DNA from: Buttiauxella agrestis
GTDB lineage: Bacteria; Pseudomonadota; Gammaproteobacteria; Enterobacterales; Enterobacteriaceae
Assembly (NCBI RefSeq): GCF_900446255.1
Contig: NZ_UIGI01000001.1
Coordinates: 584,763-648,762 of the forward strand
Direction of reading: 5' to 3'
Length of the DNA stretch: 64,000 nucleotides
Part shown: positions 1 to 64,000 of the stretch, piece by piece
Layout: each line of letters begins with the position of its first letter
Numbering within the stretch: the first letter of the stretch is position 1
Translations under genes and position numbers: made by a program
The notes under the pieces: generated by a model
The model's database searches: none
What the model saw: only the letters and a program-made list of their open reading frames with translations
Told to the model about the DNA's origin: nothing

Positions 1-83
1 ACGGCAATCTGGTGGCCTGAAGTATCAAAGATAACGGCGCGAATACTCCCCGTTCCGGCGTCCAGCGCTAATAAATAACTCAT
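1..83 (-). CDS. lsrK: Autoinducer-2 kinase LsrK, N-terminal fragment
   Basis: Only the first 27 codons lie in the window; the gene runs off the left edge. The translation begins [20 protein letters not shown], the phosphate-binding motif that opens FGGY-family carbohydrate kinases. LsrK phosphorylates imported AI-2 in the cytoplasm, and phospho-AI-2 is the ligand that releases LsrR from DNA. It is transcribed in the same direction as lsrR, 30 bp downstream of it, as in E. coli and Salmonella. Identity rests on the short N-terminus plus the lsr context. Confidence 0.9.
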
Positions 84-113
84 GAACACTTCCCCGCAGC
101 TTATGGCGCGGGG

Positions 114-1085
114 TTAATCAGCTAACGCTAACACCGCCCGCGCAGTCTCTTCTTCCGTCACCAGGCCGTTGATACGCAGGCCACGAAGTGCGGCATAAAT
201 AGCGTCCGCTTTATCCACGCCCCCCGCAACACCGACAATTGTCGGGAGATGCGCCAGGTCGTCGAGCGTTACGCCAAGCAATTCACGATGGATTTCCAGA
301 CCTTCCACCAGTTCGCCATCCGCTTGCAGGAAATAACCCAGAATATCGCCCACCGCACCTTTGCGGGCGTACATCAGTTGTTCGCCCTCGCTGATATAAC
401 CCGAGCGCAAAATGGTGGCATCGCGTTTTTGGTTGATAGCGCCAATGCCGACAACCGCAACATCTGCGGCGGTCGCCGCGAGGATCACGTCGCGCACGCT
501 CGATTCCATACGTAAGATCTCAGCCACCTGCGGCGATGAAACCCGCAGAGGGGCGGGGATCATGCTCACGCTGCACGCCGCATCTAACTGGCCGATGCCG
601 GTCATGTACGGGCCAACGCCGCCGGAAAGCGTCACCAGGCGAATCTGCTGTGAGCCGATAAACCCGCTCAAATGCTGGAGGCAATTCATGGTCGCTTCGC
701 CAAAGCCCACTGCCAGTAATTGCCCCGGTTCCAGAATGCCCATCAGCGATTGCGCAGCGCCAATGCCTAAGCGCGTATTCATCGGGGGCGTGTTATGCGC
801 CGGAAGCACTCGCGCAATCTTAAGACCGAAACGCTGCTGCAATTGGGTTTCCAGCGCCAGGCAGCCCTCAAAACGCGAGTTAATCTGCACCCGAATGACA
901 CCGGACTGACGCCCCTTTTCCAGCAGACGCGAAATCTTCAAACGAGGCAGCCCAAGCCTTTCACCGATATCGTTCTGCGTCAGGCCATCGTGGTAATAAG
1001 ACCAGGCCACACGCGCCAGCAACTCTTCTTCTGCCATCGGCAAGGCGGCTAACTTGCCTTCTTCTGCTGCTCGTTTATCGCTCAT
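114..1085 (-). CDS. lsrR: lsr operon transcriptional repressor LsrR
   Basis: SorC/DeoR-type sugar-binding repressor of the lsr genes; it lets go of DNA when it binds phospho-AI-2. The 323-residue product has a helix-turn-helix at about residues 36-57 and a C-terminal effector domain containing the stretch [17 protein letters not shown] and the ligand-loop [21 protein letters not shown], closely matching E. coli LsrR (317 aa). The reading frame is open upstream to 1178, but the start at 1085 is preferred because an AAGAG ribosome binding site precedes it and the HTH then lies where family members have it. It is divergent from lsrA and upstream of lsrK. Confidence 0.95.
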
Positions 1086-1298
1086 AAGTGAACTCTTATT
1101 AAAATTTAGATCATATGTTCGAGAGTGCGGGATAAGAAAATGTGAAGCGCACGGCAAAAAGATCATTTTCAGATGCAAATGGTTTAGCTGATCTATTTAA
1201 AAATTTTGTGATCTCCGCCCTGTTGTAAAAATTATCCGGCGTCTACGCTTTTGAACATTATTAATTCAAATTCTCTTTTGTTCAATTGTGGAGTGAAA
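1086..1298. promoter_or_regulatory. lsrR-lsrA divergent control region
   Basis: This 213-bp region must contain the promoters of lsrR and lsrACDBFG. Two TGTGA half-sites (1140-1144 in AAATGTGA, and 1208-1212 in TTTTGTGATCT) are candidates for CRP binding, which is known to activate lsr in E. coli, but neither has a good second half. TTTGAA at 1251-1256 and TTCAAA at 1266-1271 form a 6-bp inverted repeat, and the larger pair TTGAACA (from 1252) with TGTTCAA about 20 bp later also faces inward just upstream of lsrA. These are the best LsrR operator candidates. Assignment of each protein to a site is inference. Confidence 0.5.
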
Positions 1299-2798
1299 AT
1301 GCCCAACACCACCGCAATGCTTGCAGCCCGCAAAATTAGCAAACAGTTTTCAGGCGTGAATGTTCTGAAAGATATTGATTTTGCTCTGTATGCCGGGCAG
1401 GTCCACGCATTATTGGGCGGTAATGGGGCAGGGAAATCGACCCTGATGAAGATTTTCGCTGGCGTCGAAACGCCGGATAGCGGTGAACTGAATATCCACG
1501 GCAAAGCATTTGGGCGACTGAAACCCGGCCAGGCGCACGAACTGGGAATTTATCTGGTGCCGCAGGAGCCGATGCTTTTTCCCAACCTCACCGTGCGCGA
1601 AAACATTCTGTTTCGTCTGCCTAAGGCGCGCGATGTGGAAAAACGGCTGCAAGAGAAAATGACCCAGCTGGAATGCCAGATCCCGCTTTATGCCGCTGCC
1701 AGCACGCTGGAAGTTGCCGATCAACAAATGGTCGAGATCCTGCGCGGTTTGATGCACGAAGCGAAGATCCTGATCCTCGATGAACCTACCGCATCCCTGA
1801 CTCCCGGTGAAACCGATCGCTTGTTCCGCCAGATCCGCGCGCTGCAAAATCTGGGCGTCGGCATTGTTTTTATCTCCCACAAGCTGCCCGAAATTCGCCA
1901 GATCGCCAGCCACATTTCTGTGATGCGCGACGGTGCCGTGGTGCTACAGGGCGAAACAGCGCAGCTGCTCGATGAGCAACTGATCAACGCCATGACTCCT
2001 GGCGATAAACAGCACAAGCTGAGTGATACGCAAAAACTGTGGCTGGCGCTGCCGGGAAACCGCCGTACCGAAGCGCAGGATTTCCCGGTGCTGCGCGTAG
2101 AAGAACTCACCGGCGAAGGATTTATCGATCTTAGTTTCGAGTTGTATGCAGGCGAGATCGTCGGCCTGGCGGGTCTGGTGGGATCGGGGCGCACCGAACT
2201 GGCGGAAACGCTCTACGGTTTGCGCCCGGTGCGCGGTGGCCGCATCTATTTAGAAAATCGTGAAATCAGCGGCGATCGCACCAAATCACGCCTCGATCGC
2301 GGGCTAATTTATCTCCCCGAAGACCGGCAGGTTTCCGGATTATTTCTCGATGCGCCGATCCGTTGGAACACCGTCGCACTAAACGAGCCGAGCGTGTGGC
2401 AACAAAGCAAACGCGAAGCGGCGGTGGTGGAACGTTATCACCGGGCGCTGGGGATCAAACTCAATAACGCCGAGCAAACCGTGCGCACGCTGTCCGGCGG
2501 CAACCAGCAAAAAGTCCTGCTGGCACGCTGTCTCGAAGCCAACCCACTGCTGCTGATCATTGATGAGCCAACCCGTGGCGTTGATGTCGCCGCCCGGGCT
2601 GATATCTATCAGCTGATCAAAAGTGTGGCGGCACAAAACGTGGCGGTGCTGATGATCTCCTCCGATCTCGATGAGTTCAGCGGGCTGGCGGACAGAGTGC
2701 TGGTGATGCATCAGGGCGCGATGAATGGCGAGTTACGCAAACCATCGATCACCGTCGAGAGAATGATGAGCATGGCGTTTGGCGGAGGTAAAGCATGA
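1299..2798 (+). CDS. lsrA: AI-2 import ABC transporter ATP-binding protein LsrA
   Basis: Tandem ATPase of the Lsr importer for AI-2, of the ribose/monosaccharide (CUT2) type. The 499-residue product has Walker [10 protein letters not shown] at residues 40-48, a signature and Walker [13 protein letters not shown] in the first half, and a degenerate second cassette ([29 protein letters not shown]), the usual CUT2 arrangement. The open frame extends upstream to a Met at 1251, but the ATG at 1299 has a GGAG ribosome binding site six bases ahead and matches the E. coli length (511 aa). The gene ends in a 4-bp overlap with lsrC. Confidence 0.95.
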
Positions 2799-3826
2799 AA
2801 ACCTTGCTGCGTAACCGCGAACTGAGCGCGCTACTGGCGATCGTGATTTTGTTTGGCGTGCTGGTGGCGCTCAACCACAGCTATTTCAGTCTGCAAACCT
2901 TAAGCATGATCTTCACCAGCGCACAGATCCTGATCCTGCTGGCGGTGGGCGCGTCGATGGTGATGCTGACGCGCAATATCGATGTCTCGGTAGGATCGAC
3001 CGTTGGCCTGTGTGCGATCGCCGTTGGGGTAGCGCTCAACAGTGGTTACAGCTTGCCGGTGTCGATGCTCTTTGCGCTGGGGATTGGCGCGGTGGCGGGT
3101 TTCTTCAACGGGGTGTTAGTGGTCTGGCTGCGCATTCCGGCGATCGTCGCCACACTAGGGACGCTCGGGCTGTATCGCGGCGGCATGTTGTTGTGGACCG
3201 GTGGCAAATGGATTGAAGGTTTACCCGCCAGCCTGAAATCGCTGTCCGAACCTATCGCTATCGGGATTTCGCCGCTCGGTTTTATGGTGTTGTTTTTGGT
3301 CGCTGTCGCCGCCTGGATGTTCTCACGGACGGCCTTCGGGCGCGATTTCTACGCGGTGGGCGATAATCTTGCCGCCGCCCGTCAGCTTGGGGTCGCGGTG
3401 AACCGCACCCGTCTTTTAGCCTTCACTTTCAACGGCATGCTGGCGGCCATCGCCGGGATTATTTTTGCTGCGCAAATTGGTTTTGTCCCCAATCAAACCG
3501 GCAGCGGGCTGGAAATGAAAGCCATCGCTGCTTGCGTGCTGGGCGGGATTTCATTACTCGGCGGCACTGGCACCGTGATTGGGGCGTTTCTTGGCGCGTT
3601 TTTCCTCACGCAAATCGACACCGTGTTAGTGCTGTTCAAACTCCCGGCCTGGTGGAATGACTTTATCGCCGGGCTGGTTTTGCTCGGCGTTTTGGTGCTG
3701 GACGGGCGCTTACGCCAGGCCCTGGCGCGTCATCAGCGGGCGCAGAAATACAGCCGCTTTGTACCGCCGCTGCCGGGGGCTAAAAACGTGCGGCCTTTTC
3801 CCCGCAAGAAGAAGGATGTGGCGTAA
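2795..3826 (+). CDS. lsrC: AI-2 import ABC transporter permease LsrC
   Basis: One of two membrane subunits of the AI-2 importer, partner of LsrD and LsrA in the inner membrane. The 343-residue product is almost wholly hydrophobic with about nine to ten membrane segments and the permease stretches [12 protein letters not shown] and [19 protein letters not shown] typical of the RbsC/BPD_transp_2 family. It has a basic C-terminal tail ([11 protein letters not shown]). It starts in an ATGA overlap with lsrA and its stop codon directly abuts the lsrD start, so translation is probably coupled. Confidence 0.94.
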
Positions 3827-4831
3827 ATGAGCAAGCTGAAACTTAACTGGGAAGTGGCGCTATTGCTGATTCTGGTGGCAGAAATTCTGCTGTTCGGTGC
3901 CATTAATCCACGCATGCTGGACGTCAATATGCTGCTGTTTAGCACCAGCGATTTTATCTGCATTGGCATTGTGGCGCTGCCGCTAACACTTGTGATCATT
4001 AGCGGTGGCATTGATATTTCGCTCGGTTCAACCATCGGCCTGTGCGCCATTGCGTTGGGCGTGATGCTCCAGGCGGGCTTGCCGATTGCGCTGGCGATTA
4101 TTCTCACGCTCGCCGTCGGCCTGTTGTGCGGAGTGTTTAACGCAGCCCTCATTCACTACACCGGTATCAGCCCGCTGGTTATCACGCTCGGCACGCTTTA
4201 TCTGTACGGCGGCGCGGCACTTTTGCTTTCGGGTATGGCGGGAGCGACAGGTTATGAAGGCATCGGTGGCTTCCCGGATGCCTTCACTAATTTCGCCAAC
4301 CTGACACTTTTCGGCCTGCCGATTCCGCTGGTGATGTTCGCGGTGATCACGCTGCTGTTCTGGCTGCTGACGCACCGCGCACGCTTTGGTCGCCATATTT
4401 TCTTGATTGGTCAAAACCCGCGTGCAGCGCGTTATGCCGCGTTGCCAGTCAACGGCTCGCTGTACGGTGTGTACGGCATGGTGGGGCTGGCGTCGGCGAT
4501 TGCCGCCATCGTGCTGGTGTCATATTTCGGCTCGGCGCGCTCCGATTTAGGGCGCGATTTGTTAATGCCAGCGTTAACGGCGGCGGTGCTGGGCGGGGCG
4601 AATATTTATGGCGGTTCCGGTTCGATTTTAGGCACCGCGCTGGCGGCGTTATTAGTGGGGTATTTGCAACAAGGTTTACAGATGGCTGGCGTGCCTAATC
4701 AGGTATCGAGTGCGTTGTCCGGTGCGCTGTTGATTGTGGTGGTCATTGGTCGTTCGGTGAGTTTGCACCGCGAATATTTACAGGCGGCGTGGCGTCGTTT
4801 GCGCGGTAACAGAAAACTAACGGGAGTTTGA
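3827..4831 (+). CDS. lsrD: AI-2 import ABC transporter permease LsrD
   Basis: Second membrane subunit of the AI-2 importer. The 334-residue protein carries the family stretches [20 protein letters not shown] and [20 protein letters not shown] and closely follows E. coli LsrD (330 aa) throughout, including [17 protein letters not shown]. The ATG begins at the base after the lsrC stop. It resembles LsrC in fold, as usual for the paired permeases of this transporter class. Confidence 0.94.
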
Positions 4832-4833
4832 TT

Positions 4834-5853
4834 ATGAAGCAGACAACAAAACGCGCCCTGCAACTCAGTGCATGGGCCTTAGCCTTTGGTGTGGTGAGCG
4901 CACAGGCCGCCGACCGAATCGCCTTTATCCCAAAACTGGTCGGCGTAGGCTTCTTTACCAGCGGGGGTAATGGCGCGATGCAAGCGGGTAAAGACCTCGG
5001 CGTGCCGGTGACGTATGACGGCCCAACTGAACCGAGCGTCTCCGGCCAGGTGCAGCTCATCAACAACTTCGTTAACCAGGGCTACAACGCGATTATTGTC
5101 TCGGCGGTATCGCCAGACGGTTTATGTCCGGCGCTGAAACGCGCCATGCAGCGCGGGGTAAAAGTGCTGACCTGGGATTCTGACACCAAACCTGAGTGCC
5201 GCAGTATTTACATCAACCAGGGCACGCCGCAACAGCTTGGCGGCATGCTGGTGGATATGGCTGCTAAACAGGTGACAAAACCTGCCGCCAAAGTGGCGTT
5301 CTTCTACTCAAGCCCAACGGTGACGGATCAAAACCAGTGGGTGAAAGAGGCGAAAGCCAAAATTGCGAAGGATCATCCAGAATGGGAAATCGTCACCACC
5401 CAGTTTGGCTATAACGACGCGACTAAATCGCTGCAAACCGCCGAAGGTATTCTGAAAGCGTACCCGGATCTGGATGCGATCATTGCCCCGGATGCGAACG
5501 CACTGCCTGCCGCCGCGCAGGCTGCTGAAAACCTGAAACGCACTAATGTGGCGATCGTCGGCTTTAGTACGCCAAACGTGATGCGCCCGTATGTTGAGCG
5601 CGGAACGGTGAAAGCTTTCGGCCTGTGGGACGTGGTACAGCAGGGTGAAATTGCGGTCAACGTCGCAAATACCATGCTGAAAAAGGGCGATCTTAACGTG
5701 GGTGATAGCGTGGAAGTGGCGAAAATCGGCAGTCTGAAAGTCGAGCCAAATAGCGTGCAGGGTTATCAATATGAAGCCAAAGGCAACGGTATTGTGCTGC
5801 TGCCGGAGCGTGTGGTGTTCACCAAAGAGAACATCGGCAAATACGATTTCTGA
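4834..5853 (+). CDS. lsrB: AI-2 substrate-binding protein LsrB
   Basis: Periplasmic receptor that captures AI-2 and delivers it to LsrCD. The 339-residue precursor has a signal peptide with likely cleavage after residue 25 (VVSAQA|ADR), followed by [20 protein letters not shown], nearly identical to E. coli LsrB, including the ligand-pocket regions around WDSDTKP and [10 protein letters not shown]. The start is the ATG at 4834 with GGGAG at 4822-4826; an in-frame TTG six bases earlier lies too close to that ribosome binding site. The lsrD stop (4829-4831) lies just before it. Confidence 0.96.
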
Positions 5854-5863
5854 GGGAGGAAAA

Positions 5864-6754
5864 ATGGCAGATCTTGACGATATCAGAGAAGGTAAAGACT
5901 ACGGCATTGGCCGCCCTCAGGAGAACAAAGCGTTTTACCTGAAGGGCAGCGGGGCGCTGGATTGGGGGATGCAATCGCGCCTGGCGCGGATATTTAACCC
6001 CGACTCCGGGCGCACCGTCATGTTGGCCTTCGATCACGGCTATTTCCAGGGGCCGACCACCGGCCTTGAACGTATCGATTTATCTATTGCGCCGCTGTTC
6101 CCGGAAACCGATGTGCTGATGTGCACGCGTGGTATTTTGCGCAGCGTGGTGCCGCCAGCCACGAACAAACCAGTGGTGTTGCGGGCCTCGGGCGGGAATT
6201 CAATTCTCAGCGAACTGTCGCGCGAAAGTGTGGCGGTGACGATGGAAGATGCGCTGCGCCTGAACGCCTGCGCGGTGGCTGCACAAATTTATATCGGCAG
6301 CGAATACGAACATCAGTCGATCAACAACATTATCAAGCTGGTGGACGAAGGCACGCGTTATGGGATCCCGACTCTGGCTGTCACCGGTGTGGGTAAAGAG
6401 ATGGCGCGAGATGCGCGCTATTTCTCCCTCGCCAGCCGAATTGCCGCAGAAATCGGGGCGCAGTTTGTGAAAACCTATTTTGTTGAAGAAGGGTTCGAGA
6501 AAGTGACGGCCAGTTGCCCGGTGCCGATTGTTATCGCCGGAGGGAAAAAATTGCCGGAACAAGAAGCGCTGGATATGTGCTTCCGGGCCATTGACCAGGG
6601 CGCATCGGGCGTGGACATGGGGCGCAATATCTTCCAGTCAGACGCGCCACTTGCGATGTTAAAAGCGGTGAAAAAAGTGGTGCATGAGAATGTTTCGGCC
6701 CGGGATGCGTATCAGTTCTGGCTCGATGAAAAACATCATGGAGGCAAGGCATGA
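5864..6754 (+). CDS. lsrF: 3-hydroxy-5-phosphonooxypentane-2,4-dione thiolase LsrF
   Basis: Class I aldolase-like enzyme that transfers an acetyl group from the isomerised phospho-AI-2 product to coenzyme A, the last step of AI-2 degradation. The 296-residue protein has the DeoC/FbaB-type barrel, with [15 protein letters not shown] near the N-terminus and the active-site lysine region [13 protein letters not shown]. The open frame begins at 5771 inside lsrB, but the ATG at 5864 has a strong GGGAGGA ribosome binding site and matches E. coli LsrF (291 aa). It overlaps lsrG by 4 bp. Confidence 0.95.
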
Positions 6755-7041
6755 ACGTGACGCTGGTGGAGATTAATATCAAACCGGAACGGGTCGATGA
6801 GTTTATGGATGTGTTCCGCGCCAATCACGAAGGGTCCATCAACGAGCCGGGGAATCTGCGTTTCGATGTGTTGCAGGATCCGGATGTGGCGACACGGTTT
6901 TATATCTACGAGGCGTATCAGAACGACGAAGCAGTGCTGGCGCATAAGCAGACGCCGCATTACTTAGCGTGCGTTGAGAAGCTGGATGGGATGATGTCGG
7001 AACCGCGTAAGAAACGGAGTTTTGTGGGGTTATTGCCATAG
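6751..7041 (+). CDS. lsrG: (4S)-4-hydroxy-5-phosphonooxypentane-2,3-dione isomerase LsrG
   Basis: Small ABM-fold (antibiotic biosynthesis monooxygenase-like) isomerase that converts phospho-AI-2 to the LsrF substrate. The 96-residue product matches E. coli LsrG in length and in [31 protein letters not shown]-type and [12 protein letters not shown] segments. It is the last gene of the operon; tam, which follows lsrG in E. coli, is absent, and an element with transposon-like ends begins 8 bp after the stop codon. No clear rho-independent terminator directly follows. Confidence 0.95.
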
Positions 7042-7048
7042 GAGATGG

Positions 7049-7557
7049 CTGTCTCTTAGTCAGATCTATATGAGCCAGGTGAAGGTTCCGTTCACTTAAT
7101 TTTCAGTGGCTTATGAAACCACCGAAACGGTGAACGTGCAAAGGGTGCTACCGCAGCACCCTTTGCAATCCCGGCTCCCGGCGTTTAAATCGCCGCTGCG
7201 CGGTAAACCTCCGTTTTTCCTTTCAGTCCCAGGGTCGGTTGTGACTCGCTCCCGGCGATCACAACCTCTCGCCGTTCCCGACGGCTCGACCCGGCCTTCC
7301 AGTCAATACGGAGGCGATTTATGCCGGACTCAAGGTCAACGTCAAAAGCTAAGGTCAAAAGCCGAACCGGTTTTGACTTTGCCCCCGGCATAAATTGCCC
7401 CGGCGCCAGGATTATCAAGGAGAGGGCGTTCTCTCCTTGATACGGTCACCGTTAAAGTGGTTGCAGAGATAACCAGACGTTCGGGTGAGCGGAAATTAAC
7501 GAGGATGACAGATCTCACCCCGGCAAGTTGCCAGACTGAGATCTGTATAAGAGAAAG
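7049..7557. mobile_element. Structured non-coding element with Tn5/IS50-like ends
   Basis: The left end CTGTCTCTTAGTCAGATCT (7049-7067) matches the IS50 inner end (CTGTCTCTTGATCAGATCT) at 17 of 19 positions. The right end, read inward on the minus strand from 7557 to 7539, is CTTTCTCTTATACAGATCT, 17 of 19 to the Tn5 mosaic end and 16 of 19 to the left end. Between them is no convincing gene but a chain of hairpins: a 12-bp perfect stem (7138-7149 with 7155-7166), 8 bp (7237-7244 with 7259-7266), 15 bp with one mismatch (7313-7327 with 7385-7399) enclosing a smaller stem, 12 bp perfect (7413-7424 with 7431-7442), and 10 bp perfect (7508-7517 with 7537-7546) next to the right end. No 9-bp target duplication is evident. 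This is probably a non-autonomous (MITE-like) element; the transposase family is inferred from the ends only. Confidence 0.6.
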
Positions 7558-7577
7558 TTTAAGGATGAAGAATCGGA

Positions 7578-9113
<1,536 letters not shown>

Positions 9114-9230
9114 TCACGTTTTGCGGTTAAATATCCTGGTCTGGAGCGGCTTTGCTATGGGATATCTGGTTTTTTTGCACCATAACCATGCGTCGTGCTG
9201 CTTATTGGTGCGATGACGCCATGTTGCCGC

Positions 9231-9953
9231 TTACGCGGCGTCAAAGCGGTGCTCTCCGCGAACCAGAGCAGCGCGGTCGAACTCATGCTGTATCGCACCG
9301 TCCGCCATATACGCCGCACGGTCTGACATGTGCGCAATCACATCCGCGTCGTGGCTGACCAGCAAATAAGTCATGCCAAACTGATGTTTCAGGCGGTTGA
9401 GCAAATTGAGAATTTCCGCCTGCACCGACATATCCAGCGCGGATGTGGGTTCATCGAGCAGCAGGATTTTAGGGCGCAGTAGCAGCGCACGCGCAATAGC
9501 CACACGCTGGCGTTGCCCGCCGGAAAACTGATGCGGATAACGCTTCATGGCATCGACGGGCAATCCAACCTGAACCAACGCTTCTTCCATGCGCTCGGTG
9601 ATATTCGCCTCGCCATGAATTTTCAGCGGTTCGGCCAGCGTCCGGTAAATAGTATGGTTCGGGTGCAAAGAGGCGTAGGGATCCTGAAACACCATTTGCA
9701 CGTTGCGGCGCAAATCGCCCTGAAACCGCACGCCGGGTTTAATCGCGCCATCCAGCAATTTCACATGGCCTTGCCACTCGCGTTGTAACCCCGCCAGCAC
9801 GCGCAAAATGGTGGATTTCCCGCAGCCTGAAGCGCCAATCAAACTAAACGTTTCACCCTGATTAAGGCTAAAACTGGCATCGCGAACGGCGGTTTTAAGC
9901 TGGCCTTTTGCCAGAAATTGCACGCGTAAATGATTGACTTCAACGAGAGCCAT
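9231..9953 (-). CDS. Peptide/nickel-type ABC transporter ATP-binding protein (second ATPase)
   Basis: One of two ATPases powering a peptide/nickel/opine-family importer. The 240-residue protein has Walker A GASGCGKST at about residues 39-47, Q-loop MVFQDPYASLHP, signature FSGGQRQRVAIARAL and Walker B ILLLDEPTSALD, resembling NikE/DppF-class subunits. It lacks the C-terminal oligopeptide extension found in OppF/DppF. It is the last gene of a five-gene operon read on the minus strand (binding protein, two permeases, two ATPases). Its start overlaps the end of the preceding ATPase gene by 14 bp. The substrate is not determinable from this subunit. Confidence 0.85.
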   Translation of the reverse strand: MALVEVNHLRVQFLAKGQLKTAVRDASFSLNQGETFSLIGASGCGKSTILRVLAGLQREWQGHVKLLDGAIKPGVRFQGDLRRNVQMVFQDPYASLHPNHTIYRTLAEPLKIHGEANITERMEEALVQVGLPVDAMKRYPHQFSGGQRQRVAIARALLLRPKILLLDEPTSALDMSVQAEILNLLNRLKHQFGMTYLLVSHDADVIAHMSDRAAYMADGAIQHEFDRAALVRGEHRFDAA

Positions 9954-10776
9954 GGCTATCTCCTTGCAGATTCTGGCTGCGGTCTAACGTGGGGAGCATC
10001 ATGCCGTAGGTGGTTGCATTGGGGCGGCATGTCCAGAGTGTGCGGGTGTACGGATGGGTGGCGTTGGCAAGTTGGTCGGCGGCCATTTCATCGACTTTTT
10101 GCCCCTGATACATCACCAGCACGCGTTGGCAATGTTGGGCAACCAGCGGTAAATCGTGGCTTATCAGTAGCATCGCCATCTGGCGTTGCTCGCATTGTTC
10201 AACCAGCAGTTCCAGAATCTGGTTACGCAGACGCGCATCCAGCGCGGAAGTGGGTTCATCGGCGATCAGCACTTTCGGGTTGTTGACCAGCGCGATAGCA
10301 ATCATCACGCGTTGCCCCATGCCGCCGGAAAGTTCAGCCGGATAACGTGGCAGCACGTTTTCCTGCAACCCCACGGCGTTAATCACTTCACGAATTCGTT
10401 CCCGGCGCTGTGCCGCTGAGAGTTTCTGATGCAGTCGCAGGGCTTCATCAATCTGCTGGGCGATATTTTTGACCGGATTGAGCGCGTAGCGCGGGTCTTG
10501 TAACACCATCGCGATGTCATTCCCGCGCAGGTTTTGCCAGCCACGGTTGTGCATCGTCAGCAGGTCGTTATCCAGCACATTGAGCCGAGTGGCGCTGACT
10601 TTGCCCGGTTTACGCACCAACCCCATCAGCGCTCGCGCCGTCATGGATTTACCGGAGCCTGATTCCCCGACCAGCGCCAGGCGCTCGTTACCCAGCGTAA
10701 ACGAAAGATTATTCACCACGCGCGCGCCGGGGTAATCAATGTTTAGCTCACGAACTTCAATACGATTCTCAGTCAT
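9940..10776 (-). CDS. Peptide/nickel-type ABC transporter ATP-binding protein (first ATPase)
   Basis: NikD/DppD-class ATPase of the same importer, 278 residues. It shows Walker A GESGSGKSM, Q-loop MVLQDPRYALNP, signature LSGGMGQRVMIAIAL, Walker B VLIADEPTSALD and the switch histidine in LLISHDLPLVAQH. The open frame starts at 10806, but the ATG at 10776 (MTENRIEVRELNI) aligns with family N-termini and overlaps the permease stop by 8 bp, indicating translational coupling. The protein probably forms a heterodimer with the product of the next gene. Confidence 0.85.
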   Translation of the reverse strand: MTENRIEVRELNIDYPGARVVNNLSFTLGNERLALVGESGSGKSMTARALMGLVRKPGKVSATRLNVLDNDLLTMHNRGWQNLRGNDIAMVLQDPRYALNPVKNIAQQIDEALRLHQKLSAAQRRERIREVINAVGLQENVLPRYPAELSGGMGQRVMIAIALVNNPKVLIADEPTSALDARLRNQILELLVEQCEQRQMAMLLISHDLPLVAQHCQRVLVMYQGQKVDEMAADQLANATHPYTRTLWTCRPNATTYGMMLPTLDRSQNLQGDSHGSR

Positions 10777-11602
10777 GACCCGGCTCCAGCACGTCGCGTA
10801 AACCATCGCCCAATAAGTTAAATGCCAGGCTGCTAATTAAAATGGCGGTGCCAGGAATGGCGGCAATCCACCACTGGTCAAAAATGACCTGCATACCGTC
10901 GGCAATCATTGAACCCCATTCGGACATCGGCGGTCTTGCGCCCAAACCTAAGAAACCCAGCCCGGCGGCGGCGAGAATAATGCCTGCTAAATCAAGTGCC
11001 AGACGCACAATCGCCGACGGCAAACAGAGCGGTAGAATATGCCCCACCAATAGCCGCAGCCCGCGAATGCCCATCATTTCGGCGGCAGCGAGATAGTCAC
11101 TATGGCGCAGGCGTTGGATTTCACTGCGCGCCTGTCGCGCATACGCAGGCCAGGTGGTGAGTGCCAGCGCCAGAGCGCCATTCACAAGCCCTGGGCCAAG
11201 CATCGCCACAAAAGCGAAGGCCAGAATCAGGCGCGGCATCGACATCACCACATCGGTAAAGCGCATTAACACGCGCTCAAGCCAGCCGCCGTAATAGCCA
11301 GACAGAATGCCAATCAGCAAGCCGACGGGAAGGGTAATTACCGTCACCAGCAGCACCAACCCGATTGCTGGACGCGCGCCATAAACCAGGCGTGAAAGCA
11401 GGTCACGACCGTAGCTATCGGTGCCTAGCCAGTGGTGAGCGTTAGGCGCTTGCAGGCGTGCGGCGGCGTCTTGCCAGTTCGGGTCGAAGGGGGCGATAAG
11501 CGGGGCGAAAACCGCAATCAGCACCAGCAGGGTGATAATCACCAGGCCACAAAGGGCGGCGGGTGAGCGCAATGTACGGCGTAAAAACAGGTAAGACGGC
11601 AT
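10769..11602 (-). CDS. Peptide/nickel-type ABC transporter permease (DppC/NikC class)
   Basis: Inner-membrane permease of 277 residues with a leading membrane helix (AALCGLVIITLLVLIAVFAP), the DppC-class signature LGTDSYGRDLLSRLVYGAR and the EAA-loop region SDYLAAAEMMGIRGLRLLVGHILP. Five to six membrane segments are apparent. Its ATG overlaps the stop codon of the upstream permease by one base (TGATG). This is the C-type partner of the B-type permease encoded just upstream. Confidence 0.88.
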   Translation of the reverse strand: MPSYLFLRRTLRSPAALCGLVIITLLVLIAVFAPLIAPFDPNWQDAAARLQAPNAHHWLGTDSYGRDLLSRLVYGARPAIGLVLLVTVITLPVGLLIGILSGYYGGWLERVLMRFTDVVMSMPRLILAFAFVAMLGPGLVNGALALALTTWPAYARQARSEIQRLRHSDYLAAAEMMGIRGLRLLVGHILPLCLPSAIVRLALDLAGIILAAAGLGFLGLGARPPMSEWGSMIADGMQVIFDQWWIAAIPGTAILISSLAFNLLGDGLRDVLEPGHD

Positions 11603-12630
11603 CAGTGCACCCTCGGATCGGTGACACGCACCAGCACGTCAGTCAGATTATTGATAATGACGAACGACACGCCAATCAGCAGCGTGCCGCCCATGATCGC
11701 GGTGGTATCTCCGGCGAAGAGCGCGGTGGTCAGGTAGCGCCCGATTCCCGGCCAGGAAAAGACGGTTTCGGTGAGTACCGCCCCTTCCAGCATGCCGGTA
11801 TAAGCCAGCGCGATAACCGTAAACAGCGTGCCGCGAATGTTGGGCAGCACGTGGCGCACCAGAATCGTCATGTCGCCAGCACCTTTGGCGCGGGCAAGCG
11901 TAATGTACTCTTTGTTCATTTCGCTTAAACAGGCGGTGCGCGTGAGGCGCGTAATGCTTGCCAGCGAGTAGTAGGCAAGCAGTAAAACCGGCAAAGTCAG
12001 GTGGTTGATGGCATTCATGAAGGCATCACGGTCGCCAGAAAGCCAGGTGTCGATCAGCACAAAACCGGTTTTGGCTTCGACGCTGTACTGGTAAATATCA
12101 TCCAGACGCCCGGGCCCCGCGCTCCATTGCAGGCGTGCGTAAAACAGCGCCAGCATCAGCAAACCGAGCCAGAAGATGGGCACGGAGTTGCCCAGCAGGG
12201 TGAAGGTGCGTACCGCTAAATCCCAAGGCGAGCCTGCAAAACGGGCGCACAGCACACCAAAAAATACGCCCAGCACGCTGCCAATAATCAGCGCGAGGGT
12301 GGCAAGCTCAAGTGTTGCCGGAAAGGCGGCGAGTAAATCTCGTAAAACGGGCTGGCCGGTGGCGCTGGCGGTGCCTAAATCGCCATGAGCGAGTTGGGTC
12401 AGATAATGCCAGAACTGAACCGGGAGCGGTTTATCCAGGCCAAGCTGGTGGTGGACCTGGTCGTAAGTAGCCTGGCTTGCGTGGTCGCCGACGATTTGTA
12501 GCACGCGATCGACAGGCGAAAGTGCTGAAAGGGCAAAGGTGATAAGCAGCAGGCCGACAAGCGTGAGTGCCAGGGTAAACAATCCCTGGGCCAGGGTGAG
12601 CAACGGACGGCGAAATGAGACTTCAGACAT
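11602..12630 (-). CDS. Peptide/nickel-type ABC transporter permease (DppB/NikB class)
   Basis: Inner-membrane permease of 342 residues with the DppB-class elements: an N-terminal membrane helix, DKPLPVQFWHYLTQLAHGDLG, and the EAA-loop EYITLARAKGAGDMTILVRHVLPN, followed by TETVFSWPGIGRYL. The start at 12630 (MSEVSFRRPLL) is preferred over the upstream Met at 12663 because an AAGAG ribosome binding site precedes it and the longer form would extend into the repeat that follows the binding-protein gene. It is the second gene of the operon. Confidence 0.88.
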   Translation of the reverse strand: MSEVSFRRPLLTLAQGLFTLALTLVGLLLITFALSALSPVDRVLQIVGDHASQATYDQVHHQLGLDKPLPVQFWHYLTQLAHGDLGTASATGQPVLRDLLAAFPATLELATLALIIGSVLGVFFGVLCARFAGSPWDLAVRTFTLLGNSVPIFWLGLLMLALFYARLQWSAGPGRLDDIYQYSVEAKTGFVLIDTWLSGDRDAFMNAINHLTLPVLLLAYYSLASITRLTRTACLSEMNKEYITLARAKGAGDMTILVRHVLPNIRGTLFTVIALAYTGMLEGAVLTETVFSWPGIGRYLTTALFAGDTTAIMGGTLLIGVSFVIINNLTDVLVRVTDPRVH

Positions 12631-12663
12631 GGGTAACTCTTTTGCTGGTGTTGGATAAATCAA

Positions 12664-12744
12664 CCCTCACCCCGACCCTCTCCCTGAGGGAGAGGGAGAA
12701 ACCGGTCAATCCCCTCTCCTGGGGGAGAGGGTTAGGGTGAGGGG
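12664..12744. repeat. CCCTCACCC / GGGTGAGGG intergenic palindromic repeat
   Basis: An 81-bp inverted repeat lies between the binding-protein and permease genes: CCCTCACCCCGACCCTCTCC on the left faces a right arm containing GGAGAGGGTTAGGGTGAGGG. A second inner GAGGGAGAGGG segment adds to the structure. This type of CCCTCACCC...GGGTGAGGG sequence is scattered through many enterobacterial intergenic spaces. As RNA it would form a very stable hairpin inside the operon transcript and could set a higher level of binding protein than of permease; that role is inference. Confidence 0.75.
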
Positions 12745-12749
12745 CAATC

Positions 12750-14318
12750 TTATTTACTGACGCGATCGTAATACACCATATCCGCATTCAAACCTTGCTG
12801 ATAACCCTTCACGTTTTCACGCACAACTATTTGGGTTTTGCCCTGATCAACAAACACATACGGCGAGTTATGCTGCACTTCTTCCTGGATTTTCTTATAC
12901 AGATCCAGGCGTTTTGCCGGGTCTGCTTCGGCGACAGCCGCCAGAGTTTGCTTATTCAACTCAGGAATTTGCCAGCCGTTTAAGCCTGCCACGGTGCTCG
13001 CTTTACCGTCGTTATAGGCAAAAGCACTCGCATTTGAGTGAGCGTCAAAGTAATCCGGGATCCACAAACGAATCGCCGCCTGGTGCTGTTTGGCACGAAC
13101 GCGAGCGTAGACCTGGCTGCCTGCGGCTGGCAGAAGATCAATCTTCACGCCGCCCTGGGCAAAGCTTGCCTGCATAGACTGCGCGATGGTGATAAACGGC
13201 GGTTTGTTTTCCACGTCCAGCGTGAAGTGCGCATCTTTGATGCCTGCTTTCGCGAGAATTTCTTTCGCTTTTGCCGGGTCAAATTTGAATGGATTGTTAT
13301 CCAATGCCCCAGCAAAGCCCACCGGCAGGAAGCTCTGGTGGATAAAATACTGGCCTTTCAGCAAGTCTTTAGTGATGCCTTCGTAGTCGACCAGGTAGCG
13401 AGCCGCTTCCCACAGGGCCGGGTTTTTCAACAGCGGATTGGCATTGTTACCGGCGTTGAACACCATGTAATTCTGCTCGGCAGACGGAATACTCAACACT
13501 TTCACGCCCGGTTTGCCTTCCAGCGCGCTGGTCTGATCCGCACCTAAATCACGGGCAATATCGGCATCCCCTTGCTGAATCAGCAGGCGGCGAGCGGCCG
13601 GGTCTGGCACGTTTTTGATAATGATGTTTTTAACTTTTGGCGCATCGCCCGGTGATGTTGGGTTGGCATCCAGCACAATCGCCTGATGCGGCTGGTAAAC
13701 GCGCATTTTGAACGGGCCGCTGCCCGCTGAGTGCATCTTCAGCCATTCGTTGCCGAAGTCGCCGGCTTTGGCGTTCGGGGAAACCGCTTTTTCATCCACG
13801 ATAGAGGCAATCGGCGTGGAGAGAATATTCAGCGCAACCGCCGGGCTAACGTCTGCCGTCCAGTGTAATTCCAGCGTGTGGTCATCGACCTTTTTCAACT
13901 GGCTGGCGATGTTGTCTGGCTGCCAGCCCAGCACGTTGAGAATAAACGCCGGGGATTTGTTGAGCGTTACCGCGCGGGTATACGAGAAGATAACGTCTTC
14001 CGGGCGTAGCGGATTGCCCGAGGAGAATTTGGCATCCGGGCGCAGTTTAATCGTCAGTTTTTTATTCGCCGCATCGCCCTGCCAGCTTTCTGCCAATACC
14101 GCGACCACTTTCGCCGGGTCATCACGGTCGGCCTGCACCAGGCGCTGATACAAACTGGGCACGGTTTGAATGCTCGACAGCTCATTCGCTTCAGCAGGGT
14201 CAAGGCTGACGATATCGTCCAGCCCCTGGGCAACAATCAAGGTATTTGGCGGTGTGGCGGCAAAGCTGCTGGCGGAGATTGCAGCTAATAGCATTAACGG
14301 CAGTATTTTTCTTTGCAT
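12750..14318 (-). CDS. Peptide/nickel-type ABC transporter substrate-binding protein
   Basis: SBP_bac_5 (cluster C) extracytoplasmic solute-binding protein of 522 residues and first gene of the importer operon. It has a signal peptide with likely cleavage after residue 20 (ISASSFA|ATPP), so it is a soluble periplasmic protein rather than a lipoprotein. Family features include LVAQGLDDIVSLDPAEANE near the N-terminus, RLVQADRDDPAKVVAVLAES, and LRPEDVIFSYTRAV. The ligand could be a peptide, an opine-like compound or a metal chelate; no closer assignment is justified. An AGGGTG ribosome binding site precedes the ATG. Confidence 0.85.
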   Translation of the reverse strand: MQRKILPLMLLAAISASSFAATPPNTLIVAQGLDDIVSLDPAEANELSSIQTVPSLYQRLVQADRDDPAKVVAVLAESWQGDAANKKLTIKLRPDAKFSSGNPLRPEDVIFSYTRAVTLNKSPAFILNVLGWQPDNIASQLKKVDDHTLELHWTADVSPAVALNILSTPIASIVDEKAVSPNAKAGDFGNEWLKMHSAGSGPFKMRVYQPHQAIVLDANPTSPGDAPKVKNIIIKNVPDPAARRLLIQQGDADIARDLGADQTSALEGKPGVKVLSIPSAEQNYMVFNAGNNANPLLKNPALWEAARYLVDYEGITKDLLKGQYFIHQSFLPVGFAGALDNNPFKFDPAKAKEILAKAGIKDAHFTLDVENKPPFITIAQSMQASFAQGGVKIDLLPAAGSQVYARVRAKQHQAAIRLWIPDYFDAHSNASAFAYNDGKASTVAGLNGWQIPELNKQTLAAVAEADPAKRLDLYKKIQEEVQHNSPYVFVDQGKTQIVVRENVKGYQQGLNADMVYYDRVSK

Positions 14319-14481
14319 GTGGCACCCTGCGTAAAAGAGAAGAATTCTTTATGAGTTGTTATTCGCGGACTGGATTACGTTAGGTGAGTTATGAATATTC
14401 GCAAAGTCCAAAAAATACTTTGCTTATAAATTTTAGACATAACCAATTCCTTCCAGGAATGAGGGTTAAAGCCTGAAATGA

Positions 14482-14507
14482 AAACGCCGGGCATTAACCC
14501 GGCGTTT
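14482..14507 (-). terminator. Terminator of proP
   Basis: A perfect 10-bp stem (14482-14491, AAACGCCGGG, with 14498-14507) and a 6-base loop lie 17 bp downstream of the proP stop codon. On the minus strand it is followed by TTTTCATTT, a short U-tract suited to rho-independent termination. Confidence 0.75.
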
Positions 14508-14523
14508 GTGATGCTGCTAAAGA

Positions 14524-16029
14524 TTACTCGTTGATGCGCGGGTGCTGATCTACCAGGTTGGTACGCTTCGCCTGTAATTCTTCAATTTCACGGTCGATAT
14601 CTTCGATTTTTTGCTCGATGTTATCGTGGTGTTCCTGAACAATTTCACGCGCTTCGGCAATATCAGAAGCCGCAGGCGTTGCGCCTTTCAGCGGCTTATT
14701 CGCCGTCTCTTTCATCGTCAGACCGGTAATCAGACCGATAGCCGCCACCACCATCAGATAATAAGCGGGCATCATCAGGTTTTCGGTGGATTCCACTAAC
14801 CACGCCGCAACCGTTGGGGTCACACCCGCAACCAGTACCGAAATATTAAAGGCACTGGCTAACGCACTGTAACGAATATGCGTCGGGAACATGGCGGGCA
14901 GCGTCGAAGCCATCACCCCGGTGAAGCAGTTCAGCACCACCGCCAGAATCAGTAACCCAGCAAATATCAGCCCCAGCACATTACTGTTAATCAGAATAAA
15001 GGCCGGAATCGCCAGAACAAGCAATGCCACGCTACCGAAGACAATAAACGGACGGCGGCCATAACGGTCACTCAGTAGGCCAATCATCGGCTGCACAAAC
15101 AGCATCCCAATCATGATGGCGATAATAATCAGCACGCCATGTTCTTCGGAATAATGCAGGTTGTGCGACAGGTAACTTGGCATGTACGTCAGCAACATAT
15201 AGTAGGTGACGTTGGTTGAAATAACGATGCCGACACAGGTCAGCAGGCTGCGCCAGTGTTTCGTCGCAATCTCTTTGAAGGAGACTTTCGGGCCTTCAGC
15301 CAGACCTTCTTTATCGCCTTGTTCGAGTTTTTCGATGTGTTGCTGGAACGCAGGAGTCTCTTCCAGCGCATGGCGCAGATACAGGCCGATAATGCCTAAT
15401 GGCAACGCCAGGAAGAACGGCAGACGCCAGCCCCATTCGAGGAAGTTCGCTTCACCGACAATCGCGGTAATCAGCACCACGACGCCCGCGCCACAGACGA
15501 AACCGGCTATCGAACCGAAGTCCAGCCAGCTGCCCATAAAGCCGCGTTTACGGTCTGGTGAGTATTCCGCAACAAAGATTGAAGCACCGGTGTATTCACC
15601 ACCCACTGAGAACCCTTGCGCCATTTTCGCAAGTAACAACAGGATTGGCGCCCAGATTCCAATTGTCGCGTACGACGGAATCAGGCCAATACAGAAGGTA
15701 CTCAATGACATAATGATGATGGTGATGGACAGAATCTTCTGACGGCCGTATTTATCGCCGAGCATACCGAAGAACAGGCCACCCAACGGGCGAATCAGGA
15801 AGGGAACGGAAAACGTACCCAGTGCGGCGATCATCTGCACACTTGGGCTGGCATCCGGGAAGAAAACCTTACCGAGGGCGTAAGCAACAAAGCCGTACAC
15901 GCCGAAATCAAACCATTCCATCGCATTGCCAAGCGATGCCGCGGTAATCGCCTTTTTCAGACGGCTATCGTCGATGATGGTGACGTCACTGACCTTAATA
16001 GGTCTGACTTTCTTTTTCCTTTTTAACAT
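14524..16029 (-). CDS. proP: Proline/betaine osmosensing transporter ProP
   Basis: MFS symporter of the MHS family that takes up proline, glycine betaine and other osmoprotectants with protons when external osmolality rises. The 501-residue protein tracks E. coli ProP (500 aa) along its whole length, from LGNAMEWFDFGVYGFVAYALG to the long cytoplasmic C-terminus. That tail contains the heptad-repeat stretch HDNIEQKIEDIDREIEELQA, the antiparallel coiled coil that tunes osmotic activation. In E. coli proP is elsewhere on the chromosome; here it lies between an ABC importer operon and aer. Confidence 0.97.
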   Translation of the reverse strand: MLKRKKKVRPIKVSDVTIIDDSRLKKAITAASLGNAMEWFDFGVYGFVAYALGKVFFPDASPSVQMIAALGTFSVPFLIRPLGGLFFGMLGDKYGRQKILSITIIIMSLSTFCIGLIPSYATIGIWAPILLLLAKMAQGFSVGGEYTGASIFVAEYSPDRKRGFMGSWLDFGSIAGFVCGAGVVVLITAIVGEANFLEWGWRLPFFLALPLGIIGLYLRHALEETPAFQQHIEKLEQGDKEGLAEGPKVSFKEIATKHWRSLLTCVGIVISTNVTYYMLLTYMPSYLSHNLHYSEEHGVLIIIAIMIGMLFVQPMIGLLSDRYGRRPFIVFGSVALLVLAIPAFILINSNVLGLIFAGLLILAVVLNCFTGVMASTLPAMFPTHIRYSALASAFNISVLVAGVTPTVAAWLVESTENLMMPAYYLMVVAAIGLITGLTMKETANKPLKGATPAASDIAEAREIVQEHHDNIEQKIEDIDREIEELQAKRTNLVDQHPRINE

Positions 16030-16243
16030 TATTATCCTCTTTTTCCTTGCGGGAGCTAAACGGTCCCGTACTAAGTGTAGTGTGCCGATTGCAAATTGAA
16101 GGTCAAAACTCCAGCACTTAGCGTCACTATGACATTTTCATTAATAACTTCATGAAATTAATGGGAAATGTGTTCCCCATCCAAAATCATTATAAAAAAT
16201 ATGGCTTAGTTAAAAAAGTGTGATCGTCGTCAAGTTTAACCGC

Positions 16244-16270
16244 TAAAGGAAATTTTTGCAGCGCCGAAAT
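16244..16270 (+). promoter_or_regulatory. Sigma-28 (FliA) promoter of aer
   Basis: TAAAGGAA (16244-16251), an 11-base spacer, then GCCGAAAT (16263-16270). The flagellar class III consensus is TAAAGTTT-N11-GCCGATAA, so spacing is exact and both elements fit well. It lies 53 bp ahead of the aer ATG, which places aer in the flagellar regulon as in E. coli and implies a motile host. Confidence 0.85.
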
Positions 16271-16322
16271 AACAATGCCACTAAAAATATTAACAATTGG
16301 ATAACCTGACAGGGGAGTTGCT

Positions 16323-17843
16323 ATGACTGCGCGCACGGCTGCCACACAGCATGAATACCTGCTCGACGACGACACGACATTGATGTCGACCACCGATTTG
16401 AAAAGCATCATTACCCATGCGAACGATGCGTTTGTGAAGGTGAGTGGTTACGAACTTCACGAACTCACAGGCCAGCCCCACAACCTGGTGCGCCACCCTG
16501 ATATGCCTAAAGCCGCCTTTGCTGATATGTGGTTCACCCTGCAAAAAGGCGAGCCGTGGACCGGTATCGTCAAAAACCAGCGCAAAAATGGCGATTACTA
16601 CTGGGTGCGAGCGAACGTTGTCCCGGTGGTGCGAAACGGGAAAACAACCGGATATATGTCGATTCGCACCAGAGCGAAACCGGAAGAAATTGCCGCCGTC
16701 CAGCCGCTGTACAAGGCACTTAAAGAAGGCCGTTGTCAGCGCCGTCTGTTTAAGGGGCTGGTGATCGGTAAAACCTGGCTGGGGAAAATCCCGGCCTTGC
16801 CGCTGCGCGGTCGTATTCGTTTGATTATGAGCGGCGTGTTTTTGCTGATGATGGCGGCTTCTGTTTCGCTCGGTCTGGGCGCTCTGCCGGTGCTGATTAG
16901 CGCTCTGGCGAGCGTGCTGGGTTGTTTGCTACTTGAGTGGCAAATTGCGCATCCGCTGGAAAATGTCGCTCGCCAGGCGCTGGAAGTCGCAACCGGAAAC
17001 CAACAGACCGTGCAGCATCTGGCGCGAACCGATGAAATCGGCATGACGTTACGCGCTATCGGCCAGCTTGGGTTGATGTGCCGCTGGCTGATTCATGATG
17101 TCAGCCACCAGGTTGAAAACGTGCGCAGCGGGAGTGAAATGCTGGCGCAGGGGAATGTGGAATTGAATGAACGCACGCGCCAGTCCGTGGAGAATGTGCA
17201 GCAAACCGTCACCACCATGAGCCAAATGGCGGTATCGGTGCAGAACAATTCAGAAACCGCCGCCGCCGCCGATAAACTTTCAAGTTCTGCGAGCCAGGCC
17301 GCAGCGCAAGGCGGGAAAGCGATGGAAACCGTGGTGACGACCATGGACGATATCGCCGACAGCACTCAGCGTATCGGTTCTATTACCCGTCTTATCAATG
17401 ACATTGCGTTTCAGACAAATATTCTGGCGCTGAACGCGGCGGTGGAAGCCGCACGTGCCGGAGAGCAGGGTAAGGGTTTTGCCGTGGTGGCTGGTGAAGT
17501 GCGCAATCTGGCACAGCGTAGCGCGACGGCGGCCAACGATATCCGCAAACTGATTGATGCCAGCGCCAACAAAGTGCAGTCCGGCACCATTCAGGTTCAC
17601 GAAGCGGGGCGCACCATGAATGATATTGTCGAGCAGGTGCGCAATGTGACGCAGCTTTTGGGGCAGATCAGCCACGCCACTTCTGAGCAGGCCGAAGGGT
17701 TGTCTGATTTAACGCGCGCGGTCGCAGAGCTGGACGCTATCACACAGAAAAATGCGGCGCTGGTCGAAGAAAGTGCAGAAGTGTCGGCGATGGTGAAGCA
17801 TCGGGCGACGCGCCTCGAAGATGCGGTGACGGTGTTGCACTAA
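16323..17843 (+). CDS. aer: Aerotaxis receptor Aer
   Basis: Energy-sensing chemoreceptor that guides cells to favourable redox conditions through FAD bound to its PAS domain. The 506 residues equal E. coli Aer in length: N-terminal PAS (about 20-120, with DLKSIITHANDAFVKVSGYE and NLVRHPDMPKAAFADMWFTL), a single hydrophobic anchor near 165-205, HAMP-like region, and a signalling domain whose hairpin tip reads INDIAFQTNILALNAAVEAA. As in other Aer proteins there is no periplasmic ligand domain and no CheR/CheB tether pentapeptide. A GGGGAG ribosome binding site precedes the ATG. Confidence 0.97.
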   Translation: MTARTAATQHEYLLDDDTTLMSTTDLKSIITHANDAFVKVSGYELHELTGQPHNLVRHPDMPKAAFADMWFTLQKGEPWTGIVKNQRKNGDYYWVRANVVPVVRNGKTTGYMSIRTRAKPEEIAAVQPLYKALKEGRCQRRLFKGLVIGKTWLGKIPALPLRGRIRLIMSGVFLLMMAASVSLGLGALPVLISALASVLGCLLLEWQIAHPLENVARQALEVATGNQQTVQHLARTDEIGMTLRAIGQLGLMCRWLIHDVSHQVENVRSGSEMLAQGNVELNERTRQSVENVQQTVTTMSQMAVSVQNNSETAAAADKLSSSASQAAAQGGKAMETVVTTMDDIADSTQRIGSITRLINDIAFQTNILALNAAVEAARAGEQGKGFAVVAGEVRNLAQRSATAANDIRKLIDASANKVQSGTIQVHEAGRTMNDIVEQVRNVTQLLGQISHATSEQAEGLSDLTRAVAELDAITQKNAALVEESAEVSAMVKHRATRLEDAVTVLH

Positions 17844-17949
17844 CAATAAAAACCGCAGAACCGCACGTTTTAACCCCTGCAATGGTTTTTTTTAGCTAGT
17901 CTGGGACAGATTGACCGTTTATTCACGACCCAAATCTACGGAGAGAATT

Positions 17950-18981
17950 ATGACGCAGTCGTCCCAAATTAACCGCCGCGTTGTCCTGACGCAGCGCCCG
18001 CAAGGTATGCCAACCGATCAGGATCTTCGCCTGGAAGAAGAGCCCGTTCCACAGCCCGCAGCAGGCCAGTTGCTGCTGCGCACACTCTATTTATCCCTCG
18101 ACCCGTATATGCGCGGGCGCATGGATGACGTGGAATCCTATACGCCGCCGCTGGCCATTGGCGATGTCATTGGCGCGGGAACGGTGTGCCGGGTCGAAAA
18201 ATCTGAACACGCGGACTATAAAGCGGGTGATCTGGTGTTGGCCTACACCGGCTGGCAGGATTACGCGTTGTCTGATGGCAGCGACGTGCAGAAACTCGAC
18301 TCGAATATGCAGCACCCTTCTTATGCACTCGGTTTGCTCGGCATGCCTGGTTTTACCGGTTACATGGGGCTGACGGATATCGGCCAACCGAAAGCCGGAG
18401 AAACGGTCGTTGTTGCGGCAGCCAGCGGCGCGGTGGGTTCAGTTGTTGGGCAGGTCGCGAAATTGCTCGGTGCGAAAGTCGTGGGTATTGCTGGTGGTGC
18501 TGAGAAGTGCCGTTACGTCACAGAAACGCTGAAGTTTGATGCCTGCGTTGACCACAAAGCGCCAGATTTTGCCGAACAGCTGAAAAAAGCCTGCAACAAA
18601 GGCATTGATGTCTATTTTGAAAACGTCGGCGGTGCGGTGTTTGATGCCGTTCTGCCGCTGTTGAACACTAAAGCCCGTGTTCCGGTATGCGGCGTTATCA
18701 GCCAGTACAACGGCGCTAACAGCGCTTTTGAGCAGGATCGTTTGCCGTTGTTGATGGGCACCATCCTGAAAAAACGTCTGCGCGTTCAAGGCTTTATTAT
18801 CACGCAGGATTATAACGACCACTATCCTGAATTCTTTAAACAGATGAGCCAATGGCTGGCGGAAGGTAAAATTCAGTTCCGCGAAGATATTGTCGACGGT
18901 CTGGAGAATAGCGTTGAAGCATTCCGCGGCTTATTAAGCGGTAAGAACTTTGGCAAGGTGATTGTGAAAGTCGCCGAATAA
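17950..18981 (+). CDS. NADPH-dependent oxidoreductase, CurA/YncB-like
   Basis: Zinc-independent medium-chain reductase of the leukotriene B4 dehydrogenase/curcumin reductase group, which reduces carbon-carbon double bonds conjugated to a carbonyl using NADPH. The 343-residue protein has YLSLDPYMRGRM near the N-terminus, the nucleotide-binding AASGAVGSVVGQVAKLLGAKVVG, GIDVYFENVGGAVFDAVLPL and a C-terminal GLLSGKNFGKVIVKV, all close to E. coli CurA (345 aa). The ATG at 17950 follows GGAGAG; the in-frame Met at 17911 has no ribosome binding site. The physiological substrate here is unknown. Confidence 0.88.
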   Translation: MTQSSQINRRVVLTQRPQGMPTDQDLRLEEEPVPQPAAGQLLLRTLYLSLDPYMRGRMDDVESYTPPLAIGDVIGAGTVCRVEKSEHADYKAGDLVLAYTGWQDYALSDGSDVQKLDSNMQHPSYALGLLGMPGFTGYMGLTDIGQPKAGETVVVAAASGAVGSVVGQVAKLLGAKVVGIAGGAEKCRYVTETLKFDACVDHKAPDFAEQLKKACNKGIDVYFENVGGAVFDAVLPLLNTKARVPVCGVISQYNGANSAFEQDRLPLLMGTILKKRLRVQGFIITQDYNDHYPEFFKQMSQWLAEGKIQFREDIVDGLENSVEAFRGLLSGKNFGKVIVKVAE

Positions 18982-18990
18982 AGTGAAAAC

Positions 18991-19026
18991 GGTGGATGAC
19001 GCTAACGCTTATCCACCCATTTTTTT
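18991..19026 (+). terminator. Terminator after the CurA-like gene
   Basis: GGTGGAT (18991-18997) pairs with ATCCACC (19011-19017); inner bases add a small GCGTTA-type stem. Seven T residues follow on the plus strand, overlapping the end of the convergent ascG gene. Confidence 0.7.
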
Positions 19027-20041
19027 ACTTTTTATACGGCCCGTCTATTACCGAATTCCTCACTAATAAATCCGACGTAAATATATTCTCTTTGGATAAA
19101 TACCCACCATCCAGCATTGAAATTAAACGGTTGATCACTTCGCTGATCATTTCGCTGACCGGATCTTTAACACTGGATAACGCCGGGGAGAGATAAGGTG
19201 CGGTAGGGATATTATCGAAGCCGATAATTGATATTTCACCGGGAACCGAAATTCCCAGATCGTTTAATTTCTTTATGGCACCGATCGCCATTTCATCATT
19301 ACTGGCGACGATCGCGCTGATCTTATTTGGGTGTTGATACAGCGATTCTACTGCCGAGACTCCGCTGGCAGGCGTCCATTTTCCTTGCACGATGAAGTTA
19401 TCGTTGATGCCAATAGCATATTGATTTAACGCTTCTTTATATCCGGCTAAACGCTCGATCGCGGTAGGAGAGTCCATCGATCCGGTAATAAAAGCAATAT
19501 CACGATGACCGCGCTCAATAAGATGTTTGGTGGCCAGATAGCTGGAACCTTTATGGTCACAACAAATACAGTGGCTTTGGTGTTTTCTTAATTTTCGATT
19601 CACTACCATGATGGGCTGTTTGTATTGATCGATAATTTCATCCATTTCATCAATGGATAAAAAGCGCGGATAAATAATCACCGCATCACAACGTAAATCG
19701 AGCAAAAATTGAATGGCTTCCCGTTCTTCCTGGGCGCTGTGCTTACCGTCCACCAGAATAAGCTGGCGACCGTTGTCTTCTAATTTCTTGGCGGCCTGAG
19801 AAAGTATTTCGCTGAAATAGCTGCCGTTATATAACGTGTTCGTCACGACCAGCCCAATACATTCCGATTTATTAGACGCCAGATTACGTGCCAGTAAATT
19901 TGGCCGGTATCCTGCTTCCTCAATGGCTTTATAAACCTGCTCTTTGGTGGCGTCGCTCACGTATCCCTTGCCGGATAAAACGCGTGAAACGGTGGCTTTT
20001 GAGACACCGGCTTTTTTTGCCACTTCTAGCATTGTCGACAT
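19025..20041 (-). CDS. ascG: LacI-family repressor AscG
   Basis: Repressor of the divergent ascFB beta-glucoside genes. The 338-residue protein has the LacI-type N-terminus MSTMLEVAKKAGVSKATVSRVLSGKGYVSD (positions 1-30, given here as the HTH and hinge region) and a periplasmic-binding-protein-like effector domain ending in SIIGFDNIPTAPYLSPALSSV. Similarity to E. coli AscG is strong throughout (336 aa), including IYPRFLSIDEMDEIID and ITGSMDSPTAIERLAGYKEA. LacI-family members with this recognition helix bind palindromes centred on AACCGGTT; such sites lie upstream of ascF and, notably, upstream of the EIIC gene at 35484. Confidence 0.93.
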   Translation of the reverse strand: MSTMLEVAKKAGVSKATVSRVLSGKGYVSDATKEQVYKAIEEAGYRPNLLARNLASNKSECIGLVVTNTLYNGSYFSEILSQAAKKLEDNGRQLILVDGKHSAQEEREAIQFLLDLRCDAVIIYPRFLSIDEMDEIIDQYKQPIMVVNRKLRKHQSHCICCDHKGSSYLATKHLIERGHRDIAFITGSMDSPTAIERLAGYKEALNQYAIGINDNFIVQGKWTPASGVSAVESLYQHPNKISAIVASNDEMAIGAIKKLNDLGISVPGEISIIGFDNIPTAPYLSPALSSVKDPVSEMISEVINRLISMLDGGYLSKENIFTSDLLVRNSVIDGPYKK

Positions 20042-20106
20042 TGGAGCTTCCTGGCTTTGATGATTGCGCCCATTTTACACATTCCGCGGCGACAAAATAC
20101 TGCCCT

Positions 20107-20231
20107 ATACCCGTCATACTTCAAGCCGCTTCTTTGTTGGCTGCGTGACCTCGCCCAGGTCACTTACTTAAGTAAGCTCCCAGGGACTCGTTCCCTTGCC
20201 GCCTCTAAGCAACTCGAATTATTTAGGGTAT
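20107..20231. repeat. 125-bp enterobacterial interspersed palindromic repeat
   Basis: The element starts ATACCCGTCATACTTCAAG and its other end, read on the minus strand, is ATACCCTAAATAATTCGAG; these imperfect terminal inverted repeats share ATACCC and most following bases. A perfect 14-bp palindrome CTTACTTAAGTAAG (20163-20176) sits near the centre. Sequences of this kind recur in intergenic spaces of Yersinia, Serratia and related genera, which is recalled family knowledge and not tested here. It separates ascG from its divergent target operon. Confidence 0.7.
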
Positions 20232-20341
20232 GAAAGCGGTGTTAGTGGCCTTAAAAGGCTGATTATGGCGATCGTAATCACAAAATTAACAATATGTAAA
20301 ATTAGTGTTTGATCTGTTTGTTTTGCCTGGTCAATCTAATG

Positions 20342-20398
20342 TGGAACCGGTTACTTATTTCTCAGAACCCTACAGACTGGCGTGGTATTACCGGTAAT
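20342..20398. promoter_or_regulatory. AscG operator sites upstream of ascF
   Basis: TGGAACCGGTTACT (20342-20355) fits the LacI/GalR-type consensus TGNAACCGGTTNCA, which is also the reported AscG motif. A second perfect palindrome ATTACCGGTAAT (20387-20398) lies 45 bp downstream and 46 bp ahead of the ascF ATG. Two operators at this distance would suit repression by a dimer-of-dimers or by occlusion of the promoter between them. Confidence 0.65.
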
Positions 20399-20443
20399 GA
20401 TATTTGCAACTGCATGAATTTAAATAAGAAAGAGTGGTAACTC

Positions 20444-23349
<2,906 letters not shown>

Positions 23350-23359
23350 TTGTGAGTCA

Positions 23360-23387
23360 TGCGGCCTGGCTTTGAAGCCTGGCCGCA
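23360..23387. terminator. Bidirectional terminator between ascB and the LysR gene
   Basis: TGCGGCCTGGCT (23360-23371) pairs with AGCCTGGCCGCA (23376-23387) with one mismatch and a 4-base loop. It sits in the 47-bp gap between the convergent genes; AT-rich sequence follows on both sides. Confidence 0.65.
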
Positions 23388-23396
23388 ATAAAACGT

Positions 23397-24332
23397 TTAA
23401 ACCCGCACCACCATCTCCAGCGCATCGCTATCTTGTAACCAGTCACGCGTGTTAATTCGCAGCATCTCCATAAAGGTATTTCCAGCCGTGGAAAGGCGCG
23501 CAATATTCGGGCATAAAATGCCGATACTGCTGGCCGGTAACACTTCACGCAAGACCAGCGGGCGCAGGTTTGGACTGTAGCCTGGAAAACGCAATCGCAC
23601 TGACGTCCACATACTCACCGCGTGGGTTTGTTCCATCATGCGTGCCATTATCCATGGCGATGAGCAGTGGATGATATTTTGCGGCAGCGGCAGGTTGTAG
23701 CGGCGAAATACTTGTCCAAGAATAGAATGTTCACCCGGTTCATCCCAGTCCAGCCACGGATAATCCATCAATTTTTTCAGCGACGTCGTGTGCGTGACGG
23801 GATGCTGATTTCCGGCGATCACCGTGTTGCTCAGGGCGTACAGCGACTCGTAATACATACTGTTTTGCGAGGTGTGATTGGCCGTCGTAATCACGGCGAT
23901 ATCCAACCGTTGGTTTTCCAGCGCATCGTGAATTTGCTGCGGGCGGCCTTCCATCACGATGAGTTTCACTCCGGGGTAACGAGCCTGGAATTGAATCAGC
24001 GTATTGGTAAATGGCCCGTAAGAGGCGGCAGAGGTGAATCCCACCCGTAACTGGCGCATCGCTTTGCCGAGCAGATTGTCGATTTCATCACGTGCCTGGT
24101 GCAAAGAGCGGTCAATGTCTCGGGCATGGCGCAGCAAAACCTGCCCATACTCATTTAACGTTACGCCGCGTGATGAGCGTTGCAGAATCGGCATGCCGAT
24201 TTCCGCTTCCATTTCCTGAATGGTTTTAGAAATGGCGGGTTGTGTGAGGTGTAACGCCTTCGCTGCTTTACCAATGCTGCCTTGCGCAGCAACTTCCAAC
24301 AAAATATCTAACTGATTTAGTTTGATTTTCAA
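23397..24332 (-). CDS. LysR-family transcriptional regulator
   Basis: DNA-binding regulator of 311 residues with the typical N-terminal winged HTH (MKIKLNQLDILLEVAAQGSI..., then KAAKALHLTQPAISKTIQEME at about 22-42) and a LysR substrate-binding domain starting near residue 95 (QLRVGFTSAASYGPFTNTLI). It is divergent from a two-gene unit encoding an MHS transporter and an M20D amidohydrolase, so it most likely controls that unit in response to its substrate. It is not close enough to AbgR to be named. The 170-bp divergent region is AT-rich and holds direct ATAAC repeats at about 24393-24410. Confidence 0.85.
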   Translation of the reverse strand: MKIKLNQLDILLEVAAQGSIGKAAKALHLTQPAISKTIQEMEAEIGMPILQRSSRGVTLNEYGQVLLRHARDIDRSLHQARDEIDNLLGKAMRQLRVGFTSAASYGPFTNTLIQFQARYPGVKLIVMEGRPQQIHDALENQRLDIAVITTANHTSQNSMYYESLYALSNTVIAGNQHPVTHTTSLKKLMDYPWLDWDEPGEHSILGQVFRRYNLPLPQNIIHCSSPWIMARMMEQTHAVSMWTSVRLRFPGYSPNLRPLVLREVLPASSIGILCPNIARLSTAGNTFMEMLRINTRDWLQDSDALEMVVRV

Positions 24333-24502
24333 TTTTCCGTCCCGCCTGAATCATCGCCGTGGTGCAAATTTTGCTCTCTCACAATACAAATAAGATAACC
24401 AAAGGCATAACTAATTTTTATGATTGTAATGTTCTTTTTTTATGCAGATAGTTAAATCAACCCCAGTTTGTTTACATCTGAGTAACAAAAAAGGACGTGA
24501 GC

Positions 24503-25837
24503 ATGAAACAGCGTGTCAGCTATGCCCAGGTGGATGGAGGAGCCTCATCCTCGCTTCCGTATGATGCGCCGTTGGTCCCGGAGCGCGCCAACTTTAAGTC
24601 GTTGGTGGCCGTCACTCTTGGCAATGGCCTCGAGATTTACGACTTTGCTGTTTACAGCTTTTTCTCGGTGATTATTGGTCATCTGTTTTTCCCCAGCTCC
24701 GACGATTACACCTCTTTGCTACTGGCGGTGGCGACATTTGGTGTTGGCTTTGTCATGCGCCCGCTGGGTAGTCTGGTGCTCGGTAACTACGCCGACAAAC
24801 ACGGACGCAAAGCGGCGATGACGCTAATCCTCGGCCTGATGTCTTTAGGCGTGATGATGGTGGCGTTTGCGCCGACCTATCATCAGGTTGGGATCCTCGC
24901 CCCGGTTGTGTTGGTCGCGGGGCGCATGTTGCAGGGCTTTTCAGCGGGCGGTGAAGTGGGGGCGGCAACTTCCTGGCTAATGGAAGCAGGGCATAAATCC
25001 AGCCGTGGATCGCGGGTGAGTTGGCAGATGACCAGCCAGGGTGGAGCGGCACTGTTTGGCGCGGCAATGGGTGCGGGCTTAAGCCACGTCCTGAGCGAAC
25101 AACAGCTTTACGACTGGGGTTGGCGTATCCCGTTTATTGTCGGCCTGGCGATTATGCCGATTGGTTTGTATATCCGCCGCCAGCTTGCAGAAACTCACTC
25201 GGTGACAGCCAATGTCGTGACAGAAAATCCGGCGTTGACGTTATGGCGTGAGCATCGCCGCGCCTTGTTGCTAGGCATTTTGCTGGTAATGAAAGGCACC
25301 ACCACGTTTTACATCATCATTTATTACATGCCTGCTTACATGGTTAACACGCTGCATATGCCCGCCAGCACCTCATGGTGGGTAAGTTTGACGGCAGCGG
25401 CGCTGACATTATTGGTGCCGTTCTTTGGCGGTAAACTGGCGGATAAACTCCCTAAGCGAAAACCGATCCTGATCGGCTGTGCACTAGGATCGTTCATCCT
25501 GATTTGGCCAATTTTCGCCACGATTTTACACGGCGCACCGCTGGGCGTGACGCTGGCGCTGATAGCACTCGATCAGATCCTCGCCAATATCAGTTCGGCC
25601 GCCTTTTTCTTGTTGATCCTCGAAGCATTCCCAAAAGCGGTTCGCGCCTCCGGTATGGCGTTGGTTTATGCCATCGGCGTTACGTTGTTTGGCGGCTTCG
25701 CTCAGTTAATTGTGACCTGGTTGCTAAAAGTCACCGGGCAACCGATGGCTCCCGCCTGGTATTTGATGTTCTGCGCCGTTGTGACTTTCGCGGCATTACT
25801 TGCCTGGCATGAACGCAAAACTTTCTGTGATGAATAA
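24503..25837 (+). CDS. MFS transporter, metabolite:H+ symporter (MHS) family
   Basis: Twelve-helix proton-coupled transporter of 444 residues in the group that includes ProP, ShiA and KgtP. Key stretches are GNGLEIYDFAVYSFFSVIIG at the first helix, the loop 2-3 motif NYADKHGRKAAM and RMLQGFSAGGEVGAATSWL. The ATG at 24503 is chosen over the GTG at 24497 because AAGGA lies at a proper distance only for the ATG. It is followed after 14 bp by an amidohydrolase gene, so it probably imports the amide or acyl-amino acid that enzyme cleaves. Confidence 0.85.
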   Translation: MKQRVSYAQVDGGASSSLPYDAPLVPERANFKSLVAVTLGNGLEIYDFAVYSFFSVIIGHLFFPSSDDYTSLLLAVATFGVGFVMRPLGSLVLGNYADKHGRKAAMTLILGLMSLGVMMVAFAPTYHQVGILAPVVLVAGRMLQGFSAGGEVGAATSWLMEAGHKSSRGSRVSWQMTSQGGAALFGAAMGAGLSHVLSEQQLYDWGWRIPFIVGLAIMPIGLYIRRQLAETHSVTANVVTENPALTLWREHRRALLLGILLVMKGTTTFYIIIYYMPAYMVNTLHMPASTSWWVSLTAAALTLLVPFFGGKLADKLPKRKPILIGCALGSFILIWPIFATILHGAPLGVTLALIALDQILANISSAAFFLLILEAFPKAVRASGMALVYAIGVTLFGGFAQLIVTWLLKVTGQPMAPAWYLMFCAVVTFAALLAWHERKTFCDE

Positions 25838-25851
25838 AAAGGAATAACCCT

Positions 25852-27021
25852 ATGCTTATTAAAGAAATTCTTGATAACGAAGCAGAAATGATCGCGATTC
25901 GCCGCGATTTTCACCAACATCCGGAATTAGGTTTTGAAGAGTTCCGCACCAGCGATCGCATCGCCCAATTGCTGAAGGACTGGGGTTACGAAGTGCATCG
26001 TGGCCTGGGCGGAACAGGCGTGGTTGGGACATTAAAAGTCGGGAATGGCGGTAAGCGTCTGGGGATCCGTGCTGATATGGATGCACTGCCGATGCAGGAG
26101 CAAACCGGGCTGCCATGGGCCAGTGTGAACGCGGGGAAAATGCATGCCTGCGGCCATGATGGACACTGCGCTATTTTATTGTCGGCGGCACGTTATCTGG
26201 CAGAACATCGCCCATTCAGCGGGACGCTGCATTTGATTTTCCAGCCGTCAGAAGAGTCTATCGGCGGCGCTAAGAGAATGATTGATGACGGTTTATTCAA
26301 ACTCTTTCAGTGTGATGCGGTGTTTGGCTTGCACAATTTCCCGCTGCTTCCTGCCGGGGAAATTGCCACCAAACCTGGCGCACTGATGGCCTCGTCAGAC
26401 AGCATGACGATCACGCTTGAAGGCAAGGGCGGCCACGGATCGATGCCGGAGCACTGTATTGATCCCACGGTGGCGGGGGCGTCGATCGTGATGGCGCTCC
26501 AAACTATTGTCTCGCGCAATGTCGATCCGCAAGATTCAGCGGTGGTGACGGTCGGGAGCCTGCAAAGCGGCACCACGCATAACATCATCCCGCACAGCGC
26601 GGTGCTGAAGCTCAATATGCGTACCTTTAAGTCTGAGGTGCGTGATGCAGTGAAACTGCGCATTCAGCAGCTGGTTCATGCTCAGGCGGAAAGTTTTGGC
26701 GTGAAGGCGTCGATTGCGGTGGATTTCGGCTACCCGGTGACGGTGAATGATCCCCAGCAAACTGAGTTTGCTCTGCAGATCGCACGCGACGTTTTTGGTG
26801 CTGATAAAGTCGCGGATCCTGCGACGGTGAAAAGTGCGATGGGCAGCGAAGATTTCTCGTTCATGCTCGAAGAAGTTCCCGGCTGCTATCTGTGGTTGGG
26901 TACGGCGACCGGCAACAATGACTACTCGGTTCACCATCCTTTATATCAGTTTAACGATGCCTGTATTTCCAGCGGCGCGACCTACTGGGTCAAGCTGACT
27001 GAGTCATTCTTACGCTCGTAA
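25852..27021 (+). CDS. M20D-family amidohydrolase (hippurate hydrolase/aminoacylase-like)
   Basis: Metal-dependent hydrolase of 389 residues related to hippuricase, IAA-amino acid hydrolases and AbgA/AbgB. Metal-ligand motifs are visible: HACGHDGH, the glutamates in QPSEESIGG, the histidine in FGLHNFPLLPAG, and GSEDFSFMLEEVPGCYLWLG near the C-terminus. ADMDALPMQE is the conserved substrate-side segment. It would release an amino acid from an N-acyl conjugate in the cytoplasm. AAGGAATAA precedes the ATG. Operon with the upstream MHS transporter; exact substrate unknown. Confidence 0.88.
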   Translation: MLIKEILDNEAEMIAIRRDFHQHPELGFEEFRTSDRIAQLLKDWGYEVHRGLGGTGVVGTLKVGNGGKRLGIRADMDALPMQEQTGLPWASVNAGKMHACGHDGHCAILLSAARYLAEHRPFSGTLHLIFQPSEESIGGAKRMIDDGLFKLFQCDAVFGLHNFPLLPAGEIATKPGALMASSDSMTITLEGKGGHGSMPEHCIDPTVAGASIVMALQTIVSRNVDPQDSAVVTVGSLQSGTTHNIIPHSAVLKLNMRTFKSEVRDAVKLRIQQLVHAQAESFGVKASIAVDFGYPVTVNDPQQTEFALQIARDVFGADKVADPATVKSAMGSEDFSFMLEEVPGCYLWLGTATGNNDYSVHHPLYQFNDACISSGATYWVKLTESFLRS

Positions 27022-27032
27022 ATTACAACTTT

Positions 27033-27085
27033 CTGCTGACGGTGAATAACCCTGGGTTTTCTAGACTGAAAGAAAACGTCAGCAG
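27033..27085 (+). other. Inverted repeat before the methyltransferase gene
   Basis: CTGCTGAC (27033-27040) and GTCAGCAG (27078-27085) are perfect inverted arms 37 bp apart, between the amidohydrolase stop and the next start codon. The right arm runs into the AGAGG ribosome binding site of the methyltransferase gene. It could be an operator or an RNA hairpin affecting translation; no U-tract follows. Confidence 0.4.
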
Positions 27086-27094
27086 AGGTTATAC

Positions 27095-28111
27095 ATGTCC
27101 TGGCAACCTTTTCTCTCAGTGATCCCAGGAGCTGTGCCTGTGGATCTCGCCGTAAAAAATATCACTTACAGCGACATAAGTGATGACTGGCCGATGAAGG
27201 ATCAGGTTTCAGAACAGATCGACGATATTAACCTGCAGTTAGTCAACGATCCGACGCTTGAGGCGCCGGAGATCTTCTTAGATAGCGAGGGAAAACGCCG
27301 CATACGCTGTCGCAATAAACTCTCGGAACTCGCTTTCCATCATCGTCCTGCCCTCGAAGAATGGCGTTGCCAGCTGGTTCCTACCGCGCTGGCACTTTGG
27401 GCTGTACAGCATCCGCTGGCGGAGCGCCTGATAAGCGGTGGGGAAATGGATATCCACAGCCGACCCTGGTTTATCCACGCCAATGATGCGCGAGGGATTC
27501 GCTCGCGCGCCAAAGTGATGGCGAGCATTGCGGATATTCATCTTAATAATAGTGTCTCAGGAAATTGGGTGAGCCTGGCCTGTGGCGCGGCGGTGCCGGT
27601 TTTAAAGACGCTGCGTGGGGCAAAACTCAGGGCGCAAAAATTCACTTTATTGCTGATTGATCACGACCGGCAATCGCTGAAATTTGCCCGAGGCCTTGCG
27701 ACACAATATGGGCTGGTGGAAGGGCATCATTTTCAGTTACTGATGCGCAATTTATTCGACCGGATGGTGGTGAGTGACAAACTGGTTCAGGAGTTAGGCG
27801 AACAGTCTGCGGAGCTGGTTGATGGTCTGGGGATATTTGAATATTTCTCGGAGTCCGAAGCGGTGCATTTTATTCGCCACGCGCTACGTTTGGTCAAACC
27901 CGGCGGCGTATTGATCGTTTCAAATATGCTTAAAACCAGTCCGCAAATTGATTTCGCGCTGCGTTGTGTGGGCTGGACGACGATATATCCGCGAACGCTT
28001 TTCGAGCTGAGGGATATTGTTCTGGCGGCGGGAATCAATCTGCAAAATGTCACGGTGACATTACCCAGCGACGGGGTTTACGCGGTGCTGGAAATCAATG
28101 TGAAGCAATAA
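27095..28111 (+). CDS. Class I SAM-dependent methyltransferase-like protein of unknown function
   Basis: The 338-residue protein is not one I can name. Residues from about 155 form a Rossmann-type methyltransferase core: a degenerate motif I (WVSLACGAAVPVLKTL instead of the usual GxGxG), an acidic motif TLLLIDHDRQSLKFARGLA, and post-motif strands LGIFEYFSESEAVHFIRHAL and LVKPGGVLIVSNM. The first 150 residues have no recognised domain and contain an acidic segment (SEQIDDINLQLVNDPTLEAPE). There is no signal peptide or membrane segment. It stands alone between the amidohydrolase and the convergent yjjA. Confidence 0.65.
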   Translation: MSWQPFLSVIPGAVPVDLAVKNITYSDISDDWPMKDQVSEQIDDINLQLVNDPTLEAPEIFLDSEGKRRIRCRNKLSELAFHHRPALEEWRCQLVPTALALWAVQHPLAERLISGGEMDIHSRPWFIHANDARGIRSRAKVMASIADIHLNNSVSGNWVSLACGAAVPVLKTLRGAKLRAQKFTLLLIDHDRQSLKFARGLATQYGLVEGHHFQLLMRNLFDRMVVSDKLVQELGEQSAELVDGLGIFEYFSESEAVHFIRHALRLVKPGGVLIVSNMLKTSPQIDFALRCVGWTTIYPRTLFELRDIVLAAGINLQNVTVTLPSDGVYAVLEINVKQ

Positions 28112-28145
28112 ACCTGCTCAGACTTTAATTAAGGAATGAGCAGGT
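28112..28145. terminator. Possible bidirectional hairpin between methyltransferase gene and yjjA
   Basis: ACCTGCTCA (28112-28120) and TGAGCAGGT (28137-28145) form a perfect 9-bp stem with a 16-base loop in the 41-bp gap between convergent genes. It lacks a clear U-tract, so terminator activity is uncertain. Confidence 0.4.
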
Positions 28146-28152
28146 CATCTTA

Positions 28153-28653
28153 TTAAGACAGGTAATTCATGCCTTGTTTCAGCACAAAATCACATGCCTG
28201 AGTTTTTACTTTTTCTGCCAGGGATGAGTTGCCGATGGTATTCAGATTCACCTGCTGGTCTTTACCGGTATTGAGCAGCCCCATCAAGCCCTGGGTGTAA
28301 TCTTGCGGCTGGCTTTCTTTGGTGCCGCTGTCCAAGCCCAGCTTATCGAGAAGTTGGTTCTTCACGTTGTCGGTATTGGTGGCGGAAACCAGCTTGTTCT
28401 TCATGCAGTACTGCAAGATGCCTGCGGCGTTGGTCATAGTGTCAGCACTCAGGGCGTTAGTTCCGCCGCCGAGCAGGCTGGTCAGTGAGGCGACAGAGTT
28501 GCCCGTGGTGCCAGTATTGCTGGTGCTGGTGGATTTGCTTAACTCATTTGCCGCGCTGGAGAGCTGATCCTGCCAGCTTGCTGCCATCGCCTGACCGGCA
28601 AATACGGATGTTGCCAGTGCCAGAGCGCATAAAACCTTTTTGCTTGCTTTCAT
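28153..28653 (-). CDS. yjjA: DUF2501 exported protein YjjA
   Basis: Small periplasmic protein of unknown function, 166 residues, with a clear signal peptide (cleavage likely after residue 24, GQAMA|ASW). The mature part has a Ser/Thr/Asn-rich linker, then conserved DUF2501 segments AGILQYCMKNKLVSATNTDNV, LLDKLGLDSG and EKVKTQACDFVLKQGMNYL, with two cysteines likely to form a disulfide. It matches E. coli YjjA (about 164 aa). In E. coli dnaC and dnaT lie between yjjA and yjjB; here a TetR gene occupies that interval. Confidence 0.9.
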   Translation of the reverse strand: MKASKKVLCALALATSVFAGQAMAASWQDQLSSAANELSKSTSTSNTGTTGNSVASLTSLLGGGTNALSADTMTNAAGILQYCMKNKLVSATNTDNVKNQLLDKLGLDSGTKESQPQDYTQGLMGLLNTGKDQQVNLNTIGNSSLAEKVKTQACDFVLKQGMNYLS

Positions 28654-28713
28654 CTGTTTATACTCTTTTCGATAACCTGCATTGCAGGAGAATTTTCGTC
28701 GAGTATAGCGCTT

Positions 28714-28739
28714 TCTCTGAACTCATTAGAGTTCAGAGA
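28714..28739. promoter_or_regulatory. 26-bp perfect palindrome upstream of yjjA
   Basis: TCTCTGAACTC (28714-28724), loop ATTA, GAGTTCAGAGA (28729-28739): an 11-bp perfect stem 61-86 bp upstream of the yjjA start and 30 bp after the TetR stop codon. It has no U-tract on either strand, which argues against a simple terminator and leaves an operator as the better reading. Confidence 0.5.
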
Positions 28740-28768
28740 GTTCTTAAAGCTTCCAGATTGCGGGGTTT

Positions 28769-29410
28769 TTATGGCCCGATGTAGCGCAGCACGACTTTTA
28801 CCGCCATTTCACGGTAATGCGCGGTGCTATCAACCGGCTCTGAACCATCTTCAAAGAAGTTCGAGAATGTGTAGCTGTTCGCGACATGGTAGAAGCTAAA
28901 ACTACTGATCAGGCGGTGTACGTCTTTGGCCGTCACGAGCTTATTAAACAGCTGTTTTTCCTGGCCGCGGGTTAACACATCTTCGAGTAATTCCAGGGCG
29001 CTGCGGTTTATTTCGCGCAGGTAGGCTGACTCTTTCACAAAGCGCCCGCGCTGCATGTTTTCCATGCAAATAATACGAATGAAATCCGGATGGGTGGCGT
29101 GGAAATCAAATGTCCATTCCACCAGTTCCACCATGGCTTCGACCGGCGGTTGATGAGACAGATTTAGCTGGCGTTCACAGCTGCGGATTTGGGTGTAGAC
29201 ATATTCAAGCACCTGAACATAAAGCAGTTCTTTGCTCTTGAAGTGATAAACCACCATGCGTTTTGTGGTGTTGGCCTTTTCTGCGATTTGCTCCATGCGT
29301 GCGCCGTTAAGGCCAAATTCAGCGAACAAACTAATGGCGCTGAAGAAAATCTTTTCTTTCAGACTGGCGTCATCAAAACGCTCAGGAAGATAAATTTCGT
29401 GGGTTTCCAC
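28769..29410 (-). CDS. TetR-family transcriptional regulator
   Basis: One-component repressor of 213 residues. The N-terminal TetR HTH reads KEKIFFSAISLFAEFGLNGA...MEQIAEKANTTKRMVVYHFKSKELLY; the ligand domain holds EWTFDFHATHPDFIRIICMEN. The start chosen is GTG at 29410 (VETHEIYLPERFDD) because AAGGAG lies at the right distance; the upstream ATG at 29485 would add a non-conserved segment spanning a perfect inverted repeat. Its C-terminal domain resembles regulators of aromatic or acid catabolism, but the ligand is unknown. It lies where dnaTC is in E. coli, downstream of yjjPB in the same direction. Confidence 0.82.
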   Translation of the reverse strand: METHEIYLPERFDDASLKEKIFFSAISLFAEFGLNGARMEQIAEKANTTKRMVVYHFKSKELLYVQVLEYVYTQIRSCERQLNLSHQPPVEAMVELVEWTFDFHATHPDFIRIICMENMQRGRFVKESAYLREINRSALELLEDVLTRGQEKQLFNKLVTAKDVHRLISSFSFYHVANSYTFSNFFEDGSEPVDSTAHYREMAVKVVLRYIGP

Positions 29411-29420
29411 GCAAGGCTCC

Positions 29421-29466
29421 TTAATGTCATCAGGCCGCTGGTACCGCCCAGGCCAGATGACATTAA
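29421..29466. promoter_or_regulatory. Perfect inverted repeat at the TetR gene leader
   Basis: TTAATGTCATC (29421-29431) and GATGACATTAA (29456-29466) are perfect 11-bp inverted arms separated by 24 bp. The left arm overlaps the AAGGAG ribosome binding site (plus-strand 29417-29422) of the TetR gene. It is a strong candidate for an autoregulatory operator, or, in RNA, a hairpin that hides the ribosome binding site. Confidence 0.55.
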
Positions 29467-29518
29467 AACAAGTTTGCGCGGGCAAAGCACTGATGAGTTA
29501 GCGAAGCCCTGAAACACA

Positions 29519-29992
29519 TCACACTCGCGGGCGTTTACGGTAAAGCCAAAGCCCCGGAATAGATAAGCCAATCGATAACGCCCCCACAATAAATGACGCT
29601 TTCAGGAAGTTGGTAAGCAACTGAATCATGAGGTCTTCGGTGTAACCAAAGTGGCTGAGTTTCACGGCCGAAATCATGGCTGTGTAGGCTGAAATTCCCG
29701 GAAACATCGGGATCACGGCGGCTACGGTAAAGACTTTGGGGTGCGCCAGGTACCAGCGCGACCACTGAATGCCGATGCTCCCGACCAGCAGCGAAGCAAT
29801 AAATGTGCTCCACTCAATGTTCAGGCCAGCGGTCATCATCGCCATTCTGGAGCCGTGACCAATCGCCCCGAGTAGAGCGCAATACGGCAATGCGCGTTGC
29901 GGAACATTAAACACTAACGCAAAACCCACGGCGGGGATGGCCGCCAGCGCCATGTCTTGTAACAGCGCCAGCAAAAAGTCGATTATTCCCAT
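29519..29992 (-). CDS. yjjB: ThrE-family succinate exporter subunit YjjB
   Basis: Small membrane partner of YjjP; the YjjPB pair exports succinate in E. coli. The 157-residue protein equals E. coli YjjB in length and has four to five membrane segments, with [24 protein letters not shown] and [23 protein letters not shown], the hallmark of the split ThrE family. The frame is open to 30070, but the ATG at 29992 ([14 protein letters not shown]) matches the family and overlaps yjjP by 10 bp, as in E. coli. Confidence 0.94.
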
Positions 29993-30759
29993 CCTTTTAG
30001 CCCCCATAACGACATCGCCATCACCACACCAATGCAGGTGGCCAGTGTGAGTAAACTGGCCATTGCCCATCGGGCAAGCCCGGTGTTGACGTGGCCTTTA
30101 AACATATCGGCGACGGCGTTTATTAATGGGAACCCAGGCACCAGCAGCAAGACGCTGGCCGCCATCGCAATATTTGATGTGGTGGCAAATGGCCCTTTGG
30201 CGATGAGTAAGCCAGAAATGGTGGTGGCGACAAATGCCGTGATACAGAAGTTAATCTGTGGATGTAAATGGCGTGCGGTGAGTATCAGTCGGACATACAT
30301 CGCCACTGAACCTGCCAGAAACGCGATAAATGCGCCATCCCAACCGCCCTTATTGAGCTTACAGAAACAGCCGCAGGAAAGTCCGACCATCAACACCACC
30401 AACCAGCGCGGGTAACGCAGCGGTTTAATATGCTCGAAGCGCTTTAAAACATCTTTGCAATCCAATAGCTTGTGTTCGGCCATGATCACAATGTGCTGCA
30501 CCTCCGTCACCACATGCATGTTGATGCCGCGGTCGATGTTTTTGCGCGTGGTCGTGAGGCACTGATTATCTTTGATGGTACTCAGAACAATGGCGTTCGC
30601 TGAAATGGAGCTTTCAACGCTATCCATCCCTAAAGCGATGCCCAGACGGCTGGAAAGTTCTTCAACCAGCGCACTTTCCGCACCGTGTTGCAGCAAGAAA
30701 AGACCGCATTGAATACAGAGCCGGGTGACATCGCGCTGTAAGTTTACTTCTGTCGACAT
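29983..30759 (-). CDS. yjjP: ThrE-family succinate exporter subunit YjjP
   Basis: Larger subunit of the YjjPB dicarboxylate exporter, 258 residues (E. coli 256). The N-terminal soluble part ([30 protein letters not shown]) carries the DUF1212 signature; about five membrane helices follow, ending in [29 protein letters not shown] precedes the ATG. It is divergent from pobA across 301 bp. Confidence 0.94.
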
Positions 30760-32245
<1,486 letters not shown>

Positions 32246-32284
32246 ACTACACTTGTTCGAGGTAACTTTGGACAAGAGGATGGT

Positions 32285-33163
32285 ATGAGTCTGAACACCG
32301 GTATTCCGGTCTTTAAACTTTATGGTGAAAGCCGCATTTGGCCTGCGGCGGATTTGCTGCATTGTGAGTCTATTCACAGTCGCAGCAGTCTATATGAATG
32401 GCATATTCGTATTCATCAGCATGCCGATTTGGTTCAGTTGCTGTATCTGCATAAAGGGCAGGTGGAGATAGATATTGAAGGCGAGAAGCATCACGTGGCT
32501 CATGCCTGTCTGCAAGTGGTGCCTGCATTATGTGTGCACGGTTTTAAATTTTCACCCGGCGCTCAGGGTTACATTCTTTCGTTTTCAGCGCCCTTGATGG
32601 CCCAATTTGAACAGCAGTTTGGCCGACCTTTGCAAGTGTTAGCGCAAGCCGCTTGCGTCCCGGTGAAGGGTTCACGCAGGCAAATTAATACGTTGTTCAG
32701 CACATTACAGAATGAGTATGAAGGACAGGGCGAGGCACGAGATATGATGCTTCATTCGCTGATTAGTGCGCTGTTGGTCTGGCTTAATCGCCAGTGCGCT
32801 CCCGCGCCTGGCGGCAGTTCGCGTGTTGAACGAAAGCGTTCTGTTATTCATCAGTTTAATCAATTAGTGGAACGCCACTATCGTGAGCAATTATCGGTAA
32901 CGCATTATGCAACGGTGGTGGGTTTATCGAGCGTTCATCTGAACAACTTGTGCCATGAGTTTTATGGCTGTAGCGCGCTTAACGTTCTGCATCAGCGCGT
33001 GTTGCTTGAAGCCAGGCGTAGTTTGCTTTATACCAGCATGACGATAAGCCAGATCTCGGAATATCTTGGATTCAGCGATGCGACTTATTTTTCTCGTTTT
33101 TTCCGCCGTTATACCGGGACGACACCAAAAGGTTTTCGCAATCATCCCATTCATGAGATGTAA
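32285..33163 (+). CDS. pobR: AraC-family regulator, PobR-like
   Basis: Transcriptional activator of 292 residues with an N-terminal cupin-like sensing domain (HQHADLVQLLYLHKGQVEIDIEGEKHHV) and a C-terminal double HTH (HYATVVGLSSVHLNNLCHEFYG, then SMTISQISEYLGFSDATYFSRFFRRYTGTTPKGFRN). AraC-type PobR proteins activate pobA in response to 4-hydroxybenzoate. Here the gene is downstream of pobA in the same direction, 39 bp away, whereas pobR is divergent in Acinetobacter and many pseudomonads. An AAGAGGATGGT sequence precedes the ATG. The role is inferred from family and position. Confidence 0.8.
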   Translation: MSLNTGIPVFKLYGESRIWPAADLLHCESIHSRSSLYEWHIRIHQHADLVQLLYLHKGQVEIDIEGEKHHVAHACLQVVPALCVHGFKFSPGAQGYILSFSAPLMAQFEQQFGRPLQVLAQAACVPVKGSRRQINTLFSTLQNEYEGQGEARDMMLHSLISALLVWLNRQCAPAPGGSSRVERKRSVIHQFNQLVERHYREQLSVTHYATVVGLSSVHLNNLCHEFYGCSALNVLHQRVLLEARRSLLYTSMTISQISEYLGFSDATYFSRFFRRYTGTTPKGFRNHPIHEM

Positions 33164-33344
33164 TATATTTAATAAAAATTAATGCGCTATTAACTATGGC
33201 TAATTTAAAACATCAGAAATTTGTAAATAATGTCACTGACGGAAATAATATTTCATCATAAATATTTCTTTCTGTTTTAAATGTTGACTGAGAAGTCTTA
33301 TCCTTCCTTTTTATAGTTTGTTATATATTAGTCAAAGGAATGAT
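33164..33344. promoter_or_regulatory. AT-rich leader of the LuxR-type regulator pair
   Basis: This 181-bp stretch is strongly AT-rich (long runs of A/T with TAATATATTTAATAAAAATT-like composition) compared with flanking genes. In E. coli the yjjQ-bglJ operon is silenced by H-NS, and such composition is the usual target, so silencing here is a reasonable inference. No gene is seen in it. Confidence 0.45.
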
Positions 33345-33995
33345 ATGGAAAATAATATCACTGTAAATAATATTTCCAGTCCCGTAATGGTTGTGGTGCC
33401 TTGTGTATTAACCGCAGCAGGAATCGTCAATAAGCTACAGACTCAGTTAAAAATAAAGGGAGCAGCTAAGGTTCTCAAACGGCTTGATGAAGCATACTCG
33501 GGGATTTTAAAAACACCTGACGTGGTGGTTATTTTAAATATCAGTGAATCAACCAGCCAACTTGCCGAAGAGATAAAGTTTATTAACTGGTGCCGGACGG
33601 TACAACCTTTAGCGAACATCATTGCTTACACTCGTAATCATAAAGTCAGCGTACTGAATTATATTGCCGCTTTGGGGGTAAAAGTTATTATTTCCCAATA
33701 TGAGCCAACCGCGACTTTCTCCGATCTGGTCAGTAAATCTTTTAATTCAAAATCAATGCTGTGTAGCCCGATCGTTAAAAGTATCCTGGAAGAAAGAATT
33801 ACCACTGAGTTAACGGTGTGCGAAGTTCAGGTCATTGGGCAATTATTCCTTGGACATAATGTTAGCCAGGTGGCTCATAACTTAGGGCGCGATATCAGAA
33901 CGGTGAGTGCGCACAAAAGACATGCTATGGAAAAACTGGGGCTGAACTGCGAGAAAGATCTTCACGTTTTAGGCTGTGCGTTGTCAGGAAAATAG
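33345..33995 (+). CDS. LuxR/NarL-type HTH regulator, BglJ-like position
   Basis: Transcription regulator of 216 residues with an N-terminal half resembling a degenerate receiver (VVVILNISESTSQ; no clear phosphorylatable aspartate) and a C-terminal LuxR HTH (LTVCEVQVIGQLFLGHNVSQVAHNLGRDIRTVSAHKRHAMEKLGL). This organisation is shared with BglJ, YjjQ and RcsB, which form heterodimers. The ATG at 33345 follows AAAGGA. It precedes yjjQ by 21 bp, whereas in E. coli bglJ follows yjjQ, so orthology to BglJ is not certain. Codon use and AT content suggest a silenced or horizontally gained pair. Confidence 0.75.
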   Translation: MENNITVNNISSPVMVVVPCVLTAAGIVNKLQTQLKIKGAAKVLKRLDEAYSGILKTPDVVVILNISESTSQLAEEIKFINWCRTVQPLANIIAYTRNHKVSVLNYIAALGVKVIISQYEPTATFSDLVSKSFNSKSMLCSPIVKSILEERITTELTVCEVQVIGQLFLGHNVSQVAHNLGRDIRTVSAHKRHAMEKLGLNCEKDLHVLGCALSGK

Positions 33996-34016
33996 CGGTT
34001 TTATAAGGAGATAAAA

Positions 34017-34721
34017 ATGCAGGAAAGCAAAACAAGGATTTTTTTGCGCAATCCATTTTGTCGCGCGGCCATTATGAGTAAGCGGCCATTAATGTGTGAG
34101 GGTTTGCAGGTGATTATGGCGGAGAAGGCACCGCAGTCATCACTGGTCTTACTTTCTGATTACTCACAGCTTACACCCGAAGTATTGCTCCAGATTGATG
34201 TCGTGGTACTTGAGTTAGACAGTTCGCTGCAAGAAATATTCAATGAATGTGAACGCCTTAATTCACTGCAAAATCAGTATCGACAGGTTCACTGGATTAT
34301 TACCTTACCCGCCCATTTGACAAATATCGCCATTGAACGCCTGCTGACTTCCAGAACGTCATTACTTTCTTTGCATGAGCCGATGAGCAGTATTATTGAA
34401 CATGTCTTTAATAGCGGCGGTGAAGTCGAAAGAATTAGCAGGCTGTTATTGCAAGAGAAAGCGGCGCAATCAACCAGTGCGGAAGTGGTCAATACGAATC
34501 TGACTTTTTCTGAGCGTCGCGTGTTACGGCTTATCAGCAAAGGTTGGCAATTGACGCAAATTGCGACACTGCTCGAGAAGAATTATAAAACCGTCAGTGC
34601 GCAAAAAAGCAGTGCGCTGCGTCGTCTGTCATTGAAAAGTGATGCTGAAATGTATGCGTGGATGATCAGTGAACAGGGTATGCAGGAGCTGAATTTGTCG
34701 CCGCAAAACCCGGTAATGTGA
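34017..34721 (+). CDS. yjjQ: LuxR-family regulator YjjQ
   Basis: Regulator of 234 residues matching E. coli YjjQ, best in the C-terminal HTH: FSERRVLRLISKGWQLTQIATLLEKNYKTVSAQKSSALRRLSLKSDAEMYAW. The E. coli protein represses flagellar and other genes and is held silent by H-NS. The N-terminal domain is receiver-like but lacks an obvious phosphorylation site. TAAGGAGATAAAA precedes the ATG, a strong ribosome binding site. Second gene of a two-gene operon; fhuF does not follow directly as in E. coli, since a deacylase and a PTS gene intervene. Confidence 0.82.
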   Translation: MQESKTRIFLRNPFCRAAIMSKRPLMCEGLQVIMAEKAPQSSLVLLSDYSQLTPEVLLQIDVVVLELDSSLQEIFNECERLNSLQNQYRQVHWIITLPAHLTNIAIERLLTSRTSLLSLHEPMSSIIEHVFNSGGEVERISRLLLQEKAAQSTSAEVVNTNLTFSERRVLRLISKGWQLTQIATLLEKNYKTVSAQKSSALRRLSLKSDAEMYAWMISEQGMQELNLSPQNPVM

Positions 34722-34736
34722 AGTTTGTCAGATATG

Positions 34737-34768
34737 ACTGAGGAGAGTTAGCCTATCCTCAGTTTTCT
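34737..34768. terminator. Terminator between yjjQ and the YbaK-type gene
   Basis: ACTGAGGA (34737-34744) pairs with TCCTCAGT (34756-34763), followed by TTTTCTG on the plus strand. It lies between convergent genes and would serve yjjQ. Confidence 0.65.
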
Positions 34769-34770
34769 GT

Positions 34771-35229
34771 TTATTGGCAAACATCGACCCAATGTGCGGC
34801 GGTGAGTTCTGCCAGGCGAGTCGGGGAAATCCGCACAGCACTATGAATTGCCCCGGCCGCGGGTAAAACCTCTTCGTACTGTTTCAGTGAAATATCACAA
34901 TAAACTGTTAAAGGATTCTCCAGACCAAACGGGCAAACGCCGCCTACAGGGTGGCCTGTCCAGATAACCACTTCGTCGCTGCTTAACATGCGAGCTTTGG
35001 CACCAAATACGGTTTTGAGTTTTTTATTATCCAGACGTGCATCACCTTTCGCGACAACCAGCACGACCTGATCTTTTATCTTCAACGACAATGTTTTAGC
35101 AATTTGACCCGGTTCAACATTATGAGCCGCTGCTGCCAGGGCTACCGTGGCAGTGCTTTGGTTCAGTTCTATGATGTCGATATCAGGGGCGTTTTCAGCA
35201 AAAAATTGCCGGACGGACTGCAGGCTCAT
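34771..35229 (-). CDS. YbaK/EbsC-family aminoacyl-tRNA deacylase
   Basis: Single-domain trans-editing protein of 152 residues that probably hydrolyses mischarged tRNA. Family features are IAKTLSLKIKDQVVLVVAKGDARLDNKKLKTVFG, with the conserved lysine of the INS/YbaK fold, then GHPVGGVCPFGL and AGAIHSAVRISPTRLAEL. It is distinct from E. coli YbaK and YeaK by sequence, so no symbol is given. GGGAGAAAAGC precedes the ATG. It stands alone between the convergent yjjQ and the divergent PTS gene. Confidence 0.85.
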   Translation of the reverse strand: MSLQSVRQFFAENAPDIDIIELNQSTATVALAAAAHNVEPGQIAKTLSLKIKDQVVLVVAKGDARLDNKKLKTVFGAKARMLSSDEVVIWTGHPVGGVCPFGLENPLTVYCDISLKQYEEVLPAAGAIHSAVRISPTRLAELTAAHWVDVCQ

Positions 35230-35389
35230 GCTTTTCTCCCATTTTAGCCAGCAAATAATTTGGCATAAGTCTGTGCTATATGTAAACCAATGAAATGCGC
35301 CCTCTGAATGCTGAGTGAAAGGGTGATGTTGTGATGTGAAATGCCTAAAGAAGCCAAAGATTCGGTGATTTCTCGATCTTCTTCACAAT

Positions 35390-35422
35390 CACTGCAACCG
35401 GTTTCAGTAACCGGTTGCAGTG
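35390..35422. promoter_or_regulatory. Double LacI-type (AscG-like) operator upstream of EIIC gene
   Basis: CACTGCAACCGGTT (35390-35403) and AACCGGTTGCAGTG (35409-35422) are perfect inverted 14-mers around TCAGT. The sequence can be read as two operators of the TGNAACCGGTTNCA class: TGCAACCGGTTTCA (35393-35406) and, on the minus strand, TGCAACCGGTTACT (35419-35406). The second differs from the ascF operator TGGAACCGGTTACT at one position. The site lies 62 bp ahead of the EIIC ATG. No LacI-family gene is adjacent, which points to AscG or another trans regulator. Confidence 0.6.
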
Positions 35423-35483
35423 CGTGAAATAGCGATGAATACTGAAACGGTCACCTTCCTGTATCCAATAATAAGAGCAGCCT

Positions 35484-36830
35484 ATGTCTACGAATCATGC
35501 AGCCTTTAATTTGATATTTCGCTTTGTAGAAAACTACGTAAGCCCTGTCGCTGGGCGAATCTCCTCACAACGTCACGTGATGGCGATCCGTGATGGGTTC
35601 ATCTCTGCGATGCCATTTATGATTGTCGGTTCGTTCCTGTTGGTTTTTGCATATCCTCCATTCTCGCCAACCACCACCTGGGGTTTTGCGCGTGCGTGGC
35701 TGGATATGGCAAAACAGTTTGAAGGGCAAATTCTGACGCCGTTTGATATGACGATGGGCATTATGTCTATCTACATTTGTGCGGCCATTGCCTACAACCT
35801 CGGTAAACACTATGTGAAGTCGCACGGCCTTGATCCATTCATGTGCGCGATGCTTTCGCTGATGGCATTTTTGCTGGTGGCGGCACCGAAAACCAAAGGC
35901 GTCATGCCAATGGATAGCCTGGGTGGAACGGGGATCTTCACCGCGATCCTGGTTGCGATTTATTGCGTTGAGATGATGCGTTTCCTCAAAGCGCACAATA
36001 TTGGGATCAAACTCCCAGACCAGGTTCCGCCGATGATCAAAAACTCATTTGATCTCCTGATTCCGGTTCTGGTTGTGGTGCTGACGCTTTACCCGCTGAG
36101 TCTGTTCATTCAGTCGCAGTTCGATATGCTGATTCCACAAGCGATTATGTCGGTGTTTAAACCGCTGGTTTCTGCGGCTGACTCATTGCCTGCGATTCTG
36201 TTGGCGGTGCTGATTGGCCACCTGCTGTGGTTTGCCGGGATTCACGGTGCGGCTATTGTTTCCGGTATGCTGCAAATGTTTTGGCTGACGAACCTGGGTA
36301 TGAACCAGAGCGCACTGGCGCAAGGTGCACCTCTGCCGCATATCTTTATGGAAGCATTCTGGACGTTCTTCATTGTCGTGGGTGGTTCGGGTGCAACGAT
36401 GGGGCTGGTGATTTGCTACCTGCGTAGTAAGTCAGCACACCTGCGCTCGATTGGCCGCCTGAGTATCGTTCCTACCTGTTTCAATATTAACGAGCCGGTC
36501 ATTTTCGGTACACCAATCGTTATGAACCCAGTGTTCTTTATTCCCTTCCTGCTGGCACCGATGGTGAACGCCGTTTTGGCCTGGGGAGCAATGAAGATGG
36601 ATTTAATCGGGCGTGTGATTTCAGTTGTACCATGGACTGCTCCGGCACCTATCGGCGCGGCATGGGCACTGGGTTGGGACTTCCGCGCAGCGATTCTGGT
36701 GATTCTGCTGGCCGTGGTTTCTGCCATCATCTACTTCCCGTTCTTCAAAGTGTACGAGAAGCAATTGCTGGAACAAGAAGCAGAAGAAGCACAAAAAACG
36801 TCTGGAGAAGAGAGCCAACAGGCGGCTTAA
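35484..36830 (+). CDS. PTS EIIC component, lactose/cellobiose family
   Basis: Membrane translocation subunit of a phosphotransferase permease, 448 residues, about ten hydrophobic segments. It contains the family stretches LWFAGIHGAAIVSGMLQMFW, GGSGATMGLVI and FNINEPVIFGTPIVMNPVFF, the last being the conserved substrate-binding loop of CelB/ChbC/GmuC proteins. The C-terminus is hydrophilic and acidic. No EIIA, EIIB or phospho-glycosidase gene of the Lac type is adjacent, so it must use partners encoded elsewhere. Likely substrate is a beta-linked disaccharide such as cellobiose, by family. It may be regulated by AscG through the operators at 35390-35422. Confidence 0.85.
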   Translation: MSTNHAAFNLIFRFVENYVSPVAGRISSQRHVMAIRDGFISAMPFMIVGSFLLVFAYPPFSPTTTWGFARAWLDMAKQFEGQILTPFDMTMGIMSIYICAAIAYNLGKHYVKSHGLDPFMCAMLSLMAFLLVAAPKTKGVMPMDSLGGTGIFTAILVAIYCVEMMRFLKAHNIGIKLPDQVPPMIKNSFDLLIPVLVVVLTLYPLSLFIQSQFDMLIPQAIMSVFKPLVSAADSLPAILLAVLIGHLLWFAGIHGAAIVSGMLQMFWLTNLGMNQSALAQGAPLPHIFMEAFWTFFIVVGGSGATMGLVICYLRSKSAHLRSIGRLSIVPTCFNINEPVIFGTPIVMNPVFFIPFLLAPMVNAVLAWGAMKMDLIGRVISVVPWTAPAPIGAAWALGWDFRAAILVILLAVVSAIIYFPFFKVYEKQLLEQEAEEAQKTSGEESQQAA

Positions 36831-36852
36831 TTGGATAGTGAGAAATGAGATG

Positions 36853-36880
36853 AAACGGTGGGGAAACCTGCCGTTTTGTT
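36853..36880. terminator. Terminator of the EIIC gene
   Basis: AAACGGTGGG (36853-36862) pairs with CCTGCCGTTT (36867-36876) with two mismatches, followed by TGTTTTA on the plus strand. Its right edge meets the stop codon of the convergent fhuF gene, which may share it. Confidence 0.55.
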
Positions 36881-37672
36881 TTATGACTTTAAAGTGCAAT
36901 CACCGCAGCGTTGAACATCCGGCAGTTTATAGCGCTGGCAGCAAGTACGGCGAACCAACAAACCTTCACGAAGGATAACGGTGCGATAGAACGGGTTGTC
37001 CTGGCCATTTTTCAGCTGTTTTTCAAAGAAACAGGCGTGGCGTAACTCGGCAATTGTGGTTTCATCCAGCAGTTCTCTAAGCTCACCAAAAAACCAGTTC
37101 AGCAAATACCCGGTATTACTCCAGATAAGTTTCCCGTTAATTTCGCCGCTGTTTTCCAGAGCATCAACCACCGGCATTAGCCCGGTAACAAGCAGCTTTT
37201 CCAGGCGTTGAACTAACGGCTGTGTGGTGGCGACTTTGTCTTCCTGAATATCTAACCAGAAAGTGGCGGCTCTACCCGTTTCGTGAAATTCAACCTGGAT
37301 GCGCTGAGGGTCGATATCCAACGCCCGCGGTTGAGTCACGAGTGCCATCACCAACGGCGGGACCAGTAAACCCAAATACCATTGCGCCCACAGTGACTTT
37401 AGCGGTTTCCCCTCACGGGCAAGCTGTGGCTGATTACGATAAATATGGTCACTGTAGCTGGCAAGAAGTGAGGTAAGGGTTGCGGGTTGCGACCATTGGT
37501 GGAGAGTCAGACTGTTTGCGGGCGCAGATTCATTGAGTTTGATGATGTCGTTAAAATAGGGTCTGTGCGCGGTGAATGATGCCCGTAACTCATCCGCAAG
37601 CGTCGATTGTACGCTCGCAAAAGGCGGTTGCCACGCCAGATAATCATCAAACTGTGTAGATTGAAACGCCAT
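36881..37672 (-). CDS. fhuF: Siderophore-iron reductase FhuF
   Basis: Cytoplasmic ferric-siderophore reductase that releases iron from hydroxamate siderophores. The 263-residue product ends in CCQRYKLPDVQRCGDC, the C-C-x10-C-x2-C cluster that binds the unusual [2Fe-2S] centre. The middle part SDHIYRNQPQLAREGKPLKSLWAQWYLGLLVPP matches E. coli FhuF (262 aa). The ATG at 37672 is chosen over a TTG two codons upstream; neither has a strong ribosome binding site. A Fur box lies just upstream. Confidence 0.95.
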   Translation of the reverse strand: MAFQSTQFDDYLAWQPPFASVQSTLADELRASFTAHRPYFNDIIKLNESAPANSLTLHQWSQPATLTSLLASYSDHIYRNQPQLAREGKPLKSLWAQWYLGLLVPPLVMALVTQPRALDIDPQRIQVEFHETGRAATFWLDIQEDKVATTQPLVQRLEKLLVTGLMPVVDALENSGEINGKLIWSNTGYLLNWFFGELRELLDETTIAELRHACFFEKQLKNGQDNPFYRTVILREGLLVRRTCCQRYKLPDVQRCGDCTLKS

Positions 37673-37693
37673 CGACAAACAAGACCACTAATA

Positions 37694-37712
37694 CAAATGA
37701 TAATGATTGCCA
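37694..37712 (-). promoter_or_regulatory. Fur box of fhuF
   Basis: Plus-strand 37694-37712 contains AAATGATAATGATTGCC, matching the GATAATGAT core of the Fur consensus GATAATGATAATCATTATC. It lies about 22-40 bp upstream of the fhuF start, overlapping the expected promoter. E. coli fhuF is Fur-repressed. Confidence 0.75.
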
Positions 37713-37790
37713 ATCCTATCTATAGACAATGCCTTTGGCAAGGCCATTTTATGCGCAACAAAAAAGGGGGAAAGTCATGCGTTATGGGAT

Positions 37791-38855
37791 TTAAGCTGGC
37801 AGCAACGAATCGCTAATCAGAATACTGTTCCGGCCCTGACGTTTTGCCCGATAGAGTGCGGTATCCGCCTGGCGGAGTGCTTCTTCAATATCGGACTGTT
37901 CAAGCGCTGCGATACCAATACTGGCGGTCACATGTGTGGCGACGTCGTCATTAAACAGGTGAGGGATTTTTAAATCGTACACGCGTTGGCGAATTCGCTC
38001 CGCCGTTTGAATGGCGCGTTCGGCATCAATATCCGTCAGCAATATCATAAATTCTTCGCCGCCATAGCGCGTAACGACGTCGCGCGAGCGAACTGCATCG
38101 CGAATCGCGGCTGAAACATGCGTCAGAGCCTGGTCGCCCATGCTGTGGCCGTAGTTGTCGTTGTAAGCTTTGAAATGATCAATATCTAACAGCAGAACGA
38201 AATGTTGGCCTGAGCCTAACGCCAGGATGGTATCGAGGCGGTTACGGAACCCGCGGCGGTTATACAAACCGGTAAGGGGATCGAGCATACTCAAATCATT
38301 AAGCGTTTCTTTTTCTTCGAGTAATTTATCCATTAATCGACGGGTGAAATTATCATTACGTTTCTGAATGATATGTTGAATCGTGATGCCAACACCGGGG
38401 AGGACGACTGAATACAATACACGTGGCCAGTTTGCGCCATGGTCGAGCCATAAAATGACGGCGGTTGCGGGCAAGCATGATGCGAAAAAGGCCTGGATAT
38501 TATTGATAAAAGAAATCGAGCCAATAAATAATATCGCCAATAAAGCAATAATGAGGAAATTAAGATCGACGACGGGCATCGCGCTGACTTTTATATAGAT
38601 ATGCCACGCCCAAAGCAGCCCAATAATTAACGAAACCACATTAATGTTAATTAGTTTCTTTTTATTGATGAACTGCCAAAGCAGACACGACATGCTGATC
38701 ACCAGCACCATGATGATGGGCGCGGTGAAATGTTGAGTGTTGGCTGACGGCGACACGATACTAAAGCCCGCAGAGAATGCGTTCAGTAATAAAAATAAAC
38801 GCAACGAGAGTTGATGCTTCCCTTTGAGTAATGCGCGCCAGGTTGTTGCTGTCAT
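37791..38855 (-). CDS. Membrane diguanylate cyclase (GGDEF protein)
   Basis: Enzyme that makes cyclic di-GMP from two GTP. The 354-residue protein has an N-terminal membrane region of about six helices (residues about 15-165, no recognisable sensor domain), a short coiled linker (RRLMDKLLEEKETLNDLSM) and a GGDEF domain with DPLTGLYNRRGF, DIDHFKAYNDNYGH and the active-site RYGGEEF. The I-site RxxD would lie about five residues before GGEEF; RSRD is present there (AVRSRDVVTRYGGEEF), so product inhibition is likely. No EAL domain. This gene has no counterpart at this site in E. coli. Confidence 0.9.
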   Translation of the reverse strand: MTATTWRALLKGKHQLSLRLFLLLNAFSAGFSIVSPSANTQHFTAPIIMVLVISMSCLLWQFINKKKLININVVSLIIGLLWAWHIYIKVSAMPVVDLNFLIIALLAILFIGSISFINNIQAFFASCLPATAVILWLDHGANWPRVLYSVVLPGVGITIQHIIQKRNDNFTRRLMDKLLEEKETLNDLSMLDPLTGLYNRRGFRNRLDTILALGSGQHFVLLLDIDHFKAYNDNYGHSMGDQALTHVSAAIRDAVRSRDVVTRYGGEEFMILLTDIDAERAIQTAERIRQRVYDLKIPHLFNDDVATHVTASIGIAALEQSDIEEALRQADTALYRAKRQGRNSILISDSLLPA

Positions 38856-39088
38856 ATCAAAATAGTTCTTAGACTCATGCTCAACATTATGTTGTTGAAT
38901 AGTAATATAAAAAGAGACAGGTGAAGTGATGACTCAATGTGATTATATAGTTTTTATTTATGGATTTAACATCGCTGCTCAATCTATCACCTTAATGAAA
39001 ATATGTCATCAGATGATGAGGAATGCTTAACATTTCTAATGTAAAACGGTGAATACACCAGGCTGACAAACGAGAAATTATAGCATAT

Positions 39089-39107
39089 GATATTGGTTAT
39101 CATTACC
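39089..39107 (+). promoter_or_regulatory. Fur box of yjjZ
   Basis: GATATTGGTTATCATTACC matches the 19-bp Fur consensus GATAATGATAATCATTATC at 15 positions. It ends 17 bp before the yjjZ ATG, so bound Fur would block transcription or elongation. E. coli yjjZ is reported to be iron-regulated. Confidence 0.75.
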
Positions 39108-39123
39108 ACTTGGTGCAATAGAT

Positions 39124-39366
39124 ATGATTTTACAACGGCGGTTAGAAAGCGGGTGGGGGGTGTTGATTCCTGGCGGGATTGTCGCTGCTTTGCTGTGTCT
39201 TGATCTTTCGTTTAGCGAGTGGCGGGTGCTGATTGTATTGGGGTTATTGGCGACCACGGGCATGTTGTACCATAAACGGTTACGTCATTTTGTGCTGTTG
39301 CCATCATGCGTTGCGTTTGCCAGCGGGCTTGCGCTTGTGATGATGAATCTGGAAGCAATGAAATAG
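39124..39366 (+). CDS. yjjZ: DUF1435 small membrane protein YjjZ
   Basis: Protein of 80 residues with two to three hydrophobic segments (GVLIPGGIVAALLCLDLSFS, WRVLIVLGLLATTGMLY, LPSCVAFASGLALVMM). Sequence and position between fhuF and the leucine tRNA cluster match E. coli YjjZ (DUF1435). Function unknown; the Fur box upstream links it to iron limitation. No strong ribosome binding site is visible. Confidence 0.8.
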   Translation: MILQRRLESGWGVLIPGGIVAALLCLDLSFSEWRVLIVLGLLATTGMLYHKRLRHFVLLPSCVAFASGLALVMMNLEAMK

Positions 39367-39418
39367 GGAAGTAAAACTGAGAATAACGAGAGTGAAGCGA
39401 GAAGAGGGTGATAAGAAT

Positions 39419-39505
39419 TGGTGCGAAGAGAGGGACTTGAACCCTCACGCCCGTTAGAGCACTAACACCTGAAGCTAGCGCGTCTACCAATTCCGCCACC
39501 TTCGC
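39419..39505 (-). tRNA. tRNA-Leu (CAG)
   Basis: An 87-nt class II tRNA with encoded CCA; read on the minus strand it starts GCGAAGGTGGCGGAATTGGT. The anticodon is CAG, in GCTTCAGGTG. The long variable arm reads TGCTCTAACGGGCG. Compared with the other two copies, two changes in this arm are on opposite sides of the same stem, preserving pairing. Corresponds to the leuQPV cluster of E. coli; last of three copies in transcription order. Confidence 0.97.
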
Positions 39506-39537
39506 AAATCAAATCTTATCTGATATCGCCTTCGCAT

Positions 39538-39624
39538 TGGTGCGAAGAGAGGGACTTGAACCCTCACGTCCGTAAGAACACTAACACCTGAAGCTAGCGC
39601 GTCTACCAATTCCGCCACCTTCGC
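39538..39624 (-). tRNA. tRNA-Leu (CAG)
   Basis: Second copy, 87 nt with encoded CCA and anticodon CAG; variable arm TGTTCTTACGGACG. Identical in the body to the copy at 39654-39740. Separated from its neighbours by about 30 bp, so all three are processed from one precursor. Confidence 0.97.
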
Positions 39625-39653
39625 GCAGTGCGAACGATATCTTGCGTGGTTAA

Positions 39654-39740
39654 TGGTGCGAAGAGAGGGACTTGAACCCTCACGTCCGTAAGAACACTAA
39701 CACCTGAAGCTAGCGCGTCTACCAATTCCGCCACCTTCGC
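39654..39740 (-). tRNA. tRNA-Leu (CAG)
   Basis: First copy in transcription order, 87 nt with encoded CCA and anticodon CAG. A strong promoter lies about 40 bp upstream. Reads the common leucine codon CUG. Confidence 0.97.
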
Positions 39741-39778
39741 ATACCCACAACACCGAAGTATTGTAACCACGGAGGCGC

Positions 39779-39806
39779 ATTCTAGATGTTTTCTGCGCGT
39801 CGTCAA
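39779..39806 (-). promoter_or_regulatory. Promoter of the tRNA-Leu cluster
   Basis: On the minus strand: -35 TTGACG (39806-39801), a 16-base spacer, and -10 TAGAAT (39784-39779), followed by GCGCC, a GC-rich discriminator typical of stringently controlled stable-RNA promoters. Transcription would begin at about 39772. Confidence 0.75.
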
Positions 39807-39860
39807 CAGTTAATTTAGCGCCGCTTTTCTAATCGCTGCAAAAAGCGGCACAACAAAGTG

Positions 39861-40892
39861 TTAGCGCTTCTTCACGCCACGCATAACAACGGAGCGGTAA
39901 ACTTTGAAACGGCCTGTCTGCGCGATAACTTCGTGGTTGCCAAACGTTTCATCCAGCACGTCTGGATACGCCAGGAAGGCGTTAGCCACGATACGCAATT
40001 CACCGCCCATATTCAGATGACGAACCGCACCACGAATCAGCTGGTGAGCTGCATCCAGGCTGGTTTGCAGGCCATCATGGAATGGTGGGTTAGAGATAAT
40101 CATATCGAAACGACCATTCACCTCGGAATAGACGTTACTGGCGATAACTTCGCCTTCGATTTCATTGGCAGCAAGCGTTGCACGGCTCGCCGCAACAGCT
40201 GGAGCAGAAACATCACATAAAGTCAGACGGACTTTTGGCGAGTGTTTGGCAAGCGTGACTGCCAGCACACCAGCACCACAACCGACATCCAGCACTTTGC
40301 CTTTGGTATGCGGTGTGAGCGTGGAAAGCAGCAGTTTACTGCCGGTATCCAGGCCATCACGGCTAAACACGCCCGGTAAGGTTTTGATCGTCATATCGTT
40401 GTGTTGATATTCATCCCACCAGGAATGCTCATCAAACTGCGGTTGTTTTTCCAGACGACCGTGATAGAGGCCACAACGACGCGCGCTGTCGATTTTATTG
40501 AGCGGGCTGAATTCTGCGAGCATTTGCTCAGCACTACGAACGCCGCTGCGGTTTTCACCGACCACAAAAATGTCGCTGCCAACCGGCATCAACGACAAAA
40601 TGTTCATCAACTGGAACTGAGCTTCTGGCTTGTTCTTCGGCCAGTAATAAATCAGGGTATTGCAATCGCCAAGGGTGCTGGCATCAGCCACCAGGCTGTA
40701 TTGCGCGTCTTCGCCCATCTGTGCGCTTAAAACCTGCCAGTGGTGAAATTGTTGTGTATGGACGCGACTTGCAGCCGTTTCAAAACGGGCCGGAAGATCG
40801 TCTTGTAAATCACCGGCAAACAGCACGCGGCTCTCGGTAAAATCATCGCTATGGCGCAGCAGCACTTCACTTGCCGGGGTTAACGCAGACAT
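39861..40892 (-). CDS. rsmC: 16S rRNA m2G1207 methyltransferase RsmC
   Basis: Methylates G1207 of 16S rRNA in the 30S subunit using S-adenosylmethionine. The 343 residues equal E. coli RsmC. It has a degenerate N-terminal methyltransferase-like domain (about 1-170) and an active C-terminal domain with motif [14 protein letters not shown] and the catalytic NPPF in [18 protein letters not shown]. Divergent from holD, as in E. coli. Confidence 0.96.
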
Positions 40893-40999
40893 CAGGACAC
40901 TCCTATTAAAGCAGAGCGGCGATTATAGAGCTTTAATGGCGCATATTCGATGAATTTGCTATATTTGCGCCCCAATTGGCACTCTCAACAGGTTTCGCT

Positions 41000-41422
41000 A
41001 TGCCTCATATACCTTTGCGACGTGACTGGTTGTTACAACAACTGGGCATTACCCAATGGGAGCTGCGACGCCCGGCCGCATTACAGGGCGAAATTGCCGT
41101 CTCACTGCATGAAAACGTCAAATTACTGATGGTTGCCGAAGACCTTCCAGATCTCAGCGACCCGTTGGTAAACGATGTTTTGCGCAGTTTAAATCTGAGC
41201 GTACAGCAGGTTATGCAACTGACGCCTGAACGAGCTGCAATGCTGCCAACTGACAGCCGCTGTAATAGCTGGCGACTGGGTGTGAGTGAAACGCTCCCCA
41301 TTCCAGGTGCGCAGTTAGCGACTCCCGAGTTAAACGAGCTTTATCACAATGGCGCGGCGCGAAAGGCGCTGTGGCAGCAAATTTGCGAACATGAAAACGA
41401 TTTCTTCCCTCACCACCAGTGA
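41000..41422 (+). CDS. holD: DNA polymerase III psi subunit HolD
   Basis: Small clamp-loader accessory subunit that, with chi (HolC), links DNA polymerase III to single-stranded-DNA-binding protein. The 140-residue product contains RRDWLLQQLGITQWELRRPAALQGEIA and CNSWRLGVSE, matching E. coli psi (137 aa). The ATG at 41000 (MPHIPLRRDW) is used instead of the upstream Met at 40976. Its 3' end overlaps rimI by 32 bp. Confidence 0.94.
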   Translation: MPHIPLRRDWLLQQLGITQWELRRPAALQGEIAVSLHENVKLLMVAEDLPDLSDPLVNDVLRSLNLSVQQVMQLTPERAAMLPTDSRCNSWRLGVSETLPIPGAQLATPELNELYHNGAARKALWQQICEHENDFFPHHQ

Positions 41423-41834
41423 CTTGAGCCAGGCATACGCCATTGAACTTCGCAGCCATGCTTTCCCATGGAGTGAAAAGACCTTCGCCAGTAATGAAGG
41501 TGAGCGCTATTTAAATTTACGTCTCGACGTAGATGGCAAGATGGCGGCGTTTGCGGTGACGCAAGTCGTACTGGATGAAGCGACGCTGTTTAATATTGCG
41601 GTCGATCCTGATTTTCAACGTCAGGGTTTGGGCCGCCAGTTGCTGGAGCATTTAATCAGCGAACTGGAAAAGCGAGATGTGTTTACCCTCTGGCTTGAAG
41701 TGCGCGCGTCGAACACGGCAGCGATAGCACTCTATGAGAGCCTGGGGTTTAACGAGGCGACGATTCGCCGTAACTACTACCCCACAAAAGAGGGTCGCGA
41801 AGATGCCATCATCATGGCATTACCGTTAGGCTAA
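41391..41834 (+). CDS. rimI: Ribosomal protein bS18 N-acetyltransferase RimI
   Basis: GNAT enzyme that acetylates the N-terminal alanine of ribosomal protein S18. The 147-residue product has the acetyl-CoA motif VDPDFQRQGLGRQLLEHL and the C-terminal YESLGFNEATIRRNYYPTKEGREDAIIMAL, nearly identical to E. coli RimI (148 aa). The frame is open upstream, but the ATG at 41391 (MKTISSL) fits the family. It starts inside holD. Confidence 0.95.
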   Translation: MKTISSLTTSDLSQAYAIELRSHAFPWSEKTFASNEGERYLNLRLDVDGKMAAFAVTQVVLDEATLFNIAVDPDFQRQGLGRQLLEHLISELEKRDVFTLWLEVRASNTAAIALYESLGFNEATIRRNYYPTKEGREDAIIMALPLG

Positions 41835-41852
41835 TTTGAAAAAGGTGTGTTG

Positions 41853-42530
41853 ATGAACTGGGACTGGATTTTATTTGATGCTGACGAAACGTTATTTACC
41901 TTCGACGCTTTCGGCGGCCTACAGCGGATGTTTCTTGATTACAGCGTGACGTTTACCGCTGAAGATTTCCAGGATTACCAGGCTGTTAACAAACCTTTGT
42001 GGGTCGATTATCAGAACGGTGCCATAAGCGCCCTTCATTTGCAGCATCAGCGTTTTCAGGGTTGGTCGGAAAGATTGGCGGTGCCTGCGGGCGATCTGAA
42101 TGCCGCTTTCCTCAACGCGATGGCTGAGATTTGTGTGCCATTGCCTGGTGCGGTGTCTTTGCTTAATGCCCTAAAAGATAAAGTAAAAATAGGCATTATC
42201 ACCAACGGCTTTACGGCGTTGCAGCAAATTCGACTTGAGCGTACCGGCCTGCGGGATTACTTCGATTTGTTGGTAATTTCCGAACAAGTGGGTGTCGCAA
42301 AACCCGATCGTAAAATTTTTGACTATACCTTTGAGCAAATGGGCCATCCGCCGCGCGATCGCGTCATGATGGTGGGTGATACCGCAGAATCAGATATTTT
42401 GGGTGGTATGAACGCAGGAATTGCCACCTGCTGGCTCAACGCCCACGGACGAAGCTTGCCAGAAGGCATCACGCCGACCTGGGAAGTGGCCTCACTAAGT
42501 GAACTGGAGCGATTGTTGTGTAATTCATAA
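41853..42530 (+). CDS. yjjG: Pyrimidine 5'-nucleotidase YjjG
   Basis: HAD-superfamily phosphatase that dephosphorylates non-canonical and normal pyrimidine nucleotides, a house-cleaning role. The 225 residues equal E. coli YjjG. HAD motifs: FDADETLF (nucleophile), ITNGF, and [11 protein letters not shown] with [13 protein letters not shown]. The ATG at 41853 is chosen; a GTG two codons upstream overlaps the AAAGGTG ribosome binding site. Confidence 0.95.
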
Positions 42531-42651
42531 TTGCATCAACCCTTGGGTACAACGCCGATTGTTAAACCTGACCTGATAGGTAAAATAGCCGCCAGGTAAT
42601 GTTCATTTGTCGCGCAGCTTTGCCTGTGCGCAATTCACAGAAGATTCTATT

Positions 42652-44241
42652 ATGACTTTGTCTCCTTTTTTGCAAGAAGTGGGGAAACGCCGCACTTTTG
42701 CGATCATTTCTCACCCCGATGCCGGTAAAACGACCATCACTGAAAAAGTGTTGCTGTTCGGACAGGCCATTCAAACCGCAGGTACGGTAAAAGGCCGTGG
42801 TTCCAGCCAGCATGCAAAATCTGACTGGATGGAAATGGAAAAGCAGCGTGGTATTTCGATTACCACCTCGGTGATGCAATTCCCGTATCGCGACAGCCTG
42901 GTTAACCTGCTCGATACCCCAGGGCACGAAGACTTCTCCGAAGATACGTATCGTACTCTGACCGCCGTTGACTGCTGTTTGATGGTTATCGACGCCGCGA
43001 AAGGTGTAGAAGATCGTACCCGTAAGCTGATGGAAGTTACCCGTCTGCGTGATACGCCAATCCTCACCTTTATGAACAAACTCGACCGCGATATCCGCGA
43101 TCCGATGGAAGTGATGGATGAAGTTGAACGTGAGCTGAAAATCGCCTGTTCACCGATCACATGGCCTATCGGTTGTGGCAAATTGTTCAAAGGCGTTTAT
43201 CACCTTTATAAAGACGAAACCTATCTCTACCAGACCGGTAAAGGCCACACCATCCAGGAAGTGCGCATTGTTAAAGGGTTAGACAACCCTGAGCTGGACG
43301 CGGCTGTAGGTGAAGATCTGGCGGCGCAACTGCGTGACGAGCTGGAACTGGTTCAGGGTGCTTCTCACGAATTTGACCGCGAGTTGTTCCTGGAAGGCGA
43401 ACTGACCCCAGTCTTCTTCGGTACTGCATTGGGTAACTTTGGTGTTGACCATATGCTCGATGGCCTGGTTGAGTGGGCGCCTGCGCCAATGCCGCGTAAA
43501 ACTGATACGCGTGTTGTGGAAGCGGCGGAAGATAAGTTCACCGGTTTTGTGTTTAAGATTCAGGCCAACATGGACCCGAAACACCGTGACCGCGTTGCGT
43601 TTATGCGTGTGGTTTCCGGTAAATACGAAAAAGGCATGAAACTGCGCCAGGTTCGTACCGGCAAAGATGTGGTGATTTCTGACGCGCTGACCTTTATGGC
43701 TGGTGACCGTTCGCACGTTGAAGAAGCCTTCCCGGGCGATATCATCGGCTTGCATAACCACGGCACCATCCAGATTGGCGATACCTTCACCCAGGGCGAG
43801 ATGATGAAGTTCACCGGCATTCCGAACTTCGCACCGGAACTGTTCCGTCGTATTCGTCTGCGTGATCCATTGAAACAGAAACAGTTGCTCAAAGGTCTGG
43901 TGCAGCTTTCTGAAGAAGGCGCGGTTCAGGTGTTCCGCCCAATCGCTAACAACGATCTGATTGTTGGTGCGGTCGGTGTGCTTCAGTTTGACGTCGTTGT
44001 GGCGCGCCTGAAAAGCGAATACAACGTGGAAGCGATTTACGAGTCCGTAAACGTTTCGACGGCGCGTTGGGTGGAAAGCACTGACGTGAAGAAGTTTGAA
44101 GAATTCAAACGGAAAAACGAAATGCAGTTGGCGCTTGATGGTGGCGATAACCTCGCTTATATCGCTCCTACCATGGTCAACCTGAACCTGACGCAAGATC
44201 GTTACCCGGAAGTAACGTTCCGTAAAACTCGCGAGCACTAA
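42652..44241 (+). CDS. prfC: Peptide chain release factor 3 (RF3)
   Basis: Translational GTPase that removes RF1/RF2 from the ribosome after termination. The 529 residues equal E. coli RF3. G-domain motifs: [10 protein letters not shown] (G1), [12 protein letters not shown] (G3) and MNKLDRD (G4); domain II/III stretches such as [20 protein letters not shown] follow. The ATG at 42652 is used; the upstream in-frame start at 42607 lies in the leader. The Shine-Dalgarno sequence is weak. Confidence 0.97.
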
Positions 44242-44583
44242 TCGTCTCTCAGGGCGCGGCAGTCGTCGCGTCCTGCTACTTTTCCCGTCTTATTAATCCC
44301 TTACGGATTGTTCTTAATTTCCTGCATTTTCCTTACGTTCCTCCATTCGCACCATGCAAATCTGTGATTGTTGTCTATATTTAACAAACCAGTGACAAAT
44401 TGGTTGGTCGAATATGCCATGTAAACGAAGCTTTCTGGCGGGTTCCTCCACTCTAATTTTTATTGGCGTTATTAAAAACTGAACGGAAAATTTTTGGGCC
44501 GTAACACTTGGCCTGATGTTTAAGGAAAGCCGTTACGTTAAGGCTTGTGCTCAAATTGTGAGCAAAACTATAGGAATTAATCG
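44242..44583. promoter_or_regulatory. prfC-osmY intergenic region
   Basis: This 342-bp stretch has no gene. It holds the osmY promoter area. Near osmY, GCTCAAATTGTGAGC (about 44552-44566) is a short inverted repeat within TTGTGCTCAAATTGTGAGCA, reminiscent of a CRP-type site. E. coli osmY is transcribed by sigma-S and modulated by CRP, Lrp and IHF; the exact -10 element here is not clear. No strong prfC terminator is apparent. Confidence 0.4.
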
Positions 44584-45201
44584 ATGACTATGACTACGAC
44601 TAAGATTTCTAAAACTCTGTTAGCTGTTGTTCTTGGCTCTGTTCTGGCAAGCGGTAGCGCTTTAGCAGAAGACAAGATGCTTAACAAAACCGAATCGACA
44701 GCGGACACAGCAGGCGAAAAAATTGATAGCTCCGTAAAAGACGTCGGTAATTTCATGGATGACAGCGCAATCACCGCCAAAGTGAAAGCCGCCCTTGTCG
44801 ATCACGAAGATATCAAAAGTACTGACATCTCAGTGAAAACTGACAAAAAAGTGGTGACGTTAAGTGGATTTGTAGAAAGCCAGGCTCAGGCTGAGCAGGC
44901 AGTTACCGTTGCAAAAGGTGTGGAAGGCGTGTCTTCCGTAAGCGACAAACTGCATGTGCGTAATGGCGCTGACAAATCTGTAAGCGGTTATGCAGGTGAT
45001 ACTGCAACCACCAGTGAAATCAAAGCTAAACTTTTAGCAGATGACATCGTCCCTTCACGTAATGTGAAAGTGGAAACCACTGAAGGTGTTGTTCAGCTAT
45101 CCGGTACTGTCGAATCGAATGCACAGGCTGCACGTGCTGAGAGTATCGCTAAAGCTGTTGATGGCGTGAAAAGCGTCAAAAACGACCTGAAAGTGAAGTA
45201 A
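44584..45201 (+). CDS. osmY: Osmotically induced periplasmic protein OsmY
   Basis: Stress-induced periplasmic chaperone-like protein of 205 residues (E. coli 201). A signal peptide is likely cleaved after residue 28 (GSALA|EDK). Two BON domains follow: about 58-126 ([21 protein letters not shown] to VSDKLHVR) and about 137-205 ([20 protein letters not shown] to VKNDLKVK). BON domains bind phospholipid surfaces. In E. coli it is a marker of sigma-S-dependent and hyperosmotic induction. Confidence 0.96.
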
Positions 45202-45342
45202 TAGAAAGAGAGAAACTTTCTTCTCCGGTGATAACCACCGGGGAAGTAGGTCAGCAACATCGTTACTCAAATATCGCCAATGAGTGCGCATCTGGCACTC
45301 TTCCAGAAGCGATTCGGGTTCAATATGGTTAAGGAGAAGCTT

Positions 45343-45504
45343 ATGTTTCGTTGGGGCATTATTTTTCTGGTCATTGCGTTGATTGCAGCAGCACTGGGTT
45401 TTGGTACTCTCGCGGGTACTGCGGCAGGTGCAGCAAAAATTGTCTTCGTGGTAGGTATTATTCTGTTCCTGGTTAGCCTGTTTATGGGTCGAAAACGCCC
45501 ATAG
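45343..45504 (+). CDS. ytjA: DUF1328 small membrane protein YtjA
   Basis: Protein of 53 residues, [20 protein letters not shown] onward, with two hydrophobic helices and a basic end (GRKRP); matches E. coli YtjA in length and sequence. AAGGAGAAGCTT immediately precedes the ATG, deciding this start over the open frame that begins at 45280. Function unknown; often co-expressed with osmY under stress in related bacteria. Confidence 0.92.
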
Positions 45505-45540
45505 CAATATTTACGTGCTATAACCATTAGAGACAGACCA

Positions 45541-45577
45541 GAGAGCCAGTCTATTTAGACTGGCTCTCGCGTTTTTT
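45541..45577 (+). terminator. Terminator of ytjA
   Basis: A perfect 12-bp stem, GAGAGCCAGTCT (45541-45552) with AGACTGGCTCTC (45557-45568), 4-base loop, then GCGTTTTTT. A textbook rho-independent terminator. Confidence 0.92.
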
Positions 45578-45636
45578 AGCGACTAACAAATAACCAATAT
45601 CTAATTATAAATATCCTTTAGATTAAGGAAAGCAGG

Positions 45637-46710
45637 GTGGGACAAAGAATACCCGTAACGCTCGGCAACATTGCGCCGCTTGCGTCAAAAGCGTTTCGTC
45701 CCGGAAAACTCGCCATTGTTTGCGAAGGCGGCGGGCAGCGTGGGATATTTACAGCCGGCGTGCTGGATGAGTTTATGCGCGCTAACTTCAACCCGTTCGA
45801 TCTCTTCTTAGGCACCTCTGCGGGTGCACAAAATCTCTCAGCTTACGTTTGCCACCAGCCGGGTTACGCCCGCAGAGTGATCACCCGTTTTACAACCACA
45901 CGTGAATTTTTTGATCCGCTGCGTTTTGTGCGTGGGGGTCATCTCATCGATCTCGACTGGCTGGTGGAATCCACTTCAGCAAAAATTCCGCTCTCGATGG
46001 GCACGGCGGAAAAAATGTTTGAGTCTGGCAAAGCGTTCTACATGTGTGCTTGCCGCAGCGATGACTACACGCCGGGATATTTTTTGCCGGACAGCGGCAC
46101 GTGGCTGAATCTCCTGAAAGCCTCAAGTGCGATTCCTGGTTTTTACCGCACGGGCGTAGAAATTGATGGTATTGGCTATCAGGATGGCGGAATCAGCGAT
46201 GCGATCCCGGTGAGAGAAGCGGTGCGTTTAGGTGCCGATACGCTGGTGGTGATTCGTACCGTACCTTCGCAAATGTATTACACGCCTGAATGGTTTAAAC
46301 GTATGGAGCGCTGGCTTGGTGACAGCAGCCTGCAACCGTTGCTCAACCTGGTGCATCACCATGAAGCCAGCTATCGCGAAATACAGAACTTCATCGAAAA
46401 ACCACCGGGAAATCTGCGCATTTTTGAAATTTACCCGCCGAAACCGTTGATGAGTTCTGCATTGGGCAGCCGATTACCGGCGCTGAATACCGACTATAAA
46501 ACCGGGCGTTTGTGCGGACGTTACTTCCTCGCAACCGTCGGGAAATTGCTCACGGATCAGCCGCCAATTAAGCGCCACCTTCCGCGTATTGTGGTTCCGG
46601 GGCCGGTGGTCGTTCCGCATACTGTGGTCACTCAGGAGCCATTGTCTAAAGCGGTGCTTGAAACGCCAGAAGCCAACGACGCCACTTTCAACAACGAGGA
46701 TACGGCGTGA
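45637..46710 (+). CDS. yjjU: Patatin-like phospholipase family protein YjjU
   Basis: Putative lipid acyl hydrolase of 357 residues, equal to E. coli YjjU. The oxyanion motif CEGGGQRGIFTAGVLD and the nucleophile serine in LGTSAGAQN form the patatin active site, with the aspartate of the dyad in YQDGGISDAIPV. Starts with GTG at 45637 after AAGGAAAGCAGG. Its stop overlaps the start of yjjV. Physiological substrate is not established. Confidence 0.94.
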   Translation: MGQRIPVTLGNIAPLASKAFRPGKLAIVCEGGGQRGIFTAGVLDEFMRANFNPFDLFLGTSAGAQNLSAYVCHQPGYARRVITRFTTTREFFDPLRFVRGGHLIDLDWLVESTSAKIPLSMGTAEKMFESGKAFYMCACRSDDYTPGYFLPDSGTWLNLLKASSAIPGFYRTGVEIDGIGYQDGGISDAIPVREAVRLGADTLVVIRTVPSQMYYTPEWFKRMERWLGDSSLQPLLNLVHHHEASYREIQNFIEKPPGNLRIFEIYPPKPLMSSALGSRLPALNTDYKTGRLCGRYFLATVGKLLTDQPPIKRHLPRIVVPGPVVVPHTVVTQEPLSKAVLETPEANDATFNNEDTA

Positions 46711-47486
46711 CAATGACCTTTTACGATACCCATTGTCACTTCGACTTCCCGCCGTTTAGCGATGATGAAGCCAACAGCATTTCTCTTGCCGCGCAAGCGG
46801 GCGTAACAAAAATCATTGTTCCGGCAATCGAAGCCGATCGGTTTAGTACGGTGCTGGCGCTGGCAGACAACTACCCGGCGCTCTATGCCGCAGTGGGTTT
46901 GCATCCGATTGTGATTCACAAACATCAGGATGCGTCGCTGGCTTTACTCGAACATCACCTGCAACAACGGCCACCCAAACTGGTCGCCATCGGTGAGATG
47001 GGGCTTGATCTGTATATGGAAAATCCGCTTTTTGAAAAACAAGAAGCGATACTGGATGCACAGCTAAAACTGGCAAAACGTTATGATTTGCCTGTCATTC
47101 TCCACTCTCGTCGTACGCACGACAAACTTGCCGCGCATTTAAAACGCCATAATTTACCGCACACCGGTGTGATACATGGTTTCTCGGGCAGCCTGCAACA
47201 GGCCGAGCGTTTTGTGGCGATGGGTTACAAAATAGGTGTGGGTGGAACGATCACTTACCCGCGCGCCAGCAAAACGCGCGATGTTATGTCACGCTTACCT
47301 CTTAGCGCTCTGGTGCTGGAAACGGATGCACCCGATATGCCGCTTAACGGCTGGCAGGGGCAACCTAATCGTCCGGAACGAATTGCCGACGTTTTTCAGA
47401 CGCTTTGTTCATTGCGTTCAGAACCTCCCGAAGTTATCGCGAACGCGATCATTCATAACTCCGATGAATTATTCAAATTGAAATAG
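46707..47486 (+). CDS. yjjV: TatD-family metal-dependent hydrolase YjjV
   Basis: Deoxyribonuclease/deacylase-like amidohydrolase of 259 residues, equal to E. coli YjjV. Metal ligands: DTHCHFDFPPF, the glutamate in AIGEMGLDLY, the histidine in VILHSRRTHDK, VIHGFSGS and ETDAPDMPLNG. The GTG at 46707 overlaps the yjjU stop and follows GAGGA; an ATG two codons later is the alternative. In E. coli yjjW and yjjI follow; here they are missing and a nucleoside transporter is present. Confidence 0.93.
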   Translation: MTMTFYDTHCHFDFPPFSDDEANSISLAAQAGVTKIIVPAIEADRFSTVLALADNYPALYAAVGLHPIVIHKHQDASLALLEHHLQQRPPKLVAIGEMGLDLYMENPLFEKQEAILDAQLKLAKRYDLPVILHSRRTHDKLAAHLKRHNLPHTGVIHGFSGSLQQAERFVAMGYKIGVGGTITYPRASKTRDVMSRLPLSALVLETDAPDMPLNGWQGQPNRPERIADVFQTLCSLRSEPPEVIANAIIHNSDELFKLK

Positions 47487-47495
47487 TCAGTAACA

Positions 47496-47517
47496 AAATG
47501 TGACGTAGCTCACTTTA
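47496..47517 (+). promoter_or_regulatory. CRP site upstream of the nucleoside transporter gene
   Basis: AAATGTGACGTAGCTCACTT fits the CRP consensus TGTGA-N6-TCACA with nine of ten core bases. It lies about 80 bp ahead of a TATAAT box (47587-47592). Catabolite control by CRP, with CytR between tandem sites, is usual for E. coli nupC and deo genes; a weaker TGTGA half-site lies near 47532. Confidence 0.8.
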
Positions 47518-47652
47518 TAAGATAAACGTTTCTGTGAATGTCTATAAATACGTGATTGCCATTCCATTTCTTGGCCTCCCTGCCGCTATAATCCCGCCCG
47601 CTAAGGGCTTTTAGATCACTTTCCTTTTTCAACTTATACACAGGGATTCTGT

Positions 47653-48930
47653 ATGCAACTACTCATGGGATTGATCGGCATGATCGTTCTGCTGCTGATC
47701 GCCGTTTTACTTTCCAGTAATCGCAAAGCGATTAATCTCCGCACTGTTATTGGCGCCTGGATCATTCAAGTCGGTATCGGGGCCTTAATCCTGTATGTTC
47801 CGGTTGGTCGTAAAGTGCTGTTGGCCATGTCCGAAGGGGTGGCGAACGTTATCGGTTACGGTAACGCGGGTATCTCTTTCCTGTTTGGCGGACTGGTTTC
47901 GGACAAAATGTTCGAAGTCTTTGGCGGCGGTGGCTTTGTCTTTGCATTGCGCGTTCTGCCAATTATCGTCTTCTTCTCCTCACTGATTGCTGTGTTGTAT
48001 TACCTGGGCATCATGCAGTTAGTTATTCGTGTTCTGGGCGGCGGCCTGCGTAAGGTTCTGAAAACCTCTCGCACCGAATCTTTGTCCGCAACTGCAAACA
48101 TCTTTGTGGGCCAGACCGAAGCTCCGCTGGTGGTTCGTCCGTATATCGCGACCATGACGCGTTCAGAATTGTTCGCAGTCATGTGTGGTGGTCTGGCATC
48201 TGTTGCAGGTTCTGTTCTGGCGGGTTACGCGCAAATGGGCGTTCCACTTGAATACCTGATTGCCGCGTCATTCATGGCGGCACCTGGCGGCTTGCTGTTC
48301 GCTAAAATCATCCTGCCTGAAACTGAAACGCCAAACGATGCGCCTGAACTGGAATCGATGAAAAACGATCCGGATCGCCCGGCAAACGTGCTGGATGCAG
48401 CGGCATCAGGTGCGGCGTCAGGTATGCAACTGGCCCTGAACGTGGGCGCAATGTTGCTGGCGTTTGTGGCATTGATTGCGCTGCTCAACGGCATGCTTTC
48501 TGGCATTGGCGGCTGGTTCAACTACCCGCAGTTATCAATGGAATTGATTCTGGGTTGGGTGTTCTCACCGCTGGCGTGGGTTGTCGGTGTTCCGTGGAGC
48601 GAAGCGAATGTTGCGGGTTCCTTCATCGGTCAGAAACTTATCATCAACGAATTTGTTGCGTATCTGAACTTCGGTGAATACCTGAAAGATGATGCAACCG
48701 TTGCGGCAGCTGGCCTGCAAGTTCTGTCAGATCACACCAAAGCAATTATTTCCTTCGCACTGTGTGGCTTTGCTAACCTTTCTTCTATCGCCATTCTGAT
48801 TGGTGGCCTGGGAAGCATGGCGCCAAACCGTCGTCATGAAATCGCGCAGTTGGGTCTGAAAGCGGTCGCCGCAGGTACGTTGTCTAACCTGATGAGTGCA
48901 ACCATTGCCGGGGTCTTCCTGTCACTATAA
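47653..48930 (+). CDS. Concentrative nucleoside transporter, NupC/NupX family
   Basis: Inner-membrane nucleoside:cation symporter (CNT family) of 425 residues. Conserved stretches include [55 protein letters not shown] (within about 150-195) and [15 protein letters not shown]. It resembles NupX/YeiM-type proteins more than NupC by length and sequence. Its place directly before deoC, with CRP and DeoR sites around it, implies it brings in the deoxynucleosides that deoCABD degrade. In E. coli yjjW-yjjI occupy this position. Confidence 0.9.
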
Positions 48931-48938
48931 AACGGCGA

Positions 48939-48954
48939 TGTTAAAATTATAACA
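48939..48954. promoter_or_regulatory. DeoR operator (upstream copy)
   Basis: TGTTAAAATTATAACA is a near-perfect match to the 16-bp DeoR palindrome TGTTAGAATTCTAACA. It starts nine bases after the stop codon of the nucleoside transporter gene and 176 bp upstream of the second operator, a spacing that would allow DeoR looping. Confidence 0.85.
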
Positions 48955-48967
48955 TCCCTGTGAAATC

Positions 48968-49004
48968 AATGGCTGACGCTTGCGTCGGCCATTTTTTATT
49001 TTTG
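48968..49004 (+). terminator. Terminator of the nucleoside transporter gene
   Basis: AATGGCTGACG (48968-48978) pairs with CGTCGGCCATT (48983-48993), one G-U, 4-base loop, followed by TTTTATTTTTG. It separates the transporter transcript from deoCABD. Confidence 0.88.
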
Positions 49005-49076
49005 AACGGCATTTTTACGTTATCCAACGTTGTTAAATCACATATACTGTAGAAAGCATGTAATTACATCTTTGGC

Positions 49077-49098
49077 TTTTGTGATGCTATACACAAAA
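49077..49098 (+). promoter_or_regulatory. CRP site upstream of deoC
   Basis: TTTTGTGATGCTATACACAAAA contains TGTGA-N6-ACACA, a good CRP match. It lies 17 bp before the second DeoR operator, resembling the deoP2 layout of E. coli where CRP and CytR act together. Confidence 0.7.
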
Positions 49099-49114
49099 CC
49101 ATCAGGACTGTGAA

Positions 49115-49130
49115 TGTTATAATTATAACA
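49115..49130. promoter_or_regulatory. DeoR operator (promoter-proximal copy)
   Basis: TGTTATAATTATAACA is a perfect 16-bp palindrome of the DeoR class, ending 36 bp before the deoC ATG. The TATAAT inside it could also serve as the -10 element, so bound DeoR would directly cover the promoter. Confidence 0.85.
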
Positions 49131-49166
49131 TCGCAACTGATTCTATATCTTTTGTTGGAGAGTGTT

Positions 49167-49946
49167 ATGACCGATTTAACTGCAAGCAGCTTGCGCGCCC
49201 TGAAATTGATGGACCTGACTACCCTGAATGACGATGACACCAATGAAAAAGTGATCGCACTTTGCCATCAGGCCAAAACAGCGGTGGGTAATACTGCGGC
49301 GATTTGTATTTATCCGCGCTTCATTCCCATCGCGCGTAAAACTCTGAATGCACAGGGTACGCCTGATATCCGTATTGCTACCGTCACCAACTTCCCGCAT
49401 GGCAACGATGATATCGAAATCGCCCTGGCGGAAACTCGTGCGGCTATCGCTTACGGTGCGGATGAAGTTGACGTTGTGTTCCCGTACCGTGCGTTGATTG
49501 CCGGTAACGAGCAAGTTGGTTTTGAGCTGGTGAAAGCCTGCAAAGAAGCTTGCGCGGCGGCGAACGTTCTGCTGAAAGTGATCATCGAAACCGGTGAGCT
49601 GAAAGAAGAAGCACTGATTCGTAAAGCATCTGAAATCTCTATCAAAGCTGGCGCGGATTTCATCAAAACTTCTACCGGTAAAGTACCTGTCAACGCTACA
49701 CCAGAAAGCGCTCGCATCATGATGGAAGTGATTCGTGATATGGGCGTTGAGAAAACGGTTGGTTTCAAACCTGCGGGCGGTGTGCGCACTGCTGAAGATG
49801 CAGCACTGTTCCTGTCAATTGCAGACGATCTGTTTGGTGCTGACTGGGCGGATTCCCGTCACTACCGCTTTGGCGCATCCAGCCTGCTCGCGAGCCTGTT
49901 AAATGCTCTGGGTCACGGCGACGGCAAAAGCGCTAGCGGCTACTAA
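49167..49946 (+). CDS. deoC: Deoxyribose-phosphate aldolase DeoC
   Basis: Class I aldolase that splits 2-deoxyribose 5-phosphate into acetaldehyde and glyceraldehyde 3-phosphate. The 259 residues equal E. coli DeoC. The Schiff-base lysine lies in [12 protein letters not shown], with the second active-site lysine in [12 protein letters not shown]. The ATG at 49167 follows TTGGAGAGTGTT; upstream in-frame codons overlap the DeoR operator. First gene of deoCABD. Confidence 0.97.
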
Positions 49947-49956
49947 TCTCTTCCTT

Positions 49957-49977
49957 TGCGGCGGTTTCCCCGCCGCA
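49957..49977 (+). other. Hairpin between deoC and deoA
   Basis: TGCGGCGG (49957-49964) pairs with CCGCCGCA (49970-49977), 5-base loop, followed only by TTTC. It is a stable intercistronic hairpin that may stabilise the deoC message or attenuate deoA. Confidence 0.5.
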
Positions 49978-50005
49978 TTTCACCTGATGAACTCAGGGGG
50001 TTACC

Positions 50006-51325
50006 TTGTTCCTCGCTCAAGAAATTATTCGTAAAAAACGTGATGGTCATGCGCTTAGTGATGATGAAATTCGTTTCTTCATTAATGGTATTCGCGATAA
50101 CACCATCTCCGAAGGGCAAATTGCCGCACTGGCAATGACCATTTTCTTCCACGACATGACTATGCCAGAACGCGTATCACTGACCATGGCGATGCGAGAT
50201 TCAGGAACCGTGCTGGACTGGAAGAGCCTTAATCTGAACGGCCCAATCGTTGATAAACACTCAACGGGCGGCGTGGGTGATGTCACCTCTCTGATGCTTG
50301 GCCCAATGGTGGCGGCATGTGGCGGTTACATCCCAATGATTTCTGGCCGTGGTTTAGGCCATACCGGCGGTACGCTCGATAAACTCGAAGCAATCCCTGG
50401 CTTTGATATTTTCCCGGACGATAACCGTTTCCGCGACATCATCAAAAATGTCGGCGTAGCGATTATCGGCCAGACAAACTCGTTGGCACCGGCTGACAAA
50501 CGTTTCTACGCCACGCGTGACATTACCGCGACCGTAGATTCCATTCCGCTCATCACCGCATCGATTCTGGCGAAGAAACTTGCCGAAGGCCTGGATGCTC
50601 TGGTGATGGACGTGAAAGTCGGCAGCGGCGCATTTATGCCAACGTATGAGCTTTCTGAATTACTCGCCGAAGCGATTGTCGGCGTGGCGAACGGCGCGGG
50701 CGTGAAAACCACAGCGCTGCTGACCGACATGAACCAGGTGCTGGCCTCCAGCGCAGGGAATGCGGTTGAAGTTCGCGAAGCGGTGCAGTTCCTGACCGGT
50801 GAATACGTTAACCCGCGTCTGCATGAAGTCACCATGGCGTTGTGCGTGGAGATGCTACTTTCCGGCAATCTGGCAAAAGATGACGCCGAAGCACGCCAGA
50901 AACTGCAAGCAGTGCTCGATAATGGTAAAGCGGCTGAAGTCTTTGGTCGCATGGTTGCGGCGCAAAAAGGCCCGGCTGACTTCGTCGAAAACTATGCGAA
51001 ATATCTGCCAACTGCGGTACTGAGCAAAGCTGTTTATGCCGATCGCGCAGGTTTCGTGGGCGAAATGGACACCCGCGCGTTAGGCATGGCGGTGGTTTCT
51101 ATGGGCGGCGGTCGTCGTCAGGCATCTGACACCATCGATTACAGCGTGGGCTTCACTGATATGGCGCGTCTGGGCGACAGTGTGGATACCACTCGCCCGT
51201 TGGCCATTATTCACGCCGCAAGCGAAAACCAATGGCAGGAAGCCGCACGAGCGGTAAAAGCGGCAATCAAAGTGAACGATACACAGCCCGCAGAAACGCC
51301 AGTTGTATATCGCCGTATCAGCTAA
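50006..51325 (+). CDS. deoA: Thymidine phosphorylase DeoA
   Basis: Phosphorolyses thymidine and deoxyuridine to base and deoxyribose 1-phosphate. The 439-residue protein contains the family signature [16 protein letters not shown] and the phosphate-binding [10 protein letters not shown]. Starts with TTG at 50006 after CAGGGGG, the same unusual start codon as in E. coli deoA; no ATG fits the conserved N-terminus [20 protein letters not shown]. Confidence 0.96.
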
Positions 51326-51354
51326 ATGCTGGCATACTGATCTGATCACTTTTT

Positions 51355-52622
<1,268 letters not shown>

Positions 52623-52651
52623 TCACTTAAATTTCAGGTGTTATCGTCGCA

Positions 52652-52737
52652 GCCAGATTGTGTTCGGACAGCGCGGAGCCACCGGAGCGTACACGTAGTA
52701 CGTGAGGATGGCGAGCACTGCCCGGACGCAAGCTGGC
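52652..52737. repeat. Long imperfect hairpin repeat between deoB and deoD
   Basis: The outer arm GCCAGATTGTGTTCGGACAG (52652-52671) faces a right arm ending GGACGCAAGCTGGC at 52737; within the 23-bp outer stem about 19 positions pair. The centre holds GTAC-ACGTA-GTAC. The whole forms an 86-nt hairpin in the deo transcript. Elements with a GAGCACTGCCC arm like this recur between genes in Klebsiella and Enterobacter, by recollection and not by search. It has no coding potential. Confidence 0.65.
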
Positions 52738-52783
52738 AAGTAAGATAGCCTGAGACATTGTTTAAAAAGAAAAGGATCTTAAG

Positions 52784-53503
52784 ATGGCAACGCCACATAT
52801 TAATGCTGAGATGGGTGATTTCGCAGACGTAGTATTGATGCCAGGCGACCCGCTGCGCGCAAAACACATCGCAGAAACTTTCCTCGAAGATGTCCGTGAA
52901 GTGAACAACGTGCGTGGCATGTTGGGCTTCACCGGGACCTACAAAGGTCGCAAAATTTCCGTAATGGGCCACGGTATGGGCATCCCATCCTGCTCCATCT
53001 ACACCAAAGAGCTGATTACTGATTTCGGCGTGAAGAAAATCATTCGTGTGGGTTCATGCGGCGCAGTACGTGCTGATGTGAAACTGCGTGATGTGGTCAT
53101 CGGCATGGGCGCTTGCACTGACTCTAAAGTGAACCGTCTGCGTTTCAAAGACCACGACTTCGCGGCTATCGCTGACTTCGACATGGTTCGCAACGCGGTT
53201 GATGCGGCAAAAGCGCTGGGCGTTGACGCTCGCGTAGGCAACATCTTCTCCGCAGATCTGTTCTACACGCCAGACCCAACCATGTTCGATGTAATGGAAA
53301 AGTACGGCATCCTGGGCGTGGAAATGGAAGCGGCGGGTATCTACGGCGTGGCAGCAGAATTCGGCGCGAAAGCACTGACCATCTGCACCGTATCTGACCA
53401 TATCCGTACTCACGAGCAGACGACTGCTGAAGAGCGCCAGACTACCTTTAACGACATGATCAAGATTGCGCTTGAATCTGTGTTACTGGGCGACAAAGAG
53501 TAA
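52784..53503 (+). CDS. deoD: Purine-nucleoside phosphorylase DeoD
   Basis: Hexameric phosphorylase that cleaves purine (deoxy)nucleosides. The 239 residues equal E. coli DeoD. Key residues: [19 protein letters not shown], the phosphate-binding GHGMGIPS and VGSCGA, and the catalytic aspartate in [34 protein letters not shown] precedes the ATG. Last gene of deoCABD. Confidence 0.97.
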
Positions 53504-53508
53504 GATTC

Positions 53509-53535
53509 AAAAGGGTGCTTCGGCACCCTTTATCA
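53509..53535 (+). terminator. Terminator of the deo operon
   Basis: AAAGGGTGC (53510-53518) pairs with GCACCCTTT (53523-53531) with a TTCG tetraloop, followed by ATCATT. A very stable stem with a short U-tract directly after deoD. Confidence 0.85.
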
Positions 53536-53619
53536 TTCATATATTGTTCATGGTATCTATTCACTGCAACCCCCTCATTCTTCACACCTGCTTTACCTTT
53601 CAAATATATAGCGCTATAA

Positions 53620-53654
53620 ATCTATTCATGTATCTATTCATGAATCTATTCATA
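53620..53654 (+). repeat. Three 12-bp-period direct repeats abutting the yjjJ start
   Basis: ATCTATTCATG occurs at 53620-53630 and 53632-53642, and ATCTATTCAT at 53644-53653, the last running directly into the ATG at 53654. A further related copy, ATCTATTCACTG, lies at about 53555-53566. The repeats fill the place where a ribosome binding site should be. They are candidates for operator iterons or a translational control element. Confidence 0.7.
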
Positions 53655-54982
53655 TGAGCGCGCTGACTGATTTGTTACTCCACGGACCACAAACTGCAAA
53701 CTCCTTGCGGCAGCGTTTGGGTGTCAGCCAGGCGACGTTTTCACGTCTTGTAAATGCTCAGAGCAATGTGATTAAAGCGGGGGCCGCCAGAGCGACTCGC
53801 TACGCGCTGCGGCGTCCTGTTCGTCAGATTCAGCAGTTCCCGTTGTGGCAAATTGATGATGTCGGGCAGGCATGGCGCTTCGGTGAGTTGTATCCCATTT
53901 GGCCGCAGGGGAGTTGCCTGGTCATTTTGAATAATGGTACCGCGCAGTGGTTTGACGGGATCCCCTGGTATTTGACCGACCTTCGCCCTCAGGGTTTTTT
54001 GGGAAGAACGTGGGGGCGTAAATTTGCGCAGCAGGCGGGGCTACCGGAAGATATCCGCTTGTGGCAGGAAGAAGATGTTCTCCTGGCACTATCACAGCAG
54101 GTATCGGAAAACCTGGGTGGCTGGCTGGTTGGCGAGGAAAGCTATCGACGCTGGTTTGACACCCCTTTGCCGCCGGTGATTGCCGATGCTGATAAATTAT
54201 CGGTGTATAGCGAACTGGCGAGTAGCGCACTCGCGGGCGATATCGTGGGGTCGTCTGCGGGGGGCGAACAGCCTAAATTTACCTGTTATGCACAGACTAC
54301 GACCGGGCCGGCGCATGTCATCGTTAAATTCACCCCGCCGCTTCAAAACGAGAATAGTCAGCGCTGGTCTGATTTGCTTTATGCTGAAGCTTTAGCGCTC
54401 AATATTCTGGCTCAGGCAGGTTTCCCCGCCTCGACGGCAAAAGTTCTGACCAATACGCAAAGGCAAACATTCCTTGAAGTCATTCGTTTTGACTGCATGG
54501 GTGCGCAGGGTCGCAGAGGAATTGTCTCACTAGAGGCGGTGCAGAGTGAGTTTGCCAGCGGGGCACAGCCCTGGCCCGTCACGATGGAAAAATTACTCGC
54601 CCAAAAGTCGGTTGAACCAGCAACCCTACGCCTGACGCAGCGCATCTGGGCGTTTGGCCGATTGATAGCCAACAGCGATATGCATGCAGGGAATCTTTCG
54701 TTCTATCTGTCTGATATGCCACTGCGCCTGGCTCCTGTCTACGACATGCTACCCATGGCTTTTGCCCCGAACAGCGCCGGGCATATGCGCAGGGATCCGG
54801 TAAAACCGCAGATTGATCCCATCGTCCCGCGAGAAGTGTGGTTGGAAATGTTGCCCTATGCTCGCCAGTTCTGGCTCGAGGCAAGCCAGAATCAGGGGAT
54901 TAGCGAAAGTTTCCGGGAGTTGAGTTGTGCAATGGCTTCAGAGCTGAATGCAGTTGAAGCCAACGTTAAACGCCTCGCCTAA
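53654..54982 (+). CDS. yjjJ: HipA-like kinase family protein YjjJ
   Basis: HipA-family serine/threonine-kinase-like protein of 442 residues, as in E. coli YjjJ (443 aa). An N-terminal winged HTH ([27 protein letters not shown], residues about 6-33) is fused to the kinase, unlike HipA, which has HipB as a separate partner. Kinase motifs: [10 protein letters not shown], the lysine in [17 protein letters not shown], catalytic [11 protein letters not shown] and metal-binding YDMLPMAF. No HipB-like gene is adjacent, so it may act as its own DNA-binding antitoxin. No Shine-Dalgarno sequence is visible; three direct repeats precede the ATG. It overlaps the convergent lplA by 4 bp. Confidence 0.9.
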
Positions 54983-55995
54983 CGCACCGTCTGCGCAATC
55001 CACTCGCTCAATTCACGCAGTTCCATTTCCTGCTCAGGGAAATCTGCAATCAGTGTTTCGCATTGCTGCTGCAACATATCGCTACGATACAAACAACCCT
55101 GCAAGCGTGCCGCCAGCGCTTCCAGCGGGGCGGGGTTCAGGCTGTCGGTAAATATTTGCGTGCGGGTGATGTGCCCTTTTTCAACGTCGAAGTGCAGCTC
55201 AACGCCGCCCCAGGTAAAACGCTGGTCCAGTAAGTGGCTAAATGCTGGAGCCTGGCCGAAATTCCATTCCCAACTGCTTTGACGGGCAAACGTTTCAGCA
55301 AAACCGGGCAAGTCGGGCAGGGCATCTGGAGAGATATGTTCTGCTTCTACGCGTTCGCCGTAGTGAGCAAAGAATGATTCGCGAACCGCATCGCAAATTT
55401 GTTGGTGCGTGATACCAGGCAGAATATCGCTCAGATTGGTCACTCGCCCCCGAACCGACGTAATCCCTTTGGCCTGAAGTTTCTTCTCATCAGGATTCAG
55501 GTAATTTGCCAGACGGCTTAAATCCGCGTTGAGCAGTAAAGTGCCGTGATGGAAGCCGCGATCCAGCGTTTCTTTATATGCCGAGCCAGAAACTTTACGC
55601 ACCCCGTCAGCGGTAGTCACTTCCAGATCGTTGCGCCCGGAAGCCATTGCATTAATCCCGAGAGAATTAAGCGCATTCACCACAATGGCGGTAGAAATGC
55701 TTTTATCGTATTCGGGCTTTCCGGCCATAAACGTAAAACAGGTGTTGCCTAAATCGTGGAATACCGCGCCACCACCGCTGCTGCGCCTTGCCAGCCGGAC
55801 GTTATCTTCTTCCATGCGGCGGGTATTGCACTCTTTCCACGGGTTTTGCGCCCGGCCAATAACCACCGTATCAGCGTTGCGCCACAAAAAGAGTACGCGC
55901 TGTGTGGCCGGCATCTGGCGGAAAATACACTCCTCAACCGCCAGGTTGAACCAGGGATCGTAAGAGTCAGAAATAAGCAGTCGTAGTGTCGTCAT
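54979..55995 (-). CDS. lplA: Lipoate-protein ligase A
   Basis: Attaches scavenged lipoic acid to the lipoyl domains of 2-oxoacid dehydrogenases and the glycine cleavage H protein through a lipoyl-AMP intermediate. The 338 residues equal E. coli LplA. Motifs: [20 protein letters not shown] (lipoate pocket) and the conserved lysine in [20 protein letters not shown]. It is the downstream neighbour of ytjB, 18 bp away in the same direction. Confidence 0.97.
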
Positions 55996-56013
55996 CGTAG
56001 AAATCCTTTCTCT

Positions 56014-56664
56014 CTAAGGTTTATTCGCGCTCTGTTCATCTTCATCTTCCTTCACTTCGGTATTCGCGGTAAGAAGGAAAGGTGATTGCTGCCAGCGGGT
56101 GCGTTTGCCCTGCAACAGCGTGCGTGTCAGGACAATGCCAATCGCCAGCGCCAGCAACATCATCAGGCGCAGAATGTTTGTGGTGTTATCCACCTGTTTG
56201 GCTTCGGTCGCGAGAGTATGCGTATCGAGCGTGATACGCAGATAACCGACTGGCCCATCTTTATCTTCAATGGGTTGCACAATTTGCTGGTTAAAATAGC
56301 TGCCCGCTTTTTTGCCATCCAGCGCGAGTCTGTCGCGCACGCCGATCCCTTCACCGGCACGGGCGATTTGATCACCGTTATCGTCATAAACACCGGCATC
56401 AAGAATGCGGCTATCCTGAGTCAGTAACTTCAATACGGCTGAAATCTTTTTTTCATCAGGATTTTCAGATTTCATGAGCGGAGTCAGGTTGTAGCTGACC
56501 TGACGTGCCAGCGTTCTTGCCAGCTCCTCGAGCTGCACATTTCGGGCTTGCTGATGCCCCTGGCTAAACCACGATGCGCCTTGCATCAGTGCGACTAAAA
56601 GTGCGAGGCAGATAAGCACAATCACTGCACGATGTAGCCTGAATTTCATTTTTGCCCGAGCCAT
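56014..56664 (-). CDS. ytjB: Membrane protein YtjB (Smp)
   Basis: Bitopic inner-membrane protein of 216 residues (E. coli 214), function unclear. Two membrane segments, VIVLICLALLVALMQGASWF near the N-terminus and ILRLMMLLALAIGIVLTRTLL near the C-terminus, enclose a periplasmic domain of about 135 residues (SILDAGVYDDNGDQIARAGEG region) that resembles a sensor fold. The frame is open to 56790, but the ATG at 56664 (MARAKMKFRLHR) matches the family. Divergent from serB. Confidence 0.93.
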   Translation of the reverse strand: MARAKMKFRLHRAVIVLICLALLVALMQGASWFSQGHQQARNVQLEELARTLARQVSYNLTPLMKSENPDEKKISAVLKLLTQDSRILDAGVYDDNGDQIARAGEGIGVRDRLALDGKKAGSYFNQQIVQPIEDKDGPVGYLRITLDTHTLATEAKQVDNTTNILRLMMLLALAIGIVLTRTLLQGKRTRWQQSPFLLTANTEVKEDEDEQSANKP

Positions 56665-56783
56665 AATGCACCTTAGGAAAATTGCCGATTTTACTGCGCA
56701 GTTTAATGTTGCCAGAAGCGGCTCTGACAAGGTAGCCTCATGCGTTGTTTTACTCTGGCCTTTATCTTTATTCTGGAGCTGTG

Positions 56784-57761
56784 ATGCCAAATAGTCTGAC
56801 CTGGTGCGACCTACCGACCGATGTTTCTCTTTGGCCTGGGTTGCCGCTATCGCTAAGTGGTGATGAAGTCATGCCACTCGATTACCGTGCTGGCCGCAGC
56901 GGCTGGCTTCTGTATGGTCGGAATCTGGATAAAGAATGCCTGAACCGCTACCAGCGTAAACTTGGCGCCGCCATGGTTATCGTAACTGCGTGGTGTGTTG
57001 AAGATTATCAGGTTATTCGCCTGGCAGGTTCATTAACACCGCGAGCGACCAAACTTGCGCACGACGCCGGGCTGGATGTCGCACCGCTGGGTAAAATTCC
57101 GCATTTGCGCACGCCAGGCTTGCTGGTGATGGATATGGACTCAACCGCTATTCAAATCGAGTGCATCGATGAAATCGCCAAACTGGCGGGAACCGGTGAA
57201 ATGGTCGCCGAAGTAACCGAACGCGCCATGCGTGGCGAGTTAGATTTTACGGCCAGCCTGAAGCAGCGCGTAGGCACCCTCAAAGGAGCGAATGCTTCTA
57301 TTCTGCGTCAGGTGCGTGATGAACTGCCGTTAATGCCGGGGCTGACTTCGCTGGTGCTAAAACTCGAATCGCTGGGCTGGAAAGTCGCGATTGCTTCCGG
57401 CGGTTTCACCTTCTTTGCAGAATACCTGCGCGATAAACTGCATCTTGATGCGGTAGTGGCGAATGAGCTGGAAATTTGTGACGGCAAGCTAACCGGCGAA
57501 GTGATTGGTCAAATTGTTGATGCGCAATTCAAAGCCGAAACGCTCAAGCGTCTGGCGGATAAATATGAAATTCCTGCCGCGCAAACTGTCGCGATTGGCG
57601 ATGGAGCCAATGATTTACCGATGATTCAATCTGCTGGCCTGGGCATCGCGTTTCACGCGAAACCAAAGGTGAATGAGAAAACTGAAATTACTATCCGTCA
57701 CGCAGATTTGATGGGTGTGTTCTGTATTCTTTCAGGCAGTCTTATCCAGGAAGAACGCTAA
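56784..57761 (+). CDS. serB: Phosphoserine phosphatase SerB
   Basis: Final enzyme of serine biosynthesis, dephosphorylating O-phosphoserine. The 325-residue protein (E. coli 322) has an N-terminal extension and a HAD domain with nucleophile motif VMDMDSTAIQIE, IASGGFTFF and the metal-binding GDGANDLPM. The ATG at 56784 follows CTGGAGCTGTG. Its TAA overlaps the radA ATG (TAATG), so the two are translationally coupled. Confidence 0.97.
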   Translation: MPNSLTWCDLPTDVSLWPGLPLSLSGDEVMPLDYRAGRSGWLLYGRNLDKECLNRYQRKLGAAMVIVTAWCVEDYQVIRLAGSLTPRATKLAHDAGLDVAPLGKIPHLRTPGLLVMDMDSTAIQIECIDEIAKLAGTGEMVAEVTERAMRGELDFTASLKQRVGTLKGANASILRQVRDELPLMPGLTSLVLKLESLGWKVAIASGGFTFFAEYLRDKLHLDAVVANELEICDGKLTGEVIGQIVDAQFKAETLKRLADKYEIPAAQTVAIGDGANDLPMIQSAGLGIAFHAKPKVNEKTEITIRHADLMGVFCILSGSLIQEER

Positions 57762-59143
57762 TGGCGAAAGCTCCGAAACGCGCATTTGTCTGTAACGAAT
57801 GTGGTGCAGATTATCCTCGCTGGCAAGGGCAATGCAGCGCCTGTCATGCCTGGAACACCATCACTGAGGTGCGGATCGCCGCGTCTCCAACCGTTGCGCG
57901 TAACGAGCGTTTGTCGGGTTATGCTGGCAGTGCGGGCGTCAGCAAAGTCCAAAAACTTTCAGATATTAGCCTCGAAGAACTGCCGCGTTTTTCCACCGGT
58001 TTTAAAGAATTTGACCGTGTGTTAGGCGGCGGTGTGGTGCCTGGTAGCGCCATTCTGATTGGTGGTAATCCGGGCGCGGGTAAATCAACATTGCTGTTGC
58101 AAACGCTGTGTAAACTCAGCGAACAGATGAAAACGCTGTACGTCACGGGTGAAGAATCGCTGCAACAAGTCGCCATGCGTGCCCACCGCCTGGGTTTGCC
58201 GACCAATAACCTGAATATGCTTTCGGAAACCGGCATCGAGCAAATCTGCATGATTGCCGAAGAAGAAGCGCCGAAGCTGATGGTTATCGACTCCATTCAG
58301 GTGATGCACATGGCGGACGTGCAGTCGTCCCCGGGCAGTGTGGCGCAGGTGCGTGAGTCAGCCGCTTACCTGACGCGCTTTGCTAAAACGCGTGGCGTGG
58401 CAATTATCATGGTCGGTCATGTGACTAAAGACGGTTCACTTGCCGGGCCAAAAGTCCTCGAACACTGTATCGACTGCTCGGTGATGCTGGATGGCGATGC
58501 CGATTCCCGTTTCCGCACGTTGCGTAGCCATAAAAACCGCTTCGGTGCGGTGAATGAATTGGGCGTGTTCGCCATGACGGAACAAGGGCTGCGTGAAGTG
58601 AGCAACCCTTCTGCCATCTTCCTGAGCCGTGGTGATGAAGTGACTCCCGGCAGCTCGGTGATGGTGGTGTGGGAAGGTACGCGGCCGTTGCTGGTAGAGA
58701 TCCAGGCGCTGGTGGATCAATCCATGATGTCCAACCCACGTCGTGTGGCTGTGGGTCTTGAGCAAAACCGCCTGGCAATTTTGCTGGCCGTTTTACACCG
58801 CCATGGCGGTTTGCAAATGGCTGACCAGGATGTATTTGTGAATGTGGTGGGTGGTGTGAAAGTCACGGAAACCAGTGCTGACCTGGCGTTACTGCTGGCG
58901 ATGGTTTCCAGTCTGCGAAATCGTGCTTTGCCGCAAGATTTAGTGGTGTTTGGTGAAGTCGGGCTGGCAGGCGAAATTCGTCCGGTGCCAAGCGGGCAGG
59001 AACGTATTTCTGAGGCAGCAAAACACGGCTTTAAACGTGCTATTGTGCCGCAGGCGAATGTGCCGAAAAAACTACCGGAAGGGATGCAGGTCTTCGGCGT
59101 GAAAAAACTTGCTGATGCGCTGTCGGTGTTTGACGACTTATAA
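57761..59143 (+). CDS. radA: DNA repair protein RadA
   Basis: RecA-like helicase that promotes branch migration in recombination. The 460 residues equal E. coli RadA. Order of domains: zinc finger CNECGADYPRWQGQCSACHAW (about 10-30, four cysteines), Walker A GGNPGAGKST, RadA-specific KNRFG in RSHKNRFGAVNELG, and a Lon-protease-like C-terminal domain (DVFVNVVGGVKVTETSADLA) without the catalytic dyad. Middle gene of serB-radA-nadR. Confidence 0.97.
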   Translation: MAKAPKRAFVCNECGADYPRWQGQCSACHAWNTITEVRIAASPTVARNERLSGYAGSAGVSKVQKLSDISLEELPRFSTGFKEFDRVLGGGVVPGSAILIGGNPGAGKSTLLLQTLCKLSEQMKTLYVTGEESLQQVAMRAHRLGLPTNNLNMLSETGIEQICMIAEEEAPKLMVIDSIQVMHMADVQSSPGSVAQVRESAAYLTRFAKTRGVAIIMVGHVTKDGSLAGPKVLEHCIDCSVMLDGDADSRFRTLRSHKNRFGAVNELGVFAMTEQGLREVSNPSAIFLSRGDEVTPGSSVMVVWEGTRPLLVEIQALVDQSMMSNPRRVAVGLEQNRLAILLAVLHRHGGLQMADQDVFVNVVGGVKVTETSADLALLLAMVSSLRNRALPQDLVVFGEVGLAGEIRPVPSGQERISEAAKHGFKRAIVPQANVPKKLPEGMQVFGVKKLADALSVFDDL

Positions 59144-59168
59144 TGACCTATTTCGCAGGAGGCACAGC

Positions 59169-60401
59169 ATGTCGTCTTTTGAGTACCTGAAGACCGCTAT
59201 TCGTCAGCAGAGCGTGACGCTGCAACAGGTTGCAGAATCCTGCGGCATGACCAAAGGCTATCTTAGCCAGTTACTGAACGCCAAAATCAAAAGTCCAAGC
59301 GCGCAGAAGCTGGAGGCGTTACACCGTTTTCTGGGTCTTGAATTTCCCCGCCGTGAGAAAAAAGTCGGCGTGGTGTTTGGTAAGTTTTATCCGCTGCATA
59401 CCGGCCATATCTATTTGATTCAACGCGCGGCAAGCCAGGTTGATGAACTGCACATCATTATGGGTTATGACGAAACCCGCGACCGTTTGTTGTTTGAAGA
59501 CAGCGCCATGTCTCAGCAACCCACCACGGGCGACCGTCTGCGCTGGCTACTACAGACTTTCAAATATCAGAAAAACATCCGTATTCATTCGTTTAACGAA
59601 GAGGGGATGGAGCCGTATCCGCATGGTTGGGATGTCTGGAGCCGTGGCATCAAAAATTTTATGGAAAGCAAAGGTATCAATCCCGATTGCATCTACACCT
59701 CTGAAGAGGGCGATGCGCCACGGTTTATCGAACAGCTCGGCATTGAAACGGTGCTGATAGACCCAAAACGCACGTTCATGAATATCAGCGGTGGGCAGAT
59801 TCGCGAAAACCCGTTCCGCTACTGGGAATATATCCCGACGGAAGTGAAACCGTTCTTTGTCAGAACCGTCGCTATTCTGGGTGGTGAATCGAGCGGGAAG
59901 TCGTGGATGGTGAATAAGCTCGCCAACATTTTCAACACCACCAGTGCCTGGGAATATGGGCGGGATTACGTCTTTTCCCATCTGGGTGGGGATGAGATGG
60001 CGCTGCAATATTCTGATTATGACAAGATTGCTATCGGTCACGCGCAGTACGTTGATTTTGCAGTGAAGTATGCGAATAAAGTAGCGTTTATCGATACCGA
60101 CTTTGTCACCACGCAGGCATTCTGTAAAAAGTATGAAGGCCGCGAACACCCGTTTGTGCAGGCGCTTATCGACGAATACCGTTTTGACCTGGTGATTTTG
60201 CTTGAGAACAACACGCCATGGGTGGCTGATGGTTTGCGCAGTCTTGGCAGCGATGCGGATCGGAAATCCTTCCAGGATTTGTTGGTGTCGATGCTTGATG
60301 AAAACAACATCAGCTATGTGCACGTGGAAGAGTCGGACTACGATTCGCGTTTCTTACGCTGTGTGGATTTGGTGAAGAATATGATTGGCGAGCGGGGATA
60401 A
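59169..60401 (+). CDS. nadR: Trifunctional NAD regulator NadR
   Basis: Repressor of NAD synthesis genes that is also an NMN adenylyltransferase and ribosylnicotinamide kinase. The 410 residues equal E. coli NadR. N-terminal HTH (LQQVAESCGMTKGYLSQLLNA), central nucleotidyltransferase with GKFYPLHTGHIYLI and ISGGQIRENPFRYW, C-terminal kinase with P-loop GGESSGKSW and DTDFVTTQ. The residue after GKS is tryptophan where E. coli has threonine, which may alter kinase activity. The ATG at 59169 follows CAGGAGGCACAGC. Confidence 0.96.
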   Translation: MSSFEYLKTAIRQQSVTLQQVAESCGMTKGYLSQLLNAKIKSPSAQKLEALHRFLGLEFPRREKKVGVVFGKFYPLHTGHIYLIQRAASQVDELHIIMGYDETRDRLLFEDSAMSQQPTTGDRLRWLLQTFKYQKNIRIHSFNEEGMEPYPHGWDVWSRGIKNFMESKGINPDCIYTSEEGDAPRFIEQLGIETVLIDPKRTFMNISGGQIRENPFRYWEYIPTEVKPFFVRTVAILGGESSGKSWMVNKLANIFNTTSAWEYGRDYVFSHLGGDEMALQYSDYDKIAIGHAQYVDFAVKYANKVAFIDTDFVTTQAFCKKYEGREHPFVQALIDEYRFDLVILLENNTPWVADGLRSLGSDADRKSFQDLLVSMLDENNISYVHVEESDYDSRFLRCVDLVKNMIGERG

Positions 60402-60417
60402 TCGGGCTTGTCAAAAG

Positions 60418-60446
60418 AAGGGGCGCATTAAGCGCCCCTTTTTTTA
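60418..60446. terminator. Bidirectional terminator between nadR and ettA
   Basis: AAGGGGCGC (60418-60426) pairs with GCGCCCCTT (60432-60440), followed by a T-run to 60445. The ettA stop codon (60447-60449) directly follows; on the minus strand the stem is followed by CTTTTGAC. Confidence 0.9.
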
Positions 60447-62114
60447 TTACTTCGTTACGCGCTTGTACTTAATACGCTTAGGTTCCAGCGCATCCGCACC
60501 CAGGGTGCGTTTCTTGTACTCTTCGTACTCAGTAAAGTTACCTTCAAAGAACTCCACTTTACCTTCATCCTGGTAATCCAGAATGTGCGTGGCGATACGG
60601 TCAAGGAACCAACGGTCGTGCGAGATAACCATTGCACAGCCTGGGAATTCCAACAGGGCGTTTTCTAACGCGCGCAGGGTTTCGATATCCAGGTCGTTGG
60701 TTGGTTCATCGAGCAGCAATACGTTACCGCCAACTTGCAGCAGTTTCGCCAGATGCAGACGGCCGCGCTCACCACCGGACAGTTCACCAACACGTTTACC
60801 CTGGTCAACGCCTTTAAAGTTAAAGCGACCCACGTACGCACGGCTTGGCATCTCGGTATTACCGACACGCATAATGTCCTGGCCGCCGGAAACTTCTTCC
60901 CACACGGTTTTGCTGTTGTCCATCGCGTCACGGAACTGATCGACAGAAGCCAGTTTCACGGTTTCGCCCAGTTCAATGGTGCCGCTGTCAGGTTGTTCCT
61001 GACCCGACATCATACGGAACAGAGTTGATTTACCCGCGCCGTTCGGACCGATGATGCCCACAATCGCGCCTTTCGGTACGGAGAAGGTCAGGTCTTCAAT
61101 CAGCAGGCGATCGCCGTAGGATTTACGCAGGTTGGTCACTTCAACGACTTTATCGCCCAGACGTGCACCTGGTGGAATAAACAGTTCGTTGGTTTCGTTA
61201 CGTTTCTGGTATTCGGTGTTGTTCAGTTCTTCAAAGCGAGCCAGACGGGCCTTGCCTTTAGACTGGCGGCCTTTAGCGCCCTGACGAACCCACTCCAGCT
61301 CCTTCTCAATGGATTTACGGCGAGCCGCTTCCGTTGAGGCTTCCTGAGCCAGACGAGCATCTTTCTGCTCAAGCCAGGAAGAGTAGTTACCTTCCCACGG
61401 AATACCTTCGCCGCGGTCAAGTTCCAGAATCCAGCCTGCAACGTTGTCGAGGAAGTAACGGTCGTGCGTAATTGCCACAACGGTGCCTTCAAAGTCGTGC
61501 AGGAAGCGCTCGAGCCATGCCACGGATTCAGCATCCAGGTGGTTGGTTGGTTCGTCGAGCAGCAGCATGTCGGGTTTTTCGAGCAGCAGGCGGCAAAGTG
61601 CCACGCGGCGACGTTCACCACCGGACAGGTTAGCGATTTTCGCATCCCAGTCTGGCAGACGCAGTGCATCAGCAGCACGCTCGAGTTGCACGTTCAGGTT
61701 ATGGCCGTCGTGCGCCTGAATGATTTCTTCAAACTTGCCCTGTTGGGCTGCCAGTTTGTCGAAGTCAGCGTCCGGCTCAGCATATTTGGCATAGACTTCG
61801 TCGAGGCCTTTCAGGGCATTAACCACTTCAGCCACGGCTTCTTCAACCGATTCACGGACGGTATGTTCAAGGTTGAGTTGCGGTTCTTGCGGCAGATAGC
61901 CGATTTTCAGTCCAGGTTGTGGACGAGCTTCGCCTTCGATGTCGGTATCAATGCCGGCCATAATGCGCAGCAGCGTGGATTTACCGGAACCGTTCAGACC
62001 CAGTACGCCAATCTTGGCGCCAGGGAAGAAACTGAGCGAGATATTTTTCAGAATATGGCGTTTCGGCGGAACAACTTTGCCGACACGATGCATGGTATAA
62101 ACGAATTGAGCCAC
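60447..62114 (-). CDS. ettA: Energy-dependent translational throttle protein EttA
   Basis: ABC-F ATPase that binds the ribosomal E site and gates entry into elongation according to the ATP/ADP ratio. The 555 residues equal E. coli EttA. Two ATPase cassettes: GLNGSGKST with LSGGERRRVAL and GPNGAGKST with LSGGERGRLHLA, joined by the P-site tRNA interaction linker (EKELEWVRQGAKGRQSKGKA), plus an arm insertion in domain 1 (DEVYAKYAEPDADFDKLAAQ). Starts with GTG at 62114, as in E. coli, preceded by AAAGAGGCGAAG. No membrane segments. Confidence 0.97.
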   Translation of the reverse strand: MAQFVYTMHRVGKVVPPKRHILKNISLSFFPGAKIGVLGLNGSGKSTLLRIMAGIDTDIEGEARPQPGLKIGYLPQEPQLNLEHTVRESVEEAVAEVVNALKGLDEVYAKYAEPDADFDKLAAQQGKFEEIIQAHDGHNLNVQLERAADALRLPDWDAKIANLSGGERRRVALCRLLLEKPDMLLLDEPTNHLDAESVAWLERFLHDFEGTVVAITHDRYFLDNVAGWILELDRGEGIPWEGNYSSWLEQKDARLAQEASTEAARRKSIEKELEWVRQGAKGRQSKGKARLARFEELNNTEYQKRNETNELFIPPGARLGDKVVEVTNLRKSYGDRLLIEDLTFSVPKGAIVGIIGPNGAGKSTLFRMMSGQEQPDSGTIELGETVKLASVDQFRDAMDNSKTVWEEVSGGQDIMRVGNTEMPSRAYVGRFNFKGVDQGKRVGELSGGERGRLHLAKLLQVGGNVLLLDEPTNDLDIETLRALENALLEFPGCAMVISHDRWFLDRIATHILDYQDEGKVEFFEGNFTEYEEYKKRTLGADALEPKRIKYKRVTK

Positions 62115-62345
62115 AGTGCGACTTCGCCTCTTTTTCGTGATGTAAGATGGTACATATCAGTGGCGAAGTGTAGCCGTTTTCAGCAGGTAATCCCAGCAGG
62201 GGAAGTGGGATGTGTTACCCGGAACAGCCTTAACGCTTTTAAAGACAAAATAACACCCTCTGGCGTGGCGAAACTGCAATACCAGGGTTAGCATGAAGTA
62301 ATTAATGGCGGCATGATGCTGCCCGTGAACATGTGAGGAGAACTT

Positions 62346-64000
62346 GTGGGGAAAGCCAAACAAGTCGTAGGGCAATTGCTGGTGGCGATGGTAACTCTTG
62401 CGGCAATAACTCATGCAGTTCGTGCGGATTCTCTGGACGAGCAGCGCAGCCGCTACGCGCAAATCAAACAAGCATGGGATAGCAAGCAAATGGATGTGGT
62501 GGCGCGAATCATGCCCACTTTGCAAGATTATCCGCTGTATCCCTATCTCGAATATCGCCAGATTACTGACGACTTAATGAATGAGCCAACGCTCGTCGTC
62601 AGCCAATTTATTGCAGCCAACCCAACACTTCCGCCAGCGCGGGTGCTGAAGTCACGTTTTGTGAATGAACTGGCGCGCCGTGAAGACTGGCGTGGCTTGC
62701 TGGCATTTAGCCCTGATCAACCCGGCACAACTGAAGCCAAATGTAATTATTACTACGCGAAATTTAACACCGGGCAGGCAGATGCTGCATGGGCGGGTGC
62801 TAAAGATTTATGGCTGACAGGTAAAAACCAGCCGTCGAGCTGTGATCGTTTATTCTCGGCGTGGCGTTCGTCCGGCACCCTGGATCCGCTGGCGTACCTG
62901 GAACGTATTCGCCTGGCGATGAAAGAAGGCAATACTTCGCTGGTTAATAACCTGGCGAGCCAAATGCCAGCCGAATACCAGACCATTTCCAGCGCGCTGA
63001 TTAGCCTGCAAAACAATCCCAATTCCGTGCTGACATTTGCCCAAACCGTGGGGGCAACCGACTTCACCCGTCAGGCCGCAGCCGTGGCGTTTGCCCGCGT
63101 GGCGCGTGATGACGTCGAAAATGCGCGCTTGTTGGTTCCGGCATTAATTCAAGCTCAGCAACTTAACGATTCTCAGGCTCAGGAGCTAAGAGACACTGTG
63201 GCCTGGCGTTTGATGGGCAACGATATCACTGCCGAACAGGCCGCCTGGCGTGATGATGCGATTATGCGTTCAGAGTCCACAAGCTTAGTTGAACGACGCG
63301 TGCGTATGGCGCTGGGAACGGGCGATCGAAATGGTCTGAATACCTGGCTTGCGCGTTTGCCAATGGAAGCCAAAGAGAAAGATGAATGGCGCTACTGGCA
63401 GGCGGATCTGCTGATGGAGCGTGGCCGCGATACGGAAGCCAAAGATATCCTTCATTCCTTAATGCAGCAACGGGGTTTCTACCCGATGGTGGCAGCGCAG
63501 CGTTTAGGAGAAGAGTATCCGTTACGCGTCGATAAAGCGGTTGCGGTAAACCCGGCGTTGGTGCAAGGGCCTGAAATGGCGCGTGTGCGCGAACTGATGT
63601 ACTGGAATCTCGATAATACTGCGCGTAGCGAATGGGCAAACTTGATAAGCAGTCGTAGCAAACCGGAGCAGGAAGGGTTAGCCCGTTACGCTTTTGAGCA
63701 AAACTGGTGGGATCTTAGCGTACAGGCAACGATCGCCGGAAAACTTTGGGATCATCTCGAAGAGCGCTTCCCGCTGGCGTACAAAGATATTTTCTCTCGC
63801 TACGTGAGCGGAAAAGATATCTCGCAAAGCTACGCGATGGCGATTGCGCGTCAGGAAAGTGCCTGGAACCCTAAAGTAAGATCGCCTGTTGGCGCGAGTG
63901 GTTTAATGCAAATCATGCCGGGTACTGCGACGCACACCGTGAAGATGTTTAATATTCCAGGTTACACCAGCACGAATCAGCTACTGGACCCGGAGACCAA
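62346..64000 (+). CDS. slt: Soluble lytic murein transglycosylase Slt, partial
   Basis: Periplasmic muramidase that cleaves peptidoglycan glycan strands with formation of 1,6-anhydromuropeptides. The first 551 codons are present; the gene continues past the right edge. Starts with GTG at 62346 after GAGGAGAAC; signal peptide with likely cleavage after residue 27 (THAVRA|DSL). A long helical U-domain (SRYAQIKQAWDSKQMDVVAR onward) precedes the lysozyme-like catalytic domain, with the catalytic glutamate at about residue 504 in AIARQESAWNPK and GASGLMQIMPGTA. Similar to E. coli Slt (645 aa). Divergent from ettA. Confidence 0.95.
   Translation, partial: MGKAKQVVGQLLVAMVTLAAITHAVRADSLDEQRSRYAQIKQAWDSKQMDVVARIMPTLQDYPLYPYLEYRQITDDLMNEPTLVVSQFIAANPTLPPARVLKSRFVNELARREDWRGLLAFSPDQPGTTEAKCNYYYAKFNTGQADAAWAGAKDLWLTGKNQPSSCDRLFSAWRSSGTLDPLAYLERIRLAMKEGNTSLVNNLASQMPAEYQTISSALISLQNNPNSVLTFAQTVGATDFTRQAAAVAFARVARDDVENARLLVPALIQAQQLNDSQAQELRDTVAWRLMGNDITAEQAAWRDDAIMRSESTSLVERRVRMALGTGDRNGLNTWLARLPMEAKEKDEWRYWQADLLMERGRDTEAKDILHSLMQQRGFYPMVAAQRLGEEYPLRVDKAVAVNPALVQGPEMARVRELMYWNLDNTARSEWANLISSRSKPEQEGLARYAFEQNWWDLSVQATIAGKLWDHLEERFPLAYKDIFSRYVSGKDISQSYAMAIARQESAWNPKVRSPVGASGLMQIMPGTATHTVKMFNIPGYTSTNQLLDPET

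Follow-up and report, generated by a model that had tools for sequence, protein, structure and literature searches.

What kind of element lies behind lsrG in Buttiauxella agrestis, ended like a transposon and rich in hairpins? Within the window, i.e. the whole analysed stretch of 64,000 nucleotides, it occupies positions 7049-7557 (+ strand) between two genes that, from our own reading of the ORFs, we take to be lsrG (ending at 7041) and a putrescine-type aminotransferase gene on the minus strand (ending at 7578). The left end, CTGTCTCTTAGTCAGATCT (7049-7067, + strand), and the right end (reverse complement CTTTCTCTTATACAGATCT; 7539-7557, minus strand) agree at 17 of 19 positions each with what we presume to be the reference sequences of the Tn5 inner end (IE) and mosaic end (ME), respectively, and in this respect the original prediction of Tn5/IS50-type ends stands. 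The two ends match each other to 84% across 19 bp and are thus terminal inverted repeats. Neither strand has an ORF of 80 aa or more except one (95 aa, 7106-7393, GTG start), which gave no Pfam match up to an E value of 1; as predicted, no plausible protein is encoded and, by ORF scan and Pfam, the element carries no transposase gene, as in MITEs.

The strong hairpins were found as well. A left variable (H1) hairpin at 7137-7167, which covaries strongly among copies, and a right one at 7413-7442 are both self-complementary and have no strand, and neither has the central stem (7313-7399), in which 7313-7327 pairs with 7385-7399 as part of a longer complementarity of 7313-7339 with 7373-7399. 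The predicted RNA fold of the element amounts to -215.9 kcal/mol (z -8.55) and the DNA fold has a z of -11.28; in either case none of 100 shuffles was as low.

A dispersed family and its deleted member in the window

Sequence search of 60 relatives gave matches in at least 17 genomes, including all 12 of Buttiauxella, with 1 to at least 27 matching pieces per genome and at least 20 in six genomes (these are pieces, not copies). The element is a member of a dispersed multi-copy family. Sixty matching regions were chosen and fetched and, together with the window copy, make up a set of 61, all of which match a 640-bp reference copy (L053) that was itself drawn from the fetched set; both core ends are present in 49 of them. 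An undeleted copy is about 640 bp long and consists of Tn5-like ends flanking a core of about 540 bp with two inverted halves, whereas many copies are reduced to the core, their ends being decayed or absent. By eye, three regions (L036, L065, L091) show extra outer layers repeating the CGGTGATTTTCCGTTCACC-type arm, like rings added to the palindrome. The family shares with prokaryotic MITEs the lack of a protein, terminal inverted repeats, target duplications, an intergenic position, many copies and stable stem-loops, but it is longer than the less than 500 bp given as typical of MITEs in the available text of PMC10969869. The open-licence literature, as far as its accessible parts go, yielded no account of these elements.

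The window copy is an internally deleted member of this IS50-ended MITE family. Its core, between TTCCGTTCAC and GTGAGCGGAA (7086-7494, + strand), measures 409 bp instead of the approximately 540 bp of most undeleted copies, and positions ~353-479 of the reference are missing, so the junction near 7400 (7398-7402, no strand) is a deletion in the right half, at the site of the second GGA hairpin pair. The 509 bp had been taken for a complete compact element; they are a deletion derivative of a double element. In the nearest genome (G001; L070, 1201-1719) an element sits in the same lsrG/aminotransferase junction in the opposite orientation and lacks a different part, reference positions ~148-263, and in G005 (L096) the same gene pair has, by eye, no element between it. 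This makes the window insertion old and rearranged, and the two orientations may have arisen by in-place flipping or by two insertions. Retaining one intact half, the window copy looks old and immobile.

Mobility and exchange of transposon ends

The family is mobile. Ends were paired by type and their flanks compared with permuted flanks, in lists that included weak pairs and the window copy, where 1 of 9 flanking bases matches. Each of three end types shows duplications of its own: at least 8 of 9 matching flank bases, with a register of ±1 base, for 5 of 18 IS50-type pairs (0.64 expected; 0 of 2000 permutations), duplications in 7 of 15 IS10-type pairs (2.6 expected, p 0.002), and at least 10 of 11 bases in 4 of 15 IS4-type pairs (0.26 expected; 0 of 2000 permutations). 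Perfect target duplications flank L035 (CCCAAAGGG), L183 (CCCTGTGGG), L185 (CACCATACGCG) and L108 (CACCAAAGTGC). The insertion site of L038 (genome G009) was compared in 11 relatives. In seven the element is missing and the junction short, G001 with a matching undisturbed terminator among them; in three the site is filled by 530-580 bp of other DNA that contains neither element ends nor core ends, and in G005 it holds a short deleted element. At the L035 site the element is absent from all 11 relatives, the comparable CCCTCTCCC hairpin being found only in G005 and G007 and a different terminator in the other nine. The prediction of a mobile multi-copy element thus holds for the relatives, which have 9-bp duplications and one empty site (L038 compared with G001), but not for the duplication at the window copy itself; taken as a whole, a multi-copy, Tn5-ended element without transposase stands, and its completeness and the duplication at the window copy do not. 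A short deleted IS50-ended element in L304 (near 1326-1500) lies in the terminator that L038 occupies elsewhere, which hints at a hot spot.

A search for the Tn5 transposase family PF02281 gave no match in 18 genomes, an uninformative result as the controls were without match too, and NF033590 matched none of 12 same-genus genomes. PF01609 was found in 7 of these 12, and paired IS50-like ends at none of the fetched loci. An exact Tn5 mosaic end, known as an engineered hyperactive sequence, is naturally present in Buttiauxella agrestis (L197, position 14, minus strand).

The copies in Enterobacter, Leclercia, Phytobacter and Silvania are mostly single halves flanked by CTGAGGGATCCCCA-type ends, and of 13 copies examined from Citrobacter, Lelliottia, Escherichia sp., Pseudescherichia and Leclercia, 10 have at least one end like TAATGCC..TCAGTTAA. 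We take these ends to be IS10- and IS4-like, respectively. This identity is supported by PF01609 transposase matches that the same ends enclose in genomes of B. gaviniae and B. massiliensis, the distance between the ends being about 1.3 kb in L228 (399-aa frame) and L229 (partial frame) and 1.4 kb in L235/L239 (broken frame). On the tree of the cargo, copies with the same end type cluster, with 3 parsimony changes compared to a shuffled mean of 8.6 (minimum 6), the labels covering 49 of 187 halves (40 IS50, 7 IS4, 2 IS10). The best reading is that the module has moved between at least three kinds of transposon end, IS50, IS10 and IS4. Unlike usual MITEs, the family would then have a conserved non-transposon cargo common to several end types, a structured noncoding domain that outlasts the exchange of its ends, which departs from the usual view of MITEs as insertion sequences emptied of their contents. 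Three IMG/VR contigs (L105, L106, L107) carry IS10-type copies and may be chromosome-derived or contain prophage flanks.

Many insertion targets of the family resemble, by eye, TMECO intrastrand triplex repeats, for which the available part of PMC4666352 reports no link to mobile elements. Of 149 pattern matches, 36 have a TMECO-like triplex sequence no farther than 110 nt from the core, three of these 36 being viral contigs, and the spacing is 21-23 nt in all 36; the window copy has none. Some Enterobacter TMECO copies may be pieces of a mobile element, as seen at IS10-type loci such as L183 and L220, and the family is a possible mobile source for some of these repeats.

A structured module with GGA loops on one strand

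For a structural comparison 231 halves were cut by pattern from all loci, of which 187 were unique. L104, L118 and L179 are not among these and were judged chance pattern matches, L104 since it fails the model and the other two since they come from distant organisms. A covariance model (R1) whose structure kept only 15 pairs was discarded and replaced by R2. The full element comprises two halves, each a conserved tree with two hairpins whose nGGA loops lie on one strand. In the window a single intact half-module domain remains (7176-7328, minus strand; R2 score 127.7 bits, E 9e-30), with GGA hairpin 1 at 7271-7285 (minus strand, loop CGGGA, closing pair U-A) and GGA hairpin 2 at 7237-7266 (minus strand, loop CGGGA, closing pair C-G).

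Strand-specific GGA loops are conserved. Of 1019 hairpin loops on the GGA strand 399 contained GGA; the complement had 10 such loops of 1020, and dinucleotide shuffles had 151 of 971. Among 20 regions fetched later, of which 19 had been selected with R2 itself and L280 with RF01731, the counts were 42 of 60 on the GGA strand and 0 of 64 on the complement; when L267 and L278, which repeat earlier sequences (L278 being a training sequence), were dropped, they were 38 of 54 and 0 of 58. The loops read AGGGAU and AUGGAU in other genera and are CGGGA pentaloops in Buttiauxella, so that GGA is constant whereas the stems are strongly divergent. The GGA strand also outfolds its complement in 182 of 187 halves, on average by 9.9 kcal/mol.

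After alignment and tree building the 187 halves, many of which are related to each other, revealed 269 double changes from one Watson-Crick pair to another over 73 pairs, compared to 16-43 in slid-partner controls. An alignment of 13 divergent sequences (A2), on which the tested structure had also been fitted, had 17 pairs with double changes against 6.5 in shuffled alignments (0 of 500). Selection for a folded form had been proposed for the interior, and its signs, compensatory changes among copies, were found; a single-copy sequence or stems without covariation would have spoken against a mobile structured element, and all 12 genomes of the genus match and the 269 double changes are present.

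Asymmetry of the exchanges suggests RNA as the folded form, since on the GGA strand changes to G-U exceed those to A-C. Across 47 well-paired pairs, 60 events led from a Watson-Crick pair to G-U and 31 to A-C (p 0.003); the ratio was 87:55 with a looser cut-off (p 0.009), 44:25 with a stricter one (p 0.03) and 113:93, a modest bias, when all pairs were included. In the Buttiauxella cores, read on the plus strand, the left half contains 12 G-U and 58 A-C cells and the right half 39 and 4, although these cells depend on one another and the counts by column miss significance (p 0.15). Such a reversal is expected if each half acts as RNA on its own GGA strand. A single-strand RNA spanning the whole element as a unit was rejected, the bias being opposite in the two halves. 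Altogether, RNA-level selection on the module is supported.

The main competitor of this view is an ordinary palindromic MITE, in which DNA hairpins or cruciforms aid transposition or replication, template switching makes the double changes and the RNA is functionless. The entire element is indeed a giant imperfect palindrome and its DNA fold (z -11.3) lies beyond the RNA fold (z -8.6), but the GGA loops are conserved on a single strand only. The H1 hairpins of the Buttiauxella cores lack a G-U excess (8 G-U and 8 A-C cells), as would be expected for DNA, whereas in cells of both inverted halves G-U exceeds A-C on the GGA strand. Palindrome correction during replication could be a source of double changes, and stem-loop transcripts are typical of MITEs according to an excerpt from PMC10969869; Enterobacter, Leclercia and E. 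coli nevertheless keep single halves that have no inverted partner, and the module persists under different transposon ends. We consider this explanation unlikely, though it deserves to be kept in view.

TwoAYGGAY, CsrA and the remaining readings

Beyond the original prediction, the strand-specific GGA module is related to the RNA family TwoAYGGAY (RF01731; clan CL00106, the CsrB clan) and is carried on other transposon ends. Rfam matches inside the element and on its GGA strand were obtained in L115, L014, L030, L013, L001 and L173, only L115 (56.7 bits) being above the gathering score, and the window copy had no match to RF01731 at E values up to 1. When the window alone was searched against Rfam, two miRNA matches at chance level were the only result and were rejected. 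Like TwoAYGGAY, the module, including the window copy, has two tandem GGA-loop hairpins within a closing stem; the window copy differs in its CGGGA loops and in a score below family level. TwoAYGGAY is tabulated as a probable RNA in the accessible part of PMC2864571, its function is given as unknown and CsrA binding as predicted in that of PMC4333381, and the consulted portions of the literature do not describe it as mobile or multi-copy. TwoAYGGAY, so far an orphan family, would thereby be placed on mobile elements and acquire a partner open to testing.

R2 detected the module in at least 46 of 149 Enterobacteriaceae genomes (at least 45 of 148 genera). Of 229 genomes taken from the whole class 5 matched, namely G001 and four weak matches. 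RF01731 matched 21 of the 149, in 12 cases over the cut-off, and 16 of the 21 had at least two matches. Of 5426 E. coli genomes, 3825 match the window element, in no case across at least 80% of its length; between asmA and yegH there is a distant single half, a site seen in the two records examined. By eye, the remnant in K-12 has no GGA pair, which makes K-12 data unsuitable for testing this pair. A supposed link to yegH through the available text of PMC7177868 proved a false lead.

The paired loops point to CsrA. Excerpts of two papers describe the CsrA consensus ruACArGGAugu, with GGA located in a hairpin loop (PMC5694010), and CsrA sites as generally paired (PMC4383904). At least 10 of 12 consensus positions were reached by 28 of 187 halves, by 1.4% of shuffles and by no complement; by genus, the 28 halves were 19 of 73 halves outside Buttiauxella and 9 of 114 within, the mean of the Buttiauxella halves (7.3 of 12) being about that of shuffles (7.4). 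By its motifs, the module is probably bound by CsrA, the case being weaker for the Buttiauxella loops than for others. The sponge RNAs CsrB, CsrC, RsmY and RsmZ present paired GGA loops as the module does, but the module has only two GGA hairpins per half, many dispersed copies and no promoter found at the window copy, where a consensus scan of 6700-7900 for sigma-70-like promoters was negative, so read-through is the likely source of its RNA.

We therefore favour, at a little above an even chance, a MITE with a conserved RNA cargo that is moved in trans and probably bound by CsrA after read-through. An IS50/Tn5-type transposase would move the non-autonomous MITE in trans into intergenic, terminator-like sites, its interior being a conserved cargo of two inverted modules of ~245 nt and not a decayed transposase. 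As RNA of one strand, each half is predicted to form a closed tree with two nGGA hairpins, a GCGG hairpin, H1 and an outer CGTTCACC/GGTGAACG stem. Read-through transcripts of neighbouring genes would most likely expose the paired GGA loops, and a CsrA dimer may clamp them, thereby tuning the transcript or forming a small CsrA sink. If CsrA binds, the 10 or more copies that the genomes of some species contain could be enough to shift this global regulator. A bolder version, which we put forward tentatively as possible but short of probable, is a selfish CsrA-binding double hairpin that switches among MITE vehicles of IS50, IS10 and IS4 type in Enterobacteriaceae; if true, TwoAYGGAY would be mobile and multi-copy, and transposon load would be tied to the Csr network.

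The insertion sites bear on another explanation, a structured 3'-end or transcription-insulating element whose hairpins stop or protect transcripts and whose GGA is incidental or serves another protein. Both neighbours were called for 169 halves, double elements being counted twice, and 82 sites were convergent, 74 tandem and 13 divergent; at the tandem sites the GGA strand agreed with that of the upstream gene in 34 of 74 cases, i.e. without bias, a point against the favoured reading, and gene orientation showed nothing beyond an excess of convergent sites. Many targets are CCC..GGG terminator-like hairpins, a preference that may be mere target choice, and the window stretch holds 2 terminator-like sites where 1.3 are expected. 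As it also leaves the conserved GGA loops unexplained, we regard this role as improbable. A decaying IS50, with its transposase lost and its folding due to chance, would fit the IS50-like ends and the lack of a recognisable protein, but is contradicted by an interior that is conserved and covaries across genera, on different ends, and deserves almost no credence.

Outside the family discussed here, GGA double hairpins or similar structures were seen in other Gammaproteobacteria (L282 in G208, L281 in G231), and five weak matches in G208 suggest another repeat family.
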